Below the pieces are notes generated by a model. That model was not told the origin of the DNA, ran no database searches, and was given only the letters and a program-made list of their open reading frames with translations. DNA of 64,000 bases from Microbispora catharanthi (GTDB taxonomy: Bacteria > Actinomycetota > Actinomycetes > Streptosporangiales > Streptosporangiaceae), in contig NZ_VDMA02000030.1 in the NCBI RefSeq assembly GCF_006334915.2, forward strand, positions 1 through 64,000, read 5' to 3'. A program made the translations under genes and the position numbers. Shown here piece after piece: positions 1 through 64,000 of the stretch. Positions within the stretch are counted from its first letter, which is position 1, and every line of letters starts with the position of its first letter.

Positions 1-177
1 GCCTGGCGGCTCGGGGTCGCGTCGTGCCGCAGGCGCGCAGATCAGCACTTCGCGAATCGCGCTGTGCCTACCGATTCGCTCGCTCCGCTCGCTCATGCCA
101 CCCCCTCGCCTGGCGGCTCGGGGTCGCATTCGCGAATCGCGCTGTGCCTACCGATTCGCTCGCTCCGCTCGCTCATG
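1..177. repeat. Direct repeats in a gene-free left edge (1-342)
   Basis: A 47-bp unit beginning CGCGAATCGCGCTGTGCC and ending in CGCTCGCTCCGCTCGCTCATG-like sequence occurs at 51-97 and again, identically, at 131-177. A 20-bp unit, GCCTGGCGGCTCGGGGTCGC, occurs at 1-20 and 109-128. The repeats are low-complexity (GCGAGCGGAGCGAG on the minus strand) and look like a dispersed intergenic element. The whole stretch 1-342 shows no convincing gene: the short open frames across it have repeat-derived, unrecognisable translations. Confidence 0.75.
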
Positions 178-342
178 GGCAGGACACCCCCCATTCGTCC
201 GGCCCGCCGGCTGACCCCCGGCGGAACACTCGTGTGGAGCGACGTCTGATCCCGGTTACCCCGGTGCGGCGGCCCCAAACCGGGCGGCCGGGTCTGCCGT
301 GCCTGTTGTTTCCCCTGCGTCTGCGGGGGTAGCCGCCGAGGT

Positions 343-1788
343 ATGACGGAAGAGACGCTCAACCGTTTCGGTGAAGTCACAGCCGTCGTCGTCGGGGACG
401 TGATGCTCGACTCGTGGCTGCGGGGCCGCACGAAGCGCATGGCCCAGGAGGCCCCGGTGCCGGTGGTGACCGTCGAGCAGATCGAGGATCAGCCGGGCGG
501 CGCCGCCAACACGGCCGTGAACCTGGCCGCCCTGGGCGCACGGGTCCACATGGTGGGGATCACCGGCGCCGACCCCGCCGGGGCGACGCTCAACGCGACC
601 CTGGGACGGCTCGACATCGAGGGCCTGGTCATCGTGCGGAGCTGGCGGACCTCGGTCAAGCGCCGGGTGCTGACCGACGGCCAGATCGTGGCGCGATACG
701 ACGAGGAGGACGAGGCGCCGCTGCCGGAGGCGGCCGAGCGCGAGCTCATCGAGCAGATCGCCCGCCTGGCGGCGGACGCGGACGTCGTCATCGCCTGCGA
801 CTACGGCGGCGGGGTGTGCACCCAGAACGTCCGCCGGGCGCTGTGCGACCTGAGCATCGAGCGGAGCGAGGGATCGCGCGGCGCGCCGATCCTCGTGGTG
901 GACGCCCACGACGTGGCCGCCTGGCGGGACTGCCGGCCGACGGCCGTGCTGCCCAACTACGCCGAGGTGCGGCGGCTGCTGGGCGAGGGGGACGACCACG
1001 ACCGGGTGGCGTTCCTGTCCGCGCGCTCGGAGGACCTCATCGAGGCCACCGGCGCCGACCTCGTGGTCACAACGCTGGACGGCGAGGGCACGCTGCTGCA
1101 CCGGCGCGGCAGGGAGCCGCACCGCACGTACGCGACCCCCGCGCCCGACACGATGAGCATCGGCGCGGGCGACACCTTCACGGCGGCGTTCTCGCTCGCC
1201 CTGGCGGCGGGCGCGGAGCCCGAGCGCGCCGCCGACATCGGCCAGGCGGCGGCGAGCGTGGTGGTGCGCCGCCAGGGGACGGCCGCCTGCTCCCACGAGG
1301 ACCTGCTGCAGGCGCTGCGCCCCGACACCGCGCTGCCCCCCGAGCGGCTGGCCGCGTGCCTGGAGCGCGACCGCGCCGAGGGCAAGCGGATCGTCTTCAC
1401 CAACGGATGCTTCGACGTGCTGCACCGCGGCCACGTCGCCTGCCTCGAGGAGGCCGCCCGGCTCGGCGACGTGCTGGTCGTCGCGGTCAACAGCGACGAC
1501 GGCGTGGCCCGGCTGAAGGGGCCGGAGCGCCCGATCAACCGGTGCGAGGACCGGGTGGCGGTGCTCGCGGCGCTGGGCTGTGTGGACTACATCACCGTCT
1601 TCGACGAGGACAGCCCGACCGAGCTGCTGCGGCTCGTCCGGCCGGAGGTGTACGTCAAGGGCGGCGACTACCACCCCGACCTGCTGCCCGAGGCGGAGCT
1701 GGTCAGGGAGCTCGGCGGAGAGGTGCGGGTGCTCGGTTACGTTCCGGACCGGTCCACCACGGCGATAGTGAACCGGATTCGAGGGTAG
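343..1788 (+). CDS. hldE: Bifunctional heptose-7-phosphate kinase / heptose-1-phosphate adenylyltransferase (HldE/RfaE)
   Basis: This 481-residue protein has the two-domain order of HldE. An N-terminal PfkB-type sugar kinase (about residues 1-325) carries the GAGDTF anion hole and catalytic Asp at 274-279. A C-terminal nucleotidyltransferase (about 345-480) carries the HRGH form of the HxGH motif at 361-364, after FTNGCFD. Enzymes of this family phosphorylate D-glycero-D-manno-heptose 7-phosphate at C1 and later transfer AMP to heptose 1-phosphate in the cytoplasm. In Gram-negatives this feeds LPS; in an actinomycete the product more likely goes to a glycan or natural product. The membrane peptide, SDR and transketolase genes follow on the same strand, which fits a sedoheptulose-7-phosphate-derived pathway (inference). 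The ATG has only a weak GAGG upstream. gmhA and gmhB partners are not in the window. Confidence 0.92.
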   Translation: MTEETLNRFGEVTAVVVGDVMLDSWLRGRTKRMAQEAPVPVVTVEQIEDQPGGAANTAVNLAALGARVHMVGITGADPAGATLNATLGRLDIEGLVIVRSWRTSVKRRVLTDGQIVARYDEEDEAPLPEAAERELIEQIARLAADADVVIACDYGGGVCTQNVRRALCDLSIERSEGSRGAPILVVDAHDVAAWRDCRPTAVLPNYAEVRRLLGEGDDHDRVAFLSARSEDLIEATGADLVVTTLDGEGTLLHRRGREPHRTYATPAPDTMSIGAGDTFTAAFSLALAAGAEPERAADIGQAAASVVVRRQGTAACSHEDLLQALRPDTALPPERLAACLERDRAEGKRIVFTNGCFDVLHRGHVACLEEAARLGDVLVVAVNSDDGVARLKGPERPINRCEDRVAVLAALGCVDYITVFDEDSPTELLRLVRPEVYVKGGDYHPDLLPEAELVRELGGEVRVLGYVPDRSTTAIVNRIRG

Positions 1789-1798
1789 AGGGGCCTCC

Positions 1799-2047
1799 AT
1801 GACCGAAGAACAACGTTCGCCGACCGGCAAGCCCATGGTGGAGGCGACGCCGATGGACGTGATCCACGTCCGTATCGCGTCGTTCGCCCTGGTCTTCTGT
1901 TTCGCCGTTCTGGTGCTTTCCTTCGTCGGGCGCATCTGGGTGCTGACCGGGATCGTCGTGGCGATTATGGCGATCATCGCGATCTACATGGCGCTCGCCG
2001 TACGCAGGCAGAAGAGGCTCGGCGGCGGGCCGCAATCGAGAGGATGA
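1799..2047 (+). CDS. Small two-helix membrane protein, unknown function
   Basis: This 82-residue protein is not recognised. After a polar N-terminus of about 25 residues it has two closely spaced hydrophobic segments (roughly 27-46 and 48-68), then a basic tail (RRQKR), so it should be an integral membrane hairpin with the tail in the cytoplasm. It starts 10 bp after hldE and ends 3 bp before the SDR gene, so it is almost certainly co-transcribed with both. A membrane location beside a nucleotide-heptose enzyme could mean a role at the membrane step of a glycan pathway, but that is only context. Confidence 0.75.
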   Translation: MTEEQRSPTGKPMVEATPMDVIHVRIASFALVFCFAVLVLSFVGRIWVLTGIVVAIMAIIAIYMALAVRRQKRLGGGPQSRG

Positions 2048-2050
2048 CGA

Positions 2051-3049
2051 GTGAGCCTGAAGGACAAGGTCGTCGTGGTGACCGGCGCGAGCGGCGGAGT
2101 GGGCCGCGCGGTGGTCCGGCAGCTCGGAGCGGAGGGCGCGAAGGTCGCGCTCATCGCACGTGGAGAGGCGGGCCTCGCCGGCGCCGCCGTGGACGTCGGG
2201 GCCGAGGGCGGCACCGGGAAGACCTTCGCCGCGGACGTCTCCGACTACGACCAGGTCCGCCAGGCCGCCCAGCGGGCCGAGGCCGAGCTGGGCCCCATCG
2301 ACGTGTGGATCAACATCGCGTTCACGACGGTGTTCGCGCCGTTCCTTGAGATCACCCCTGAGGAGTACGAGCGCGAGACCAAGGTGACCTATCTCGGCTA
2401 TGTCTGGGGCACCCGGGTGGCCCTGGAGATGATGAAGCCGCGCGACAAGGGCGTCATCGTGCAGGCGGGCTCGGCCCTGGCCTACCGTTCGATCCCGCTG
2501 CAGTCGGCGTACTGCGGCGCCAAGCACGCGATCGTCGGGTTCACCGAGTCGGTGCGGACCGAACTGCTCGCCGAGGACTCGGGCGTGAAGATCACGGTGG
2601 TGCAGCTCCCGGCGCTCAACACCCCGCAGTTCGACTGGGGGCTGAACCGGATGCGGCGGCACGCGCAGCCGGTGCCGCCGATCTACCAGCCGGAGGTGGC
2701 CGCCGACGCGCTCGTCTACGCCGCCGAGCACCCGGAGCGCAAGGAGTACTGGGTCGGCGGGATGACCGCGGCCACGATCATGGGCCAGCGGACGGTGCCC
2801 GCCCTGCTCGACCGCTACCTCGCGAGGACCGGGGTGAAGTCGCAGCTCACCGGTGAGAAGGCGCCGACCGGGGTGTCCAACCTGTGGGAACCCGCGGACG
2901 AGGACAAGGACTACGGAGCGCACGGCGGCTTCGACCGGCGGTCGCACGGCCGCAGCGTGCAGTTGTGGGTGTCGCAGCACCGCCGCCTGGTCACCCTCGC
3001 CGGTCTCGGGCTCGCCGCCGTCGCCGGTCTCGGCCTGCGCCGCCGCTGA
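2051..3049 (+). CDS. Short-chain dehydrogenase/reductase with C-terminal membrane anchor
   Basis: A 332-residue SDR. The Rossmann glycine motif TGASGGVG lies at 11-18 and the catalytic Ser141, Tyr154 and Lys158 (YCGAK) are in place. The usual NNAG motif reads NIAF near 88-91. The core ends near residue 250. A further 80 residues finish in a hydrophobic stretch (about 313-328) and RRR, suggesting a C-terminal membrane anchor. It belongs to the classical NAD(P)-dependent SDR group that often acts on polyols, sugars or lipids; the substrate cannot be told. The GTG start has AGAGG nine bases upstream and follows the membrane peptide gene by three bases. Confidence 0.88.
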   Translation: MSLKDKVVVVTGASGGVGRAVVRQLGAEGAKVALIARGEAGLAGAAVDVGAEGGTGKTFAADVSDYDQVRQAAQRAEAELGPIDVWINIAFTTVFAPFLEITPEEYERETKVTYLGYVWGTRVALEMMKPRDKGVIVQAGSALAYRSIPLQSAYCGAKHAIVGFTESVRTELLAEDSGVKITVVQLPALNTPQFDWGLNRMRRHAQPVPPIYQPEVAADALVYAAEHPERKEYWVGGMTAATIMGQRTVPALLDRYLARTGVKSQLTGEKAPTGVSNLWEPADEDKDYGAHGGFDRRSHGRSVQLWVSQHRRLVTLAGLGLAAVAGLGLRRR

Positions 3050-3126
3050 CGGTCCCAAAATCCCGACATATCGGGTACGTGCCTTTTGCGGCGATACGAG
3101 GGGGCGTACCGGGGTAGTCGGGGGCG

Positions 3127-4953
3127 ATGGATGAGCTTGACTACCGCTTCCTGTGCGAACTCGCGGCCCAACTCCGGGTGGACTCGGTCCGGGCCGCCGC
3201 GGCCGCCGGCTCAGGACATCCGACGTCCTCGATGTCGGCGGCCGAGCTGATGACCGTGCTGCTCGCGCGTCACCTGCGCGTGGACGTCGCGGATCCGGCC
3301 AACCCGGCCAACGACCATCTCGTCTTCTCCAAGGGCCACGCCTCCCCTCTCCTGTACGCGATGCTCAAGGCCGCCGGGGTCGTCACCGACGAGGAGTTGC
3401 TGACCTTCCGCAGGCGCGGCAGCCGTCTGGAGGGCCATCCCACCCCGCAGGTGCCGTTCGTCGACGTGGCCACCGGCTCGCTGGGCTTCGGCCTGCCCGT
3501 GGGGGTGGGGCTGGCGCTGACCGCGCGCAGGCTGGACCGCCTGCCCTACCACGTCTGGGTGTTGTGCGGCGACAGCGAGCTCGCCGAGGGATCGATGTGG
3601 GAGGCGTTCGAGCACGCCGGGCACGAGGGGCTGAACAACCTCACTGTGATCATCGACGTCAACCGGCTCGGCCAGCGCGGCCCGACCCGGCACGGCTGGG
3701 ACCTCGGCGCGTACGCCGCCAGGCTCGGCGCCTTCGGCTGGCACACGATCGAGATCGACGGCCACGACCCCGGCCAGATCGACTACGCGCTCGCCGACGC
3801 CCGGGCCACCCGGCGCCGCCCGACGGCGATCATCGCGAGGACCTGCAAGGGCCGCGGCGTGTCGGCCGTGGAGAACCGCGAGGGCAAGCACGGCAAGCCG
3901 CTGGAGGACGCCGAGCAGGCGCTCGGCGAGCTCGGGGGGCCGCGTGCCCTCACCGTCGAGGTCACCCCGCCCGACGCCCCGGCCACGCCGTACCGGTACG
4001 CCGACGGCGCGCTCGACCTGCCGAGATACGAGGTGGGCGAGCGGGTGGCCACGCGGACCGCCTTCGGCGAGGCGCTGGCCGCGCTCGGCACGGCGCGGGG
4101 CGACGTCGTCGCGCTCGACGGCGAGGTGGCCGACTCGACCAAGCTGGAGGCCTTCGCCAAGGCCCACCCGGAGCGGTTCTTCGAGTTCTACATCGCCGAG
4201 CAGCAGATGGTCGCCGCCGCCATCGGCATGGCCGCCCGCGGCTGGACCCCCTACGCCGCGACGTTCGCCGCCTTCCTCACCAGGGCGTACGACTTCGTCC
4301 GGATGGCGGCGGTGAGCCGGGCCGGGATCTGCCTGGTGGGGTCGCACGGCGGGGTGTCGATCGGCGAGGACGGGCCCTCCCAGATGGGCCTGGAGGACCT
4401 CGCGGCGTTCCGCGCGGTGCACGGCAGCACGGTGCTGTATCCCTGCGACGCGAACCAGACGGCCCGGCTTGTCGCGGACATGGCCGCTATGGAGGGCGTC
4501 CGCTACCTGCGGACGACGCGGGGCGAGACGCCGGTGCTCTACGGCCCCGACGAGGAGTTCCCCGTGGGCGGCTGCAAGATCCTGCGCACCGGCGGCCAGG
4601 CGACCGTCGTGGCCGCGGGCGTCGCCGTGCACGAGGCCCTGGCCGCCGCCGACCTGCTCGCCGAGGACGGTGTCTCCGTCACCGTGATCGACGCGTACTC
4701 GATCAAGCCGCTCGACTCGGCCGAGCTGGTCGAGATGGCCAGGGCGACCGGGAAGGTCGTCACGGTGGAGGACCACTGGCCGGAGGGCGGGCTGGGCGAC
4801 GCCGTGCTCTCGGCGCTCGCGGACGCGCCGGTGCCGGTGCGCAAGCTGGGCGTGTCGCGGATGCCCGGCAGCGCGACCTCGCAGGAGCAGCTGGAGGACG
4901 CCGGCATCGACAGGGGCGCCATTCGCGAGGCCGTCCTGTCCCTGCTCCGCTGA
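3127..4953 (+). CDS. Transketolase (compact form)
   Basis: A 608-residue thiamine-diphosphate enzyme that moves two-carbon ketol units between sugar phosphates. The ThDP pyrophosphate-binding segment begins at GDSELAEGS (about 148-156) and runs to a conserved Asn in VNRLGQRG near 180. The pyrimidine-binding domain (about 305-470) holds the conserved Glu of FYIAEQQM, and the C-terminal regulatory fold follows. It is shorter than the roughly 690-residue housekeeping actinobacterial Tkt and resembles archaeal/animal-type transketolases, so it is probably an accessory paralogue. Sedoheptulose 7-phosphate, the transketolase product, is the precursor of the HldE substrate, which gives the cluster a metabolic logic (inference). 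A palindrome CCCGACATATCGGG at 3062-3075 precedes it and might be an operator. Confidence 0.9.
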   Translation: MDELDYRFLCELAAQLRVDSVRAAAAAGSGHPTSSMSAAELMTVLLARHLRVDVADPANPANDHLVFSKGHASPLLYAMLKAAGVVTDEELLTFRRRGSRLEGHPTPQVPFVDVATGSLGFGLPVGVGLALTARRLDRLPYHVWVLCGDSELAEGSMWEAFEHAGHEGLNNLTVIIDVNRLGQRGPTRHGWDLGAYAARLGAFGWHTIEIDGHDPGQIDYALADARATRRRPTAIIARTCKGRGVSAVENREGKHGKPLEDAEQALGELGGPRALTVEVTPPDAPATPYRYADGALDLPRYEVGERVATRTAFGEALAALGTARGDVVALDGEVADSTKLEAFAKAHPERFFEFYIAEQQMVAAAIGMAARGWTPYAATFAAFLTRAYDFVRMAAVSRAGICLVGSHGGVSIGEDGPSQMGLEDLAAFRAVHGSTVLYPCDANQTARLVADMAAMEGVRYLRTTRGETPVLYGPDEEFPVGGCKILRTGGQATVVAAGVAVHEALAAADLLAEDGVSVTVIDAYSIKPLDSAELVEMARATGKVVTVEDHWPEGGLGDAVLSALADAPVPVRKLGVSRMPGSATSQEQLEDAGIDRGAIREAVLSLLR

Positions 4954-4959
4954 ACGCCG

Positions 4960-7227
4960 CTAGCGGTGGGCGGCGAGGGCGCGGGCCGTCGGCGTCCCCG
5001 CGTCCGGCGGGTAGTCCGCGACGTGCCCCTGGTAGAGGACGTTCCCGCCGTGCCTGCCGGGGCCGGGCCCGAGATCGATCAGCCAGTCGGCCTGCCGGAT
5101 GACGTCCAGGTTGTGCTCGATGACCACGACGGTGTGCCCCCGGTCCACGAGCGCGTCCAGGACCCGGAGCAGGCCGTCGATGTCGCTCATGTGCAGGCCG
5201 GTGGTGGGCTCGTCGAGCACGTACGTCGTGGGCCGCTCGGCGTCGCGCAGCTCCTTGGCGATCTTGAGCCGCTGGCACTCCCCTCCGGACAACGTGGTGA
5301 GCGACTGGCCCAGCCGGAGATAGCCGAGACCGGCCTGCGACAGGTGCCGCAGCGCCCGGTCGACGGCCTTGTCGGGCAGCCGGTGCCTGGCCTGGTCGAC
5401 GGAGAGGGCGTCGACGTCGGCGATGGACAGGCCGTCGACGGTGTACGCCAGCACCTCGGGCGTGAAGCGCCGCCCCTCGCATGCCTCGCAGACGACCTCC
5501 TGGCCGTCCATGAAGGCCAGATCGGTGTAGATGATCCCGAGCCCGTCGCACTTCGGGCAGGCGCCTTCCGAGTTCGCGCTGAACAGCGCGGCGGAGACGC
5601 CGTTGCGCCGGGCGAACAGCCTGCGGACGGCCGGCGCGATGCCGGTATAGGTGATCGGCGTTGACCGGCGGTTGACGCCGACCGGCCGCTGGTCGATCAC
5701 GACGGCGTCGTGCTGCTCGACGAGTTCGGCGGCCAGGCTGGACTTCCCCGAGCCGGCGACGCCGGTGAGGACGGTCATCACGCCGGCGGGGATGTCCACG
5801 GTGACGCGCCGCAGGTTGTTGCGCGTCGCGTCGGCGACGGTGATCGCCGCCCTTGTCGTCGGCGGGGCCGTACGCGGGGCGGTCTTGAGCGGCGCGGGCC
5901 GGGAGAGCGCGCGTCCCGTGGGAGTGCCGGCCCGCCGGAGCTCGGAGAACGTGCCCTGGAAGACGAGCCGGCCTCCGTCGGCGCCGGCGCCGGGACCGAT
6001 CTCGACGACCTGGTCGGCGACGGCCATGACGGCGGGGTCGTGCTCGACGACGAGGATGGTGTTGCCCCTGTCGCGCAGCCGTTCCAGCAGTCTCGTCATG
6101 GACTCGACGTCCGTGGGGTGGAGCCCGGCCGTGGGCTCGTCGAACACGTAGAGCATCTCGGTGAGGCTCGACCCGAGATGCCTCACGATCTTGACGCGCT
6201 GGGACTCGCCGCCCGACAGCGTCGTCGTCGCGCGTGCCAGGTTGAGATACCCCAGGCCGATGGCGTCCATGGCGTCGAGCCTGGCGGTCAGCGCGGCGAC
6301 GACGGGGGCGACATCCGGTGCGTCGACGCCCCGCACGAGCCCGGCGAGCTCGGCGACCTCCAGCCGGGACAGCTCGCCGATGGTGCGCCCGAGGACGGTG
6401 GCGGCGCGGGACGCCTCGTTGAGCCGCTCTCCCCCGCAGCTCGGGCAGACCTGCGACCGGGTGAACCGGCGGATCGTCTCCTGCTTGCGCTCGGACATGT
6501 CCCCCGAGGCGTGCAGGTAGATCCGCTCGAACCGCTCGACGACCCCTTCGTAGTCCTTCGGCAGCCCGCGCCCCAGCCGCCGCGCCAGCCGCGCCGCCGC
6601 CTCGCCGCCGTGGAGCAGGGCGTCGCGCGCGTCCCGGCTCCAGTCGCGCAGCGGCGTCTCCGGGTCGAACACGCCGATGTCGGCGTACTGGGAGTACCAG
6701 TAGTTGCCCGCGCCGAACCCCGGAAGCCGGATCGCGCCCTGCCGCAGCGACCTGTCCGGGTCGAGGATGCGGTCCACGGCCGTGACGACGACGTCGCCGA
6801 GCCCCGAGCACGTGGGGCACATTCCGGCCGGATCGTTGAACGAGAAGTGGTTCGACTCGCCCACGTGCGGCTTGCCGAGGCGGGAGAACAGCAGCCGCAG
6901 GTAGGTCCAGGTGTCGGTGACCGTGCCGACGGTGGAGCGGGCGTTGCCGCCGAGGCGCCGTTGGTCGATCACCACGACCGGCGACAGCCCGTCGATGTGC
7001 TCCACGTCGGGACGTGTCCACTTCGGCAGCCGGTTCCTCGCGAACGGGGGAAAGGTCTCGTTCAACTGGTAGCCGGCCTCCGCGGCGATCGTGTCGAAGA
7101 CCAGCGACGACTTGCCGGACCCCGAGACACCCGCGAAGACCACCAGGCGGTCGCGCGGGATGTCCACGTCCACACCACGGAGGTTGTTGGTGCGGGCCCC
7201 TCTGATGGAGATGTGTGGTGAAGCCAT
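4960..7227 (-). CDS. UvrA-like ABC ATPase (UvrA paralogue)
   Basis: This 755-residue protein has two ABC ATPase modules in UvrA order. Walker A GVSGSGKS lies at 33-40, with a second GVAGSGKS past the midpoint, each followed by LSGGE signatures and DEPT Walker B motifs. Zinc-binding CxxC pairs are present (CPTCSGLG, CPSCGG, CPKCDGLG, CEACEG). True UvrA is about 950 residues; this one lacks room for the UvrB-binding and insertion domains, as in the short UvrA2/DrrC-type paralogues linked to drug or DNA-adduct tolerance in actinomycetes. It is convergent with the transketolase (6 bp apart) and divergent from a WYL regulator, its likely controller. A role in housekeeping excision repair is less likely. 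Confidence 0.9.
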   Translation of the reverse strand: MASPHISIRGARTNNLRGVDVDIPRDRLVVFAGVSGSGKSSLVFDTIAAEAGYQLNETFPPFARNRLPKWTRPDVEHIDGLSPVVVIDQRRLGGNARSTVGTVTDTWTYLRLLFSRLGKPHVGESNHFSFNDPAGMCPTCSGLGDVVVTAVDRILDPDRSLRQGAIRLPGFGAGNYWYSQYADIGVFDPETPLRDWSRDARDALLHGGEAAARLARRLGRGLPKDYEGVVERFERIYLHASGDMSERKQETIRRFTRSQVCPSCGGERLNEASRAATVLGRTIGELSRLEVAELAGLVRGVDAPDVAPVVAALTARLDAMDAIGLGYLNLARATTTLSGGESQRVKIVRHLGSSLTEMLYVFDEPTAGLHPTDVESMTRLLERLRDRGNTILVVEHDPAVMAVADQVVEIGPGAGADGGRLVFQGTFSELRRAGTPTGRALSRPAPLKTAPRTAPPTTRAAITVADATRNNLRRVTVDIPAGVMTVLTGVAGSGKSSLAAELVEQHDAVVIDQRPVGVNRRSTPITYTGIAPAVRRLFARRNGVSAALFSANSEGACPKCDGLGIIYTDLAFMDGQEVVCEACEGRRFTPEVLAYTVDGLSIADVDALSVDQARHRLPDKAVDRALRHLSQAGLGYLRLGQSLTTLSGGECQRLKIAKELRDAERPTTYVLDEPTTGLHMSDIDGLLRVLDALVDRGHTVVVIEHNLDVIRQADWLIDLGPGPGRHGGNVLYQGHVADYPPDAGTPTARALAAHR

Positions 7228-7289
7228 ACTCGCGACCGTACGAGCAATTGCGGCCGGAACCTGACCGCGATCGCGGGCATGATGGGCGG

Positions 7290-8255
7290 GTGGCCGACGT
7301 GACCCGACGCATGCTGGCCCTGCTGTCGACCCTCCAGACGGGCCGGTCGTTCAGCGGGGACGAACTCGCCACGCGCCTGGACGTCAGCCCCCGCACCGTA
7401 CGCCGCGACGTGGACCGGCTCCGGGAGTACGGCTATCCCGTCGAGACACAGCCGGGACCGGGCGGCTACTACCGGCTCGTGGCGGGCCGGACGATGCCCC
7501 CGCTCGTCCTCGACGACGACGAGGCGATCGCCGCGTTGCTCGGGCTCGCGACTCTCGCCTCCTCCGGTTCCGGCGAGGACGGGGCGCTCGACGACGCGGC
7601 CACCCGCGCGTACGGCAAGCTCGACCAGTTTCTGCCCGCGCGGCTGCGTCCGCGCGTGGCCGCGCTGCGGGCGAGCCTGGAGACCGGCCGGCAGATCGCG
7701 CCCGCGGTGAACGCGGCGCTTCTGGCCGGTCTCGCCGAGGCGATCAACGACCGGGAGGTCGTGCGATTCGATTACAGCGACAGGCACGGCGAGGAGAGCC
7801 GCCGGCGGGTGGAGCCGCACCGGCAGATCCATCTGCTGCTGCGCTGGTATCTGCTGGGCTGGGACCTGGACAGGAACGACTGGCGGGTGTTCCGCCTCGA
7901 CCGGGTCCGCGACCTGGTGCGCACCGGCGTCCGGCACGCTCCCCGCGCCCTGCCGGCCGACGCGGCCCTCGCGTACCTCCGTCAGGGCCTCAACACGGAC
8001 CGGCGGCGCGTACGGCTCGTCGTGCGGGCGCGGCCCGACCAGGTGGCCGACGCGTTGAAGTTCGAGGACGCCGAGATACACCGAGGGCCCGGCGACGGGG
8101 AGACCCAGGTCACCGTCTGGCTCGACTCCTGGGAATGGCTCGTCCTCGGCCTCGCCCACCTCGACGCCGAATTCTCCGTCATCGAGCCCGAGGACTTCCG
8201 CGACGCCTATGCCGCCTTCGCCCGCCGTCTCCTCGCCGCCGCCGGCCGCCCTTGA
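7290..8255 (+). CDS. WYL-domain transcriptional regulator
   Basis: An N-terminal winged helix (about residues 1-60, with RTVRRDVDRLREYGYPV) is followed by a WYL effector domain and a WCX C-terminus; 321 residues from the chosen start. WYL regulators often sense nucleic-acid or nucleotide ligands and control DNA-damage or defence genes. I chose the GTG at 7290 because it starts just before the conserved TRRMLALLSTLQ segment and removes overlap with the divergent UvrA-like gene (start 7227). An in-frame ATG at 7215 would overlap that gene and add 25 non-conserved residues. The 62-bp gap to 7227 should hold both promoters. Confidence 0.88.
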   Translation: MADVTRRMLALLSTLQTGRSFSGDELATRLDVSPRTVRRDVDRLREYGYPVETQPGPGGYYRLVAGRTMPPLVLDDDEAIAALLGLATLASSGSGEDGALDDAATRAYGKLDQFLPARLRPRVAALRASLETGRQIAPAVNAALLAGLAEAINDREVVRFDYSDRHGEESRRRVEPHRQIHLLLRWYLLGWDLDRNDWRVFRLDRVRDLVRTGVRHAPRALPADAALAYLRQGLNTDRRRVRLVVRARPDQVADALKFEDAEIHRGPGDGETQVTVWLDSWEWLVLGLAHLDAEFSVIEPEDFRDAYAAFARRLLAAAGRP

Positions 8256-8274
8256 GAAGGGGCGGCCGGCGGCG
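8237..8274. terminator. Strong hairpin between convergent genes
   Basis: A perfect 15-bp inverted repeat (CGCCGCCGGCCGCCC at 8237-8251 and its complement at 8260-8274) has an 8-nt loop and straddles the stop codon of the WYL gene. It has no T tract, as is common in actinobacteria. It probably terminates transcription from both the WYL gene and the convergent ChaB gene. Confidence 0.7.
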
Positions 8275-8285
8275 CGCGGGGTAGG

Positions 8286-8678
8286 TCAGCGGGCCTTGGC
8301 GGTCGCCTTGCGGTTGGCCTTCTTGATGGCGTCCACGAGCTCGTCCTTGGTCATCTTCGATCGGCCCGGGATGCCGAGGCGGCTGGCCACGTCGTAGAGA
8401 TGCTGCTTGGAGGCGTTCGCGTCGACGCCCTCGGCCGTCTTGCCCGGCTTCGGCGTGCCCTTCTTCGCCTGCTCGTCCGACGGTCCGCGCCCCTCCTTCT
8501 TCTCCCAGTGGTCGCCCACCTTCTCGTAGGAGTGCTTGAGCGCGGCGAACGCCGTACGGTGGGCGCGCTGGCCCTCGCCGTACGTCTCGACGGCGGAGTC
8601 GTGCGCCTTGATCCACGTCTCCTGGGCCTCCTTGGGCGAGCGCTCCAGGGTCGAGGGCAGTTCCTTACGTCCTGGCAT
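8286..8678 (-). CDS. ChaB-family protein with Rho N-terminal-like domain
   Basis: This 130-residue protein begins with a ChaB-like region (LPSTLERSPKEAQETWIKAHDSA, about 6-30, onward to residue 60). After a lysine-rich linker it ends in a Rho-termination-factor N-terminal/SAP-like helical domain (about 90-120: KQHLYDVASRLGIPGRSKMTKDELVDAI). The SAP-like part suggests nucleic-acid binding. ChaB homologues with this tail are common in actinobacteria and usually lie among stress genes; the biochemical role is unknown. It lies 39 bp downstream of the DUF6458 gene on the same strand, so the two may be co-transcribed. Confidence 0.85.
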   Translation of the reverse strand: MPGRKELPSTLERSPKEAQETWIKAHDSAVETYGEGQRAHRTAFAALKHSYEKVGDHWEKKEGRGPSDEQAKKGTPKPGKTAEGVDANASKQHLYDVASRLGIPGRSKMTKDELVDAIKKANRKATAKAR

Positions 8679-8722
8679 GGTCCATGCCTCCCTTCAGACC
8701 GTCGGAAGTCCGTTGGAGGGGG

Positions 8723-8983
8723 TCAGATGGTGGGGTCGTCGTAGCGCCGCTCCTCGTACACGTGGCGGCGGGTGGCGGTCGCGTCCACGGGGGCGGCGGC
8801 GGTGACGGTGGTCCTGCGGCGGACCGTCGTCAGGCGCCAGATGCCGAAGAGCAGCCCGGCCAGACCGCCCACCATGAGGATCACCCCGATCACCTGGATG
8901 TCGAGGCCCGCGATGGTGAAGTCGACCGCCCAGGTGAGGATGGCCCCCAGCATGATGAGGATGATGCTTCCGGCGATGGTCAT
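8723..8983 (-). CDS. DUF6458-like small membrane protein
   Basis: An 86-residue protein with two transmembrane helices (about 3-22 and 28-48), then a basic and polar cytoplasmic tail that ends in an arginine/tyrosine-rich segment (HVYEERRYDDPTI). The pattern MTIAGSIILIMLGAILTWAVDF matches the actinobacterial DUF6458 family as I know it; its function is unknown. The ATG at 8983 has a near-perfect AGGAGG eight bases upstream, which fixes the start although a much longer open frame runs upstream. It is divergent from the shikimate-kinase-like gene. Confidence 0.82.
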   Translation of the reverse strand: MTIAGSIILIMLGAILTWAVDFTIAGLDIQVIGVILMVGGLAGLLFGIWRLTTVRRRTTVTAAAPVDATATRRHVYEERRYDDPTI

Positions 8984-9061
8984 GGCGTTTCCTCCTTCGC
9001 CCTCTGCTCTATCCCCTCCACGGATTCCAAACGTCGCATGTGGGTGCCCGTATAGGGCAGC

Positions 9062-9592
9062 ATGCGAGTCATGACCGATACCCCCATTGTGGTGATGGGA
9101 CTCATGGGCGCGGGGAAGAGCACCGTCGCCCGGCTGCTCGCCGACGCGCTCGGCCGTCCCATGCGCGACAGCGACGCCGATCTGGAGGCCAGGTACGGCA
9201 CGACCGCCGCCGCGATGGCCGCCGGTCTGGGCGCGGACGAGTTGCACGCCCGCGAGGCGCTGGTGCTGCGGGACGCGCTCGCGGCCCGTCCTTCCCCTGT
9301 CATCGCGGCCGCCGCCAGCACGGTCGAGGACCCCGAGACCCGCCGCGCGCTGGCCCCCGCCTTCGTGGTCTTCCTCGACGGCCCGCCCGAGGTGCTGGCC
9401 GAGCGGATGAGGTCGAGCCCCCACCGCCCGCACTTCAAGCCCGACCTCGTACGCATGCTGACCGAGCAGCGTGACCTGCGGTTGCCGGGGTTCCGCGAGG
9501 TGGCGGACCTGACCGTGGACCCCTCCACGAGCAAACCCGAGGAGATCGCGGCCACGGTGCTCGCGCATATCGACGGTGCGAAGACCCGCTGA
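9062..9592 (+). CDS. Shikimate-kinase-like P-loop kinase
   Basis: A 176-residue protein of the shikimate kinase/gluconokinase P-loop fold. Walker A is GLMGAGKS (13-20) and the DSDADLE substrate Asp motif lies near 37-43. Unlike AroK, the helix after it lacks the FR of ExxFR, reading HAREALVL, and the GGG segment reads AAAAST. It may therefore not be a biosynthetic shikimate kinase, and no aro genes are nearby. An alternative start is Met4 (9071). It stands alone between divergent and convergent neighbours. Confidence 0.8.
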   Translation: MRVMTDTPIVVMGLMGAGKSTVARLLADALGRPMRDSDADLEARYGTTAAAMAAGLGADELHAREALVLRDALAARPSPVIAAAASTVEDPETRRALAPAFVVFLDGPPEVLAERMRSSPHRPHFKPDLVRMLTEQRDLRLPGFREVADLTVDPSTSKPEEIAATVLAHIDGAKTR

Positions 9593-9644
9593 AACGCCCC
9601 GCGTGGACGACAGGCCCGCCCGGCCCTGGGTCAGCCGGGCGTGG

Positions 9645-10112
9645 TCAGCCGACGGCGATGCGCATCTGGTGCGGGACGACGGGCAGCGGCGAAGGGCAGC
9701 CCGCCCCGGCGAGGAACCAGACGGTCTTGCCGCCCCGGCCCGAACTGGCCACTCCCCAGTCGTCGGCGAGTTCGTCCACGATGAGCAGGCCACGGCCGCC
9801 GATGGAGTCGAGGTCCGCCTCGCGCTGGTTCGGCACGCCCTCGCCCTGGTCGAAGACCTCGCCGTACACCCAGGTGCCGTTGCTGCCGAGCCGGAGGGTG
9901 AAGACGTTCCCGCCGTGCCGTACGACGTTGGAGGCGAGTTCACTCACGATGAGGGAGCAGTCGTCGACGAGCTCGTCCAGGCCCCACCGGCCGAGCTCGC
10001 GGCGGACGAGGGCCCGCGCCTCGGCGACACTCGCACCGACGGCGGGCAGGAGGCATTCCGCGGTCCAGACGGGGGCCGGGTTGACCGGCGCCGTACCGAA
10101 GGGGAGAGTCAC
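9645..10112 (-). CDS. RsbW-like ATP-binding protein (anti-sigma regulatory factor family)
   Basis: A 155-residue HATPase_c_2 domain protein. The N box is SELASNVVRHG (about 58-68), with DQGEGVP and GGRGLLIVDELADDWG in the G1/G2 region. Such single-domain GHKL kinases control sigma factors by partner switching or phosphorylate anti-anti-sigma proteins; actinomycete genomes hold dozens. I chose the GTG at 10112 because AAGGAGG lies about 7 bases upstream; an in-frame ATG further upstream would add 17 residues. An exact TGGGAGCGCTCCCA palindrome lies 20 bp before the start. No sigma factor gene is adjacent. Confidence 0.87.
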   Translation of the reverse strand: MTLPFGTAPVNPAPVWTAECLLPAVGASVAEARALVRRELGRWGLDELVDDCSLIVSELASNVVRHGGNVFTLRLGSNGTWVYGEVFDQGEGVPNQREADLDSIGGRGLLIVDELADDWGVASSGRGGKTVWFLAGAGCPSPLPVVPHQMRIAVG

Positions 10113-10131
10113 GCGCGCCTCCTTAGGCTCA

Positions 10132-10145
10132 TGGGAGCGCTCCCA
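10132..10145. promoter_or_regulatory. CebR/CelR-type operator palindrome
   Basis: TGGGAGCGCTCCCA is an exact 14-bp palindrome and matches the operator described for the LacI-family cellobiose regulators CebR (Streptomyces) and CelR (Thermobifida). It lies 20 bp upstream of the RsbW-like start codon, inside the likely 5' untranslated region. No gene for cellulose or cellobiose use adjoins it. Confidence 0.5.
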
Positions 10146-10460
10146 CGGCTCAAGATACGGCACGCAACGCAGTCATGTGAATTCATAGAAACAAGATTGT
10201 TTCCGGTCAATGCCCGATCTGTGATGGGCGCGAAGGAGAAAACGGCGGCGGCCTTCCGCACCGCGCCGCGAGTGCGCACGTCAGCGGCGTCACATCCGGC
10301 ACTCCCCGCCTCCGCCGCGCGACCGGGGGGCGTGCCCTCGCGGCCAGCGTCGACGTGAAAATAACTGAAATACGCCCATCCCTGGCTTTCGTTGCGCGCG
10401 GACCGAATCATCTCGCATGTCCACCGTGAGACATAAGTGCCATTTCGTCCGGCGCCCCTC
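10146..10460. other. Gene-free spacer with a small AT-richer inverted repeat
   Basis: There is no supported gene between the RsbW-like start and the convergent end of the epimerase gene. The stretch includes an AT-richer segment with the inverted repeat GAAACAAGATTGTTTC (10188-10203). This may belong to the promoter of the RsbW-like gene or be an operator; nothing else is recognised. Confidence 0.5.
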
Positions 10461-11399
10461 TCACCCGAGCGCGGTGATCCCCCAGCGGTGGGCGACCCGC
10501 TCCCCCGGGGCCAGGCGCACCAGGCACTCGCCGGTCGCGAAGGCGTTCGGCGGGCAGCTCATCGGCTCGACCGCCACTCCGGCCCGCCGGTACGGCTCGG
10601 CCAGCGTGTCCCCGGTGAAGACCTGGATCCATTCGACGCCGGGCGCGGCCCACAACTCCACGCCCCGGGAGCCGTCGGCCGTCCGGAGCCGGGCCCGCAC
10701 CAGCCCGTCGCCGTCGCGCCGCAGGGACGTGTAGGGGGTGTCGAGCACCGTGCCGCCGATGGCGCGCCCCTGGCGGAAGTCGTACTCCGTGCCCTCGACG
10801 GGGCGGCGGCCGACCGGGATCTTCTGCTCGTCCACCGGGGTCCACTCGGCCGCGGGCACCTCCAGCACGGCGTCGTCCACCGTCTCCTCGCCGAGGGTGA
10901 GGTAGGGGTGCGCGCCCATGCCGTACGGCGCGACGCCGTCCCCCACGTTCACGGCCGACACCTCGACCTCCAGACCCGCCTCCCCCAGGGCGTACGACGC
11001 CGTCAGGTCGAGCACGTGGGGATAGCCGAGCTGGGGGAACAGCCGCAGCCCGAGGCGGATCGAGGCGTCGTCCCGGTCGAGGACCGTCCAGGGCATCAGG
11101 CGGGCGAAGCCGTGCGCGGCGTTGCCGGTCCTGGGCTCGGTGATCGCGAGCTGCCTGGCCTCGCCGTCGAAGTCGTACCTGCCGTCGCGCACCCGGTTGG
11201 GCCAGGGCAGCAGCAACTGCCCGGCGCCGCCCACCGGCTGCGCGTCCGCGGGATACGACATGACCAGCGGCCGTTCGTTGTACGTCAGGGCGCGCAGGCC
11301 CCCGCCCACCTCGGTGACGGTCGCCGCGTATCCGTGCGCGGCGATCGTGTGCTGCGCGCCGGTCGGGGGAACGGGTTCGCGAACCGCTGGTTCTGTCAT
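10461..11399 (-). CDS. Aldose 1-epimerase family protein
   Basis: A 312-residue galactose-mutarotase-fold protein. It has LPWPNRVRDGRYDFDG (about 64-79), the catalytic-type His in NAAHGFAR (about 96) and HPYLTLG (about 166), and a C-terminal ECLVRLAPGE (about 292-301). Members interconvert alpha and beta anomers of aldoses or bind sugar phosphates in the cytoplasm. I chose the ATG at 11399 because the family fold begins about 12 residues later; the upstream extension is arginine-rich and unlike the family. It is a single-gene unit here, with no galactose operon genes adjacent. Confidence 0.88.
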   Translation of the reverse strand: MTEPAVREPVPPTGAQHTIAAHGYAATVTEVGGGLRALTYNERPLVMSYPADAQPVGGAGQLLLPWPNRVRDGRYDFDGEARQLAITEPRTGNAAHGFARLMPWTVLDRDDASIRLGLRLFPQLGYPHVLDLTASYALGEAGLEVEVSAVNVGDGVAPYGMGAHPYLTLGEETVDDAVLEVPAAEWTPVDEQKIPVGRRPVEGTEYDFRQGRAIGGTVLDTPYTSLRRDGDGLVRARLRTADGSRGVELWAAPGVEWIQVFTGDTLAEPYRRAGVAVEPMSCPPNAFATGECLVRLAPGERVAHRWGITALG

Positions 11400-11531
11400 G
11401 AGAGGGATTTTCCCATCCGTCCCACGACACTCGGAGGGGGCCCTGCGGAGACGCCTCAGGGGTGGGCTGCGGCGGGCTCTCAAGCAGTTCTCAAGCCGTG
11501 AGCCCGGCGGGCCGGGCCCACGTCCTGGGCG

Positions 11532-11768
11532 TCACGAGGAGAGTGTCTGGCCCGTCAGGCCCTCCTGCGCGGTGAGCAGCGCGCGCAGTTCCTCCGCGCT
11601 CTCGCCGCATGCGGTCATGATCAGGCCCCGGTCCATCTCGATACGGGACAGCGACCGGGTCAGCCGGGTCGCGTACCAGCGGCCGGCGTCGCTTCTCCAG
11701 ATCGACCAGCGACCGGCGTACTCGCTGCTCAGTTGTCTCCAGGCAGCGTCCTCGGCTGAGAACCGCAC
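11532..11768 (-). CDS. Small conserved-type actinobacterial protein, unknown function
   Basis: A 78-residue soluble protein with many Trp, Arg and Ser (WRQLSSEYAGRWSIWRSDAGRWYATR). It resembles short proteins I know as conserved hypotheticals in actinomycetes, but no function can be named. The GTG start at 11768 has GGAGG nine bases upstream, the main reason to believe it is a gene. It lies 132 bp upstream of the epimerase gene on the same strand. Confidence 0.6.
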   Translation of the reverse strand: MRFSAEDAAWRQLSSEYAGRWSIWRSDAGRWYATRLTRSLSRIEMDRGLIMTACGESAEELRALLTAQEGLTGQTLSS

Positions 11769-12127
11769 TCGTCACCACCTCCAGGCTCTGTGCCGGGAGA
11801 CAACGATGTGCTCATCCGGACACGATTGGTAGTGAGAAGCGGTCTCCCCCCTCCGGCGGCGCCGCCACCCCGGCCCCGATGAAGATCTCCCGCCGGTTGC
11901 GGTGACTTCACCACGACTTGATCCCCGTTACTCCCGTACCACCCGTGTCATGCCGGGCCGCGGAACGACGCTGGTGTTCGCGGGGCAGGCAGGGCCGGGC
12001 GCGAGGCGGCGCCCTGAGGCAAACGTCCCCTCTCCGGTCACACCGGACATGGTTTTACTACCTTGCCGGACAGTAGGTCAGGGGAGAGATTCGAGAGGGC
12101 CGACATCGAGCGAAGGGAAGGTCACCC
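11769..12127. other. Gene-free divergent spacer before the P450 gene
   Basis: This 359-bp stretch between two divergent genes shows no supported coding region. It must carry the P450 promoter; a GAAGGGAAGG ribosome-binding region stands at 12112-12121. No clear operator palindrome was found. Confidence 0.5.
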
Positions 12128-13303
12128 ATGCCCGGACTCCCACGGCTGCCGTTCGAGCGGCCGGACGTCCTGGGGATATCCCCCGGCTTCGGCGAAATGC
12201 GGGCCAGAGCGCCGATCACCAAGGTCACGACCGCCATGGGCGACGAGGCGTGGCTGATCACGGGCTACGAGGAGATACGGCAGGTGTTCGCCGACGACAG
12301 GTTCGGCCGCTCCCACCCCGCCCCCGAGACCGCGGCCCGCCTGTCGAACAACGCCCTGCTCGGCGGCCCGTCCGGCGAGTACGCCACGGAGCGGTCCGTC
12401 CACAAGGAGATGCGGCGCCTGCTCGCCCCCGCGTTCTCGGCCCGGCGCATGCGGAGGTTGTCGGACCGGATCGGCTCGCTGGTCGGCGACCTGCTCGACG
12501 GGCTCGCCGAGCAGGGCCCGCCCGCGGACCTGCACACCGGCCTGTCGCTCCCGCTGCCGATCCAGGTGATCTGCGAGCTTCTCGGCGTGCCGTACGAGGA
12601 CAGGGACAGGTTCCGGGCCGTGGCCGAGGCGATGACCGACCTGACCCATCCCGAGCGGTCCGCCGCCGCCCAGATGGAGATGAACACCTACACCTATGAG
12701 ATCGTGAAGGCGAAGCGCGACGACCCGGGCGAGGACGTCTACTCCGACCTGGCGGACGCGTCGCTGCCGGAGGACGACGTGGCCAGGATCGCGGGCGGCC
12801 TGCTGTTCGCCGGCCACGAGACCACGGTCAACCAGATCGACTACGGCGTGCTGCTGTTCCTGCGCAACCCCACCCAGCGTGACGCGCTGCTGAACGATCC
12901 CTCCCTCGTGGACGCCGCGGTCGAGGAGATCATGCGGGTCGCCTCGCCGAGCGAACACGGGCTGGTGCGCTACGCGCACGAGGACGTCGAGGTCGCGGGG
13001 GTGCCGATCCGGGCGGGTGAGCTGGTCATGCTGTCGACCCCGGCGGCCAACAGGGACGAGCGCGCCTACCCCGACCCCGACACGTTCGACATCCGGCGGC
13101 GCGATCCTCAGCCGCACGTCGGGTTCGGCCACGGGCCACACCACTGCCTCGGAGCGTCCCTGGCTCGGGTCGAGCTCCGCGCGGTCTTCGGCTCCCTCTT
13201 CACGCGCTTCCCCACGCTGGCGCTCGCGGTGCCGTACGAGGAGCTGAAGGCGCACACCGACAGGCTGGCCGGAGGGTTCCCCGCGCTGCCCGTCACGTGG
13301 TGA
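12128..13303 (+). CDS. Cytochrome P450
   Basis: A 391-residue soluble bacterial P450. The I-helix oxygen-activation motif AGHETT lies at 228-233, ExxR is EIMR at 267-270, and the heme loop FGHGPHHCLG places the thiolate at Cys340. Length and motifs fit the CYP105/107-like actinomycete group, which hydroxylate small molecules using ferredoxin and a reductase supplied from elsewhere. No ferredoxin, terpene, PKS or NRPS gene is near, so the substrate is unknown and it appears to be an orphan P450. The start has a GGAAGG ribosome-binding site about 8 bases upstream. Confidence 0.93.
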   Translation: MPGLPRLPFERPDVLGISPGFGEMRARAPITKVTTAMGDEAWLITGYEEIRQVFADDRFGRSHPAPETAARLSNNALLGGPSGEYATERSVHKEMRRLLAPAFSARRMRRLSDRIGSLVGDLLDGLAEQGPPADLHTGLSLPLPIQVICELLGVPYEDRDRFRAVAEAMTDLTHPERSAAAQMEMNTYTYEIVKAKRDDPGEDVYSDLADASLPEDDVARIAGGLLFAGHETTVNQIDYGVLLFLRNPTQRDALLNDPSLVDAAVEEIMRVASPSEHGLVRYAHEDVEVAGVPIRAGELVMLSTPAANRDERAYPDPDTFDIRRRDPQPHVGFGHGPHHCLGASLARVELRAVFGSLFTRFPTLALAVPYEELKAHTDRLAGGFPALPVTW

Positions 13304-13306
13304 GCG

Positions 13307-13387
13307 TCAGCAGGTGGAGGCGGCCCGCTTCCCGGGCAGCTCGTCCTCGTCGCGGTAGAGCAGGCCGATGTGATCGAACCCGGTCAT
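13307..13387 (-). pseudogene. 26-codon ORF, probable N-terminal remnant of a MEDS-domain gene
   Basis: The ATG overlaps the nhaA stop codon (ATGA), so it could be translated by coupling. The peptide [17 protein letters not shown], then PGKRAASTC and a stop, matches the first residues typical of MEDS (DcmR-sensory) proteins of actinobacteria, which begin FDHIGLLYRxxxEYL. The rest of such a gene is missing because the P450 stop codon follows immediately. It is either a decayed gene start or a genuine short peptide. Confidence 0.4.
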
Positions 13388-14685
13388 GATTCCGTCCCGC
13401 GGCCCGTCACGCTCTCGGCATCCACGAGCCCGGCGGCTTCGGCGTCGGCGAGCCGCCGGTACGCGCGGTCGCGCAGCCGCAGCACCACCGTCGCCAGCAG
13501 CGCCGCGACCAGCGAGCCGGTCAGGACCGCCAGCTTGACCTGGGCGTCGCGGGCCGTGCCCAGGCCGAACGCCAGCTCGCCGATGAGCAGGGACACCGTG
13601 AACCCGATGCCGGACAGGATCGCCAGCCCGCCGACGTCCACCCAGGCCAGCCCCTCGTCGATGTCGGCACGGGTGAAGCGCGCGGTCAGCCAGGTGGCCG
13701 CCATGATCCCCAGCGGCTTGCCCACGACGAGCCCGACGACGACGCCCAGCGACACCGGGTCGGCGAGCAGGTTCGTCACACCGCCAAGCCCGCCGAGCGG
13801 CACCCCCGCGGACAGGAACGCGAACAGCGGCACCGCCACCCCGGCTGAAATCGGGCGGAACCGGTGCTCGAAGTGCTCGGCGAGCCCCGGCCCCGCCTCC
13901 GGGCCGCCCGCCTTCTCACTGCGCAGGACGGGTACGGCGAAGCCGAGCAGCACCCCGGCCACCGTGGCGTGGACACCCGAGGCGTGAACCAGCGCCCAGG
14001 TCACGCCGGCCAGCGGGAGCAGCAGCCACCACGAGCGCACCCGCCGCTGCACCAGCACGGCGAAGACGCCGAGGGGCACCAGCGCCGCCAGCAGCGGCAG
14101 CACCGACAGGTGCGACGTGTAGAACACCGCGATGATCACGATGGCCATCAGGTCGTCCACGACGGCCAGGGTGAGCAGGAACGTACGCAGCGCGGCGGGC
14201 AGCCGCCGCCCCGCCACGGCGAGCACCGCGAGCGCGAACGCGATGTCGGTGGCCGTCGGGGTCGCCCATCCCCGCGCCTCGCCGTCCATGAGCGCGTTGA
14301 CCAGCAGGTAGAGCAGGGCCGGGACGATCACACCGCCGGCGGCCGCCGCGACGGGAACGACGGCCCGACGGGGATCGCGCAGGTCCCCGGCCACGAACTC
14401 GCGCTTGAGCTCCAGGCCGGCGACGAAGAAGAAGATCGCAAGCAGCCCGTCCGAGGCCCACTTGGCGAGGCTGAGGTCCAGGTGCCACACGGCCGGCCCG
14501 ACCGTGGCCGAGCGCAGCCCCGCGTACGCCTCGGACCAGGGCGAGTTGGCGCAGACGAGGGCCGCGACGGCGGCGATCAGGAGCAGCGCGCCGCCGATCG
14601 TCTCCTTGCGGAGGATGTCGGCGATGCGCCGGGTCTCGGCCCGGGAACCGGGACCGAGGAGGGAAAGTCGGCGGGTAGGGGCCAT
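13384..14685 (-). CDS. nhaA: Na+/H+ antiporter NhaA
   Basis: A 433-residue membrane protein with about 12 helices. It begins its fold with [26 protein letters not shown] (about 24-49). The paired aspartates of the ion site lie in [15 protein letters not shown] and the unwound-helix region in [18 protein letters not shown]. NhaA exchanges two protons for one sodium ion across the cytoplasmic membrane for pH and sodium homeostasis. The ATG at 14685 was chosen because CGGAG lies just upstream and the longer frame adds 22 unrelated residues. It is divergent from the helicase-PLD gene. Confidence 0.93.
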
Positions 14686-14896
14686 GGGCGCTCCGTTTTC
14701 CGGGCTCGGTTCGACGACCGCCGACCAGACTTCCCGGCACCCCGCATCCATCCTAGGGCGTATCCGACCGGATTATTGCCCACTGCACCTTTCGTCCCAC
14801 CGGTTTCCCCTCGGGAGTGCCCGCTCTCAGGTGCCGGAGACGGTAGGTTCTCGATCCGTACCACGACCCTGTCGGCCCCCTTGCCATGGGAGCGAG

Positions 14897-17800
14897 ATGT
14901 CAGGTCCGCGGCACACTCCCTTTCCGATCGACCAGCTGCTGCGTGCCGTACGGCTGGAGATCGCAGCGGAGCTGCGAAGCGACGGAGACGGGGAGAAGCT
15001 TTCCCTGTCCGAGGGGCGCCGGCTCGGCCACAGCGCGGAGAAGTACGAATACCTGTTCTCCTGCAAGGCGTGGAAGGAGATCTTCTCCGGAGAAAGGCTG
15101 CTGATCCGCCCTTCCCGATCGCGTGACGCCTGGGCGAGCGCCGAAGTACGGCGCATGCCCGATGGGAAGGTCAAAGTCCGCACACCGGCGGATCTCGGCG
15201 CCGGGCCCATCCAGGCACAGGTGCGTTTGGACGAAACGGCAGGTTGGGAAGCCGTCGTCGAGCGACTGGAGTCGGCGGGCAGAGCCGCGGACTCGGTCAA
15301 CCTGACCTCCGCCGGCTGGCTTATGGACCAGGGGCGGCCCCGCGTCGAGCGTTGCGCGACGCCGGAGCGGTTCATCCGGGGATACCGTGAGCGCACGCTC
15401 AACGACGGGCAGCGCCAGGCCGTCGAACAGGCGCTGGGGAGCGAGCTGACCTACATCTGGGGACCGCCGGGCACCGGGAAGACCGACGTCGTGGCCGCCA
15501 TCGCGGAAGGCACTTGCCGGCAGGGGCTGCGCGTACTGTTCGTCGCCCCGACCAAGGTGGCCGTGGATCAGGCGCTGGAGCGGATCTGCGATCTGCTGTC
15601 CGGCGAGGAACGCTTCGGCAGAGGCTTGGTGCAACGGGCCGGGGAGATCGAACTACCTTCGCTGGCGGCCAAATTCGGCGAGCAGATCGACCCGGCCAGG
15701 ATCGCCGAAAGACTGTCCGCCTCGCTCGTGGAACAGATCAGCGACGTCCGTCGCCGGTTGGAGGCGGCTCTCCAGGACCTGACACTGCATGCGGACGTGG
15801 CGACTGCCGAGGAGCGGCTGGCCGTTCTGCGCACCGACCACGACAGGGCCGCTCAGCGCATCGCTCTCCTGCAGCAGCGAATCCAGCTGGCGCACCGGGC
15901 GATCGGCGAGATCGACCACGAGATCCGGAGTATCGCGCCGCCGACCGGGCTGTTCGCCAAGAAGAAGCAGGCCAAGCTGGAGCAGCTTGGCCGGATGCGA
16001 TGGGATCGTCAACAGGAACTGGTCGCGGCCGACGACGAGCTTCCCCTCGCACATGCCGCCCAGAGCCGGTACGCGACCGAGATCGCCGAAGCGGAACGGG
16101 CCTTGACGGCCCAGCGCAGCCGGCTTCGTGCCGTCCCGGCTCGTGGCCCGCTCCAGGAGGCCGTCGACCGGCTGAGGCAGCACCTGCCGGGGCTGGAGCA
16201 GGAACTGCGGAAGATCGCCGACGTGGTGCGCGGGAACTGCATGGTGATGGGAACCACGGTCGCGAAGGCGGTGCAGTCACGCAGGCTTCTCGACTCGATC
16301 GACGTGGTCATCATCGATGAGGCCGGCATGGTGAACACCCCCTCCGCCTGGTGTGTGGCGGGGCTCGCGGGTCGCCGCCTCGTCATCGCCGGCGATTTCC
16401 GCCAGTTGCCGGCGGTGACCAGAGCCTCCGGTGATCGGAGCAGCTCCCAGGAAGACCGGGAGCACGCCCGGCTCTGGATGGACCGGGATCCGTTCACCAC
16501 GGCGGGGCTGGTCGACGCCACCGGCAGGGCCCTCCGCGACGATCCGCGCCTGGTCTGTCTGGACACGCAGTACCGGATGCGACCGGCCATCTGCGAGGTC
16601 GTCAACGTGGTCGCCTACCCGGACGCGCCGCTGCGCACCGGTCGAGAGGACTACGGGCGGCTTCCCCCATCTCCGCTGCTCAGCGGGCCGCTTATGCTGA
16701 TCGACACCACCCCGCGCCGCCTGCCCAACCCCACGGCCAGGTATGGCGCGCACACCACCAACCCGGTGCACGAGGCCGTCGTCCACGAGCTCATCCGTGG
16801 CCTGCAGTACGACGAGGTCCTCCCCGCACGCAAGTGGACCGACCTCGCCGCCGGCGAGCGTCCCACTGACCGCATGGCCGTGATCGCACCGTTCAAGGCA
16901 CAGGTTAAGGCGCTGCGGGACAGCCTGGCCTACCGGTTCGGCCAGGACTGCGACGGACTCGTCGACACGGTTCACCGCTTCCAGGGCAGCCAGCGTCCCC
17001 TCGTGGTCATCGACACCGTCGCCGGATCAGGAGACAAGCCCGGCTACTTCTACGAGGGCCTGGGGCTGTCCTCCTCCACCTGCCGCCTGCTCAACGTGGC
17101 TCTCAGCCGTGCGCAGGATCACCTCGTCGTCGTGGCGGACATCCAGTTCCTACGCGCCAAGCTCAACCCGGCCGGCGAGGCCGCGCGCATGCTCACTCAT
17201 CTGGAACGGCATGCGCACAAGCTCTCCGTCGACGACCTCGTCCCCTTCCGCTGCGCTGCCGACCTCGCCGGCCTGCCCGAGGAGGAACTGGCAAGGCCGG
17301 CGTTCTTCCCGGCCGACGAGGTGCCACGAGCCATCGCCTGGGACATCGCCCGCGCCCGGCACAGCATCGAGATCTACTGCGCGTTCCTCGACCCGAACCC
17401 CGTGCACAACTGGCTCCGTCACCTCGCGCCGCGTGTTCAGGCAGGAGTGCGGGTCACCGTCCACACGAGAGATCAGTCGGAGGACGCTCGCCGGAAAGCC
17501 CTCATCGAGGAACTCCGAGCTGCCGGATGCCAGGTCGCGACACGCGAGCGGATGCATGAGAAGGTGCTCATTCTCGATGACACCGTGCTCTGGCACGGAT
17601 CCCTCAATCTCCTGGCCAACACCGGCCCTACCGATCTCATGATGCGGATCACCGATCCGGGGGCCTGCCGGCGCGTCCGTCACATCGTCGAGCGAGCTCG
17701 CATGGAACGCCCCGCACGCCCCTGGCCGCAGCGCGGGTTCTCCGGGCCCCGGCCGGAAGGCGACGGCGAGCCTCGTCCAGGCGCGGTCGTCGGCGGCCGC

Positions 17801-17962
17801 CTCTATCTCGACGTCCCCTTCGAGGACAAGGATGAGCTGAAGCGCTTGGCACGGGCCGAAGGCATGTCCGCGTCCTGGGACGGCAGGCGGAAGTTGTGGC
17901 ACGTCGATGCCGGTATTCCCCGGCATGTCGTCCGCCGATGGCTTCCACCGTCGAATTCCTGA
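14897..17962 (+). CDS. SF1 helicase-PLD nuclease-DUF5710 protein, Mokosh type II (MkoC)-like defence candidate
   Basis: This 1021-residue protein has a split COG1112-type SF1 helicase (UPF1/DNA2 group). Walker A GPPGTGKT is at 189-196 and Walker B DEAG at 474-477, with a long coiled-coil insertion between them (about 250-430). GDFRQLP begins at 499, QYRMRP at 558, and VDTVHRFQG at 689-697. A phospholipase-D half follows, with one HKD motif H887-x-K889-x4-D894 and GSLN at 901-904. Residues about 965-1017 (YLDVPFEDKDELKRLA to WDGRRKLWHV) match DUF5710. Helicase plus PLD in one chain is the architecture of MkoC of type II Mokosh antiphage defence; the DUF5710 tail is extra. The start is ATG 14897 with GGGAG upstream; the open frame extends further, across nhaA. 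GC looks lower than in the neighbours. Confidence 0.85.
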   Translation: MSGPRHTPFPIDQLLRAVRLEIAAELRSDGDGEKLSLSEGRRLGHSAEKYEYLFSCKAWKEIFSGERLLIRPSRSRDAWASAEVRRMPDGKVKVRTPADLGAGPIQAQVRLDETAGWEAVVERLESAGRAADSVNLTSAGWLMDQGRPRVERCATPERFIRGYRERTLNDGQRQAVEQALGSELTYIWGPPGTGKTDVVAAIAEGTCRQGLRVLFVAPTKVAVDQALERICDLLSGEERFGRGLVQRAGEIELPSLAAKFGEQIDPARIAERLSASLVEQISDVRRRLEAALQDLTLHADVATAEERLAVLRTDHDRAAQRIALLQQRIQLAHRAIGEIDHEIRSIAPPTGLFAKKKQAKLEQLGRMRWDRQQELVAADDELPLAHAAQSRYATEIAEAERALTAQRSRLRAVPARGPLQEAVDRLRQHLPGLEQELRKIADVVRGNCMVMGTTVAKAVQSRRLLDSIDVVIIDEAGMVNTPSAWCVAGLAGRRLVIAGDFRQLPAVTRASGDRSSSQEDREHARLWMDRDPFTTAGLVDATGRALRDDPRLVCLDTQYRMRPAICEVVNVVAYPDAPLRTGREDYGRLPPSPLLSGPLMLIDTTPRRLPNPTARYGAHTTNPVHEAVVHELIRGLQYDEVLPARKWTDLAAGERPTDRMAVIAPFKAQVKALRDSLAYRFGQDCDGLVDTVHRFQGSQRPLVVIDTVAGSGDKPGYFYEGLGLSSSTCRLLNVALSRAQDHLVVVADIQFLRAKLNPAGEAARMLTHLERHAHKLSVDDLVPFRCAADLAGLPEEELARPAFFPADEVPRAIAWDIARARHSIEIYCAFLDPNPVHNWLRHLAPRVQAGVRVTVHTRDQSEDARRKALIEELRAAGCQVATRERMHEKVLILDDTVLWHGSLNLLANTGPTDLMMRITDPGACRRVRHIVERARMERPARPWPQRGFSGPRPEGDGEPRPGAVVGGRLYLDVPFEDKDELKRLARAEGMSASWDGRRKLWHVDAGIPRHVVRRWLPPSNS

Positions 17963-17992
17963 CGTTCACCAATGACGTTCATCAGCGACGTT

Positions 17993-18055
17993 CACCAGTG
18001 CCGGTCACCAGTGCCGGTCACCAGTGCCGGTCGCAGTGATGGTCGCAGTGATGGT
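17993..18055. repeat. Short tandem repeats downstream of the helicase-PLD gene
   Basis: There are three 13-bp copies of CACCAGTGCCGGT (17993-18031), followed directly by two 12-bp copies of CGCAGTGATGGT (18032-18055). They lie in the 230-bp spacer between the convergent helicase and HNH genes, which holds no supported gene. Confidence 0.8.
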
Positions 18056-18193
18056 CGCAGCGGGCCGAACACTCCGAGCCCAGCCACCCCCTCCACTGGC
18101 TCAGGCCCTCGCTCGATGTCCAACCGCTCGGTGTCCCGCTGCTCGGTGTCCCGCCGCCCACTGTCTGGCCTTCCCTGTCGGGCGTGGGAGGTG

Positions 18194-20806
18194 TCAGAAG
18201 GGCGGTTCGTCGAGTTCGCCTCCGAGCAACGCTCCGTGTGTCCCGGTCTCGCCCTCCGGTTCCGATGGCGTTGCTACCTCCGTGTTCGGTTGTGAGGCCT
18301 CCTGTGGGAGCGGTGGTTCGGGGGCCGAGGGGAAGGTGGGGGTGTCGGGGAGGTCTCCGAGGTACCGGTAGGGCGATGGGGTGGGCTGGCTGCGGGGACG
18401 GGGATCACAGGCGGAGAGAATGATCTTTGGGAGAGGGCTGGGGTAGCGGTGCCCCAGCGGGCTGGTCCAGATGACCAGGTAAGGACTGGCGGTGCTGACG
18501 CGCCAGCCGCCGTGGTGCCGGGCGCGGTGGTCGTGGCGGCAGGCCAGGTGCAGGTTCTCCGCCTTCGTGGGCCCCTGCTCCGCCCACGGGAGGATGTGGT
18601 CCTGGTCGGTCCGGGTGGCGGGCGTGCGGCAGCCGGGCCAGGAGCAGACCCGGCCCCGGATTTGCACGTATCGTCGTAACGCCGCTCCGGCCTGACGCCG
18701 CCGCTCCGTATCCGCCGCGCCGTCCTCCAGACCCTCGGCTCGCCCGCCCACCGCGCCGTCCGCCATGCCGTCCTCCTCGCCAGTGGCCAGGAGGCGTGCG
18801 GCCTGAGTGGACAGGTCGGCGACGACCGGTGCCCACGCCCCGAAGACGCTGGCCGGCTGGGCGGCCAGCACCCGCAGGAGACTGAGGGTGACCTGTAGTT
18901 CGACAATGCCGCCGCGCCGCCGGTCGCGGGCGGGGCGGCCGGGGGTGTGGGGGCGGGCCCGGGTGAGTCCGGTCAGCGCCAGGTGGCCGTTGTCGTGACA
19001 GATGGCGTATCGCCACTGCCCGCCGAGCATGCCTGCGACGATGCGCCGGGCCAGGCAGGGGTGAATCACTCCCCAAGCAGGCAGATGGGCAGGATGCTCG
19101 TCCAGGCCGAGCAGTGTGGTCAGCTCGACCCGGATCTCCCGCACCGGCCACCCTGCGGCGCGCGCCCAAACACCGGCACCCGCCTGTGCATGACATTCAG
19201 CTCGGGCACGCCGCAACTCCGCCCTGTCGGGCCTGGCCCTGTCGGACCCAGCCTTATCGGGCCCGGCCCTGTCGGGCACGACCTTGTCGGGCACGACCTT
19301 GTCGGGCCCAGCCTTACCAGGCACCGCCTTATCGGCCCCAGCCTTATCGGACCCGGTCCCGCCCCGCCCGGTCTCATCATCAGGTGCGGGCGCGCCGACC
19401 GCTGTTTCCTCCGGCCCTGTCGGATGCGCGTCCATTGGATGTGAGCCGCACGCGGGCGACAGTCCGCCGGACCCATTTTCCGGGCGGCTACACGTCTCGG
19501 CGTCACGGTCGTCTTCGGCCGCGTCTCTGTCGGCGCCGGTGAAACCGTCAGTGCCGTCAGTGCCGTCAGTGCCGTCAGCGCCGGCAGTGCGACCGCCACC
19601 ACGTTCACCGAGGTCGCTACCAGGGCGCACGCCGCCATCGCCGTCGGGGCGGTTGGGGGCGGTGTCAGGGCGCACGCCGCCACCGCGGCCGGGGTGGTCA
19701 GGATCGTCGCCGCTGCCACCGGCGTTGTTGTCACCGTCGGGGGCGTTGCCGGCATCGCCTTCCCGGGTGTCGGGGGTGTCGTGGAAGGGGTGGCAGAGGA
19801 CGTGGGTGATGATCTCCTCATCCGACATCCCCTCGAACGTGCCGTCCAGACTTCCGAGGAAGAGGTCCACGCGGATGTGATCGATCGGGCGGCGGTCGCC
19901 GGCCCGTTTGCACGCCCGGGCCAGCTCATCGATGCGGTCGCACCCGGCCGCCGCCCGATCCAGAGGCAGGTCCAGCCCGGACACCGTCGCGGTGCCATCC
20001 TCGTTGCGGGTCCCCACCACCCGGCGGCGGCGTACCGCCTCCGCGTACCGGCGCTCGGCCCAGGCGGGATCGATCGCCAACGCCAGGCGCTGGATTCGCT
20101 CGATCAACTCGCCCACCGTCCAGGACGACGCCTGGGGCACCAGTTGTTCACACACCAGGGCGGCCTGCTCGTCGGTCAACCCCACCGTCCACCGGACGAA
20201 CGCCACCGCCCGGGGTTCGTCCAGGGTCCCGGCCAGCATCGCCTCCCCCAAAATCGGCAACCGGCGGTGAACATTCCAGGCCAGCTCGAAGGTGGAGTCG
20301 GCGCGGCGGCGTGACCACACCAGCGCCGCACGCGCCTCATCCGGGCCGAACTCATCCGGCACCTCCAGCCGCGCCACCTCGTCACCCGAGAACAGGTCCC
20401 GTAGCCCCACCTCCAGCAAGGCCCGCAAGAACCACGCCCGGGCATGACAAACCTGCCGGTAGGCCGCCTTGAGCACCTCCACCGTGTCGAACCCCGACAC
20501 GCGCTCCACGTTCACCTCGGCCAGCAGTCCGGCCAGCTCCGCACCTGGGGGTATCAGCGTGAGCCCGTCCGGAATCGGAACCGCGGTTCGCGACGGCGGA
20601 AGCACGCCGGCCGTTCCCACGCCGGACGACGAGGAGGAGCGGGAACAATCAGAAGCGGACGGCATGGGCGGCACAGGCGACGAGGACGACGCGCCGGGCA
20701 CGCGAGGCACCGACGACGCGGACTGCCTGAGCCATCTCCGAGGCGCGGGCGGCACGGAGGGCACTGGCGACAAGGCAGACACAGAGGACACGGACGGGCC
20801 TGGCAT
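18194..20806 (-). CDS. DUF222 / HNH endonuclease-like protein with internal repeat linker
   Basis: An 870-residue protein of the actinobacterial DUF222-HNH (13E12-repeat-like) family. The DUF222 helical region (about 80-320) is followed by a long Gly/Asp/Pro/Lys-rich linker with GPDKV-type pentapeptide repeats, and then by a C-terminal HNH module. That module reads RVCSWPGCRTPATRTDQDH, with the Asp-His of the motif, and ends in CRHDHRARHHGGW. The first 70 residues are Ser/Pro-rich. Such proteins occur in many copies per genome and are thought to be nucleases tied to mobile DNA, though activity is seldom shown. The start at 20806 has AAGGGGG about 9 bases upstream. It is convergent with the helicase-PLD gene. 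Confidence 0.88.
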   Translation of the reverse strand: MPGPSVSSVSALSPVPSVPPAPRRWLRQSASSVPRVPGASSSSPVPPMPSASDCSRSSSSSGVGTAGVLPPSRTAVPIPDGLTLIPPGAELAGLLAEVNVERVSGFDTVEVLKAAYRQVCHARAWFLRALLEVGLRDLFSGDEVARLEVPDEFGPDEARAALVWSRRRADSTFELAWNVHRRLPILGEAMLAGTLDEPRAVAFVRWTVGLTDEQAALVCEQLVPQASSWTVGELIERIQRLALAIDPAWAERRYAEAVRRRRVVGTRNEDGTATVSGLDLPLDRAAAGCDRIDELARACKRAGDRRPIDHIRVDLFLGSLDGTFEGMSDEEIITHVLCHPFHDTPDTREGDAGNAPDGDNNAGGSGDDPDHPGRGGGVRPDTAPNRPDGDGGVRPGSDLGERGGGRTAGADGTDGTDGTDGFTGADRDAAEDDRDAETCSRPENGSGGLSPACGSHPMDAHPTGPEETAVGAPAPDDETGRGGTGSDKAGADKAVPGKAGPDKVVPDKVVPDRAGPDKAGSDRARPDRAELRRARAECHAQAGAGVWARAAGWPVREIRVELTTLLGLDEHPAHLPAWGVIHPCLARRIVAGMLGGQWRYAICHDNGHLALTGLTRARPHTPGRPARDRRRGGIVELQVTLSLLRVLAAQPASVFGAWAPVVADLSTQAARLLATGEEDGMADGAVGGRAEGLEDGAADTERRRQAGAALRRYVQIRGRVCSWPGCRTPATRTDQDHILPWAEQGPTKAENLHLACRHDHRARHHGGWRVSTASPYLVIWTSPLGHRYPSPLPKIILSACDPRPRSQPTPSPYRYLGDLPDTPTFPSAPEPPLPQEASQPNTEVATPSEPEGETGTHGALLGGELDEPPF
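19224..19358. repeat. 15-bp coding minisatellite inside the HNH gene
   Basis: About nine degenerate 15-bp units of the form CTGTCGGGCCCGGCC or TTATCGGGCCCAGCC run head to tail. Because the unit is a multiple of three, the minus-strand gene reads them as repeated five-residue blocks (GPDKV, GPDKA, GSDRA and similar). Confidence 0.85.
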
Positions 20807-21157
20807 TGGCGGGCACCCCCTTCACGGCCGGAGACGAAAGCACCATGGGTTCCCGGCCGCTTGGACCGGGACTTACTCACACAGACTCGGCTACTTCATC
20901 AACCCGGCACATGGGCCACAAACCAGAACGCCAACCAAGCTCACCCGTAACAACTACTCCAAAGGCTAACCGAACACATACTCGAAAACAAGCGTGACCA
21001 GCACAAACATGGGGTCACAACCTCGCGCCGTCCACGAACCGGGAACGCGGGAGCGGATCGGTAGGGAGCGAGGACCGGAGCGAAGGCCCAGACCGGCCCG
21101 GCGAAGATTCTGAACGAGCGAGGAATTCCGGCCCGGTGGAGCGGGGCGGGCTTCGTG

Positions 21158-21330
21158 AGTACCGATGATCGAGAAGACGCCGGTCGGGATGAGCTACAGA
21201 TGCACCATCGACACCTTGATCGCCCAGGCGATCCGCCACGGACTCGCCCCGTCGATCGCCGCCGCCTCGCATAGCTCACAGGGATGGCCTGCAGTGCCGC
21301 GTAGATCACCGGCATGATGAAGCGGGTCCA
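21158..21330 (-). pseudogene. Fragment of a carbohydrate ABC transporter permease
   Basis: Reading leftward, one frame gives WTRFIMPVIYAALQAIP. The next frame continues ELCEAAAIDGASPWRIAW and KVSMVHL, an in-frame amber stop follows, and the same frame resumes LIPTGVFSIIGT. This is the EAA-loop region of a MalF-type sugar permease (EAAAIDGASPWR is the family signature) broken by one frameshift and one stop. No ATP-binding, binding-protein or other permease parts adjoin it. The rest of 20807-21400 shows no supported gene. Confidence 0.75.
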
Positions 21331-21400
21331 CGTCGCCGGCCGTGCAGAAGATTCGCAGCTCCCCCGCCCCGTCGGCGCGGCCCGTCTCCAGTAGCACAAG

Positions 21401-21433
21401 AAAGCCCAGGTCGGCTGTGCCGACCTGGGCTTT
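21401..21433. terminator. Terminator downstream of tRNA-Lys
   Basis: A perfect 15-bp inverted repeat (AAAGCCCAGGTCGGC and GCCGACCTGGGCTTT) with a 3-nt loop lies 7 bp beyond the 3' end of the tRNA. Its arms end in A and T runs, so it can act as an intrinsic terminator for the tRNA transcript. Confidence 0.85.
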
Positions 21434-21440
21434 CATTGGG

Positions 21441-21514
21441 TGCGCCGCCAGGGACTCGAACCCCGGACCCGCTGATTAAGAGTCAGCTGCTCTAACCAAC
21501 TGAGCTAGCGGCGC
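21441..21514 (-). tRNA. tRNA-Lys (anticodon CTT)
   Basis: A 74-nt cloverleaf without encoded CCA. The acceptor pair is GCGCCGC/GCGGCGC with discriminator A. The D-arm is TAGCTCAGTTGGTTAGAGC, the anticodon loop CTCTTAA carries CTT, and the T-arm contains GGTTCGAGTCC. It reads AAG lysine codons. Its 3' end faces the HNH/helicase segment. Confidence 0.95.
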
Positions 21515-21584
21515 CCGCGATGTCCGTAACCTTAGCAGTCCCGCGAAGGTCGCGCACATCGCTCGGTGATCGGAATGTCGCGGC

Positions 21585-22184
21585 TCAGCTCCGCCAGGCG
21601 CCGCTGGAGAAGGGCACCGGCTCGCCGCGCAGGCCCGGCCCGTCGCCCCACTTCGTGACGACGTACTGGATCGGGATGTGGCCGAGGTCGCCGCCGACGG
21701 TCAGCGTGTTCTCGTTCCAGGTGGTGCCGGTGAGCTCGGCGAAGGTCTTGCCGTCGATGTCGAGCATGACGCCGCTGTCCGACGGGACGCCCGGGCCGCG
21801 GTCGCCGATGAAGAACTTGGCCTTCTTGCCCTTGTAGAAGATGTAGCCCTCGGTGCCGAGCGGCCAGCTCGGGCTGGCGAACATCCCCTGCTGCATGGGC
21901 TTGCCGATGGCCGGCAGACCTGTGTCGCCCTGGCGGCCCGAGGAGTCGTCCCAGAAGTACGAGCCGGTGGTGCTGCCCTGGAGCAGGACCTCCTCGTGCG
22001 CCGGGATGGCGAGGGAGGGCTGGCGCGCCGGGATGGCGGCGGAAACGTTGACGGCCTCTTTGACCGGCTGCTCGACGGGCGCGGGCACGGCGGCCACGAG
22101 GGACGCGGTGACGGCCGCCGCACCGACGAGCGTGGCCGCGGCGGTGAGGCGTCGGTTGCCACGCATGTCAAACAGAGTCTTCAT
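21585..22184 (-). CDS. Secreted protein, possible double-psi beta-barrel fold
   Basis: A protein of about 199 residues with a basic start (MRGNRR) and a hydrophobic Ala/Val-rich segment (about 12-32), which fits a Sec signal peptide. The mature part contains SYFWDDSSGRQGDTGLP, FFIGDRGPGVPSDSGVMLDIDGKTFAELTG and a C-terminal KWGDGPG. The GDRGP...DIDGKTF pattern resembles RlpA/3D-type double-psi barrels of wall-associated proteins; this is my reading, not a sure family match. Starts at 22184 or Met7 are both possible, and a longer ATG frame begins at 22232. It is adjacent to tRNA-Lys on the same strand. Confidence 0.75.
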   Translation of the reverse strand: MKTLFDMRGNRRLTAAATLVGAAAVTASLVAAVPAPVEQPVKEAVNVSAAIPARQPSLAIPAHEEVLLQGSTTGSYFWDDSSGRQGDTGLPAIGKPMQQGMFASPSWPLGTEGYIFYKGKKAKFFIGDRGPGVPSDSGVMLDIDGKTFAELTGTTWNENTLTVGGDLGHIPIQYVVTKWGDGPGLRGEPVPFSSGAWRS

Positions 22185-22780
22185 CAGGGCTGGGGATCTT
22201 TCGTGAGACGACAGAGAATGGCCATGCGTCATCTAGGGACCTGCGTGCGGCAGACCGCGAAGACGGGCCACGTGTCCGGGCAGGAGAAGTCGTTCACCCG
22301 GAGGCGTGTGCGCTGAAGCTATGGCGATCGGCCGGAAGGCCGTCGTGAGTCAGACGTGTGATCCGAGATGCCTTGGCTCAGAGGTCGATGTGGGGTCACC
22401 CACGGTGATCTCCTCTCCAAGTCCAATCCAGCCACCGGTCGGCGGCAAACAGGACACTACAGGACGAGTCAGGATGGAGCAAAGTAAAAGCCGCATACCG
22501 CCCAGAAGATCTACCTCTGGTCCTGTTTACCCCAAGAGGGGCAACTGCCCGCCACCCCGGCCTTTGTGATGTTGACGGTGCGTGACGGAGGCCCCGTCCG
22601 CGCGCGGCAAAGCGCGGAGGCCATACGGCAAGAGAGCACAAAGGAAATCACCGGGGACGGCGCGATAAAGCAACCCGCCGCAAAAGCGGAGCCGCCGAGC
22701 AGAAGGAAGACCGCCGGTTTACGAAGGCAAAGGTCATTTCCCGGAGCGGCCGGGGCGAGGCCCGCTCCCCGGTTCGGACA

Positions 22781-22799
22781 GGGAGGGGACGGGGAGGGG
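22781..22799 (+). other. G-quadruplex motif
   Basis: GGGAGGGGACGGGGAGGGG has four runs of at least three guanines with loops of 1-2 bases, the consensus for a compact parallel G-quadruplex on the plus strand. It lies about 40 bp before the structured element. Confidence 0.55.
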
Positions 22800-22837
22800 A
22801 CGGACGGGAGGAGAACGGGTACAGGACCCGGAAAATG

Positions 22838-22965
22838 CCGGAGCCGGGCAGTCCCCCAACTGCCCGGCTCCGGATCAAAGCGGTTCCGCCAGGAATGCCC
22901 TCCCCAAAGGCACCGGCGGGTCCCCCGCTTTCCGGACGCGGTTCCCCCATCCGCGTCCTTTATCA
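22838..22965 (+). ncRNA. Structured-RNA candidate with C-rich hairpin loops (6C-like)
   Basis: Hairpin 1 (22838-22873) is a perfect 15-bp stem CCGGAGCCGGGCAGT with loop CCCCCA. A helix AAAGCGG (22877-22883) with CCGCTTT (22925-22931) encloses two small stems, TTCC/GGAA and TGCC/GGCA. The last hairpin, GGACGCGG (22934-22941) with CCGCGTCC (22951-22958), has loop TTCCCCCAT and is followed by TTTAT like a terminator. Two C-rich-loop hairpins recall the actinobacterial 6C RNA, but the runs have five C, not six. Alternatively hairpin 1 is the OsmC terminator, since the minus strand reads CATTTT after it. Confidence 0.4.
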
Positions 22966-23083
22966 AGAAAGTCTGTCGCCCTCTCCCGAGGACTTGCTTC
23001 AACACTACAAGGGGCCCTGTCATGAAGTCGTCATAGGCAGGTTGATTTCCGGCCTACATCCGAACGGGCTCCGCCCGCCCGTG

Positions 23084-23470
23084 CTACCTCCCGAGGTCCA
23101 GCCTGACCTCGGTGCCCTTCTGGAGCGACCGGCTCACCGTGCAGTGGCGCTCGTGGACCCGCTCGGCGACGGCCTCGAAGACCTCGCCGGAGTCCTCCGG
23201 GGGCAACTCCACGTCGTAGGTCACCGTGACCGAGCGCAGCAGCGTCGGGCTCTCCTTCTCGGCGGAGACCTCGACGGCCAGCCGCACGAGCCGGTGGCCG
23301 CGCTTGGCGGTGAGCGGCTCGACCGTCATGACGTTGCAGCCGCCGACGGCGGCCAGCAGCAGCTCCACCGGGCTGAACAGGCCGTCACCGGAGCCCATCG
23401 TGATCTCGGCGCCGCGCTCGTTGCGGGCGACGAACCCGTCCTCGGTCCGCTCGACGCGTACAGAGCCCAT
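23084..23470 (-). CDS. OsmC/Ohr-family peroxidase-like protein
   Basis: A 128-residue OsmC-fold protein. The two redox cysteines are at Cys45 (VGGCNVMTVE) and Cys110 (ERHCTVSRSL), spaced as in OsmC/YhfA members that reduce organic hydroperoxides with thiol partners. The GGGTGAG ribosome-binding site lies inside the end of the histidine-kinase gene and the ATG follows its stop by 4 bp. It therefore sits last in the run small protein, response regulator, histidine kinase, OsmC, suggesting the two-component system is linked to redox or wall stress (inference). Confidence 0.9.
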   Translation of the reverse strand: MGSVRVERTEDGFVARNERGAEITMGSGDGLFSPVELLLAAVGGCNVMTVEPLTAKRGHRLVRLAVEVSAEKESPTLLRSVTVTYDVELPPEDSGEVFEAVAERVHERHCTVSRSLQKGTEVRLDLGR

Positions 23471-23474
23471 GACC

Positions 23475-24548
23475 TCACCCTACTGGCAGCGCCAGCCGGA
23501 CGAGTGTTCCTCCGCCGGGGGCGGGAGCGGCCGACACGCTGCCGCCGTGGCTGTCCACGACCTGGCCCACGATGGCCAGGCCCAGCCCCGATCCGGGTAG
23601 CGCCCGCGCCGAAGGCGCGCGGTAGAAGCGGTCGAAGACGTGCGGCAGGTCATCCGGCGAGATGCCGGGGCCGTGGTCGCGCACCGTCAGCACGCCGCCC
23701 CGCAGCGACACCTCGACCAGGCCGCCGGCCGGGCTGTACTTGGCCGCGTTGTCGAGCAGGTTGGCGACGGCCCTGGCGAGCCGGTCGGGCACACCCCGCA
23801 CCACCGTCGGCTCGGCCGACACGGAGTACGCCGTCGACGGCCAGTGCCTGGCCGCCCTGGTGACCTCCCGCTCCACGAGCTCGTCGAGGCGCACGCTCTC
23901 CACGAGCACGGCGGGCTCCTCGTCGCGAGCCAGCTCGACCACGTCGGAGACGAGCGCCGTGAGCTCCTCCAGCCCGCTCACCACGGCCCGGCTCACCTCC
24001 TTGCGGACCTCCTGCGGCAGGTCGCCTCTCATCAGCAGCTCGACGTTGGTCCGCAGGGCGGTGAGTGGCGTGCGCAGCTCGTGGGAGGCGTCGGCGACGA
24101 GGCGCTTTTGCGACTTGGCGGAGCGTTCCAGCGCGTCGAGCATGGCGTTGAAGCTGCGGGCCAGGCTGCTCAGCTCGTCGTCGCCCGTCACGTCGATGCG
24201 GGTGGTCAGGTCCCGGGTGGTCGCCACCCGTCCCGCCGCGTCCTTGAGCGCGTTGACCGGCCGCAGCGCGGCCCGGGCGGCCAGCCAGCCGAGCGCCCCC
24301 GACAGCACCAGGCCGCCGAGCGCCACGGCGAGGAAGGGCCAGCCCAGGTCGTCCACGTCGGCGAGAGCGGCCAGCACGCCGTCGGGGGGCGGGTCGCCGT
24401 AGCCTCCGTAGTTCTCGTACGTCCCGTAATGGTCCATCGCCCACTCGACCCGGCGGCAGGTGATGACGTAGGCGGCCACGATCACGACGATCACGCTCAC
24501 CGCGCCGGCCAGCGCGGAGGCCATCGCGAGCCGCCAGCGGAGCTTCAC
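23475..24548 (-). CDS. Sensor histidine kinase (HAMP-HisKA-HATPase)
   Basis: A 357-residue sensor with a first transmembrane segment (about 8-28), a short Tyr/Gly-rich extracytoplasmic loop (HYGTYENYGGYGDPPPD) and a second transmembrane segment (about 66-88). A HAMP domain follows, then HisKA with phospho-acceptor His156 in DASHELRTPL and an HATPase domain with NLLDNAAKYS, DHGPGI and GSGLGLAIV. The loop of about 35 residues is too small for a folded sensor domain, so it likely senses membrane state or a small ligand. The GTG overlaps the response-regulator stop by four bases (GTGA), so the two are translationally coupled. Confidence 0.92.
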   Translation of the reverse strand: MKLRWRLAMASALAGAVSVIVVIVAAYVITCRRVEWAMDHYGTYENYGGYGDPPPDGVLAALADVDDLGWPFLAVALGGLVLSGALGWLAARAALRPVNALKDAAGRVATTRDLTTRIDVTGDDELSSLARSFNAMLDALERSAKSQKRLVADASHELRTPLTALRTNVELLMRGDLPQEVRKEVSRAVVSGLEELTALVSDVVELARDEEPAVLVESVRLDELVEREVTRAARHWPSTAYSVSAEPTVVRGVPDRLARAVANLLDNAAKYSPAGGLVEVSLRGGVLTVRDHGPGISPDDLPHVFDRFYRAPSARALPGSGLGLAIVGQVVDSHGGSVSAAPAPGGGTLVRLALPVG

Positions 24549-25249
24549 CGCTCCTCCCCGGTGGCGGAAGGAGCGGCGGGCTCCCTGAGCGCGTACCCGA
24601 GGCCGTGGACGGTGTGGATCAGCCGCGACTCGCCCGCCGCCTCGGTCTTCTTGCGCAGGTAACCGATGTAGACCTCCAGCGGGTTGGACCCGGGCCGGAA
24701 GCCGTAGCCCCAGATGCGTTCGAGGATGACCTGCCGGGTCAGCACCTGACCGCCGTTGCGGATCAGCAGATCCAGCAGGGCGTACTCGGTCCTGGTCAGG
24801 TCGATGAGCCGCCGGCCGCGCCGGGCCTGCCTGCTGTCGGGCAGCAGGACCAGGTCGGCGAAGCCGGCCTCCGGGGGAGGCGCGGCGCGGCGCAGCAGGG
24901 CGCGCACCCGGGCGAACAGCTCCTCCAGCGCGAACGGCTTCACCAGGTAGTCGTCGGCGCCCGCGTCGAGACCGGCCACCTTGTCGCCGATGCCGTCCAG
25001 GGCGGTCAGCATGAGCACCGGCAGCCGGTTGCCGTCTCCGCGCAGCGTCCGGCAGACCTCGATGCCGTTCATGCCCGGCATGAGCACGTCGAGCACCACG
25101 AGGTCGGGCGCCGCGCCGCCGATGACGTCGAGCGCGTCCATGCCGTCCCCGGCGGTCGCCACGCCGTACCCCTCCACACGGAGCGCCCGGGCGATCGCGT
25201 CGCGGACTTCGGGTTCGTCGTCGACGACAAGCACCTGTGTCTTGACCAC
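24545..25249 (-). CDS. OmpR/PhoB-family response regulator
   Basis: A 234-residue two-domain regulator. The receiver has acidic pocket DD at 10-11, phosphorylation site Asp54 (VVLDVLMPG) and Lys104 (LVKPF). A C-terminal winged helix (about 135-225) holds the recognition region RTEYALLDLLIRNGGQVLTR. It resembles MprA/TcrA-type actinobacterial regulators. The partner kinase follows with a GTGA overlap. The start is GTG 25249; an out-of-frame ATG eight bases upstream was not used. Confidence 0.93.
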   Translation of the reverse strand: MVKTQVLVVDDEPEVRDAIARALRVEGYGVATAGDGMDALDVIGGAAPDLVVLDVLMPGMNGIEVCRTLRGDGNRLPVLMLTALDGIGDKVAGLDAGADDYLVKPFALEELFARVRALLRRAAPPPEAGFADLVLLPDSRQARRGRRLIDLTRTEYALLDLLIRNGGQVLTRQVILERIWGYGFRPGSNPLEVYIGYLRKKTEAAGESRLIHTVHGLGYALREPAAPSATGEER

Positions 25250-25302
25250 GCCGCCATTGTGACGTGCGGAGATGAGAGGTTGCTAAGCGTTCGCCCCCGC
25301 GC

Positions 25303-25578
25303 TCAGGCGTCGGGGTGTTTGGACAGATAGTCGACGTAGACCGGCCGTAGCGCGTCGCCGAGCTCGCCCTCGCCCGCCCCGATCGCGTCGCTGAGCAGCG
25401 CCGAGACCCTGCTGAGGTCGTTCGCGGTCTCGTCACTGTTGCCGCTGGCGGCCTCGGCCGCCGGGATGACCTTCAGCAGGTCCCACAGGAATCCCAGGTC
25501 GCCGTGCCGTACGGCGTAGCGCACGGCGCGGTCGTGCAGCTCCTTCGCGGGGAGCGACTCGAGCTCTTCCACGTCCAT
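25303..25578 (-). CDS. Small acidic helical protein, unknown function
   Basis: A 91-residue acidic protein, mainly predicted helical (MDVEELESLPAKELHDRAVRYAVRHGDLGFLW, then VSALLSDAIGAGEGELGDALRPVYVDYLSKHPDA). It has no signal peptide, membrane segment or motif I know. It lies 53 bp upstream of the response-regulator gene on the same strand and could be the first gene of that operon. Confidence 0.7.
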   Translation of the reverse strand: MDVEELESLPAKELHDRAVRYAVRHGDLGFLWDLLKVIPAAEAASGNSDETANDLSRVSALLSDAIGAGEGELGDALRPVYVDYLSKHPDA

Positions 25579-25759
25579 CCGATCTCACCCCCAACTCGTC
25601 GGTTTCCCCCAGGTTTGCCGCTTATACCCCCGAGGCGGGAGAAAGACCGCCGGAATCGGATGGGCTTTTTGCCGCTCCTCCCCGCCCCCGGCGCAGGCCG
25701 CCTATTCCGGCCACACGCGAACCGCGCACTCTTTGCCGTGCCATGGAAGGATTCTTGAG

Positions 25760-26131
25760 GTGAAGGTCATACTCAAGATCATCGTGGTGGCCGCGGCCCT
25801 GTGGGCGTCCACCAAGCTGGTGGACGGCATCACCGTCAGCGCCGGCTCCACCGCCAAGCAGATCGGCACCCTCCTCGCGGTCGCGCTGATCTTCGGCCTC
25901 GTGAACGCCGTCATCAAGCCGATCATCAAGACGATCGGCTGCGCGTTCTACGTGATCACGCTCGGCCTGTTCGCCCTGGTGGTGAACGCGGCCCTGCTGC
26001 TGCTCACGAGCTGGCTCGCCGAGCAGCTCGACCTCCCCTTCCACGTCGACGGGTTCGTGGCCGCCTTCTGGGGCGCCATCGTCGTGGGCGTGATCAGTTG
26101 GATCCTCAACATGATCCTCGGCGACGACTGA
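25760..26131 (+). CDS. YvlD/phage-holin-family membrane protein
   Basis: A 123-residue protein with four transmembrane helices and the COG1950 pattern ALIFGLVNAVIKPIIK near residues 45-60. The family is named for holin similarity but is a general membrane protein in many bacteria, tied to envelope stress in Bacillus (YvlD). I chose GTG 25760 because GGAAGG lies nine bases upstream and the family starts KVILKIIVVA; an upstream ATG would add 9 odd residues. A terminator-like hairpin follows. Confidence 0.85.
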   Translation: MKVILKIIVVAAALWASTKLVDGITVSAGSTAKQIGTLLAVALIFGLVNAVIKPIIKTIGCAFYVITLGLFALVVNAALLLLTSWLAEQLDLPFHVDGFVAAFWGAIVVGVISWILNMILGDD

Positions 26132-26134
26132 CCG

Positions 26135-26165
26135 GCCCGGGGCGGGTGTGCCATCCGCCCCCGGG
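26135..26165. terminator. Hairpin after the YvlD-family gene
   Basis: The arms GGCCCGGGGCGG and CCGCCCCCGGG pair around GTGTGCCAT just after the stop codon, with one extra C in the right arm. Confidence 0.55.
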
Positions 26166-26228
26166 TCACTCCCGCTGAAAAGCATGTAATCTGAGTAGGG
26201 AATGCAGGCTTAGTCGAGAGGCGGGCAG

Positions 26229-27140
26229 ATGAGCGTGGACGTGCACCAGCACCTGTGGACGCCGTCCCTCGTCGACGCGCTGCGCCGCCGCACCCGCCCG
26301 CCCTACCTGGACGGATGGACGCTCGTCCTCGACGGCGAGCCGCCGTACGAGGCGGATCCGGCCGACCACGACGTGGAGATCCGGCGCGAGCGCAACGCCC
26401 ACCTCGACCTCGCTCTCGTCTCCCTGTCGAGCCCGCTCGGGATCGAGCACCTGCCGCCGGAGGAGGCGTGGCCGCTCATCGACGCCTACCACGCCGACGC
26501 CCGCGCGCTGCCCGCGCCGTTCGGCGCCTGGGCGGCCGCCCCGGTGACCGACCCCGATCCCGTACGGCTCTCGCGCACCCTCGGCCGCGCCCTCGACCAG
26601 GGCCTGGCCGGGCTGCAGCTCCCGGCGACCGCGCTCGGGGACGCCCGGGGGCTGGCCCTGGCCGCCCCGCTGCTCGACGTGCTGGAGGACCGCGGCCTGC
26701 CGCTGTTCGTCCATCCGGGCCCCGCCGCCGCGGCGGGCCCGGCGTGGTGGGCGGCCGTCGTGCCGTACGTGCAGCAGATGCACGCCGCCTGGTACGCGTT
26801 CGAGGCGTTCGGCCGGCCCCGGCATCCCCGGCTGAAGGTGTGCTTCGCGCTGCTGGCCGGACTGGCCCCGCTGCACAGGGAGCGCCAGTTGAGCCGGGGC
26901 GCCGCCGGGCGCGGCCTGGTGGACCCCGATCTGTTCCTGGAGACGTCGTCCTACGGCCCCCGGGCCGCCGACGCGGTGATCCGCGAACTCGGGATCGACG
27001 TCCTCGTCGCCGGGAGCGACCAGCCGTACGCCGAGTCGGCGTGGCCGGACCCCGGCGACCCCGCACAACGAGCCGTCGATCACGCCGTCCGCGTGGCCAA
27101 TCCCGGCCGCCTGCTGTCCCGGAAGGAGTCGCACCAATGA
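26229..27140 (+). CDS. Amidohydrolase-family protein (TIM-barrel, amidohydrolase 2 type)
   Basis: A 303-residue protein starting with the metal-binding motif VDVHQHLW (His6 and His8), with a further His in LFVHPGP (near 161) and a conserved Asp in AGSDQPYAES near the end. This is the amidohydrolase-2 (COG2159) pattern of lactonases, decarboxylases and deaminases. The substrate is unknown. The stop overlaps the cysteine dioxygenase start (ATGA), so the two are a coupled pair, perhaps acting on a sulfur- or carboxylate-containing compound (inference). Confidence 0.85.
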   Translation: MSVDVHQHLWTPSLVDALRRRTRPPYLDGWTLVLDGEPPYEADPADHDVEIRRERNAHLDLALVSLSSPLGIEHLPPEEAWPLIDAYHADARALPAPFGAWAAAPVTDPDPVRLSRTLGRALDQGLAGLQLPATALGDARGLALAAPLLDVLEDRGLPLFVHPGPAAAAGPAWWAAVVPYVQQMHAAWYAFEAFGRPRHPRLKVCFALLAGLAPLHRERQLSRGAAGRGLVDPDLFLETSSYGPRAADAVIRELGIDVLVAGSDQPYAESAWPDPGDPAQRAVDHAVRVANPGRLLSRKESHQ

Positions 27141-27694
27141 GCACGCCCACGATCCAGGAAGGCGCGCTCTGTGCCTCCTTGACCGACCTGGCCCCCGTCG
27201 GCGACCTGCCCGCCCGCGCGCTCGACCGCCGCGAACTGCTCGCCCTGGTCGAGGACCTGGCCGCGCGGCCCGAACTGTGGCGTCACCACCTCAACTTCCA
27301 GGGCGCGGAGGACGGGGGACGCCACTACGTCTCGCTGCACCGCGACTCGTACGTGGACGTGTGGCTGCTGTGCTGGCGGCCCGGGGACGACACCGGCTGG
27401 CACGACCACGACGTCTCCTCCGGCGCGGTCCGTGTGGTGGCCGGCGAGCTGAAGGAGTGCAATCCGCGCATCGGCGGCGTCCACCTGGAGACGCCGGTCG
27501 CGGCGGGCGAGGCCTTCTCGTTCGGGCCCGACCACATCCACCGGCTGACCGGCGAGGCGCCCGGCTCGGTCTCCATCCACGCGTACTCGCCACCGCTGTG
27601 GCGCATGGGGCAGTACTCCATCACCGACGACGGGACCATGCGCCGCCTTTCGGTCGGGTACGCGGACGAATTGCGCCCGCTCGACCCGGCTTAG
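27137..27694 (+). CDS. Cysteine dioxygenase-family cupin
   Basis: A 185-residue cupin. The iron ligands are His89 and His91 (WHDHDVSSGAVRVVAGELKE) and His135 (PDHIHRLTG), as in bacterial cysteine dioxygenase, which oxidises L-cysteine with O2 to cysteine sulfinate. The motif and length match the actinobacterial Cdo group. GGAAGGAG lies seven bases upstream of the ATG, which overlaps the preceding stop. Its product could feed sulfite or taurine-type metabolism, but no further sulfur genes are adjacent. Confidence 0.88.
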   Translation: MSTPTIQEGALCASLTDLAPVGDLPARALDRRELLALVEDLAARPELWRHHLNFQGAEDGGRHYVSLHRDSYVDVWLLCWRPGDDTGWHDHDVSSGAVRVVAGELKECNPRIGGVHLETPVAAGEAFSFGPDHIHRLTGEAPGSVSIHAYSPPLWRMGQYSITDDGTMRRLSVGYADELRPLDPA

Positions 27695-27744
27695 GGCGGC
27701 GCGAGTAGTTCGATCATCACCGAGGGTGACGCTAGGCTGCTGCC

Positions 27745-28395
27745 ATGACCAGCGTGCTCGATGACTGGCTTCAGCCCCGTCCGGGAGGCGGGGCCGGGGG
27801 CGTCTCCGATCGGCTCTCCCGGCTCCGGCCCCCGGTGGGCGAGCGGCGGGACGACGGGGACGACGCCGATCACCCCGACGCCGATCACCCCGACGCCGAT
27901 CAGCCCGACGCCGATCAGCCCGACGCCGGCCTCATCCCCACGGGCCCCCAGACGCGGTTCCACGAGCGCATGACCTACGGCCTGCGCACCGCCCTGAACG
28001 CGCAGGTCCCGGGCGACCTGGTGGCGGTCAGCCGGATGGACGTCCTGCTGGGGCCTGATCGGCGCGCCCGTCCCGACGTGTCCCTGGTGGACGACCTCGC
28101 CGCCTCCGACGACCGGAGGACCTGTTATCTCGCCGAGGAGGTGCGCCTGGTCATCGAGGTCGTCGGCCCCGACTCGGCCGCTTCGGACCGCGACGTGCGG
28201 CCGCGGCACTACGCGGCGGCCGGCATCCCCCACTTCTGGCGGGTCGAGGAGAGCGCCGACTTCCGGCCCTTCGTCTACTCCTTCGCACTCGACGCCGACG
28301 GCGCCGGATATCAGGTGACCGGCGTCCACCACACCCGCCTCGCGGTGGACGCCCCCTTCCCCATCGCCATCGACCTCGAACGGCTGCCGCGCTGA
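27745..28395 (+). CDS. Uma2-family putative endonuclease
   Basis: A 216-residue protein whose C-terminal 140 residues match the Uma2/DUF820 restriction-endonuclease-like fold. It has a conserved Asp in RARPDVSLVDD, a Glu in VRLVIEVVGPDS and a Lys/Arg-like position in RDVRPRHYAAAGIPHFWRVE. Here the catalytic-like lysine of ExK reads Val, so activity is doubtful. The N-terminus carries a four-unit HPDAD repeat that Uma2 proteins usually lack. The role of Uma2 proteins is unknown; they are amplified in actinobacteria and cyanobacteria. Confidence 0.85.
   Translation: MTSVLDDWLQPRPGGGAGGVSDRLSRLRPPVGERRDDGDDADHPDADHPDADQPDADQPDAGLIPTGPQTRFHERMTYGLRTALNAQVPGDLVAVSRMDVLLGPDRRARPDVSLVDDLAASDDRRTCYLAEEVRLVIEVVGPDSAASDRDVRPRHYAAAGIPHFWRVEESADFRPFVYSFALDADGAGYQVTGVHHTRLAVDAPFPIAIDLERLPR
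27871..27930. repeat. 15-bp tandem repeat in the Uma2 gene
   Basis: There are four head-to-tail units of CACCCCGACGCCGAT or CAGCCCGACGCCGAT (the last ends GGC), encoding HPDAD/QPDAD pentapeptides in frame. The copy number is likely to vary by slippage. Confidence 0.9.
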
Positions 28396-28396
28396 C

Positions 28397-29626
28397 TCAG
28401 CCCGGCTGTCCCCGCGCCGGGCGTGCCGCGAGCACACCCGACGCCAGTTGGAGGGCGCACGCCCCCAGCCCTGCCAGCAGGGGCACGGTCCAGCCGCCGG
28501 ACAGTTCGTGAAGCAGGCCGAACGCGAGCGGCCCGATCGCGGCCAGCACGTAACCGCTCGACTGGGCGACCGCCGACAGCGCGGTCACCGAGGCCGGATC
28601 GGGCGCCCGCAGCGTGATGATCAGCAGGGCGAGCGCGATGGAGGCCCCCTGGCCGAGCCCGAGGATGATCATCCACAGCCACGGCGTGGTGGTGGGCGCG
28701 AGCAACACGCCCAGATATCCGCCGATGGTCAGCAGCACGGCCACGACCACGTGCGGCACCTGGGAACGGGCCCGGCCCGCGTGCAGGGGGACGGCCAGCG
28801 CCGCGGCGATCTGCACGAGATTCGTCAGGCCCAGCAGATATCCCGCCTCGTCGGCCGGCAGGCCGGCGGCCTGGAACACGGTGGGCAGCCAGGCCAGCAG
28901 GACGTAGAAGGTCAGCGACTGCAGACCCATGAACGCCATGACCGGCCACGTCGCCGGTGTCCGGAGCAGGGCCGCGTACGGCCGGCGGCCGGGGTCGCCG
29001 GACCGGGAACGGCCGTCCCGCCCCGCCGCCGTCACCGTCGCCGCAAGGTCCTGCGCGGCCGGCCTCGTGAGCGCCACCCACCACAGGGCCGCCGCCAGCA
29101 GCGCGAGCAGGGTCGCCGACCCCGCCGCCGCCCGCCAGCCGACCTGCCCGGCCAGCGGGACCATCGTCGCCGAGGCGATGGCGGCCCCACTGACCATGAC
29201 CGAGACGTACAGGCCGGTGAAGAGCCCGATCCTGCCGGGGAAGTGCTGCTTGACGAGACCTGGCATGACGACGTTCATGACGGCGATGGCCGTGCCGGCC
29301 AGGGCGGCGCCGCAGTACAGCGTGGGCACGCCGTCCGCGCTGCGCAGGGCGACACCGGCGGCCAGGACGAGCAGACCGGCCAGCAGCGTGCGGTCCAGCC
29401 CGATCCGGGTGGCCAGCCCGGGCGCGGCCGGGGCGAGCAGACCGAGGCACGCCACCATCACCGTGGTGATGGCACCGCCCCCGGCGGGGCTGAGGCCGAG
29501 GTCCCGCATGATGGCCGGGAGGAGCGGTGACACGCCCGCGAGAGCGGGCCTCAGGTTGAGCGCCGCCAGGACGAAACCGCCCACCAGCAGCAGCTTTCCC
29601 CGATTGTCCGTGATCCTCCTCATCAT
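28397..29626 (-). CDS. MFS transporter, CynX/NimT type
   Basis: A 409-residue 12-helix major facilitator. The start GFVLAALNLRPALAGVSPLLP is the hallmark of the CynX/NimT (cyanate/nitroimidazole) group, and GIDRT-type residues (RIGLDRTLLAG) follow. Members import or export small anions and aromatics. It is divergent from an IclR regulator 90 bp away, which probably controls it. Start codons at 29626 or 29623 (ATGATG) are equivalent. It is convergent with the Uma2 gene, 1 bp apart. Confidence 0.9.
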   Translation of the reverse strand: MMRRITDNRGKLLLVGGFVLAALNLRPALAGVSPLLPAIMRDLGLSPAGGGAITTVMVACLGLLAPAAPGLATRIGLDRTLLAGLLVLAAGVALRSADGVPTLYCGAALAGTAIAVMNVVMPGLVKQHFPGRIGLFTGLYVSVMVSGAAIASATMVPLAGQVGWRAAAGSATLLALLAAALWWVALTRPAAQDLAATVTAAGRDGRSRSGDPGRRPYAALLRTPATWPVMAFMGLQSLTFYVLLAWLPTVFQAAGLPADEAGYLLGLTNLVQIAAALAVPLHAGRARSQVPHVVVAVLLTIGGYLGVLLAPTTTPWLWMIILGLGQGASIALALLIITLRAPDPASVTALSAVAQSSGYVLAAIGPLAFGLLHELSGGWTVPLLAGLGACALQLASGVLAARPARGQPG

Positions 29627-29716
29627 TCGCCAAACCCTACCGGGACGGTGTCGCGCGCCCGCCCGTCCCCCGGCCGGGGTGGCCGGCGCTAGGGTTCGGT
29701 CGGGAGGTGGGCGGTC

Positions 29717-30508
29717 ATGGCGGAGGAGCACGTCCAGTCGCTGGCCCGGGGTCTGGCCGTGATCCGGGCGTTCGACGCGGCGAGCCCGGAGCTGACGCTC
29801 AGCGAGGTGGCCCGCAAGACCGGTCTCACCCGCGCCGCGGCGCGCAGGTTCCTGCTGACGCTCGCCGGCCTGGGCTACGTGCGGACCGACGGGCGCCTCT
29901 TCTCCCTGTCGCCCCGGGTGCTCGATCTGGGCTACGCCTACCTGTCGAGCCTCTCCCTGCCCGAGGTCGCGCTGCCGCACCTGGAGCGGCTCGTCGCCGA
30001 GGTGCACGAGTCGGCGTCGGTCTCCGTGCTGGACGACACCGACATCGTCTACGTGGCCCGTGTGCCGACGGCCCGGATCATGCGCGTGACGATCGCGATC
30101 GGCACCCGCTTCCCGGCGTACTGCACCTCCATGGGGCGGGTGCTGCTCGCGGGGCTCCCCCCGGAGGATCTCGACGCCTACCTCGCCCGCGCCGATCTGG
30201 AGCGGCTGACCCCGCACACCACCACCTCGCCGGTCGCCCTGCGCACCGCCCTCGACCGCGTACGGGCCCAGGGCTGGGCCGTGGTGGACCAGGAGCTGGA
30301 GGAGGGACTGCGCTCGATCGCCGCGCCGATCAGGGACCGCGGCGGCCGGGTGGTGGCGGCGCTCAACGTCTCCTCGCACGCCAGCCGCACCACCCTGGAG
30401 TCGGCCCGCCGCGACCTGCTCCCCCCGCTGCTCGCCACCGCCGCCAGGATCGAGGCCGACCTGCGCGCCACCGGAGGCGGGAGCCGCGCACAGCCCGGCA
30501 GTCCGTGA
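29717..30508 (+). CDS. IclR-family transcriptional regulator (PcaR/PobR-like)
   Basis: A 263-residue regulator. An N-terminal winged helix (about 5-65, SLARGLAVIRAFDAASPELTLSEVARKTGLTRAAARRFLLTL) is followed by the IclR effector domain (about 80-250) with RIMRVTIAIGTRFPAYCTSMGRVLLAGL. The sequence is closest in feel to PcaR/PcaU/PobR regulators of aromatic acid catabolism. It is divergent from the CynX-type MFS gene. The spacer has a mirrored pair of TAGGGT hexamers (29634-29639 minus, 29690-29695 plus) that could be the two -10 boxes. Confidence 0.92.
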   Translation: MAEEHVQSLARGLAVIRAFDAASPELTLSEVARKTGLTRAAARRFLLTLAGLGYVRTDGRLFSLSPRVLDLGYAYLSSLSLPEVALPHLERLVAEVHESASVSVLDDTDIVYVARVPTARIMRVTIAIGTRFPAYCTSMGRVLLAGLPPEDLDAYLARADLERLTPHTTTSPVALRTALDRVRAQGWAVVDQELEEGLRSIAAPIRDRGGRVVAALNVSSHASRTTLESARRDLLPPLLATAARIEADLRATGGGSRAQPGSP

Positions 30509-30560
30509 CCCGGCAGACCCCCCACGTCCCCACAAAAGCGACCATCTCTCACCAAGGAAC

Positions 30561-30574
30561 TGACAACGTTGTCT
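30561..30574. promoter_or_regulatory. LacI-type operator upstream of the LacI gene
   Basis: TGACAACGTTGTCT matches the perfect palindrome at 37169-37186 except for its last base. It lies 30 bp upstream of the chosen LacI start, pointing to autoregulation. Confidence 0.75.
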
Positions 30575-30603
30575 AGGGCCATGAAATGGGAGATGATCCC
30601 TGC

Positions 30604-31662
30604 GTGGGAGAGACCAGACGCGGCCGTCCGACCATGAACGACGTGGCCGCCGCGGCCGGTGTGGCGCTCAAGACCGTCTCCCGCGTCGTCAACAGCGAGC
30701 CAGGCGTCAACGCCGCGACCGCGAACCGGGTGCAGGCGGCGATCGAGCGGCTCGGCTACCGCCGCAACGACAGCGCGCGCATCCTGCGCCGGGGCCGCAC
30801 GGCGAGCATCGGCCTGGTGATCGAGGACGTGGCCGACGCCTTCTACTCCAGCCTCAGCCGCGCCGTGGAGGACGCCGCGCTGCACCACGGCTATCTGCTG
30901 TTCACCGGGTCGTCCCGGGAGGACGCGGCCCGCGAGCGCGATCTCGTGCTCGCCTTCTGCGCCCGCCGCGTGGACGGGCTGATCATCGTGCCGGCTGGGA
31001 GCGACCACGGCTACCTCGCGCCCGAGTTCGAGGCCGGGATCAAGGCGGTCTTCGCCGACCGGCCGCCGGGCGCGGGGTGCGAGGCGGACACCGTCCTGTG
31101 CGACAACGCGGGCGGGGGCCGGACCGGCACGGCCCACCTGATCGCGCACGGCCATCGCCGCATCGCCTTCCTCGGCGACTCCCCCGGGATCTTCACGGCC
31201 GCCGAACGGCTGCGCGGTTACCGGCAGGCGCTGGCCGCCGCCGGCCTGCCGTACGACGAGGGCCTGGTGGTCATGGCGCCGCCGGACCCGGCACGGATGC
31301 GGGCCGACCTTGCCCGGCTGCTCACGGCGTCCGACCCTCCGACCGCGTTGCTGGCCGGCAACGGCCGCACCACCGTGGAGACCCTGCGGGCGCTGGCGTC
31401 GCTCACGGGCGCCGCCGACGCGGGCGCCGCGGGCGGCCTCGCGCTGGTGGGGTTCGACGACTTCGAACTGGCCGACCTGCTGGGCATCACCGTGGTGGCG
31501 CAGGATCCCGCCCGGCTCGGCCGTACGGCCGCCGACCTGCTGTTCATGCGCCTGTCCGGGGACGAGGAGCCGACCAGCAGGATCGAACTGGCTACGCGGC
31601 TGGTTCCGCGGGGCTCGGGCGAGCGCCCTCCCCTGCCCCTCCGGGACCGTACGGCGGGCTGA
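30604..31662 (+). CDS. LacI-family transcriptional regulator
   Basis: A 352-residue LacI/GalR regulator. The helix-turn-helix is TMNDVAAAAGVALKTVSRVVN with hinge helix NDSARILRRGR, followed by a periplasmic-binding-like effector domain that typically binds a sugar. I chose the GTG at 30604 because it matches the usual short pre-HTH leader and GGGAG lies about 11 bases upstream; an in-frame ATG at 30586 would sit only 11 bp after the operator. The operator it likely binds recurs before the sugar ABC importer at 37112, so it probably controls that importer and itself. Its last 71 bp overlap the convergent MFS gene. Confidence 0.92.
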   Translation: MGETRRGRPTMNDVAAAAGVALKTVSRVVNSEPGVNAATANRVQAAIERLGYRRNDSARILRRGRTASIGLVIEDVADAFYSSLSRAVEDAALHHGYLLFTGSSREDAARERDLVLAFCARRVDGLIIVPAGSDHGYLAPEFEAGIKAVFADRPPGAGCEADTVLCDNAGGGRTGTAHLIAHGHRRIAFLGDSPGIFTAAERLRGYRQALAAAGLPYDEGLVVMAPPDPARMRADLARLLTASDPPTALLAGNGRTTVETLRALASLTGAADAGAAGGLALVGFDDFELADLLGITVVAQDPARLGRTAADLLFMRLSGDEEPTSRIELATRLVPRGSGERPPLPLRDRTAG

Positions 31663-32872
31663 CGCGGGACGACAGGGCGCCGCGCAGATCACCCCGCAGC
31701 GCGAGCACGACGGCGATCACGCCGCAGCCCGACAGCGCGATGGCGAGATGGGCGGGCACGAGTTCGGCGAGGGCGCCCGAGGCGGCGGCGCCCAGCGCCT
31801 GGGCCGTCATCAGACCGGACATCTGCAGGCCGAACGCCTGCCCGCGCGCGGCCTCGGGAACCGCGTCGAGGAACCGCCGCTGGAGCCCTAGGTTGTAGGC
31901 GAGCCCCGCCGCAGCCAGGGCGGCCAGCGCCGCCGCCCCGGCGACCCCCGGCCGGGCGGCGAACCCGAGCAGCGGCACGCCCAGCAGGAGCGCCAGCGGG
32001 AGGGTCAGCCGTTCGCGCGCGGCGGGCGGGGCGAACCTGCCGACGGCGAACTCCCCCACGCCCATGCCCGCCGCCGCGGCGGCCAGCACGACTCCCGCGC
32101 CCCACGCCGATCCCTCACCCGTGAGGTAGGGCACGTAGACGGCCTCCGCGCCGATCGAGAGCATCGGCGGCAGCCACCCGGCCAGCAGCAGTCCCCGGAC
32201 GGCGCGGTCGGCCAGCAGCGCCCGGTTGACCCGCAGCGTCGTCCGTACGGCCCCCGCCCGGCGTGCGGAACGCGCCGGGCGGTCGCGCAGCCCGAACCCG
32301 GTCAGCGCCGCGCTGCCCAGCGAGAGCGCGGCGGTGATCAGCAGCGCCCTGTGCGGGCCGGTCACGGCGAGCAGACCCCCGCCGACGGCCAGCCCGGCGA
32401 CCTGCGCCCCCGCCGAGGTCGTGGTGAACAGGGCGCGGCCGAGCACGTACGCGTCCCCCGCCAGCACGTCGGGCAGCACGGCGGTGCGCGCGGCCGAGAA
32501 CAGGGGTGCGGGCACGCCCGCCGCGAACACCAGCGCGAGCATGGCCCCGATCGGCAGGTCCCCGAGGCCGAGGACGAGACATGTGGCCACGCGCAGAAGG
32601 TCGCCCGCGACCATGAGGGCCCGCGGGCGCCACCGGTCGGCGAGCGCCAGCAGGAGCATCCCGCCCGCCACCTGCGGCAGGAACCCGATCATGTACGCCA
32701 GCGCGGCCAGCCCGGGTGACCCCGTCCGCGCGTAGACCAGCACGGAGAACGCGAGCATCTTCACGGTGTCGCCCAGGACCAGCAGAAGCTGGCTCCCGAA
32801 GAGCACGCGGAACTCCGGGACGGCGAAGCACGCCCGGAACGTCGATCTCTCCTGGTTCGCGGCCACGGTCAC
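31592..32872 (-). CDS. MFS transporter (MdfA/enterobactin-exporter-like)
   Basis: A 426-residue carrier with about 12 helices. FRVLFGSQLLLVLGDTVKMLAFSVLVYARTGSP and LADRWRPRALMVAGDLLR (the motif-A loop) are typical of the MFS group that includes EntS and multidrug exporters. The C-terminal 30 residues are Pro/Gly-rich and overlap the end of the LacI gene on the other strand. It is divergent from a DUF5937/ArsR-type regulator 80 bp away, which likely represses it. Confidence 0.88.
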   Translation of the reverse strand: MTVAANQERSTFRACFAVPEFRVLFGSQLLLVLGDTVKMLAFSVLVYARTGSPGLAALAYMIGFLPQVAGGMLLLALADRWRPRALMVAGDLLRVATCLVLGLGDLPIGAMLALVFAAGVPAPLFSAARTAVLPDVLAGDAYVLGRALFTTTSAGAQVAGLAVGGGLLAVTGPHRALLITAALSLGSAALTGFGLRDRPARSARRAGAVRTTLRVNRALLADRAVRGLLLAGWLPPMLSIGAEAVYVPYLTGEGSAWGAGVVLAAAAAGMGVGEFAVGRFAPPAARERLTLPLALLLGVPLLGFAARPGVAGAAALAALAAAGLAYNLGLQRRFLDAVPEAARGQAFGLQMSGLMTAQALGAAASGALAELVPAHLAIALSGCGVIAVVLALRGDLRGALSSRVSPPYGPGGAGEGARPSPAEPAA

Positions 32873-32952
32873 GGCCCACCTCCTTGGCGCACATGCTCGG
32901 CCCGCCGCCTCGGGCCGCGCTAACGTTTCGGAAACTGCCGAAGGGTGGGCGT

Positions 32953-33948
32953 GTGTACCGGATCGAGGTGAGCCCGCAGGACGTCGCGGCCAGCCGTTTC
33001 GCGACCTCCCCGCTCAACGAGACCATGCACGCGATGTGGATGCTGTCGGGGCGGCTGGAGGCGGGCGCGCACGCGTCCTGGGCCGCGACGGCGCGCCCCC
33101 GGTTCGCCCGGCTGCTGGCCGGCAACCCGGGGGCGCGGGCGATGGTCGCGCTGTTCCGCCAGGGGGCCTACATCGCCGACTTCATCGCGCCGCCGCCCAC
33201 GGGGATCAACGTCTCCTTCGCCGAGGAGATCGCGGCGATGCGGGCCACCCCCCTGGAGCGGGCGCGGGCCGAGATCGCGATGTCGCTGGACGGGCGGCCG
33301 CCCCCGCGCGCCGAGATCATGGAGGTCCTGGAGCACGACGACGTGGTCGCGTTCCTGGCCGACGGGCTCGAGCGCACCTGGACCGAGCTGGTCGCGCCGC
33401 AGTGGCCCCGCTTCCACGCGATCCTGGAACGCGACGTGATCCAGCGGGCCGGGCGGCTGGCGACGTACGGCTGGGCGGCGGCTCTCGACGACCTCGGCCC
33501 ACGGGTCCGCTGGCGACCGGCGTCGGCCCTCATCGAGGTGGCGGCCTCCGGCGACCGGGACGAGCGGCACCGGCTCGGCGGCCGCGGCCTGCTGTTCCTG
33601 CCCAGCCTCTTCGTCCGCAAGGTGATCGCCTACCTCGACGAGGCGTGGCCGTACGCGCTGGTGTATCCGGCGCGGGGGGTGGCGGCGGCGCAGCCGCGGG
33701 CGGGCGGCGCGGCGGCGCTCGCCGGGCTGGTCGGCAGGTCCCGGGCCCGGATCCTGGCCGAGCTGGAGACCCCGGCGACCACCACGCAGCTCGCCGCCCG
33801 CCTCGGGCTGGCGCTCGGCACGGCCGGCGGCCACCTGACCGCGCTGCGCGCGGCCGGGCTGGTCGCCGGCACCCGGGTCGGGCGGCAGGTCCTCTACCGG
33901 CGCACCCCTCTCGGGGACGCGCTGATGGCCGGCCGGCTCGACTCCTGA
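32953..33948 (+). CDS. ArsR-like regulator with DUF5937-type N-terminal domain
   Basis: A 331-residue protein. The N-terminal 240 residues (RIEVSPQDVAASRFATSPLNETMHAMWML) match the DUF5937 type common in actinobacteria. The last 90 residues form an ArsR winged helix (ARILAELETPATTTQLAARLGLALGTAGGHLTALRAAGLV). No metal-binding cysteine pair is visible, so metal sensing is unlikely. I chose GTG 32953 because AAGGG lies eight bases upstream and it lines up with the family start; a longer frame runs into the divergent MFS gene. Confidence 0.85.
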   Translation: MYRIEVSPQDVAASRFATSPLNETMHAMWMLSGRLEAGAHASWAATARPRFARLLAGNPGARAMVALFRQGAYIADFIAPPPTGINVSFAEEIAAMRATPLERARAEIAMSLDGRPPPRAEIMEVLEHDDVVAFLADGLERTWTELVAPQWPRFHAILERDVIQRAGRLATYGWAAALDDLGPRVRWRPASALIEVAASGDRDERHRLGGRGLLFLPSLFVRKVIAYLDEAWPYALVYPARGVAAAQPRAGGAAALAGLVGRSRARILAELETPATTTQLAARLGLALGTAGGHLTALRAAGLVAGTRVGRQVLYRRTPLGDALMAGRLDS

Positions 33949-33965
33949 GACTCAGCCCTTGAGAC

Positions 33966-34859
33966 TCAGCCCTTGAGCGCGCCCGCCATGAGACCGCGCA
34001 TGAAGAACCTGCCGAGCAGCACGTAGATGACCATCGTGGGAATGGACGCCAGGATCGCCGCCGCCATCTGCTGGCTGTACGGCGTCGTCACGGCGCCCGC
34101 GATGTTGTTGAGCATGACCGTGGTCGGCCAGGAGCTCGGCCCGGTGAGGAAGACCGCGAACAGGAAGTCGTTCCACATCGAGGTGAACTGCCAGATGATC
34201 ACCACGGCGAACGCCGGGCCGGAGACCGGCAGCACGATCGACCAGAGCGTCCGCAGCATCCCCGCACCGTCGACGCGGGACGCCTCGATGAGCTCGTCGG
34301 GGATCGTGACGTAGTAGTTGCGGAAGATCAGCGTGCAGATCGGGATGCCGTACACCACATGGGCGAGGACCAGGCCCGGGATGCCGCCGTACAGCTGCAC
34401 GCCGAGGGTGTCGCCCACGTTCACCATGAGCTGCACCAGCGGGATCATCACGCCCTGGTAGGGGATGAACATGCCGAACAGGAACAGCGTGAACAGCACG
34501 TCGGCGCCGGGGAAGCGCCACTTGGACAGCACGTACCCGTTCAGCGCCCCGAGGGCGGCGGAGATCAGCGAACCGGGGACCGCGAGCAGGAAGCTGTTGA
34601 CGATGCCGGGTTCGAGCTTCTCCCAGGCGACGCTCCACGCCTCGGTCGTCCACACCTTGGGGAGGTTCCACGCCTGCGTGGGGTCGGCCTCGGTAAGCGG
34701 CTTGAAGCTCGTGACCAGCAGCACGTAGACCGGGATCAGGAAGACCAGGACGAACAGCAGCAGCAGGACGAGCCGCACCCACGTGCCGGCCCGGCCCTTG
34801 TCGCGGACCGGGGCGGCGGGCGCCGTACGCGGGGCCTTCTCGGCGGCTTGCGCGGTCAT
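33966..34859 (-). CDS. Carbohydrate ABC transporter permease (MalG type)
   Basis: A 297-residue permease with six transmembrane helices and an EAA loop reading LIEASRVDGAGMLRTLWSIVLP, which contacts the ATPase. It is the second permease of a sugar importer and starts within the last 4 bp of the first permease gene (ATGA). Its cytoplasmic N-terminus is basic and Ala-rich. No ATPase gene is present; such importers in actinomycetes usually share the MsiK ATPase encoded elsewhere. Confidence 0.93.
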   Translation of the reverse strand: MTAQAAEKAPRTAPAAPVRDKGRAGTWVRLVLLLLFVLVFLIPVYVLLVTSFKPLTEADPTQAWNLPKVWTTEAWSVAWEKLEPGIVNSFLLAVPGSLISAALGALNGYVLSKWRFPGADVLFTLFLFGMFIPYQGVMIPLVQLMVNVGDTLGVQLYGGIPGLVLAHVVYGIPICTLIFRNYYVTIPDELIEASRVDGAGMLRTLWSIVLPVSGPAFAVVIIWQFTSMWNDFLFAVFLTGPSSWPTTVMLNNIAGAVTTPYSQQMAAAILASIPTMVIYVLLGRFFMRGLMAGALKG

Positions 34860-35749
34860 GAGCGCTTCCCCTTACGGGCGTCCCAGATCAGGTAGGGCAC
34901 GACGAAGACGGCGACGGACAGCACGATGTAGGACGCGATCGTCGCGCCCTTCGCCGGGTCGTGGGAGTCGTAGACCGCCGTCCACATGAACGTCGCGGGC
35001 ACGTCGGTGATGATCTGCTTGCCCGACACCGCGACGACGAGGTCGAAGACCTTGAGCGAGATGTGGCCGAGGATGATCAGCGCGGACAGCGTCACCGGGC
35101 GCAGCATCGGCAGCACCACGTGCCGGTAGACCCCCCATTCGCTGCAGCCGTCCACCCGGGCGGCCTCGCGCAGCTCTTCCGGCACGCCCCGGAACCCGGC
35201 GAGGAACAACGCCATGATGTATCCGGACATCTGCCAGATCGCCGGGATCGCCATCGCAGCCATGCCCCAGTCGGGGTCGCGGAACCACTGCCACTGCAGG
35301 AAGTCGAGCCCCGCGTAGTGGAAGAGCCGGTTGAGCCCGACCGCCTGCTCACCCGTCGCGCTGTTCATCAGCCACCGCCAGACCACGCCGGTGGCGATGA
35401 AGGAGACGGCCATCGGGAACAGGTAGACGGCGCGGAAGCCGCTCTCCGCCCGGATGCCCTTCTCCATCAGGAAGGCGAGGAGCCAGCCGAGAACGAGCGC
35501 GCCGCCGACGAAGACCACGGTGAAGACGATCGCGTGGCGGACCGACAGGCCCCAGCGCTCCTCGCTCCAGATGCCGGTGAAGTTCTCCAGCCCGACGAAG
35601 TTGCCGGGGATCTCCGCGATCTCGTCGTGCTTGTCGGTCATGGCGAGCTTGAAGTTCCAGCCCAGCAGGCCGTACACGAAGACCGCGATGAGGATGATCG
35701 ACGGCGACACCAGGAGTAGCCCGGGCAGCCATCTGCGCACCCGCGTCAC
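34856..35749 (-). CDS. Carbohydrate ABC transporter permease (MalF type)
   Basis: A 297-residue permease with six helices and the EAA loop ELREAARVDGCSEWGVYRHVVLP. It forms the membrane channel with the MalG-type partner and takes sugar from the lipoprotein encoded just upstream. The start at 35749 follows the binding-protein gene by 79 bp, and that gap holds a long hairpin. Membrane length and motif order are normal. Confidence 0.93.
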   Translation of the reverse strand: MTRVRRWLPGLLLVSPSIILIAVFVYGLLGWNFKLAMTDKHDEIAEIPGNFVGLENFTGIWSEERWGLSVRHAIVFTVVFVGGALVLGWLLAFLMEKGIRAESGFRAVYLFPMAVSFIATGVVWRWLMNSATGEQAVGLNRLFHYAGLDFLQWQWFRDPDWGMAAMAIPAIWQMSGYIMALFLAGFRGVPEELREAARVDGCSEWGVYRHVVLPMLRPVTLSALIILGHISLKVFDLVVAVSGKQIITDVPATFMWTAVYDSHDPAKGATIASYIVLSVAVFVVPYLIWDARKGKRS

Positions 35750-35770
35750 TTGTACCTCTCAGAAGATCAA

Positions 35771-35816
35771 GTACGGCCCACGCCTCGCCGTTGCCGGACA
35801 GGGGCGTGGGCCGTAC
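35771..35816. terminator. Intercistronic hairpin in the sugar ABC operon
   Basis: A perfect 14-bp inverted repeat, GTACGGCCCACGCC (35771-35784) with its complement (35803-35816), lies between the binding-protein stop and the first permease start. It likely acts as a partial terminator or 3' mRNA stabiliser, giving more binding protein than permease. Confidence 0.6.
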
Positions 35817-35828
35817 GAGGAGATCAGC

Positions 35829-37112
35829 TCACTGGCCGCTGTTCTTGGCCGCCGCGACCAGCGCCTGCTGGAACTTGGCGACGTCCTTGTCCTGCTGGAA
35901 CAGGCCGACCGCGTCGGTGATCGCCTGACGCCACTGGTCGTTGGCGACCACGCCGTGCTGGATCGAGCCGGCCAGCTTGTCGCTCGACCACTGCTCCAGG
36001 TCCCAGGACAGGTAGTCCTTGTAGAGGGACTGGTCGGCGTCCTTGCGGGCCGGAATCGAGCCCTTCAGCGGGTTGAACGCGTCCTGGCCCTCCTTGCTGG
36101 CGGCCACCTTCAGCCACGCGATCGCGCCGTCGCGGTTGGGCGCGCCCTTCGGCAGGGTGAAGCTGTCCGACAGCCACATGAAGGTGCCGTCCGTGCCCGG
36201 CGACGCGGCCCAGTCGAAGTCCTTGTGCGACTCCTTGCCGAGACCGCCCTCCGGCGGGTTGTGGAAGTAGCCGTAGGCCCAGTCGCCCATGATGTTGAAG
36301 GCCGCCTCGCCGTCGGCGACCTGCTTGGCCGCCGGCTGCCAGTCGTCCTGCGGGCTGCCCGCGTACGACAGGATGGTCTTGAAGTTCTCCAGCGCCTTGG
36401 TCACGTTCGCGTTGGACCAGTCGGCGTTGGCCGTCCACAGGGCGTTGTAGGCGTCGGTGCCGAGGGAGCCGAGCAGCACGGACTCGAGCAGGTGCACCAA
36501 GGTCCACTGCGAGCCGATCGACAGCGGGATCTTCCCGGACTTCTTGACCTTGTCGAGGTCGGTGATGAACTCCTCGACGGTCTTCGGCGCGCCGTCGATG
36601 CCGGCCTTCTTGAGGACCGAGGGGTTGAACCACAGGACGTTCGACCGGTGGATGTTCACCGGCACGGAGTACACCTGGCCCTGCACCGAGATCTGGTCGA
36701 TGAGCTGCTGCGGGAAGACCTCCTTGAGCTTCAGCTCGTCGTACAGGAAGTTCAGCGACTCCAGCTTGCCGCTCTTGATGTAGCCCTGAAGCTCGGCGCC
36801 GGCGTGGCCCTGGAAGGTGTCCGGGGGCTGGTTGGCCTGCAGCTTGCTGGACAGCAGCGCGCGGGCCTGGTCGCCCGAGCCGCCCGCCACCGCGGCGTCG
36901 AAGAACTCGAAGTTCGGGTTCTGCTTGGCGAAGATCCCACGCATCGCCTTGAGGCCGTCGGCCTCACCGGGACCCGTCCACCACGAGAAGACCTCGACCT
37001 TCTTCGCGGCCTGACCGCCTCCGCTCTCCTGCTTGTCACCGCCACCACAGGCGGAAAGAGTGAGCAGACCTGCAACAGAGACCGCGACGGCCGCCATCCA
37101 CCGTCGTCTCAT
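35829..37112 (-). CDS. Sugar ABC transporter substrate-binding lipoprotein
   Basis: A 427-residue extracellular solute-binding protein (family 1). The signal peptide ends in the lipobox LSAC, so the mature protein starts at Cys22 and is lipid-anchored. VEVFSWWTGPGEADGLKAM begins the two-lobed fold. The sugar cannot be named. The ATG at 37112 has AAGGGA upstream; a longer frame adds 17 polar residues before the signal peptide and is rejected. The operator palindrome 57 bp upstream ties the operon to the LacI regulator. Confidence 0.93.
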   Translation of the reverse strand: MRRRWMAAVAVSVAGLLTLSACGGGDKQESGGGQAAKKVEVFSWWTGPGEADGLKAMRGIFAKQNPNFEFFDAAVAGGSGDQARALLSSKLQANQPPDTFQGHAGAELQGYIKSGKLESLNFLYDELKLKEVFPQQLIDQISVQGQVYSVPVNIHRSNVLWFNPSVLKKAGIDGAPKTVEEFITDLDKVKKSGKIPLSIGSQWTLVHLLESVLLGSLGTDAYNALWTANADWSNANVTKALENFKTILSYAGSPQDDWQPAAKQVADGEAAFNIMGDWAYGYFHNPPEGGLGKESHKDFDWAASPGTDGTFMWLSDSFTLPKGAPNRDGAIAWLKVAASKEGQDAFNPLKGSIPARKDADQSLYKDYLSWDLEQWSSDKLAGSIQHGVVANDQWRQAITDAVGLFQQDKDVAKFQQALVAAAKNSGQ

Positions 37113-37168
37113 CGCAACATTCCCTTCAGGCTTTTCACGAGGATTTCGGGCCCCCGAAGACACATATG

Positions 37169-37186
37169 GCTGACAACGTTGTCAGC
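37169..37186. promoter_or_regulatory. LacI-type operator before the sugar ABC operon
   Basis: GCTGACAACGTTGTCAGC is a perfect 18-bp palindrome with the central CG typical of LacI-family sites. The same core precedes the LacI gene at 30561. I saw no third copy in the window. Confidence 0.82.
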
Positions 37187-37341
37187 AGGCCCAATCAACC
37201 CACTTCCACCGGCACGCCGTCAAGTTTGTGCCGATAACGTCTCTGCATACGGGCCCTGGCACGGTGTTAGGGGCGTGCGTCAAAGCGATCGCCGCGACCG
37301 GGGCCCGGGAAATTGTCGGCGCGGGCGCTCACACTGCAGGC

Positions 37342-39246
37342 ATGACGGTCACACAACAGGGGGGACCAGATCATCTGTCGGAGGACGACCTGCCGGACAT
37401 GGCGGACGTCGAGTCTCCGCAATGGGCGCGACACTACGGCACGATGGCCGGGCTCGGCTTCCTCACGGTCGCACGGCGACTGCCCCGGCTGATCCGGCAG
37501 GCGCTGGGCATCGCCTGGGAGGCGAGTTCCCGCGACACCGTGGCCACGGTCACGTTGAGCACACTCGGCGGCGTCTTCACCGCCTTCGGCCTGCTCGCCA
37601 CGACGGGCGTGCTGACCGCGCTGTTCCAGGCGGGCCCCACTCCGGAGCGGGTCCGGGCCGCGCTGCCCAGCCTGCTGCTCGTGGGCCTGGCCGCCACCGC
37701 GCGCACGGCCCTGCAGGCGGGGTCCAACTGGGCCCAGTCCCGGCTCGAACCCCAGGTCAGCCGGATCACGGAAGAGCGCCTCTACACACTGACCAGCCGG
37801 GTCGACCTCGTCAGCTTCGACGACCCCGAGTTCCACGACGCCCTGCAGCGGGCCCGCATCCGCGGCATGCAGATGGCCGAGATGATCGTGAGCACGACCA
37901 TCGACACGCTGTCGGGCCTGGTCGGCATCGTGGCCGCGGCGGGCGTGCTGGGCGTGCTGCATCCCGTGCTGCTGCCCCTGCTCCTGCTCGCGGTCGTCCC
38001 CGACGCCTGGGCGGCCGTCCGGACCGCCAGGATGCGCTACACGACCGCCCTGGTGCTCGTCCCGGCCAGACGGCGCAAGTGGATCATCGAGGAACTGCTG
38101 GCGGACAAGGACACCGCGGCCGAGGTCCGCACGTTCACCATGCGCGGCTTCCTGCTGCGGATGTTCGACGCGGTCGCCCGGGGCGAGCAGCGGGTCATGC
38201 TCGACCTCGCGCGACGGCAGACCGTCGCCCGCGTCCTCGGCGAGGCCTTGGGCGGTCTGGGGCAGGGCGCGGTCTACGTCGCGCTCGGCCTGCTGCTCGC
38301 GGCGGGCGCGGTGCCCCTCGCGGTGGCCGGCACCGCGGTGCTGGCCATCCGGTCCGGCCAGACCTCGCTCTCGAACTTCATGTACGCGACGAACCGGCTC
38401 TACGAGGAGGGCCTCTACTTCACCGACTTCCTGGACTTCATCGCGCACGCCGAGAGCCGCATCCCACCCGCCCGCGAACGGACGGCCCCCGACGACTTCG
38501 GCCGCATCACGGTCGAGGAGGTCGCCTTCTCCTATCCCGCCGCGCCGGCCCCCGCCCTGCGCGGGGTGTCGGTCCGCATCGAGCGCGGGGAGGTCGTGGC
38601 CCTCGTCGGCGAGAACGGGTCGGGCAAGACGACCCTCGCCAAGATCCTCGCCGGGCTGTACGAGCCGGACGGCGGCCGTGTCCGGTGGGACGACGTCGAC
38701 CTGGCCGAGGTCGATCCGGACAGCCTGCGCCGCAGGATCGCGGTCATCGCCCAGGACCACACGCGGTGGCCGCTGACCGCCCGCCACAACATCACGATGG
38801 GCATGGAGAAGGGCGAGAGCGAGGTGGTCCGCGCCGCCGAGGTCGCCGGTGCCGACCAGGTCATCGCCGAGCTCCCGTACGGCTACCGCACGCTGCTCGA
38901 CCGCCGGTTCAAGAACGGCCAGGAGCTGTCGGGCGGGCAGTGGCAGCGCATCGCGGTGGCCCGCGGGTTCTATCGGGACGCACCCCTGCTCATCTGCGAC
39001 GAGCCCACGGCCGCCCTCGACGCCAGGGCGGAGCACGCGTTGTTCGAGCGGATCCGGCGGCACGCCGACGGCCGGACCGTGCTGCTCATCACGCACCGCC
39101 TCGCCAGCGTCCGCTACGCCGACCGCATCTACGTGCTCGACCACGGCAAGGTGCGCGAGCACGGCACGCACGAGGAGCTGATCGCCCTCGACGGCCTCTA
39201 CGCCGACCTCTACAACCTCCAGGCGGAGGCGTATCGCACGGCCTGA
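37342..39246 (+). CDS. ABC exporter half-transporter (permease-ATPase fusion)
   Basis: A 634-residue protein: an N-terminal six-helix membrane domain (about 55-370) and a C-terminal nucleotide-binding domain with Walker A GENGSGKT, signature LSGGQ, Walker B LLICDEPTAALD and switch His in ITHRLAS. It probably forms a homodimeric exporter. The start at ATG 37342 (MTVTQQGGPDHLSEDD) drops 38 unlikely upstream residues. The membrane domain is less conserved, so lipid, drug or peptide are all possible cargoes. The nearby convergent MerR gene may encode its regulator. Confidence 0.9.
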   Translation: MTVTQQGGPDHLSEDDLPDMADVESPQWARHYGTMAGLGFLTVARRLPRLIRQALGIAWEASSRDTVATVTLSTLGGVFTAFGLLATTGVLTALFQAGPTPERVRAALPSLLLVGLAATARTALQAGSNWAQSRLEPQVSRITEERLYTLTSRVDLVSFDDPEFHDALQRARIRGMQMAEMIVSTTIDTLSGLVGIVAAAGVLGVLHPVLLPLLLLAVVPDAWAAVRTARMRYTTALVLVPARRRKWIIEELLADKDTAAEVRTFTMRGFLLRMFDAVARGEQRVMLDLARRQTVARVLGEALGGLGQGAVYVALGLLLAAGAVPLAVAGTAVLAIRSGQTSLSNFMYATNRLYEEGLYFTDFLDFIAHAESRIPPARERTAPDDFGRITVEEVAFSYPAAPAPALRGVSVRIERGEVVALVGENGSGKTTLAKILAGLYEPDGGRVRWDDVDLAEVDPDSLRRRIAVIAQDHTRWPLTARHNITMGMEKGESEVVRAAEVAGADQVIAELPYGYRTLLDRRFKNGQELSGGQWQRIAVARGFYRDAPLLICDEPTAALDARAEHALFERIRRHADGRTVLLITHRLASVRYADRIYVLDHGKVREHGTHEELIALDGLYADLYNLQAEAYRTA

Positions 39247-39292
39247 CCCGCGTGACCGGCCTGCTCACGAGCGGGCCGGGCACGTGTACGTG

Positions 39293-39691
39293 TCAGGAGG
39301 CCTGCTCGCAGCCGGGGAGCATGTCGCGCATGGTGAGCACGTCCTTGTAGTACTGGATCTTCCGCTGGATCCCGCTCTGCTTCTGGCGCAGGTCGGCGAT
39401 CTGGGCCTCGACCTTCCGGTCGTGCTCCGCCAGCAGCGCGATCCTGTCCTCGATGGTGTGCTCGCCCTGCCGTACGAGCTGGGCGAAGCGCAGCATCTCC
39501 GCGATCGGCATACCGGTGTCGCGCAGGCAGCGGATCATGCCGAGCCAGCTCACGTCGTCCTCGCTGAACCGCCGCTGGCCCGCCGCGTTACGGTCGACCG
39601 GCTCCAGCAGCCCGATCCGTTCGTAGTACCGAAGAGTGTCGAGGCTGAACCCGGTCTCCTCGACGACCTGTCCAGGTGTGTACACGCCCAC
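39293..39691 (-). CDS. MerR-family transcriptional regulator
   Basis: A 132-residue regulator. The winged helix YTPGQVVEETGFSLDTLRYYERIGLL lies at the start, followed by a coiled-coil dimerisation helix (about 80-120) and no obvious metal-binding cysteine cluster (a single Cys near the C-terminus). It therefore resembles drug- or stress-responsive MerR proteins, not metal sensors. The GTG at 39691 has AGGA eight bases upstream. An ATG 24 bp upstream is also possible. Confidence 0.88.
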   Translation of the reverse strand: MGVYTPGQVVEETGFSLDTLRYYERIGLLEPVDRNAAGQRRFSEDDVSWLGMIRCLRDTGMPIAEMLRFAQLVRQGEHTIEDRIALLAEHDRKVEAQIADLRQKQSGIQRKIQYYKDVLTMRDMLPGCEQAS

Positions 39692-39878
39692 GTCATTGAT
39701 CCTGGCACATCGCATCTCGTCCACATGAAGGCTTTCGCGTACCGGTGGGTCGTTTCTGTAGGTGTCTCGCAAGTGGATCGCAACTCGCGGATTTATAACG
39801 GGTCGTGCCACATACGATCCGGTGCCCGCGTCTCCCCAGGGAGCGTCCGGGCGGCGTCCCCGATGGAGCCAGTGAGAA

Positions 39879-41576
39879 ATGCCCGGCAACCCCCGCTCGA
39901 TCGCCGGTTTGGTGACCCTTTCCGCCGCGGTTCTGCTGTCGATTCCGATGACCCCGGCCGCCGCGGCGACGCCCGGCGACCACCTCCCCTGCCGTCCCCG
40001 CAGCGGCCCTCATCTCGCCGGCAGGGACCTCACCCGGATGACGCTGCCCGTCGACCTGTCCTGCGCGGATCTCAGGGGCGCCAAGCTGGACGGCCTGACC
40101 GTGCGGAGCGTGCTCGTCGGGGCCGATCTGACCGGGGCCTCGCTCAAGGGGGCCCACCTCGGGTACGCCCAGATGGCCGGGGCCACGCTGCGCGAGGCCG
40201 ACCTGTCCGAGGCCGAGCTGTACTACGCCGACCTGCGCGGCAGCGACCTGCGCGAGGCGACGATGGACGACTCCTCGCCCTACTACGCGCATTTCGAGGG
40301 TGCCGACCTGAGCGGGGCCACGATGGCGCGGGCCAAGACGTACGACGCGCAGTTCGACGACGCGAAGCTGGTCGGCGTCGATCTGACCGACGCCGCCGCC
40401 TACGGCGCGGACATGCGCCGGGCCGACCTCAGACGGGTCAAGGCGGCGAAGGCCAGCCTCTATGGCGCCACCTTCATCAAAACCGTCCTGCGGCAGGCGG
40501 ATCTCAGCGGCGCGCAGCTGTACGAGTCGGTGATGACCGGCGCGGACTTCAGGGGGGCCGACCTCGCCGGGGCCGATCTGCGGGATGTCAGGGACGCCCG
40601 GCTGGCCGGGAGCAGGGGTGTGCCCAGGTTCCTGCCGGCGCCGGACCCGTCGTGCGAGCCCGGCAGCGGTCAGGACTACCGGGGCTGGGACCTCACCGCG
40701 GTCACGGCCTTCCCCGACGATCTGAGCTGCGCCGACCTGACCGGAGCCAAGCTGGACGGCGTCGACCTGACGGGGGTCAAGCTGAACCGGGCGATCCTCC
40801 GTGACGTCTCCGCCGTCGGGGCGAGCCTCCGCTCCGCCAAGGGCGCCGACCTGCGGGGCGCACGACTGCGGCGTGCCAAGCTCGGCAGCGCCGATCTCGT
40901 GGGGGCCGACCTGTCGCGGGCCGACCTGTCGGACGCGGCGCTCGGCAGCGCCGGCCTGACGCAGGCCAAGCTGGTCGGCGCCGACCTCCGTGACGCGGAG
41001 CTGATCAGCGTCACGGCCGACCAGGCCGACTTCACCGGCGCCAGGATGGACCGGGCGTACCTCCACAGCGGCAAGTACCGCGACGCGGTCTTCCGCAAGG
41101 CCACCTTGACCGACGCCGACCTCAGCGACGCCGAACTGCGGGGCGCCACCTTCGAAGGCGCCGAGGTCACCGGGCTGAAGCAGGACTTCGCCGAGGACAT
41201 CGACCTGTCGGGGTCCTCCAGCCGCATGTCCGTCGGCTGGCTGGTCTTCTTCGGCATCGCCGGCCTGCTCGGTCTCTGGATCGTCGTCGGGCTGACCACG
41301 GCAAGGGTGCGGCGGAGGAGAGCCGCCAGGGCGCAGGCCGCCGAGAGAGCGGTCCGGTTCGAGGACGCCAGACGCGCGCAGGAGGAGAACGTGACCCGGT
41401 TGGGCGAGGAGATCGACGGCCTGACGGACCGGACCGGCGACGTGGACTGGAACGCGGTCCTGGACGCCTACGACGCGGCGAAGGAGGCGCTGGCGAGAGC
41501 CCACGACATGAGCGACCTGACGGACGTCGAGACCATCGTGGCGCGCGGCCGCAAGGCCCTCACCCGCCGCCGGTGA
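39879..41576 (+). CDS. Membrane-anchored extracytoplasmic pentapeptide-repeat protein
   Basis: A 565-residue protein with a signal peptide (about 1-29, ending AAAAT). Two blocks of A(D/N)LxG pentapeptide repeats (about 60-215 and 265-430) should form right-handed quadrilateral beta-helices. Each block is preceded by a Cys-containing DLSCADL segment. One transmembrane helix lies at about 452-472, then a basic and alpha-helical cytoplasmic tail. Repeats outside the cell with a cytoplasmic coil are unusual; most pentapeptide proteins, such as MfpA/Qnr-type, are cytoplasmic. The function is unknown. GAGAA precedes the ATG. Confidence 0.88.
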   Translation: MPGNPRSIAGLVTLSAAVLLSIPMTPAAAATPGDHLPCRPRSGPHLAGRDLTRMTLPVDLSCADLRGAKLDGLTVRSVLVGADLTGASLKGAHLGYAQMAGATLREADLSEAELYYADLRGSDLREATMDDSSPYYAHFEGADLSGATMARAKTYDAQFDDAKLVGVDLTDAAAYGADMRRADLRRVKAAKASLYGATFIKTVLRQADLSGAQLYESVMTGADFRGADLAGADLRDVRDARLAGSRGVPRFLPAPDPSCEPGSGQDYRGWDLTAVTAFPDDLSCADLTGAKLDGVDLTGVKLNRAILRDVSAVGASLRSAKGADLRGARLRRAKLGSADLVGADLSRADLSDAALGSAGLTQAKLVGADLRDAELISVTADQADFTGARMDRAYLHSGKYRDAVFRKATLTDADLSDAELRGATFEGAEVTGLKQDFAEDIDLSGSSSRMSVGWLVFFGIAGLLGLWIVVGLTTARVRRRRAARAQAAERAVRFEDARRAQEENVTRLGEEIDGLTDRTGDVDWNAVLDAYDAAKEALARAHDMSDLTDVETIVARGRKALTRRR

Positions 41577-41621
41577 AAGCCGCTTGTGCTGGAGTGCGCT
41601 CCAGGCGGCAAGGTGGTCGGC

Positions 41622-42533
41622 ATGAGAATCGCTCTGGGGACGATCCCCTTCGGGACCACCGTGGACGAGGCGACCTCCTTCGCCATCCTCGACCGCTTCG
41701 TCGAAGGCGGCGGAACGATCCTCGACACGGCCAACAACTATCCGTTCTGGCTTGAGGGCGCGACCGGGGACGAGAGCGAGGCCACCGTCGGCCGATGGCT
41801 CGCCTCCCGGCGCAACCGGGACCAGGTGGTGATCAGCACCAAGTGCGGCGCCCGCCCGTCCACGCCCGGCGCCCGTACGCTCGACGCCGCCGAGGGCCTG
41901 TCCGCCGGTGTGGTCCGGGCCGCGATCGAGGGCAGCCTGCGGCGGCTCGGGACCGATCACGTGGACGTGTACTGGGCCCACATCGACGACAGGTCCACGC
42001 CACTGGAGGAGACGGTCGCCGTCTTCGACGAACTGGTGCTCGCCGGCAAGGCCAAGGAGGTGGGCGCGAGCAACCACGCGGTGTGGCGGCTGGAGCGGGC
42101 CCGCTCACTGGCGGCAGCCCGTGGCGGCACCCGGTATGGCCACGTGCAGCTGCGCCACTCCTACCTCCGCCCCCGGCCCGGCGTACGGCTGCCCGAGGGC
42201 GGGCACACCCTGGTCACCGAGGATCTGCTCGACTACGTGCGCTCCGAGGGCGACCTGACGCTGTGGGTCTACACGTCGCTGCTCGCGGGTGCGTACGCCG
42301 GCAAGCCGCTGCCCGAGCACTACGACCACCCGGGCACCACCAGGCGGCTGGCGGTGCTGGACGAGGTGGCCGGCGAGCTCGGCGCCACGCGCAACCAGGT
42401 CGTGCTCGCCTGGCTGCGGGCGCAGGACATCATCCCGATCGTCGGCGTCAGCTCGATCGCCCAGCTCGATGAACTGCTTGTCGACGTCAAACTCGGCGAC
42501 GAGCAGATCGCCCGCCTCGACGCCCCCGCCTGA
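41622..42533 (+). CDS. Aldo/keto reductase
   Basis: A 303-residue TIM-barrel oxidoreductase of the AKR superfamily. The catalytic set is Asp (TILDTANNYPFW), Lys (VVISTKCG) and the His position (VYWAHIDD), and the C-terminal NADPH region is IPIVGVSSIAQLDELL. It reduces aldehydes or sugars with NADPH; the substrate is unknown. The ATG at 41622 is preferred because the conserved barrel begins RIALGTIPFG; an upstream ATG would add 12 residues. It lies 45 bp after the pentapeptide gene. Confidence 0.9.
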   Translation: MRIALGTIPFGTTVDEATSFAILDRFVEGGGTILDTANNYPFWLEGATGDESEATVGRWLASRRNRDQVVISTKCGARPSTPGARTLDAAEGLSAGVVRAAIEGSLRRLGTDHVDVYWAHIDDRSTPLEETVAVFDELVLAGKAKEVGASNHAVWRLERARSLAAARGGTRYGHVQLRHSYLRPRPGVRLPEGGHTLVTEDLLDYVRSEGDLTLWVYTSLLAGAYAGKPLPEHYDHPGTTRRLAVLDEVAGELGATRNQVVLAWLRAQDIIPIVGVSSIAQLDELLVDVKLGDEQIARLDAPA

Positions 42534-42554
42534 CGCCGGGGCTCGTGTGCGCCC

Positions 42555-42584
42555 GCGGCGGGGAGTCGAAGCCGGCCCCGCCGC
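42555..42584. terminator. Hairpin after the aldo/keto reductase gene
   Basis: A perfect 9-bp stem, GCGGCGGGG with CCCCGCCGC, and a 12-nt loop, 21 bp after the stop codon. Confidence 0.6.
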
Positions 42585-42644
42585 AGGCGCCCTTCTGTCT
42601 GTAGATCTTGTGGAGCTTTTGAATGAGCGTTTAGGATCCTGAAC

Positions 42645-43235
42645 GTGGCATCAGGAGAGCGGACGTTCACCGAGGACGCCCGGAGGGCGCAGATCATCGA
42701 CTGCACCATCAGGGCCCTCGCGACGCTCGGCTACAGGCAGGCGTCGATGGCGAAGATCGCCGAACTGGCGAAGATCACTCCTGGGCTCATCTCGTACCAC
42801 TTCGGCGGCAAGGACGAACTGATCGACGCTGTCGTCGCCCACGTGGTGAAGCTCGCCACCGACCTGATGGTGCCGCGCATCCTGGCGCAGACGACCGCCG
42901 CCGACGCGCTGCGCGTGTATTTCGAGACGAACCTCGAGTTCATGCGCCTGCACCGCGAACCCCTGCTGGCGCTCGTCGAGATCATCACCCACGACCGCGA
43001 CGGCCCGTACGCCAAGCAACAGGAAACCGCGCTCACCGACATCGAGAAGGTGCTGGCCTGGGGACAGCACACCGGTGAGTTCCGGGACTTCCCGTTACGG
43101 CCGATGGCGATCGCCATTCGCGGCGCCGTCGACGCCGTTCCAGGTCACCTGCTGAACGACCCCGACCTCGACCTCCGCGCCCTGGCCGCCGAGTTGTCCA
43201 CCGTCTTTTCTCTCGCCACGAGGAGAACCTCATGA
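42645..43235 (+). CDS. TetR-family transcriptional regulator
   Basis: A 196-residue regulator. The helix-turn-helix region is RRAQIIDCTIRALATLGYRQASMAKIAELAKITPGLISYHFGGKDELI, with a BetI-like C-terminal ligand domain. The GTG has AGGA eight bases upstream. Its stop overlaps the start of the ABC ATPase (ATGA), so regulator, ATPase and permease form one operon and the regulator probably represses its own transporter in response to the exported compound. Confidence 0.93.
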   Translation: MASGERTFTEDARRAQIIDCTIRALATLGYRQASMAKIAELAKITPGLISYHFGGKDELIDAVVAHVVKLATDLMVPRILAQTTAADALRVYFETNLEFMRLHREPLLALVEIITHDRDGPYAKQQETALTDIEKVLAWGQHTGEFRDFPLRPMAIAIRGAVDAVPGHLLNDPDLDLRALAAELSTVFSLATRRTS

Positions 43236-43987
43236 CCCCGGCGCTGGAGATCAGCCGGCTGACCAAGCGATTCGGCGGCAAGCTCGCCGTCGACGCCATC
43301 GACCTCAGCGTCCCCCCGGGCTCCTTCTTCGGACTCGTCGGCCAGAACGGCGCCGGCAAGACCACCACCCTGTCCATGGCCGTCGGCCTGCTGCGACCCG
43401 ACGACGGCAGCGCCAGGATCTTCGGAGAGGACGTCTGGTCCGCCCCGGAGCGGGCCAAGGCCATGGTCGGGGTGCTGCCGGACGGGCTGGCCATGCCCGA
43501 GCGGCTGACGGGGCGCGAGGTGCTCACCTACCTGGGCCTGCTGCGGGGCCTGGACAAGGAGGTGGTGGCGCGACGGGCCGAGGACCTGCTGGCCGTGCTG
43601 GAGCTGGACGGCGCGGAAAAGACGCTGGTCATCGAGTACTCGACCGGCATGCGCAAGAAGATCGGGCTGGCCACCGCACTGCTGCACGCGCCGCGGCTGC
43701 TGGTGCTGGACGAACCGTTCGAAGCGGTCGATCCGGTGTCCGCCGCCACGATCAAGACGATCCTGCGCGGCTTCGTCGCGGGCGGCGGCTCGATCGTGCT
43801 GTCCAGCCACGTCATGGCTCTGGTCGAGCAGTTGTGCGACCACGTCGCGGTGATCGACAGGGGCACGGTGGCCGCGGCCGGCACGCTGGACGAGGTGCGC
43901 GGCGCGCGCTCGCTGGAGGAGACCTTCGTCGAACTCGTCGGCGAGCGGGACAGCGGAGTCAAGGAGCTGTCGTGGCTGTCGCGCTGA
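43232..43987 (+). CDS. ABC transporter ATP-binding protein
   Basis: A 251-residue ATPase. Walker A is GQNGAGKT (about 37-44), the signature region reads YSTGMRKK, a variant of LSGGQ, Walker B is LLVLDEPFEAVD, and the switch His is in LSSH. The pattern is that of drug or membrane-modifying exporters of the DrrA/BcrA type. It is encoded between the TetR gene (4-bp overlap) and the permease gene (16-bp overlap), so the three proteins are made together. Confidence 0.93.
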   Translation: MTPALEISRLTKRFGGKLAVDAIDLSVPPGSFFGLVGQNGAGKTTTLSMAVGLLRPDDGSARIFGEDVWSAPERAKAMVGVLPDGLAMPERLTGREVLTYLGLLRGLDKEVVARRAEDLLAVLELDGAEKTLVIEYSTGMRKKIGLATALLHAPRLLVLDEPFEAVDPVSAATIKTILRGFVAGGGSIVLSSHVMALVEQLCDHVAVIDRGTVAAAGTLDEVRGARSLEETFVELVGERDSGVKELSWLSR

Positions 43988-45699
43988 CCATGGCCCGGAT
44001 GAAGGTCGCGATGCTGCGCCACGCCTTCCATGGCACGCGGGCGCAGACCGCGGGAACGGGCGCGGCGCTCGGCGCACTGCTCGCGGCGGGAACGGTCTAT
44101 TTGGCCTTCACCGATCCGGACCTGCCGGCTGCCGGATACGCGGTCTGGCTGCTGGGCTGGATACTCGGCCCGATCTTCATGGGCGGCGGCGACGAGACGC
44201 TGCGTCCGGAGTACTTCTCGCTGCTCGGCCTGCCCCCGCGCCGGCTGGCGGCCGGACTGCTGGTCTCGGCCTTCGTCGGCGTGGCGCCGCTGGTGAGCCT
44301 GACCGCCCTGCTCGGGCTGCTGGTCGCGGGGGTCCGGCTCGGCGTCGCCAACGCTCTGGTGGCCGTGCCGGCGATGGTGCTGCAGCTGGCCGTTTTCGTG
44401 CTGCTGTCGAAGGTCTCCGTGGCGGTGGTCGGGCTGGCGCTGCGCACCCGGCCGGGTGCGATCGCCTCGGGCGTGCTCAACGGCGCGATACTGGCGGCGC
44501 TCGGCCAGATCTGGGTCTTCTTCGTGGTCTTCGGCCAGACCGGCGTGCCCGCCGCGGTCTGGTACCTGCCCTCCGGGTGGGGGCTGCTGGCCGTCCGGGG
44601 CGAGTGGTGGGCGCTTGGAGCGCTGGCCCTCCTGGCGCTGCTGCTCCTGGGCGCGTGGGCCGCGCTGCTCAGCAGGCGTGCGGGCGCCGCGCGGCCCTCC
44701 ACGCGGGGCAGGCGCCCGATGCGGGCGGCGACCGCCAACGGCGCGATCGTCGCCAAGGAGCTGCGCACCTGGTCGCGCGACCTGGTGCGCAACCACCAGC
44801 TGACCTTCGCGTTGTCGTACGGCGTCTGCTTCGCGGCCAGCCCGCTGATCCTCGGTTGGGCCGGCATGCTGCCGTACGCGGGTCCGATCTTCATCGTGAT
44901 GGCCGCGGCCATGACCGCCAACCTGTACGGCACCGACGGCACCGCACTGTGGCTGACGCTGCTGACGCCGAGCGCGAGCGACGTGCGCGGCAGACAGCTG
45001 GCCTGGCTGTCGGCACACGCGCCGGTGGCGATCGTGCTGACCGTGGCGTTCACCGCGGTCACCGGTGGACCGTGGCCCCTGATCCTGGCACTGCTGCCCG
45101 CCCTGCTGGGCGGCGCGGCCGGGCTGGTGCCGCTGGTCTCGGTATACGGGCTGGTGCCCGGCACCGACCCGCATCGCCGCGCGGGTAACCCGCTGCGCAC
45201 CAGTGAGGACGACGGCGGCCTGACCGGGCTGGCCTATCTGATGCTGGCGCTGGTGCTGCTCACGGGCGCACCCGCGGCGCTGGCGGCGCTCCGGTACGGC
45301 TGGGCCGGCCTGGCCGTCGGCGTCGTGACCGGCGTGCTGTGTTACTGGGGCTTCGGCCTGCTCACCGAGCGGCGGCTGCGGTCGCACGGCCCGGAACTGC
45401 TGGACGTGATGCGGACCGGCCACAAGCCGCGGACGACGGTGAAGTCCCGCTTCGAGCAGCTGTCCAAGACGCAGAAGACGATCGCCTGGTGGTGCTTCGG
45501 CTTCGGCGCCATCCCGCTGGTCCCCCAGGGCATCGTCGCCGCCGTCTTCGTGGCCGACGGCATGCTGCGCCACAGCTGGTTTCTGGCCACATACATGCCG
45601 CCCGGGCTGCGCTATCCCGTCGCCGCCGCCTTCGCCGCGCTCGGGCTCGCGATGTACGGCACGGGCGTCTGGGTCGTCACGCCGCGGTCATCTCGATGA
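43972..45699 (+). CDS. ABC transporter permease (large, multi-spanning)
   Basis: A 575-residue integral membrane protein with about a dozen hydrophobic segments in two similar halves and a cytoplasmic linker (about 240-260). This is the shape of exporter permeases that work with a separate ATPase. I chose GTG 43972 because AAGGAG lies six bases upstream, inside the end of the ATPase gene; in-frame ATG codons follow at 43990 and 43999. The cargo is unknown. It is convergent with a TetR gene 15 bp away. Confidence 0.87.
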   Translation: MAVALTMARMKVAMLRHAFHGTRAQTAGTGAALGALLAAGTVYLAFTDPDLPAAGYAVWLLGWILGPIFMGGGDETLRPEYFSLLGLPPRRLAAGLLVSAFVGVAPLVSLTALLGLLVAGVRLGVANALVAVPAMVLQLAVFVLLSKVSVAVVGLALRTRPGAIASGVLNGAILAALGQIWVFFVVFGQTGVPAAVWYLPSGWGLLAVRGEWWALGALALLALLLLGAWAALLSRRAGAARPSTRGRRPMRAATANGAIVAKELRTWSRDLVRNHQLTFALSYGVCFAASPLILGWAGMLPYAGPIFIVMAAAMTANLYGTDGTALWLTLLTPSASDVRGRQLAWLSAHAPVAIVLTVAFTAVTGGPWPLILALLPALLGGAAGLVPLVSVYGLVPGTDPHRRAGNPLRTSEDDGGLTGLAYLMLALVLLTGAPAALAALRYGWAGLAVGVVTGVLCYWGFGLLTERRLRSHGPELLDVMRTGHKPRTTVKSRFEQLSKTQKTIAWWCFGFGAIPLVPQGIVAAVFVADGMLRHSWFLATYMPPGLRYPVAAAFAALGLAMYGTGVWVVTPRSSR

Positions 45700-45714
45700 G
45701 GCGGGCGGCCATCG

Positions 45715-46305
45715 CTAGAGCCCGAGCAGGCCGTCGATGCCGGCCTTGATCTGGTCCTCCGTCAGGCCGCGTTCTACAGTGAGGTGCTCGAACAGGCTCG
45801 GCACGAACGGCGCGAGCAGCAAGTGGGCCAGGACCGTGGGGTCCGATTCGGGCCTCATCTCGCGCAGCAGCACGGACACATGCGTATGCATGGTGAGGTA
45901 GGCGCCGCTCTGGTAGCGCGCTCCCGGTGAGGCGGCCTCCGCCGCACGCATGATTTCGCCCTGCTCGATGATCCGGTCGGCGACCGTGTGGAGGAAGGCA
46001 CGCAGCCGTTCGGCAGGCGGAGCGCCGGGGCCGAGGGGCGGCGGACCGGTCATGAAAGCTTCCTGGAAGCGCTGCTCGCCGTCGTCGAGCACCGCGAACA
46101 GGAGGCGGCTCACGTCGCCGAACCGGCGGTAGACGGTGCCGACGCCCATCCCCGCGGCGTGCGCCACGGCGTTCATGGTGACGGCTTCCGGGCCATGCTC
46201 CGCGATCAGGCGAGCGGTCACGTCGAGGATCTTCCGCCGGTTCCGAGCGGCGTCCGCGCGCTCCGGCAGGGCCTGTCCGGTGACGGGAAGCTCGGTGCGG
46301 GGCAT
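45715..46305 (-). CDS. TetR-family transcriptional regulator
   Basis: A 196-residue regulator. The DNA-binding part is RRKILDVTARLIAEHGPEAVTMNAVAHAAGMGVGTVYRRFGD (about 22-65), with a C-terminal ligand domain typical of the actinobacterial TetR group with SBP-type tails. The ATG at 46305 starts MPRTELP; an upstream frame adds 15 residues overlapping the promoter. It is divergent from wrbA with two operator palindromes between them, so it should repress wrbA and itself. Confidence 0.9.
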   Translation of the reverse strand: MPRTELPVTGQALPERADAARNRRKILDVTARLIAEHGPEAVTMNAVAHAAGMGVGTVYRRFGDVSRLLFAVLDDGEQRFQEAFMTGPPPLGPGAPPAERLRAFLHTVADRIIEQGEIMRAAEAASPGARYQSGAYLTMHTHVSVLLREMRPESDPTVLAHLLLAPFVPSLFEHLTVERGLTEDQIKAGIDGLLGL

Positions 46306-46349
46306 GGTCCCGAGGCTACCGGACCGGAGATCCAATCTCCTTGCTTGCA

Positions 46350-46400
46350 AACCGGATTGTTATCCGATTTACTGCCATCGAACCGGATAACTATCCGGTT
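46350..46400. promoter_or_regulatory. Two TetR-type operators in the TetR/wrbA intergenic region
   Basis: AACCGGATAACTATCCGGTT at 46381-46400 is a perfect palindrome with 9-bp arms. AACCGGATTGTTATCCGATT at 46350-46369 is a near copy with one mismatch in the arms. Their starts are 31 bp apart, about three helical turns, which suits two dimers on one face. Confidence 0.82.
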
Positions 46401-46429
46401 GATCGTCGTCGTTCGGAGGAGACGTCATC

Positions 46430-47038
46430 ATGAGTGCCAAGATCGCGGTCATCTACTACTCGGCCACCGGCAACGTCCACCAACTCGCCAAGGCGGTCGC
46501 CGAGGGCGCGGAGAAGGCCGGTGCCGAGGTCCGGCTGCGCCGGGTCCCCGAACTGGCACCGGACTCCGCCATCGACGCCAACCCGGCCTGGCGCGAACAC
46601 GTCGAGGCCGCCAAAGACGTCGAGGTCGCCACGCTGGACGATTTGATCTGGGCGGACGCCTACGCCTTCGGCTCGCCGACCCGTTTCGGCAACATCGCCT
46701 CACAGCTCAAGCAGTTCATCGACACCACGGGCGGCATCTGGCAGCAGGGCGTCATGGCCAACAAGCCCGCCACCGGTTTCGCCAGCGCTCACAACGCCAA
46801 CGGCGGCAACGAGTCGACGATCCTTGCCCTCTACAACACCTTCCACCACTGGGGTTCGATCATCGTCTCGCCCGGTTACACCGACCCGGTGGTGTACCCC
46901 GCGGGCGGCAACCCGTACGGCACCGCCCACCGGGGCGGCGCGGGCACCCCGTCCGAGGAAACCCTCGCAGCCGCCCGCTACCAGGGCGAACGCCTGGCGG
47001 ACATCACGACCCGCCTCCTGGCCGGCCGGGCTGCTTGA
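46430..47038 (+). CDS. wrbA: NAD(P)H:quinone oxidoreductase WrbA
   Basis: A 202-residue flavodoxin-fold protein. The FMN phosphate loop is YYSATGNVHQLA (about 9-20). AFGSPTRFGN and the long ATGFASAHNANGGNEST insert are specific to type IV quinone reductases (WrbA), which reduce quinones by two electrons to protect against oxidative or electrophile stress. TTCGGAGGAG lies just upstream of the ATG. It is divergent from its likely TetR repressor and followed 8 bp later by a YciI-family gene. Confidence 0.93.
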   Translation: MSAKIAVIYYSATGNVHQLAKAVAEGAEKAGAEVRLRRVPELAPDSAIDANPAWREHVEAAKDVEVATLDDLIWADAYAFGSPTRFGNIASQLKQFIDTTGGIWQQGVMANKPATGFASAHNANGGNESTILALYNTFHHWGSIIVSPGYTDPVVYPAGGNPYGTAHRGGAGTPSEETLAAARYQGERLADITTRLLAGRAA

Positions 47039-47046
47039 ATGGCGGC

Positions 47047-47397
47047 ATGCTGCACCTGCTGATCGTGAACTACACGGGCTCCGAGGAAGAGGCCGCCCCC
47101 TTCGTCCGCGATCACGTCGGCTATCTCGAACGGCACCACGCGGACGGCCTCTTCCTGGTCTCGGGGCAGACGGTGCCGTCGTCACAGGGCGGGGCCATCG
47201 TGGCGTGCGGCGTGGACCGCGAGACCGTCGAGCGAATCAGCGCCGAGGACCCGTTCGTCGTGAACGGCGTCGCGACCTACTCGATCACGACGATCGAACC
47301 GGGGCGGATCCACCCGGCTCTGGCAGAGCTGCTGAGCGCGCAGACAGCTTCGCCCGGCCCGCGCTGGAGCCGGCCCGGTGAGGCTGCGGGACACTGA
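47047..47397 (+). CDS. YciI-family protein
   Basis: A 116-residue protein with a ferredoxin-like (dimeric alpha/beta barrel) fold. The conserved His and Asp of RDHVGYLERHHADG (about 25-38), SGQTVPSSQGGAIV and FVVNGVATYSI are typical of YciI. Related YciI-like domains act in chloromuconolactone chemistry or have unknown roles. It starts 8 bp after wrbA and was kept at ATG 47047 since the conserved fold begins there. It is likely co-induced with WrbA. Confidence 0.87.
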   Translation: MLHLLIVNYTGSEEEAAPFVRDHVGYLERHHADGLFLVSGQTVPSSQGGAIVACGVDRETVERISAEDPFVVNGVATYSITTIEPGRIHPALAELLSAQTASPGPRWSRPGEAAGH

Positions 47398-47426
47398 GAC
47401 GACGGCAGGAGAGGGGTGCCACTGGG

Positions 47427-48086
47427 ATGCGCGTGCTCATCGTCGAGGACGACGAGGAGATGGCACAGGTCGTCGCGGTGGGCCTGCGCCGCGCGCAGAT
47501 GGCCGTCGACATGGCGTTCGACGGTACGGAGGCGCTGGAACGGCTGGGCTCCGGCGGCGAGGCGTACGACGTGGTCGTCCTGGACCGGGACCTGCCCGGG
47601 ACGCACGGCGACGAGGTCTGCGCGGCGCTGATCGCCGCCGGATGCCGCAGCCGCATACTGATGCTCACCGCCGCGGGCACGGCCGACGACATCGTGGACG
47701 GGCTGGGCCTGGGCGCCGACGACTATCTCCCTAAGCCTTTCGACTTCCCCGTCCTCGTCGCCCGGATCGCCGCCCTGGCCCGCCGCGCGCACCCCGCCGT
47801 ACCGCCGGTGTTCCGCCACGGCGACCTCCTGGTCGACAGCGCTCGGCGCACGGCCGTACGGGCCGGCCGGCCGCTGGCCCTCACTCCCAAGGAATTCGGC
47901 GTCCTCGAACTGCTCCTCGCCGCCGGAGGCCGTGCCGTCTCCGCCGAGGAACTGCTCGAACGGGTCTGGGACGAGGCCGCCGACCCCTTCACGAGCGCCG
48001 TGAAGATCACCGTCAGCCGTCTGCGGGCCAAGCTCGGGGCGCCGCCGGTCATCGAGACGGTGGCCAGGAGCGGTTACCGGATCTGA
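47427..48086 (+). CDS. OmpR/PhoB-family response regulator
   Basis: A 219-residue regulator. The receiver has acidic pocket EDD at 7-9, phosphorylation site Asp53 (VVLDRDLPG) and Lys103 (LPKPFD). A C-terminal winged helix (about 125-219) holds LTPKEFGVLELLLAAGGRAVSAEELLERVWD. It resembles CutR/TcrA-type regulators. The partner kinase follows 53 bp later. It begins 29 bp after the YciI gene, so the TetR/wrbA control could reach it by read-through. Confidence 0.93.
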   Translation: MRVLIVEDDEEMAQVVAVGLRRAQMAVDMAFDGTEALERLGSGGEAYDVVVLDRDLPGTHGDEVCAALIAAGCRSRILMLTAAGTADDIVDGLGLGADDYLPKPFDFPVLVARIAALARRAHPAVPPVFRHGDLLVDSARRTAVRAGRPLALTPKEFGVLELLLAAGGRAVSAEELLERVWDEAADPFTSAVKITVSRLRAKLGAPPVIETVARSGYRI

Positions 48087-48139
48087 GAACGTCCGACCGA
48101 GCAGAGCGCAGGATCCAGCCGAAAGGTCGCCACGTTCAC

Positions 48140-49450
48140 ATGCCCGTCCACGGCCCCGCCGCCGCCCGCGACATCGTGCCCGCCGCTCTGCGCCGGCTCA
48201 CCGGCCTGGTCGTGCGCGCGAGCCTGCCCCGCCGCACCGTAAGGCTGCGGCTGACCGCCTTGTACGGAGGGCTGTTCCTGGTGTCCGGCGCCGCGCTGCT
48301 CGCGGTCACGTACGGTCTGGTGGTCGGCGCCGTCGACCGTCCGCCCGCCGTCGTGAAGCTGGCGGTGACGGTTGCCAGCCCCGGCTCGAGCACGCCGGCG
48401 GGCCAGGCACCCGGAAACTGGGGGCCACCGCACGGCGACGGCGAAGCGACGGACGCCGTGATGGCGGCCGTGCAGAGGGACGTGCAACAGACCGTGGCCC
48501 ACCAGAAGTCCGCCATGCTGCACACCCTGCTGGTCCAGTCGGGGATCGCCCTGGGCCTGATGTCACTGGCGTCCGTGCTGCTGGGCTGGGTCGTGGCCGG
48601 CCGTGTCCTGCGCCCGCTGCGGACCATCACCTCCAGTGCACGGGACATCTCGGCGACCAGCCTGCACCGGCGGCTGGCCCTGGCCGGCCCGCGGGACGAA
48701 CTGCGGGAGCTGAGCGACACGTTCGACGCGCTGCTGGCCCGGCTCGAAGGTTCCTTCCAGGCGCAGCGGCAGTTCGTCGCCAACGCCTCCCATGAGCTGC
48801 GTACGCCGCTGGCCCGCCAGCGCGTGCTGGGCCAGGTCGCCCTGGCCGACCCGGAACCGACCCTCGAGTCCCTGCGTACGGCCCACGAACGGATACTCGC
48901 TGCCGGACAGCAACAGGAACGGCTCATCGAAGCGCTGCTCACCCTGGCCCGCGGTCACACGGGCCTCGACGAGCGCCACCCCTTCGACCTGGCCCGGCTC
49001 GTCGGGGAAGCCGTGGCCGCGCGGGCAACCGCGGCGCACGAGCGGCAGGTGACCCTGCGCCCCTCGACCGGCGCGGCCGTCTCCTCGGGCCACCGGGCGC
49101 TCGCCGAACGGCTGGTAGCCAATCTGCTGGACAACGCGATCCGCTACAACGTGCCCGGCGGGGAGGTGGACGTCACCACCGGTACTCAGGCCGGACGCGC
49201 CGTCCTCACGGTCGCCAACACCGGCCCCGTCGTGCCCGCGGACGCCGTCGAGCGGATCCTCCTGCCCTTCCAGCGCCTCGGCCCGGCCCGTACCGGCCGC
49301 CGCGGGTCGTCCCAGGGGTTCGGCCTGGGCCTGTCCATCGTCTCGGCCATCGCATCCGCCCACGACGCCGGCCTCACCGTCGTTCCACGACCCGAGGGCG
49401 GCCTGGTCGTCACGGTCGTTTTTCCCGTAGCGGCGACGCAACCGCCGTGA
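48140..49450 (+). CDS. Sensor histidine kinase
   Basis: A 436-residue sensor. The first transmembrane segment is at about 38-62, with an extracytoplasmic domain of about 70 residues rich in Pro/Gly and Gln. A second transmembrane segment (about 130-154) leads to HAMP, HisKA with His218 (NASHELRTPL) and an HATPase domain with NLLDNAIRYN and FGLGLSIV. It is the CutS type, often paired with CutR-like regulators. The signal is unknown. Confidence 0.92.
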   Translation: MPVHGPAAARDIVPAALRRLTGLVVRASLPRRTVRLRLTALYGGLFLVSGAALLAVTYGLVVGAVDRPPAVVKLAVTVASPGSSTPAGQAPGNWGPPHGDGEATDAVMAAVQRDVQQTVAHQKSAMLHTLLVQSGIALGLMSLASVLLGWVVAGRVLRPLRTITSSARDISATSLHRRLALAGPRDELRELSDTFDALLARLEGSFQAQRQFVANASHELRTPLARQRVLGQVALADPEPTLESLRTAHERILAAGQQQERLIEALLTLARGHTGLDERHPFDLARLVGEAVAARATAAHERQVTLRPSTGAAVSSGHRALAERLVANLLDNAIRYNVPGGEVDVTTGTQAGRAVLTVANTGPVVPADAVERILLPFQRLGPARTGRRGSSQGFGLGLSIVSAIASAHDAGLTVVPRPEGGLVVTVVFPVAATQPP

Positions 49451-49542
49451 AACCGGCCGTCGCGTAGAACGTCCGTCATCGCCGCCGCACCGACCGCGGC
49501 GACGTCCACGGCACGATCGACGCGAGTTCAGGAGCACTCCGC

Positions 49543-51075
49543 ATGAACAACACACCGGCGGAACCCTCGTCCGCCGAAGCCCCATCGGCCGGCCGCAGGC
49601 CCGGCAACCGCCGGATCGGGCTGTCCCGGCAGCGGCGCGCGCTGGCCGCGACCGGAATCGCCGTAGTCGCCGGCAGCGTTCTCGTCACCGGCCTGACCGC
49701 GTCCGCCAGCCCGTCGACGGCCGCGCAGCACGCCGACAGGCCGGCGGCCTGCGTACCGTACGACCCGACCAAACCCCAGCCGCCCGCGCAGGACCCGGCC
49801 CCGACCTCCGTCAGCACGGGGGAGCAGGTGTACCACTGCATCTTCGACAACTACTACGGCGGTGCCCGGCTCGACGACCGCCCACTGCTTCAATACGCCT
49901 TCCAGGCCGTCGTCCGGGAACTGCGCAAGCGCGGTGTCGACCGGCCGGGCGCCGTACTGCCGGCGCTGACGGGCGACCGCGACAAGGACTGGCAGCTCTT
50001 CAGCCGGCGGCTCCAGGAGGTGCTGGACGCGGTGCCGGACGACCAGGGGCTGCGCTCCTCGCTCGCCGGAGCCGCGATCCAGGGAATGTTCGCCGCCCTG
50101 CACGACAACCACGCCGGTTACTCCCCCGGCGGCCCGGGTGCCCCGCAGGGCGCCCACCCGTGGGGCCTGGGCATCGGCCTGAACAGGCTCCTCCCCCCGG
50201 CCGAGACCGCCCCGGACTTCACCGGGCCGCTCTTCCTCACCACGGTCGGCACCGGCACCCCCGCCGCCAAGGCCAAGCTCAGGCCCGGAGACGTCATCGA
50301 GACGGTGAACGGCGTCCCGGTCTTCACCAACGGCCTGCTCAACCCGGGAGTCGTGGACTCGCTCCATCCGGCGTACCCCCGGCGCACCCCGGTGACCCTC
50401 ACCGTACGACGGCCCGCCACCGGCCGAACCCTGCACGTGCGCGTCACCCCCGGACCGCTGCCCGCGCAACCTCAGCCGCACGTGACCGCCACCCTGGTGG
50501 CCGGCAGCATCGCTCGCATCCGCTTCGACGCCTTCTACCCGGGCGTCGCTCAGGAAGCCCTCAAGGCGATCGCCGGCCTCCAGGCGACCACCAAGCTCAC
50601 CGGCATCATCTTCGACCTACGCGGCAACCACGGAGGAGTCGGGGAAGAGGGCAACACACTGATGGGCGCGTTCGTCCACGGCGCCGCAGCCGTCTCCTTC
50701 TGCGACGCCGACGGCACCTGCGACCCCCAGCCCGTCAACGACAACACCCCGTTGCTGCATCTGCCCATGGTCACCCTCACCGACGACGGCTGCGCCTCCG
50801 CGTGTGAGATGTTCGCGACGGGCGTCAAGGACCTTCACCTGGGCACCCTCGTAGGCACCCGCACGGCGGGAGTCAACTCCGGTCCCGCCCACCTGTACGC
50901 GCTCAACGACAACACCCTGATCCGACTGCCGTCGCAGCACGTCATCGGCGCGAACGGCGAGATCATCGACGGCGTCGGTGTCCCACCGGACTACTACGCG
51001 CCACTGACCGCGGCGGACGCGTCCACCGGCAACGACCCGGCCCTCGACAAGGCGAAGGCGATCCTCCGGTCCTAG
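49543..51075 (+). CDS. S41-family secreted protease homologue
   Basis: A 510-residue protein. A signal/anchor sequence (about 30-56) is followed by a Pro-rich linker, a helical domain, a PDZ-like domain (about 200-305, KLRPGDVIETVNGVPVF) and the S41 tail-specific protease core. The nucleophile Ser419 stands in DDGCASACEMF, with FDLRGNHGG before it. The lysine of the Ser-Lys dyad is not evident: the expected GKG segment reads GTRTAGVNSG. The enzyme may use another base or be inactive. The protein is exported and may be tied to the adjacent two-component system. Confidence 0.87.
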   Translation: MNNTPAEPSSAEAPSAGRRPGNRRIGLSRQRRALAATGIAVVAGSVLVTGLTASASPSTAAQHADRPAACVPYDPTKPQPPAQDPAPTSVSTGEQVYHCIFDNYYGGARLDDRPLLQYAFQAVVRELRKRGVDRPGAVLPALTGDRDKDWQLFSRRLQEVLDAVPDDQGLRSSLAGAAIQGMFAALHDNHAGYSPGGPGAPQGAHPWGLGIGLNRLLPPAETAPDFTGPLFLTTVGTGTPAAKAKLRPGDVIETVNGVPVFTNGLLNPGVVDSLHPAYPRRTPVTLTVRRPATGRTLHVRVTPGPLPAQPQPHVTATLVAGSIARIRFDAFYPGVAQEALKAIAGLQATTKLTGIIFDLRGNHGGVGEEGNTLMGAFVHGAAAVSFCDADGTCDPQPVNDNTPLLHLPMVTLTDDGCASACEMFATGVKDLHLGTLVGTRTAGVNSGPAHLYALNDNTLIRLPSQHVIGANGEIIDGVGVPPDYYAPLTAADASTGNDPALDKAKAILRS

Positions 51076-51083
51076 CCGACGTG

Positions 51084-51120
51084 AAGCCGGGCTGACCTCC
51101 GCAGCTGGTGGCCCGGCTTT
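51084..51120. terminator. Hairpin after the S41 gene
   Basis: AAGCCGGGC (51084-51092) pairs with GCCCGGCTT (51111-51119), followed by a T; a 9-bp perfect stem 9 bp after the stop codon. Confidence 0.65.
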
Positions 51121-51182
51121 CGCGTGTCTAGAGGTCATACAGGCTCGCAGCCCACGTATGAAAGGACCTCTCCCGAGCGGGC

Positions 51183-51827
51183 CTACTTAAGGTGGTCAGA
51201 AAGGTAGCGGCGGACGAGGCGTTTGCATTCGGCGATGAGGTCGGGATCGCCGTCGGGGTGGGCGCGGAAGGCCAGTTTGAGCACGGCGTCGGCGGCCTCC
51301 ACGGCGACGACGAAGGCGCGGGACAGGCCGTCGCCGGGCGCCACGCCGAGCAGGTCCACGATGAGGGAGCGCAGGCGGTCGGCGACGACCACGTTGTTCT
51401 CCAGCGCCTCGTCGAGCATCCGCTGGGTGCCGGGGAAGGCGGGGCCACCGGGAGCGGCGAGCACCTCGCCGAAGTCCACCACGCCGAAGCCGGGGGTGGT
51501 CCGCTTCATGCGCACGAACTCGTCGACGACCAGGTCCACGGCATCCGCCCAGTCGGACGGCGGCGCGGCGGCCAGCCGGGACGCGATCCGGTCCAGGTAC
51601 GCCTCCAGGTTCCGCAGCGCGAGCGCACGGACCAGGCTCTGCTTGTCGGTGAAGAACTGGTAGAAGGTCCCGATCGGCACCTCGGCCCGGCGGGCGACCT
51701 CCTTGGTGGTCAGGGAGGCGTACCCCACCTCGTCGAGCAGCAGGGCGCACTCGTCCAGCATGCGCTCGACCCGCTCCTGACTGCGGCGCTGTGCTGGCCG
51801 TCGGCGCAACGCTCCCCCTGTTGTCAT
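51183..51827 (-). CDS. TetR-family transcriptional regulator
   Basis: A 214-residue regulator. The N-terminal helix-turn-helix is RMLDECALLLDEVGYASLTTKEVARRAEVPIGTFYQFFTDKQSL (about 22-65), with an all-helical effector domain. The start at ATG 51827 is supported by GGCGGA upstream. It is divergent from the GH1 beta-glucosidase gene with a near-perfect 29-bp operator between, so it very likely represses that gene. Confidence 0.92.
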   Translation of the reverse strand: MTTGGALRRRPAQRRSQERVERMLDECALLLDEVGYASLTTKEVARRAEVPIGTFYQFFTDKQSLVRALALRNLEAYLDRIASRLAAAPPSDWADAVDLVVDEFVRMKRTTPGFGVVDFGEVLAAPGGPAFPGTQRMLDEALENNVVVADRLRSLIVDLLGVAPGDGLSRAFVVAVEAADAVLKLAFRAHPDGDPDLIAECKRLVRRYLSDHLK

Positions 51828-51859
51828 TCCGCCATTCTCTCCCGCTTTTCGGACAACGG

Positions 51860-51888
51860 AGCTAACATGAGTTCTCCTCATATTAGCT
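51860..51888. promoter_or_regulatory. TetR-type operator between TetR and beta-glucosidase genes
   Basis: The 12-bp arms AGCTAACATGAG (51860-51871) and CTCATATTAGCT (51877-51888) are inverted with one mismatch and a 5-bp centre. It ends 15 bp before the beta-glucosidase start, so binding would block its transcription or translation start. Confidence 0.8.
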
Positions 51889-51903
51889 GAGAGAGGCGGC
51901 ACT

Positions 51904-53184
51904 ATGTTCCTCTGGGGTACGGCCACCGCGTCCTACCAGATCGAAGGAGCGGTGAACGAGGACGGCAGAGGGCCCTCCGTCTGGGACACCTTCTCCCACA
52001 CGCCGGGAAAGGTCCGCGACGGGCACACGGGCGACGTGGCCTGCGACCACTACCACCGTTACCCCGAGGACGTGGCGCTGATGGCCGGTCTCGGCGTGAA
52101 CGCCTACCGCTTCTCCATCGCCTGGCCGCGGGTGACGCCCACCGGCGCCGGCCGGGTGAACCAGGCCGGGCTCGACTTCTACGACCGTCTCGTGGACGCG
52201 CTGTGCGAGCGCGGCATCACTCCCGTGCCGACGCTCTTCCACTGGGACCTGCCGCAGGCGCTGGAGGACGAGGGCGGCTGGCTCAACCGCGACACCTCCC
52301 GCCGTTTCGCCGACTACGCCGCCGTCGTGGCCGAGCGGCTGGCCGACCGCGTACGCATGTGGATCACGCTCAACGAGCCCTTCGTCCACATGGTGGAGGG
52401 ATACGGCCTGGGCATACACGCCCCGGGCAGGGCGCTCATGTTCGACGCGCTGCCGGTGGCCCATCACCAGTTGCTCGGGCACGGCCTGGCCACACAGGCG
52501 CTGCGGGCGGCCGGGGCGGAGCAGGTGCTGATCACCAACAACTGCACTCCGGTCTGGCCCGTCTCGGACTCCCCCGAAGACCTTGCCGCCGCCGAGACGT
52601 ACGACATCCTGCACAACCGGCTGTTCAACGACCCGATCCTCACCGGCGCCTACCCCGATCTCTCGGCGTTCGGCGTCGAGATCCCCGTGAAGCCCGGCGA
52701 CCTGGAGGCGATCGCCCAGCCCCTCGACGGGCTCGGGATCAACTACTACAACCCCACACGAATCGGCGGGCCCGGCGGGGACGGCCTGCCGTTCCGGTTC
52801 GAGGAGATCTCCGGCGTACCCACCACCGCGTTCGGCTGGCCCGTCGTCCCCGACGGCCTGCGCGAACTGCTCGACTCTCTTAAGGCCCGATACGGCGACG
52901 CACTCCCACCCGTCTACATCACCGAGAACGGCTGCTCGTACGACGGCCTGGACGACCAGGAGCGGATCGCCTACCTCGACGGCCACATCACGGCGATGCG
53001 CCGGGCGGACGTGGACCTGCGGGGCTACTTCGTCTGGTCACTGCTGGACAACTTCGAGTGGGCCGAGGGCTACCACCAGCGGTTCGGACTGGTCCACGTC
53101 GACTTCGAGACCCAGCAGCGCACCCCGAAGGCGTCCTACCACTGGCTGCGGAAGTTCCTGGAGGCTCAGAGCACCGACACGTGA
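51904..53184 (+). CDS. Glycoside hydrolase family 1 beta-glucosidase
   Basis: A 426-residue GH1 enzyme. The acid/base Glu158 is in TLNEP, the nucleophile Glu341 in ITENG, and YRFSIAWPR and DNFEWAEGY are the usual signatures. It lacks a signal peptide, so it hydrolyses beta-glucosides inside the cell. The start MFLWGTATASYQIEGA is short, lacking the few residues before FLWG seen in many homologues. No transporter adjoins it; the dedicated TetR repressor (not LacI) suggests induction by a non-sugar aglycone or inactivated drug (inference). The last 19 bp overlap the convergent wall-protein gene. Confidence 0.94.
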   Translation: MFLWGTATASYQIEGAVNEDGRGPSVWDTFSHTPGKVRDGHTGDVACDHYHRYPEDVALMAGLGVNAYRFSIAWPRVTPTGAGRVNQAGLDFYDRLVDALCERGITPVPTLFHWDLPQALEDEGGWLNRDTSRRFADYAAVVAERLADRVRMWITLNEPFVHMVEGYGLGIHAPGRALMFDALPVAHHQLLGHGLATQALRAAGAEQVLITNNCTPVWPVSDSPEDLAAAETYDILHNRLFNDPILTGAYPDLSAFGVEIPVKPGDLEAIAQPLDGLGINYYNPTRIGGPGGDGLPFRFEEISGVPTTAFGWPVVPDGLRELLDSLKARYGDALPPVYITENGCSYDGLDDQERIAYLDGHITAMRRADVDLRGYFVWSLLDNFEWAEGYHQRFGLVHVDFETQQRTPKASYHWLRKFLEAQSTDT

Positions 53185-54062
53185 ACGTGGTCGTAGTGGT
53201 TGGCGGTGATGCCGCCGCGGTCGGACATCATCCGCCACCCGGCGCCGGTGCGCATGTCGTAGAAGCGCTGCTGCCAGATGATGTACATGATCCCGTACTC
53301 GCTCGCGTGCTGGATGCACCACTGCGCGAGAGCGTCTCCGCGCTCCTTGGCCACGGCGTCGGGCATCCGGCCGCCGCTGCTCATCATGAAGTCGCAGGCC
53401 CGGCCCTTGCCGTGCTCTCCCGGGTCACCGGGCCGCAGGCAGCCCACGCCGAAGGGCATCGGGAACTGCGACATGATGGCGTTGCGCGTCGAGATCATGC
53501 GCTGCGTCAGGCCGCTGCCGGCGTCGGGCGCCTGGAAGCCGTACTTCGCCATCAGCCGCTCGACCTCGCCGCGCCTCGCCTTGAGCTCCTTGATGTGCGC
53601 CTGCAGCTTGTCGATCTCGTCGGCGGCCGAGGCGGCCGCCTTCCTCTGCTTGGCGACGAGGTCCTTGACGCTGTTGAGCCGCTCGGTCCTGGCGGTGCCC
53701 AGGTAGGCCAGCGTCGCCAGTGAGCTCGGGTCGGCCGACAGGGAGAAGATCCGGGAGGCGTCCGCGCCCCCGCTCATGTACGAGGTCTGGGCGAACGCGG
53801 CCACCTGCCGCTGGGCCGCGAGCAGGGCTCCCTTGAGCTTTTTGACCCTGCTGGACGCCTTCTGCGCGGCCCTCTTCGCGTCATCCAGGCTGAGGATCTC
53901 GCCGCGGTACTCCTTCTGGAGCGCCGCGGCCTCCTGGGTGAGCTTGCGGAGCTTGGCCTGCTGGTCCGGCTCGGCCTCGGCGGTGAGCGCGCCCGAAACG
54001 GACGGCGCGACGAGCAGCGCGGTGGTGACCACCGCCAGCCTGGCCCAGCGTCCCGACCGCAC
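53166..54062 (-). CDS. Secreted coiled-coil protein with peptidase-like C-terminal domain
   Basis: A 298-residue protein. A basic start and hydrophobic core (about 5-25, VVTTALLVAPSVSGALTAEA) form a signal peptide. A long coiled coil (about 30-175) follows, like those of RipA/CwlO. The C-terminal domain (about 190-298, CLRPGDPGEHGKGRACDFM and HYDHVHVSVL) resembles the ARB-07466-like/peptidase M15-type domain with conserved His/Asp residues. It probably acts on peptidoglycan. GTG 54062 has GGAGG four bases upstream, which decides the start. Confidence 0.85.
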   Translation of the reverse strand: MRSGRWARLAVVTTALLVAPSVSGALTAEAEPDQQAKLRKLTQEAAALQKEYRGEILSLDDAKRAAQKASSRVKKLKGALLAAQRQVAAFAQTSYMSGGADASRIFSLSADPSSLATLAYLGTARTERLNSVKDLVAKQRKAAASAADEIDKLQAHIKELKARRGEVERLMAKYGFQAPDAGSGLTQRMISTRNAIMSQFPMPFGVGCLRPGDPGEHGKGRACDFMMSSGGRMPDAVAKERGDALAQWCIQHASEYGIMYIIWQQRFYDMRTGAGWRMMSDRGGITANHYDHVHVSVL

Positions 54063-54089
54063 GCGACCTCCACTCGGATTCGGCCTGAA

Positions 54090-54095
54090 ACTATA
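54090..54095 (-). promoter_or_regulatory. Possible -10 element of the coiled-coil protein gene
   Basis: The minus strand reads TATAGT in an AT-richer pocket 28 bp before the GTG. No good -35 hexamer is visible; a short AGACG/CGTCT inverted repeat lies just upstream (54098-54114). Confidence 0.3.
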
Positions 54096-54274
54096 GAAGA
54101 CGATCTTTACGTCTGCTACCGGAACAGGTGAAACTCTTGGGTCCAAAGCGGACAACCGCCGGATTCCCCGCGCTGTAACCAATTCGAGACTTACGCGTCG
54201 CCTTACCGCACTTGAACGCGATTTCACCCCGACAGAGATTCGGGAGATCGTCACCCCCCACGAAGGGCTCACCG

Positions 54275-57200
54275 ATGTCCCGACGAGAGATCGTCTCGAC
54301 TCTGGCCGCCGCGGCTCTCGGCGCGGCGCTCCTGCTGCCGGTCTCCCCGGCGCAGGCCGGCCAGGGCGACCCGCTCCCCCCAGGGGACCAAGCCGACCTC
54401 TACCAGCTCGACAGCGCGCCCGGCACCTCGGGCACGCTGACCCAGAAAGGCTTCGACGTCGTCCAGCGGCACCTCGCGGACGACAAGGAGCACGTCGAAC
54501 TGACGGCGACCCCCGCCGAGCTCAAGAAGCTCCAGATCCTCGGCTACCGGCCGCAGCCGGTGCGCAACCCGCAGGGCCAGACGCAGTTGCAGGCCGCGAA
54601 GGCGCAGGCGGCCGGCGGATACACCGTCTGGAAGTCCTACTCGGAGAAGGGCGGGATCGCCGACCAGCTCCGATCCATCGCGGACGCCAACAAGGACATC
54701 GCGAAGCTGGAGACGATCGGCAAGACCCTCCAGGGGAAGGACATCCTCGCGCTGAAGCTGACGAAGCTGGCCCGGGTGCTGCCCGACGGCGTCAAGCCGT
54801 CGGTGCTCTACTCGGCCACCCAGCACGCCCGTGAGTGGATCGCGACCGAGGTCGACATGCGGCTGCTGAAGTATCTGGTGGCCAACAAGGGCGAATCCGA
54901 CGTCGGCCGGCTGCTGACCACCACCGAGGTGTGGTTCGTACCGGTCGCCAACCCCGACGGCTACGACTTCACCTTCACCGAGGGCAACCGGCTCTGGCGC
55001 AAGAACCTGCGGGACAACGACGGCGACGGCCAGATCACGGGCAACGACGGCGTCGACCCCAACCGCAACTTCCCCACGCGCTGGGGGTACGACGAGGAGG
55101 GCTCTTCCAGCGTCTTCAGCAGCGAGACCTACCGCGGCACCGGCCCGGCGTCGGAGCCCGAGACCCGGGCCATGGACGGCCTGCTCAAGCGGCTGCGTTT
55201 CAAGGCACAGGTCAACTACCACTCCTACGGCCCGCTGCTGCTGTATCCCGAGGGCTGGCAGGTCGAGACGAAGACCGCCGACGACCCCGTCTACCTGGCG
55301 CTGACCGGCACGGACGAGAACCCGGCCGTCCCCGGCTTCGACCCGGGGGTCGGCGCCGAGCTCTACACGACGAACGGCGAGACCACCGACCACGCCCACA
55401 AGGCGTACGGCACGCTCGCCTGGACGCCGGAGCTGGAAGAGGGCTGCGACGGCTGCGGCTTCGTCTTCCCCGACGACGAGGCGCTGGTGCAGGCCGAGTT
55501 CGAGAAACAGCTTCCCTTCGCGCTCGACGTCCTGAAGTCGGCGCCGAACCCGAGCGAGCCGGTGAGCCACCTCGGCAACACCGTGCCCGACTTCGTCGTG
55601 GACCCGTTCGACGTCAGCTACGGCACCGACCAGGTCGTGCAGGTGGACGCCAAGCGCAAGCTCGGGCCGGTGTTCCTCAACTACCAGATCAACGGCGGCC
55701 ACACCACGATCGTCCCGACCTCCGAGTGGAAGGGCGGAGAGCGGTACGGCGACGGCTACGACACCTACTTCCACCAGCTCAGGGGCACGGTCAAGGGCGC
55801 GAAACCCGGCGACACCGTGAAGGTGTGGTTCCGCTCGCTCACGAAGAAGAGCGAGGAGTTCACCTACAAGGTCGCCACGGACATCGGCGGCAAGGTGCTG
55901 ATCGTCGCGGCGGAGGACGTCACGGGCATCAGCCCGGCCCAGGGCGTCACGGAGGCGAAGTACGCCGACGACTACGCCAAGGCGCTCGCGGAGGCCGGCT
56001 ACTCCTCCGACGTGTACGACGTGGACAAGAACGGCCGTAAGGCGCCCCACCCGCTCGGGGTCCTCAGCCACTACAAGGCCGTCGTCTGGGAGACCGGCGA
56101 CGACATCATCCCCCGCGCGTCCGGGCAGCCGGGCGGCAGCGCCGCCAATCTGGCCGAGTCCCTGGAGCTGGCGTTCCGCGACTACCTCAACGAGGGCGGC
56201 AAGCTGCTCGCCACCGGCAAGTACGCGCTGTACGCCCAGAACACGAACGGCTCCTACTGGTACGAGCCGGACTATCCGGCGCAACCCGAGTGCACGACCC
56301 TGAGCAAGCCGCCGTGCCTCTCGCTGAGCAACGACTTCGTGCAGTACTACCTGGGCGCCTACACCTACGTGGAGGGCGGCGGCCAGGACGCCGACGGGAA
56401 CACGTTGCCGCTGCGGGGCGCCGGCGGCGCCTTCGCCGGCTTCACCGGCACGCTCAACGGCGGCGACTCACCCGGGAACCAGAACCGCACCTCCTCGTTC
56501 GTCACGACCTCCTCGGTCCTGCCGGCCGACCGGTTCCCGCAGTTCGCCAGCTCGGCCCCGCTCAAGTGGCAGTACGGCGCGGGATCGCCGTTCAGCCCGC
56601 GCACCGGCTCCTGGGACGTGCAGAGCGGCCAGGCGGACGTGTCCTACAAGCGCCTGACGAGGACGATCGACCTCACCGGCAAGACCAGTGGCGAGCTGTC
56701 GTTCTGGACGTCGTACAACACCGAGCCGAACTGGGACTTCCTGACCGTCGAGGCGCACACGGCGGGCCAGGACGACTGGACGACACTGCCCGACGCCAAC
56801 GGGCACACCTCGCAGGAGGCGGGCGACAGCTGCGCCGCCGGCTGGGTGGACATCCATCCCTTCACCGCCCACTACCAGACGTACGACGGCGCGTCGTCCT
56901 GCACCGCCACCGGCACGACCGGCGCGTGGCACGCGGCCACCGGCTCGTCGAACGGCTGGCAGCAGTGGTCGGTGGACCTGACGGCGTACGCGGGCAAGAA
57001 GGTCGAGGTGTCGATCTCCTACATCAGCGACTGGGGGACCCAGGGCCTCGGTGTGTGGCTGGACGACGTGGCCGTCAGGGCCGACGGCGCGACCATCGCG
57101 GAGACCTCGTTCGAGGACGACCTGGGCGGCTGGACCGTCGCCGGGCCGCCTCCCGGGTCGGCGACCGCGCTGAACGACTGGGCGCGCAGCGACCGCACGC

Positions 57201-57337
57201 TCGACGACGGCGCGGGCATCACCACGAAGGACACGGTCTACTTCGGCTTCGGCGCGGAGGGCGCGACGACGCAGGCGATGCGGACGGACCTGGTCCGCCG
57301 GGCCATGGCGCATCTCCTCGGGCGAGCGCTGCCGTAG
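54275..57337 (+). CDS. Secreted M14 zinc carboxypeptidase with C-terminal accessory domains
   Basis: A 1020-residue exported protein. The signal peptide (about 1-25) ends AQA. The M14 domain carries zinc ligands His184 and Glu187 (TQHAREW) and His316 (VNYHSYG), and a catalytic Glu near 386 (TPELEEG). After it comes an extension with an immune-inhibitor-A-like beta-sandwich (TSYNTEPNWDFLTVEAHT and GVWLDDVAVRADG), giving about double the size of a plain carboxypeptidase. It should trim C-terminal residues from extracellular proteins. The ATG at 54275 has AAGGG nine bases upstream. A strong terminator hairpin follows. Confidence 0.93.
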   Translation: MSRREIVSTLAAAALGAALLLPVSPAQAGQGDPLPPGDQADLYQLDSAPGTSGTLTQKGFDVVQRHLADDKEHVELTATPAELKKLQILGYRPQPVRNPQGQTQLQAAKAQAAGGYTVWKSYSEKGGIADQLRSIADANKDIAKLETIGKTLQGKDILALKLTKLARVLPDGVKPSVLYSATQHAREWIATEVDMRLLKYLVANKGESDVGRLLTTTEVWFVPVANPDGYDFTFTEGNRLWRKNLRDNDGDGQITGNDGVDPNRNFPTRWGYDEEGSSSVFSSETYRGTGPASEPETRAMDGLLKRLRFKAQVNYHSYGPLLLYPEGWQVETKTADDPVYLALTGTDENPAVPGFDPGVGAELYTTNGETTDHAHKAYGTLAWTPELEEGCDGCGFVFPDDEALVQAEFEKQLPFALDVLKSAPNPSEPVSHLGNTVPDFVVDPFDVSYGTDQVVQVDAKRKLGPVFLNYQINGGHTTIVPTSEWKGGERYGDGYDTYFHQLRGTVKGAKPGDTVKVWFRSLTKKSEEFTYKVATDIGGKVLIVAAEDVTGISPAQGVTEAKYADDYAKALAEAGYSSDVYDVDKNGRKAPHPLGVLSHYKAVVWETGDDIIPRASGQPGGSAANLAESLELAFRDYLNEGGKLLATGKYALYAQNTNGSYWYEPDYPAQPECTTLSKPPCLSLSNDFVQYYLGAYTYVEGGGQDADGNTLPLRGAGGAFAGFTGTLNGGDSPGNQNRTSSFVTTSSVLPADRFPQFASSAPLKWQYGAGSPFSPRTGSWDVQSGQADVSYKRLTRTIDLTGKTSGELSFWTSYNTEPNWDFLTVEAHTAGQDDWTTLPDANGHTSQEAGDSCAAGWVDIHPFTAHYQTYDGASSCTATGTTGAWHAATGSSNGWQQWSVDLTAYAGKKVEVSISYISDWGTQGLGVWLDDVAVRADGATIAETSFEDDLGGWTVAGPPPGSATALNDWARSDRTLDDGAGITTKDTVYFGFGAEGATTQAMRTDLVRRAMAHLLGRALP

Positions 57338-57344
57338 GACCCGC

Positions 57345-57378
57345 GGTCCGGCCCGCGCCGCCCGGCGCGGGCCGGACC
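57345..57378. terminator. Terminator after the carboxypeptidase gene
   Basis: A perfect 15-bp stem, GGTCCGGCCCGCGCC with its complement, and loop GCCC, starting 8 bp after the stop codon. Confidence 0.8.
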
Positions 57379-57412
57379 CCGGCGGCTCTTGCCAAGGCCG
57401 ACCAGAACATGG

Positions 57413-57439
57413 TTCGGTCTGACATGGGTCGGTCTGACA
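57413..57439. promoter_or_regulatory. Direct repeats upstream of the aldehyde dehydrogenase gene
   Basis: TTCGGTCTGACA (57413-57424) and GTCGGTCTGACA (57428-57439) share CGGTCTGACA and are spaced 15 bp apart, 36 bp before the start codon. They may be regulator sites or promoter parts; the binding protein is unknown. Confidence 0.35.
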
Positions 57440-57474
57440 GAGTGCGCGAAGAAGCGCCCGATCAGGAGGCAGGC

Positions 57475-58911
57475 ATGCTGCAGCACGACACGCTGTTCAT
57501 CGGGGGCGACTGGGTGGCCCCCGCGGGCACGGGCACGATCGAGGTGATCTCTCCCCACAGCGAGGAGGTCGTCGGCCGCGTGCCGGACGGCACCCCCGCC
57601 GACATGGACCGGGCCGTCGCGGCCGCCAGGGACGCCTTCGACAACGGGCCCTGGCCGCGGATGACGATGGCCGAGCGCGCGACGATCGTGGGACGGCTGG
57701 CGGACGTCTACGAGGCGCGCCAGGCCGAGATGGCGGAGATCATCACGACGGAGATGGGCTCTCCGATCACGTTCTCCCAGCTCGCCCAGGCGCCGCAGCC
57801 GCTGGGCATGCTCAAGTATTTCGCCGGACTCGGCGCGACGCTCCCCGAGGAGGAGGAGCGGCCCGGGCTGTTCGGCCCGGTGATCGTCCGCCGCGAGCCG
57901 GTCGGCGTGGTGGCGGCCGTCGTCCCCTGGAACGTCCCCCAGTTCGTCACCATGACCAAGCTGGCCCCGGCGCTCGTCGCGGGCTGCACCGTGGTGCTCA
58001 AGCCCGCTCCCGAGACGCCGCTCGACTCCTACCTGCTCGCCGAGATGATCAAGGAGGCCGGCATCCCCGCCGGGGTCGTCAACATCGTCGCGGCCGGCCG
58101 CGAGGCGGGCGAGCACCTGGTCTCCCACCCGGACGTCGACAAGGTCGCCTTCACCGGCTCGACCGCCGCCGGCCGCAGGATCGCGTCGATCTGCGGCGAG
58201 CAGCTCAAGCGCTGCACGCTCGAACTCGGCGGCAAGTCGGCCGCGATCATCCTGGACGACTGCGATCTGCCCTCGGCCATGGGCTTCCTGTCGATGGCCT
58301 CGCTGATGAACAACGGCCAGGCGTGCGTCGCGCAGACCCGCATCCTCGCCTCCCGCAACCGCTACGACGAGGTCGTCCAGGCCGTCGCCGAGATGGTGAC
58401 GAGCCAGCAGGTGGGCGACCCCGCCGACCCGGCCACCGGGATCGGGCCGCTGGTGGCCAGGCGGCAGCAGGAACGGGTCGAGGGCTACATCAGGACGGGC
58501 ATCGAGGAGGGCGCCAAGCCCGTCGTCGGCGGCCTCGACCGGCCGTACGACCGGGGCTGGTACGTCGCCCCGACCGTCTTCGCCGGGGCCACCAACGACA
58601 TGCGCATCGCCCGTGAGGAGATCTTCGGCCCGGTGCTGGCGGTGATCCCGTACGAGGACGAGGCGGACGCGGTGCGGATCGCCAACGACAGCGACTACGG
58701 CCTGTCGGGCTCGGTCTGGACCGCCGACACCGACCGCGGGATGGACGTCGCCCGCCGCGTGCGCACCGGCACCTACGGCGTCAACATGATGCACACGCTC
58801 GACCCGAACACGCCGTTCGGCGGCTTCAAGGCCAGCGGCCTCGGCCGGGAACTCGGACCCGAGGGCCTGTCGGCCTACCTGGAGACCAAGTCCATCGCCC
58901 GCCTGGGCTGA
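57475..58911 (+). CDS. Aldehyde dehydrogenase (NAD(P)-dependent)
   Basis: A 478-residue ALDH. Catalytic Cys284 is in NNGQACVAQTR and Glu250 in TLELGGKS; the PWNVPQF Asn loop and EEIFGPVLAV are normal. The family oxidises aldehydes to acids with NAD(P). The substrate cannot be told from sequence. AGGAGG six bases before ATG 57475 fixes the start although the frame extends upstream through the carboxypeptidase gene. It is flanked by strong terminators on both sides, so it is a single-gene unit. Confidence 0.94.
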   Translation: MLQHDTLFIGGDWVAPAGTGTIEVISPHSEEVVGRVPDGTPADMDRAVAAARDAFDNGPWPRMTMAERATIVGRLADVYEARQAEMAEIITTEMGSPITFSQLAQAPQPLGMLKYFAGLGATLPEEEERPGLFGPVIVRREPVGVVAAVVPWNVPQFVTMTKLAPALVAGCTVVLKPAPETPLDSYLLAEMIKEAGIPAGVVNIVAAGREAGEHLVSHPDVDKVAFTGSTAAGRRIASICGEQLKRCTLELGGKSAAIILDDCDLPSAMGFLSMASLMNNGQACVAQTRILASRNRYDEVVQAVAEMVTSQQVGDPADPATGIGPLVARRQQERVEGYIRTGIEEGAKPVVGGLDRPYDRGWYVAPTVFAGATNDMRIAREEIFGPVLAVIPYEDEADAVRIANDSDYGLSGSVWTADTDRGMDVARRVRTGTYGVNMMHTLDPNTPFGGFKASGLGRELGPEGLSAYLETKSIARLG

Positions 58912-58950
58912 ACGCGTCCCGGGAAGAACGCGTGGGCGGAACGCGTCCCT

Positions 58951-58986
58951 CCGGCCCGGTGCGGCGCGCGTGCCGCACCGGGCCGG
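58951..58986. terminator. Terminator after the aldehyde dehydrogenase gene
   Basis: A perfect 15-bp stem, CCGGCCCGGTGCGGC with its complement, and loop GCGCGT. It lies between convergent genes and can serve both strands. Confidence 0.8.
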
Positions 58987-59106
58987 TGAAACCGCCCAGC
59001 GCGCCCCCGCGACGCTGGGCCACACCGTGTGAAGGTGTGCGCCGATCCCCCAATCGGCGGCGCGGATGGAGGGGTTCCGAATCCGCACAACCCGTATAGA
59101 CGACCC

Positions 59107-59862
59107 TTATCGGGTTTTGGTTCGCGAGATCCAGTGACCAATTTTCCGGACCAGGTCAGGGGTGGCCGCCGCCTCCGCATGACCGTAGCCGGGCTCGATC
59201 CACAACTCCTTCGGCTCGGCGGCGCACTCGTACAACTGGTAGGCGTGCTCGGTGGGGAAGAACGGGTCGCTGTCGCCGTGCACGATCAGCAGCGGTGTGG
59301 GCGCGACCAAGGCCGCCGCCTCGTACGGCGGGAGCGGGACGGGGTCCCATCCGCCGCCCGCGATCCTGGTGCGCTTGGCCAGCCGGGCCGCCAGCCGGCC
59401 GTGCCAGCGCTCGATCGCCCAGTGGACCTGGCGCATGGGTTTGGTGCCCCGGTAGTACCAGCGGGCCGGGCCGCTCACCGACACCACCCCGTCCACGCCC
59501 CGGTGCAACGCGGCATGCCGTACGACCACCGCGGCGCCCATCGAGAAGCCGACCGTGGCGATCCGGCGGTAGCCGATGGCGCGGGCGTGCTTGACCGCCG
59601 CGTCCACGTCGAGGACCTCCAGGTCGCCCACCGTGGACCGGCCGCCGGAGCGGCCGTGCCCCCGGAAGTCGAACGACACCACGCCGCCGAACCTCGACAG
59701 GACGTGCACGATGCGCCTCGTGTCCGGCCCTCTCCACGTTCCGGTGAAGCCGTGCGCGACCACGATTCCGAGATCGAGGGAGCCGTTGGGCGTGTGCGCC
59801 GCGTCGATGCGGACACCGTCCGCCGTGCGCAGCATCGCCCCGAAGGCAGCAGCGAGAGCCAT
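59107..59862 (-). CDS. Alpha/beta hydrolase
   Basis: A 251-residue serine hydrolase fold. The nucleophile elbow is GFSMG, the oxyanion region is VVAHGFTGTWRGPD, and acid/base residues follow in IVHGDSDPFFP and GYGHAEA. It lacks a signal peptide. It may be an esterase or lipase; the substrate is unknown. The ATG at 59862 was chosen because the family starts MALAAAFGAMLRT; a longer GTG frame would overlap the PRC-like gene. It lies 50 bp downstream of the PRC-like gene on the same strand and could be a distal operon member. Confidence 0.88.
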   Translation of the reverse strand: MALAAAFGAMLRTADGVRIDAAHTPNGSLDLGIVVAHGFTGTWRGPDTRRIVHVLSRFGGVVSFDFRGHGRSGGRSTVGDLEVLDVDAAVKHARAIGYRRIATVGFSMGAAVVVRHAALHRGVDGVVSVSGPARWYYRGTKPMRQVHWAIERWHGRLAARLAKRTRIAGGGWDPVPLPPYEAAALVAPTPLLIVHGDSDPFFPTEHAYQLYECAAEPKELWIEPGYGHAEAAATPDLVRKIGHWISRTKTR

Positions 59863-59912
59863 GCCCCCGACCTTATTTCCCACCGCTTCACCCCCTGTGC
59901 GACGGGGATCTC

Positions 59913-60695
59913 TCACAGGTCGGCCGTCGAGCGCAGCCGGTCCCAGGCCACCCCCAGCCTGACCTCCTCGTCGTCGAGTGACTCGATCTGGTCCCACTCG
60001 GCGTACCGGATCTCACCGTGCATGCGCCGCACGAGGGCGCCGAGCAGCGACGGCCGCCACAGCCCGGGGCCGCGCTCGTACCCGAAGAGCTGCCCGGCAC
60101 GCCGCCGGGCGATCAGCAGCCCGGCCAGCCGGAACGCCTGATGGACCTCCGCGAGCAGCGGCCCGTCCTGGACCAGGCGGACGTCCACCGTGTCGCCGGC
60201 GACCTCCCCCGACGGACCGCGGACGGTGCGGCCGAGCAGTCCGCCGAGCCGCATGGTGTCCGTGCTGTCCTCCCACCTCTCCCGCACCTGGAGGGTCCTC
60301 TCCGGCGCGTCCTGTTCCTCAGTACCGGCCGCTCCCGGGATCCTGCTGACGACGTTCCTGGTCAGCCAGCGCTCCAGTGCCAGGTCCTGCCGGTGGCCGG
60401 CCACCCGTACGGCGCTGCCGATATCGGTCACCACGCTCATCTCGATGCGGTACGGCCCCGGCCGTTCCTCCCTCCGGAACAGCCGGTCGGTCTCGGTCAT
60501 CAGCCATCCCGGCAGGCCGCCCAGCCGCGGACCGAGCGCCAGCGGCCCCGACAGGATCGCCGTGACGTACGGCCGGTCGCCCGGCCGCACCTCCAGGTCG
60601 TCCACCTTGCATAACAGGCGGTCGTCGCTCTCCCTGACGACCTGCCGGTCGAGCAGGTGCAGGCGGGCGTGCAGCACCCGTGCCGGCTCACTCAC
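59913..60695 (-). CDS. PRC-barrel-like protein in Nramp operon
   Basis: A 260-residue soluble protein. Its first 50 residues (VLHARLHLLDRQVVRESDDRLLCKVDDLEV) have the beta-rich PRC-barrel pattern also found next to or within MgtE-type magnesium transporters. A middle segment of about 100 residues has a second repeat-like beta region. The protein is rich in Arg and Leu and lacks catalytic motifs I recognise. It begins 30 bp after the Nramp gene, suggesting a cytoplasmic partner or regulator of that transporter (inference). Confidence 0.75.
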   Translation of the reverse strand: MSEPARVLHARLHLLDRQVVRESDDRLLCKVDDLEVRPGDRPYVTAILSGPLALGPRLGGLPGWLMTETDRLFRREERPGPYRIEMSVVTDIGSAVRVAGHRQDLALERWLTRNVVSRIPGAAGTEEQDAPERTLQVRERWEDSTDTMRLGGLLGRTVRGPSGEVAGDTVDVRLVQDGPLLAEVHQAFRLAGLLIARRRAGQLFGYERGPGLWRPSLLGALVRRMHGEIRYAEWDQIESLDDEEVRLGVAWDRLRSTADL

Positions 60696-60725
60696 TGACC
60701 ATTCACCTCCTCACGTACCGGGCCG

Positions 60726-61949
60726 TCACTGTCCCGCCTTCGTCGCGAGCATCAGGGGGATGGCCGCGAGCGCCACGACGAGAAGCAGCACCATGTAGAA
60801 ACTTCCCAGCACGTTGCTGAATCTGCCGTTGACCTTGTCCCCCATGTAGTCGGGATCGTTGGCGATCATGAGAACCGGCAGGTAGGTGAGCGGAAGGGCC
60901 GCGGCCGAGAAGACCAGCGAATACTCGGTCACCTTGATCGGATCGATGGTGGTGAGGATCAGCGCGGTCGCGACGATCACCGAGGCCAGCACGGTCACGT
61001 GGAACCGGGCGGCGCGGCCCGGCACCACATACTTGCCCCACTGCCAGCCGAAATACTGGCTCAGCGAGTAGCCAGACGACAGGGCGGTCTCCAGCGTCGC
61101 GCCGAACGTGGCCGCGAACACCCCGAGGATCACCAACCCGAGCCCGATCTTGCCCAGTCCCTCCGCGACCGGCAGCACCATCTGCCCGAGCGAGTCGGGC
61201 TCGGCCTCGACCGGCATGAAGGCGGTCGCCGCGCACGCCGCGATCGCCAGCGACAGCACGCCGCCGAGGGGGAAGCCGACGAACACGTTGGCCCGCGCCG
61301 TCACCAGATCCTTGCGCGTCCACTTCTCCTCGACGCCACCCGAGGAGAAGAAGAACACCTCGTACGGCGTCATCGCTCCGCCGAGCAGCGCGATCGCGTA
61401 GTAGAGGTAGGTCGGCACGCCCTCGTCCTGCGGCGGCCGGACGAGCTGCGTGGTCAGCTCGCCCCAGTCGGGCCCGAGCTGCCACAGCGCGACGAGGAAC
61501 ACGACGAGCGCGAGCCCGGCCAGCCCGAAGACGCGCTCCATGGTCTCGAACTTCACCCGCCACATGACCAGCCAGGCGACCAGGGCCACGGGCGGCACCC
61601 ACAGCAGATAGTTGAGACCGGTCACCAGCTCCAGCGCGAGCGCGGCGCCGCCGATCTCGGCCGCGAGCGTGAGCACGTTGATGAAGAACGACGCGCCGAG
61701 GTTGACCAGCCCGGCGCGCGGCCCCATGCGCTCGCGGACGAGGTCGAAGACCGGCCGCTGCGACACCGCCGCGATCCTGCCGGACATTTCGGCGAAGACG
61801 CAGATCCCGATGATGCCGACGACCACCACCCACGCGAGGGACATCCCGAACCTCGACCCCACGACGGCGTTGGCGACCAGGTCGCCGATGTCCACGAAAC
61901 CGCCGAAGGCCGTCAGGATGCCGAGCGTGACCGCGATCAGTTTCTTCAC
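60726..61949 (-). CDS. Nramp-family divalent metal transporter, atypical binding site
   Basis: A 407-residue membrane protein with about 11 helices and Nramp-like order. The canonical DPGN of helix 1 reads DIGD (GGFVDIGDLVANA) and the MPHN of helix 6 reads MTPYE (LGGAMTPYEVFFF). Loss of the metal-coordinating Met points to a magnesium-type or other hard-cation substrate rather than Mn/Fe; this is inference. The GTG at 61949 overlaps the lipoprotein stop by four bases (GTGA), so synthesis is coupled. It is third in the operon of a 31-residue membrane peptide, lipoprotein, Nramp and PRC-like protein. Confidence 0.85.
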   Translation of the reverse strand: MKKLIAVTLGILTAFGGFVDIGDLVANAVVGSRFGMSLAWVVVVGIIGICVFAEMSGRIAAVSQRPVFDLVRERMGPRAGLVNLGASFFINVLTLAAEIGGAALALELVTGLNYLLWVPPVALVAWLVMWRVKFETMERVFGLAGLALVVFLVALWQLGPDWGELTTQLVRPPQDEGVPTYLYYAIALLGGAMTPYEVFFFSSGGVEEKWTRKDLVTARANVFVGFPLGGVLSLAIAACAATAFMPVEAEPDSLGQMVLPVAEGLGKIGLGLVILGVFAATFGATLETALSSGYSLSQYFGWQWGKYVVPGRAARFHVTVLASVIVATALILTTIDPIKVTEYSLVFSAAALPLTYLPVLMIANDPDYMGDKVNGRFSNVLGSFYMVLLLVVALAAIPLMLATKAGQ

Positions 61950-62389
61950 TTGTGCTTCTCCGCGAAGTCGCTCAGCTCGCTCGCGAGCCTGTCCAGCTCC
62001 CGTGCGGCCGCCTTCGGGTCCTTCACCCCGTCGCGGCGCTCCTGGATGAGCAGGTCCTCCACCTCGCTCTCGGCCTTCTCGGTGAGGCGCAGCACCTCGT
62101 CCCTGATCCGGTCGGAGGCGTCCGAGGGCGGCTGCACGCCGCCGAACTGGTCGTTCACGCTGCTCAGGTCCTGCACCGCCTCGGTCAGCACAACCTCGGC
62201 GTACGGCCCGGTCATCCGGTCGCGGTACGCCACGGCGGAGCGGGCGAAGCGCACGGCCGAGACGGCCGACTCGGCCGTCTTCCCGGCCTTGAGCGCGTAG
62301 TCGTGGTCGTCCCACGCGGGGCTGACGCAGGCGGACAGCAGGAGTGCCGTCAGGAGGGCGAGCAGCGCCAGCCGAGCCGACGCGATCAT
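61946..62389 (-). CDS. Small lipoprotein encoded with the Nramp transporter
   Basis: A 147-residue protein with a signal peptide ending in the lipobox LSAC (Cys21), so the mature protein is lipid-anchored on the outer face of the membrane. The rest is charged and helical, with a likely coiled coil (about 90-147). It shares a 4-bp overlap with the Nramp gene and another with the upstream 31-codon gene. It could be a metal or gating partner of the transporter; no family is recognised. Confidence 0.8.
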
Positions 62390-62481
62390 GTGCGCCGCCG
62401 CAGCAGGAGGTAGGCGAGGACGAGGATCGGCACGAGCAACTCGGCCCAGGCGATCAGCAGCACGAGACCTTCATCCGTCAC
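62386..62481 (-). CDS. 31-residue single-helix membrane peptide
   Basis: This 31-codon ORF starts with GTG 62481, with AGGTGAG upstream, and encodes one transmembrane helix ([20 protein letters not shown]) after an acidic start (VTDEG) and before an RRRT tail. Its TGA overlaps the lipoprotein ATG (ATGA), the same coupling as between the next two genes. The coupling, charge pattern and ribosome-binding site support a true gene, perhaps a small subunit of the Nramp complex. Confidence 0.65.
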
Positions 62482-62694
62482 AGTCGACTCACCTGCCCGA
62501 ACGACAAGCCTTTAGACAGGATGGAATGCGACTCGCGCCGACGGCGTTGCCATCGAGGGTCCCTTACGGCGGCGGCGTGTAGCGGCGATCGGGATCAACT
62601 AAAATGGCTGGGCCGTGTCATGCGGCGGATGTGCGTCTCGCTTCGGTCCCGGGACGCGGACGACACCCCGACGAACCAGAGCGAGAACTTCACT

Positions 62695-64000
<1,306 letters not shown>

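Follow-up and report, generated by a model that had tools for sequence, protein, structure and literature searches.

A helicase-PLD-DUF5710 protein of Microbispora catharanthi belongs to a patchily distributed helicase-nuclease family that appears separate from Mokosh and is a candidate for a role in defense

Given that a single gene of Microbispora catharanthi joins a helicase, a PLD nuclease and a DUF5710 domain, the question arises whether the gene is type II Mokosh plus an extra domain, as a preliminary description of this DNA had claimed, or a member of some other family. The gene lies in a stretch of 64,000 nt of contig NZ_VDMA02000030.1, which we analyzed as a whole and call the window; the coordinates below refer to it. 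The features that bear on the question are the following.

14897..17962, + strand: whole gene, encoding the 1021-residue helicase-PLD-DUF5710 protein (reading frame, Pfam, orthologs)
14897..15391, + strand: N-terminal region, residues 1-165 (model of very low confidence with a few strands)
15392..17221, + strand: SF1 helicase core, AAA_11/AAA_12, residues 166-775 (Pfam, PDB profile matches)
15683..16240, + strand: helical insertion between Walker A and Walker B, residues 263-448 (model, fast evolution)
17294..17701, + strand: single-HKD PLD nuclease domain, residues 800-935 (Pfam, fold matches on a low-confidence model)
17783..17953, + strand: DUF5710 tail, residues 963-1019, after a fast-evolving linker (Pfam, orthologs, dN/dS)
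14858..18109, + strand: approximate extent of the inserted segment, judged by the empty site in a congener (comparison with locus L044)

The gene starts with an ATG at 14897, its stop codon ends at 17962, and there are no internal stops. Its open frame continues upstream as far as a TTG at 14405, but the majority of orthologs start aligning at the ATG. A promoter and terminator scan around the gene returned no promoter-like site and one terminator-like site at chance level. The encoded protein matches AAA_11 (105 bits) and AAA_12 (79 bits), PLDc_2 at residues 817-932 (35.1 bits, cut-off 27) and DUF5710 (PF18974) at residues 968-1017 (47.9 bits, curated cut-off 26.5). Each domain exceeds its Pfam cut-off, which bears out the three-part chain of the preliminary description, and the DUF5710 match, whose significance that description had left in doubt, is significant here and recurs in all 17 orthologs scanned. 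The PDB profile matches of the helicase core are SMUBP-2, UPF1 and DNA2, and the AAA_11/AAA_12 core, with SMUBP-2 and UPF1 as its nearest solved relatives, identifies it as a UPF1-like SF1 helicase. The helicase motifs (GPPGTGKT at 189-196, DEAG at 474-477, GDFRQLP at 499-505, QYRM at 558-561, VDTVHRFQG at 689-697 and NVALSRA at 733-739) and the HKD residues (H887, K889, D894, G901, S902 and N904) are intact, as had been stated, and in the 17 aligned orthologs they are invariant except for A476, G477 (nearly invariant) and V689. The HxKx4D ... GSxN motif and the PLD fold place the nuclease domain in the single-HKD PLD superfamily.

Structure prediction for the full-length protein gave a poor model (mean pLDDT 45), confident only in the helical insertion (means per ten residues of 76-96 over residues 281-430) and, less so, in the tail (pLDDT 69-84). 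From this modeling, the insertion at residues 263-448 is probably a coiled coil, and the N-terminal region (residues 1-165) is probably an OB/stalk side domain as in UPF1-like helicases. On the low-confidence C-terminal model, the fold of the PLD domain matches NucT, Zucchini and the PLD of SauUSI; the top rows of the Foldseek search are TrmBL2, a DNA-binding protein, and not nucleases. The motor of SauUSI is an SF2 helicase. In SauUSI, a type IV restriction enzyme (PDB 7clg), the PLD domain is N-terminal (the match lies at its residues 9-175), whereas in the window protein it lies in the C-terminal half. Nearly all rows of these fold lists span the PLD part only, so they hardly probe DUF5710, for which a search for a solved structure gave only chance-like matches (best E 0.017, a RACK1-type WD-repeat chain).

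We searched for orthologs in genus, family, order and class samples, which overlap one another. Within the genus, full-length orthologs are present in 2 of 15 genomes, the source genome included (three more have weaker helicase matches only), in 5 of 80 genomes of the family, which also yielded one fragment, in 13 of 121 of the order, and in 3 of 148 of the class, where one further copy is in three pieces (draft genome G176) and three further matches are distant helicases. The genus of one distant member has full-length orthologs in 2 of 81 genomes. Among the carriers are Microbispora siamensis, Microtetraspora malaysiensis and Acrocarpospora macrocephala. There are 18 distinct full-length orthologs, of which 17 were aligned and scanned and the last (from G577) was found later; the aligned ones other than the window protein itself are 51-91% identical to it. 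The three-domain arrangement, described at first from this one gene, is common to all of the 17 scanned, each matching AAA_11, AAA_12, PLDc_2 and DUF5710, the last at E 0.001 or better. Across 246 genomes of the phylum, DUF5710 exceeds its cut-off in only two, the source genome and G184, and in both it is part of a helicase-PLD-DUF5710 protein. Comparison of the window gene with four orthologs, for which several dS values exceed 1, gave dN/dS ratios of 0.11-0.26 for DUF5710, 0.10-0.15 for PLD, 0.09-0.28 and 0.14-0.20 for the first and second halves of the helicase, 0.16-0.33 for the N-terminal part, 0.40-0.59 for the helical insertion and 0.5-1.2 for the linker before DUF5710 (three pairs where computable). 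The helicase-PLD-DUF5710 proteins are a genuine, so far uncharacterized single-chain helicase-nuclease family that is patchy in soil actinobacteria.

Carriage of the gene by plasmids or phages was considered and rejected, as the matches were only partial or unconfirmed: 49 of 72,556 plasmid records have a partial match, none covering 80% of the window protein, a single partial match was found among 50,697 phage records, and none of 25 pattern matches in viral contigs was confirmed.

To what extent is this family Mokosh? The window protein resembles MkoC, the protein of type II Mokosh, in having an SF1 helicase followed by an HKD PLD domain in one chain, and it could be a divergent MkoC that has gained a DUF5710 tail. 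It matches the PADLOC MkoC profile (PDLC03924) with 148 bits, and a BLASTP alignment to the MkoC of Yoonia spans helicase and PLD at 25% identity. That match, however, consists of three stretches that cover only parts of the profile, whereas three plasmid-borne MkoC proteins align to it end to end with 1031 (Nitratidesulfovibrio), 1230 (Yoonia) and 929 bits (Hymenobacter). The best MkoC-profile match among the 17 orthologs has an E-value of 6.4e-46. DUF5710, which the window protein carries, is absent from the Pfam matches of those three MkoC proteins, and the Walker A motif of the window protein lies about 80 residues closer to the N-terminus than in MkoC. A profile built from the 17 family members scores those members at 1573-1803 bits and the three MkoC proteins at 79, 64 and 49 bits, which is lower than its scores for four other actinobacterial, UPF1-like helicases (L072, 318; L071, 310; L025, 247; L073, 233) and at or below those for two MkoA proteins (107 and 74); L024 and a Cytobacillus helicase score 156 and 141 bits. 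A helicase tree resolves the 17 family rows and the 3 MkoC rows into separate clades, each with 100/100 support, although several branches are long and the deep joins weak. In type I Mokosh, MkoA and MkoB are encoded by two adjacent genes, whereas helicase and PLD are here encoded by one. The window protein scores 199 bits against MkoA and 29.6 bits, in its PLD part, against MkoB. The MkoA match is generic, as helicases whose HKD motif is degenerate or absent reach 191-196 bits as well, and we rejected it as evidence for Mokosh. Judged by profile score, coverage and tree, membership of type II Mokosh is likewise rejected, and the preliminary assignment proves too strong: by sequence comparison, the family appears separate from the Mokosh defense protein that it resembles, and that it is itself a divergent MkoC seems to us quite improbable.

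The nearest helicases that we found, L071 and L072, come from another family of the class. The alignment of L071 to the family extends through the PLD region; by eye, both proteins have lost the HKD motif there. Their PLD is degenerate, and in place of DUF5710 they carry a topoisomerase-type zinc ribbon (Zn_ribbon_Top1, 32.3 bits for L072 and 30.4 for L071, the latter just short of the cut-off of 32). A congener, G009, encodes another helicase-PLD protein (L024:5543-9085, - strand) that is about 26-27% identical to the window protein and has an intact HKD motif. Its C-terminus is a cysteine-rich stretch, a zinc ribbon by eye, without DUF5710, and its MkoC match is partial, at 148 bits. The tail position therefore varies among related helicases.

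According to the available passages of PMC11090510, RNA or ssDNA is the substrate of UPF1-like helicases, and the UPF1-like CnuH helicases of CoCoNuT systems carry, behind Walker A, an insertion of helical, coiled-coil type and are coupled to nucleases: in type III-B a Vsr nuclease is fused to the helicase, and in type III-C a PLD is found in a separate protein, CnuE. Going by these passages, CnuH, with its insertion and its coupled nuclease, is the closest published design that we found. The literature matches listed for DUF5710, Mokosh, MkoC, DISARM-PLD and UPF1-like/COG1112-PLD, from a search mostly of non-subscription papers, include no description of a helicase-PLD-DUF5710 protein. With the same coverage, a full-text search for DUF5710 matched a single paper, not PMC11090510, and placed the domain within Rep_3 plasmid replication proteins (PMC11233732, as far as its available text goes), an occurrence that fits a nucleic-acid role but does not show one.

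How the gene came to its present place was addressed by comparison with congeners. In congener G004 (L044), 20 bp separate the counterparts of window positions 14857 and 18110, which flank the gene, indicating a clean insertion of about 3.25 kb relative to the empty site. In four of the 13 congeners (G002, G004, G007 and G009) the left and right neighbors, which we read as nhaA and HNH/DUF222, are 20-419 bp apart and the gene is absent. Five more (G001, G005, G010, G011 and G013) have the left neighbor within about 0.6 kb of tRNA-Lys, in G014 other DNA, about 4.7 kb, fills the site, G012 lacks the left neighbor but has the HNH gene, and G003 and G006 match neither neighbor gene. Other DNA is found near tRNA-Lys in G006 (L055:2378-12434), G003 (L054:5551-12011) and G014 (L051:1115-5841); the site is therefore variable in the genus, though we did not adopt a reading of it as an island hot spot. 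In Microbispora siamensis the gene occupies the corresponding site, whereas members in other genera have different flanking genes. Loss in the congeners rather than gain in the window genome may, formally, account for the same pattern. The lower GC content noted in the preliminary description is real and mild (68.5% for the gene, the window averaging 70.9%; 58 of 610 segments of the same size are as low or lower), and GC3 is 0.835 for the gene and 0.815 for the HNH gene, compared with 0.93-0.96 for six other genes of the window. The tRNA reported nearby is a tRNA-Lys at 21439-21514, about 3.5 kb away past the HNH gene, but the reported decayed ABC gene was not recovered, as inspection of the six-frame translation of 20807-21440 shows nothing recognizable. 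The HNH/DUF222-like gene itself (18194-20806, - strand; identified by eye) contains repeats of the GPDKV/PDRA kind and is at the site in some congeners only.

These observations bear on whether the protein is a housekeeping-type helicase-nuclease, active in RNA surveillance or DNA repair, that comes close to defense genes only through shared variable regions. Its UPF1/SMUBP-2-like core would suit such a role, as would the absence of relatives of the defense neighbors, described below, from the 64-kb window. A housekeeping gene would hardly be full length in just 2 of 15 genomes of its genus, cleanly inserted, at different sites in different genera and, in G176, in pieces, and we consider this explanation rather unlikely.

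We then compared the genes around the orthologs. The count covers 16 loci (the window and 15 orthologs, with gene calls from a simple script and 61 genes within two places) and leaves out another copy that occupies the same site as the window gene, the fragmented one of G176 and the G577 locus, found later. Defense-type genes, assigned partly by eye, lie within two places of the ortholog in seven of the 16 loci.

L002: DrmA, DrmB behind it
L087: DrmC and DrmB, DrmA behind
L089: DrmC, with DrmB and DrmA behind it
L081 and L082: McrB and a gene in the place of McrC
L088: a DUF262 gene matching Orf5/HEC-06
L021: a large Druantia-type, DruE-like helicase (our assignment, from its sequence and the DruE matches of two members of the neighbor set)

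L087, L088 and L089 all come from one genus, and with 73-84% identity between their Drm genes, L087 and L089 are not independent and represent one event or nearly so. The other nine have no counted defense neighbor: the window, L003, L022, L023, L083, L085, L086, L090 and L084, the last at a contig end and seen from one side only. L022 was not counted, its PDC-M55 C and A genes being three and five called genes away, nor was L023, where the second gene from the ortholog encodes an SNF2 helicase. At L022:12676-16519 (- strand), the PADLOC candidate system PDC-M55 matches full length (A, 598 bits; C, 893 bits).

The control set comprised 60 genes at 15 other loci, drawn from 14 of the same 16 genomes and from G008. 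Among the 25 of 38 matching PADLOC families listed for them are two kinase matches and one SNF2-type helicase (25 of 72 matching families are listed for the neighbor genes), and by phmmer no control gene resembles nine of the defense neighbors. With about one control locus counted, Fisher's test of 7/16 versus 1/15 gives p = 0.023, or p = 0.040 if counted as 6/15. This excess is support rather than proof, because the test was framed after the loci had been inspected. A tblastn search of the 64-kb window for relatives of the Drm, McrBC, Orf5, DruE or PDC-M55 neighbors gave none; DISARM was sought with DrmA, DrmB and DrmC of L089 and DrmA and DrmB of L002, and McrBC with the L081 and L082 proteins. 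The initial statement that the gene stands alone is thus right for the window but not for the family, whose other members are often beside defense genes.

The protein might instead be an accessory helicase-nuclease of DISARM or McrBC where these are nearby. Genes for drmAB or drmABC adjoin it in three loci and mcrBC in two, and CnuH is, according to the available text of PMC11090510, nearly always associated with the McrB of type II or III CoCoNuT. The McrB of CoCoNuT carries NxD there, whereas the McrB proteins adjoining the orthologs in L081 and L082 carry NxxD by eye. The partner systems vary between loci, in nine of the 16 loci the two genes on either side include no counted partner, and two of the three DISARM loci (L087 and L089) already have DrmC, the usual PLD nuclease of DISARM according to the available part of a preprint on a YprA-helicase (PMC12458937). 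An accessory role is, in our estimate, improbable.

A defense role, as the preliminary description had proposed, is likely, because the gene is patchy, cleanly inserted and accompanied by defense neighbors in seven of 16 loci. Counting against it are the nine loci without a counted neighbor, the absence from the window of relatives of the defense neighbors, the TrmBL2 rows at the top of the Foldseek list and the poor full-length model. Weighing these, we think it fairly probable, from sequence data, that this is a stand-alone, horizontally moving candidate defense gene of Actinomycetota. In such a role, DUF5710 and the helicase would engage ssDNA or RNA from phage or plasmid replication, and the ATP motor of the UPF1-like helicase would travel along the engaged strand, which could be either DNA or RNA. 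Single-HKD enzymes such as NucT and Zucchini act as dimers; two PLD domains of a dimer would build the active site that cuts the strand, and the helical insertion may serve assembly or regulation. More tentatively, and with somewhat less than even confidence, we propose that the family forms a new anti-phage system that consists of one gene and differs from Mokosh. In it, DUF5710 would recognize the substrate and load both the UPF1-like motor and the PLD dimer onto the nucleic acid of the invader, the tail would be exchangeable among related helicases (DUF5710, a topoisomerase-type zinc ribbon or nothing), and Actinomycetota would use DUF5710 in no other way.

The fusion of DUF5710, under constraint, to a helicase-nuclease that is often beside restriction systems makes the role of this domain testable. 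The candidate defense repertoire gains a helicase-PLD chain that either arose separately or diverged deeply, and for annotation the family is a warning that partial MkoC or MkoA matches need not mean Mokosh.

Some further genes near the orthologs were recorded. Ser/Thr-kinase-like genes, identified by eye, are found at L090:1388-7714 (- strand), L115:1022-7411 (- strand), L023:10793-12049 (+ strand) and L081:3220-5631 (+ strand), and two of them encode more than 2100 residues. Kinase-type PADLOC matches are not enriched near orthologs (2 of 61 genes versus 2 of 60 controls) and give no lead. The G577 ortholog has downstream of it, at L115:10785-11825 (+ strand), a gene that by eye resembles a beta family protein.
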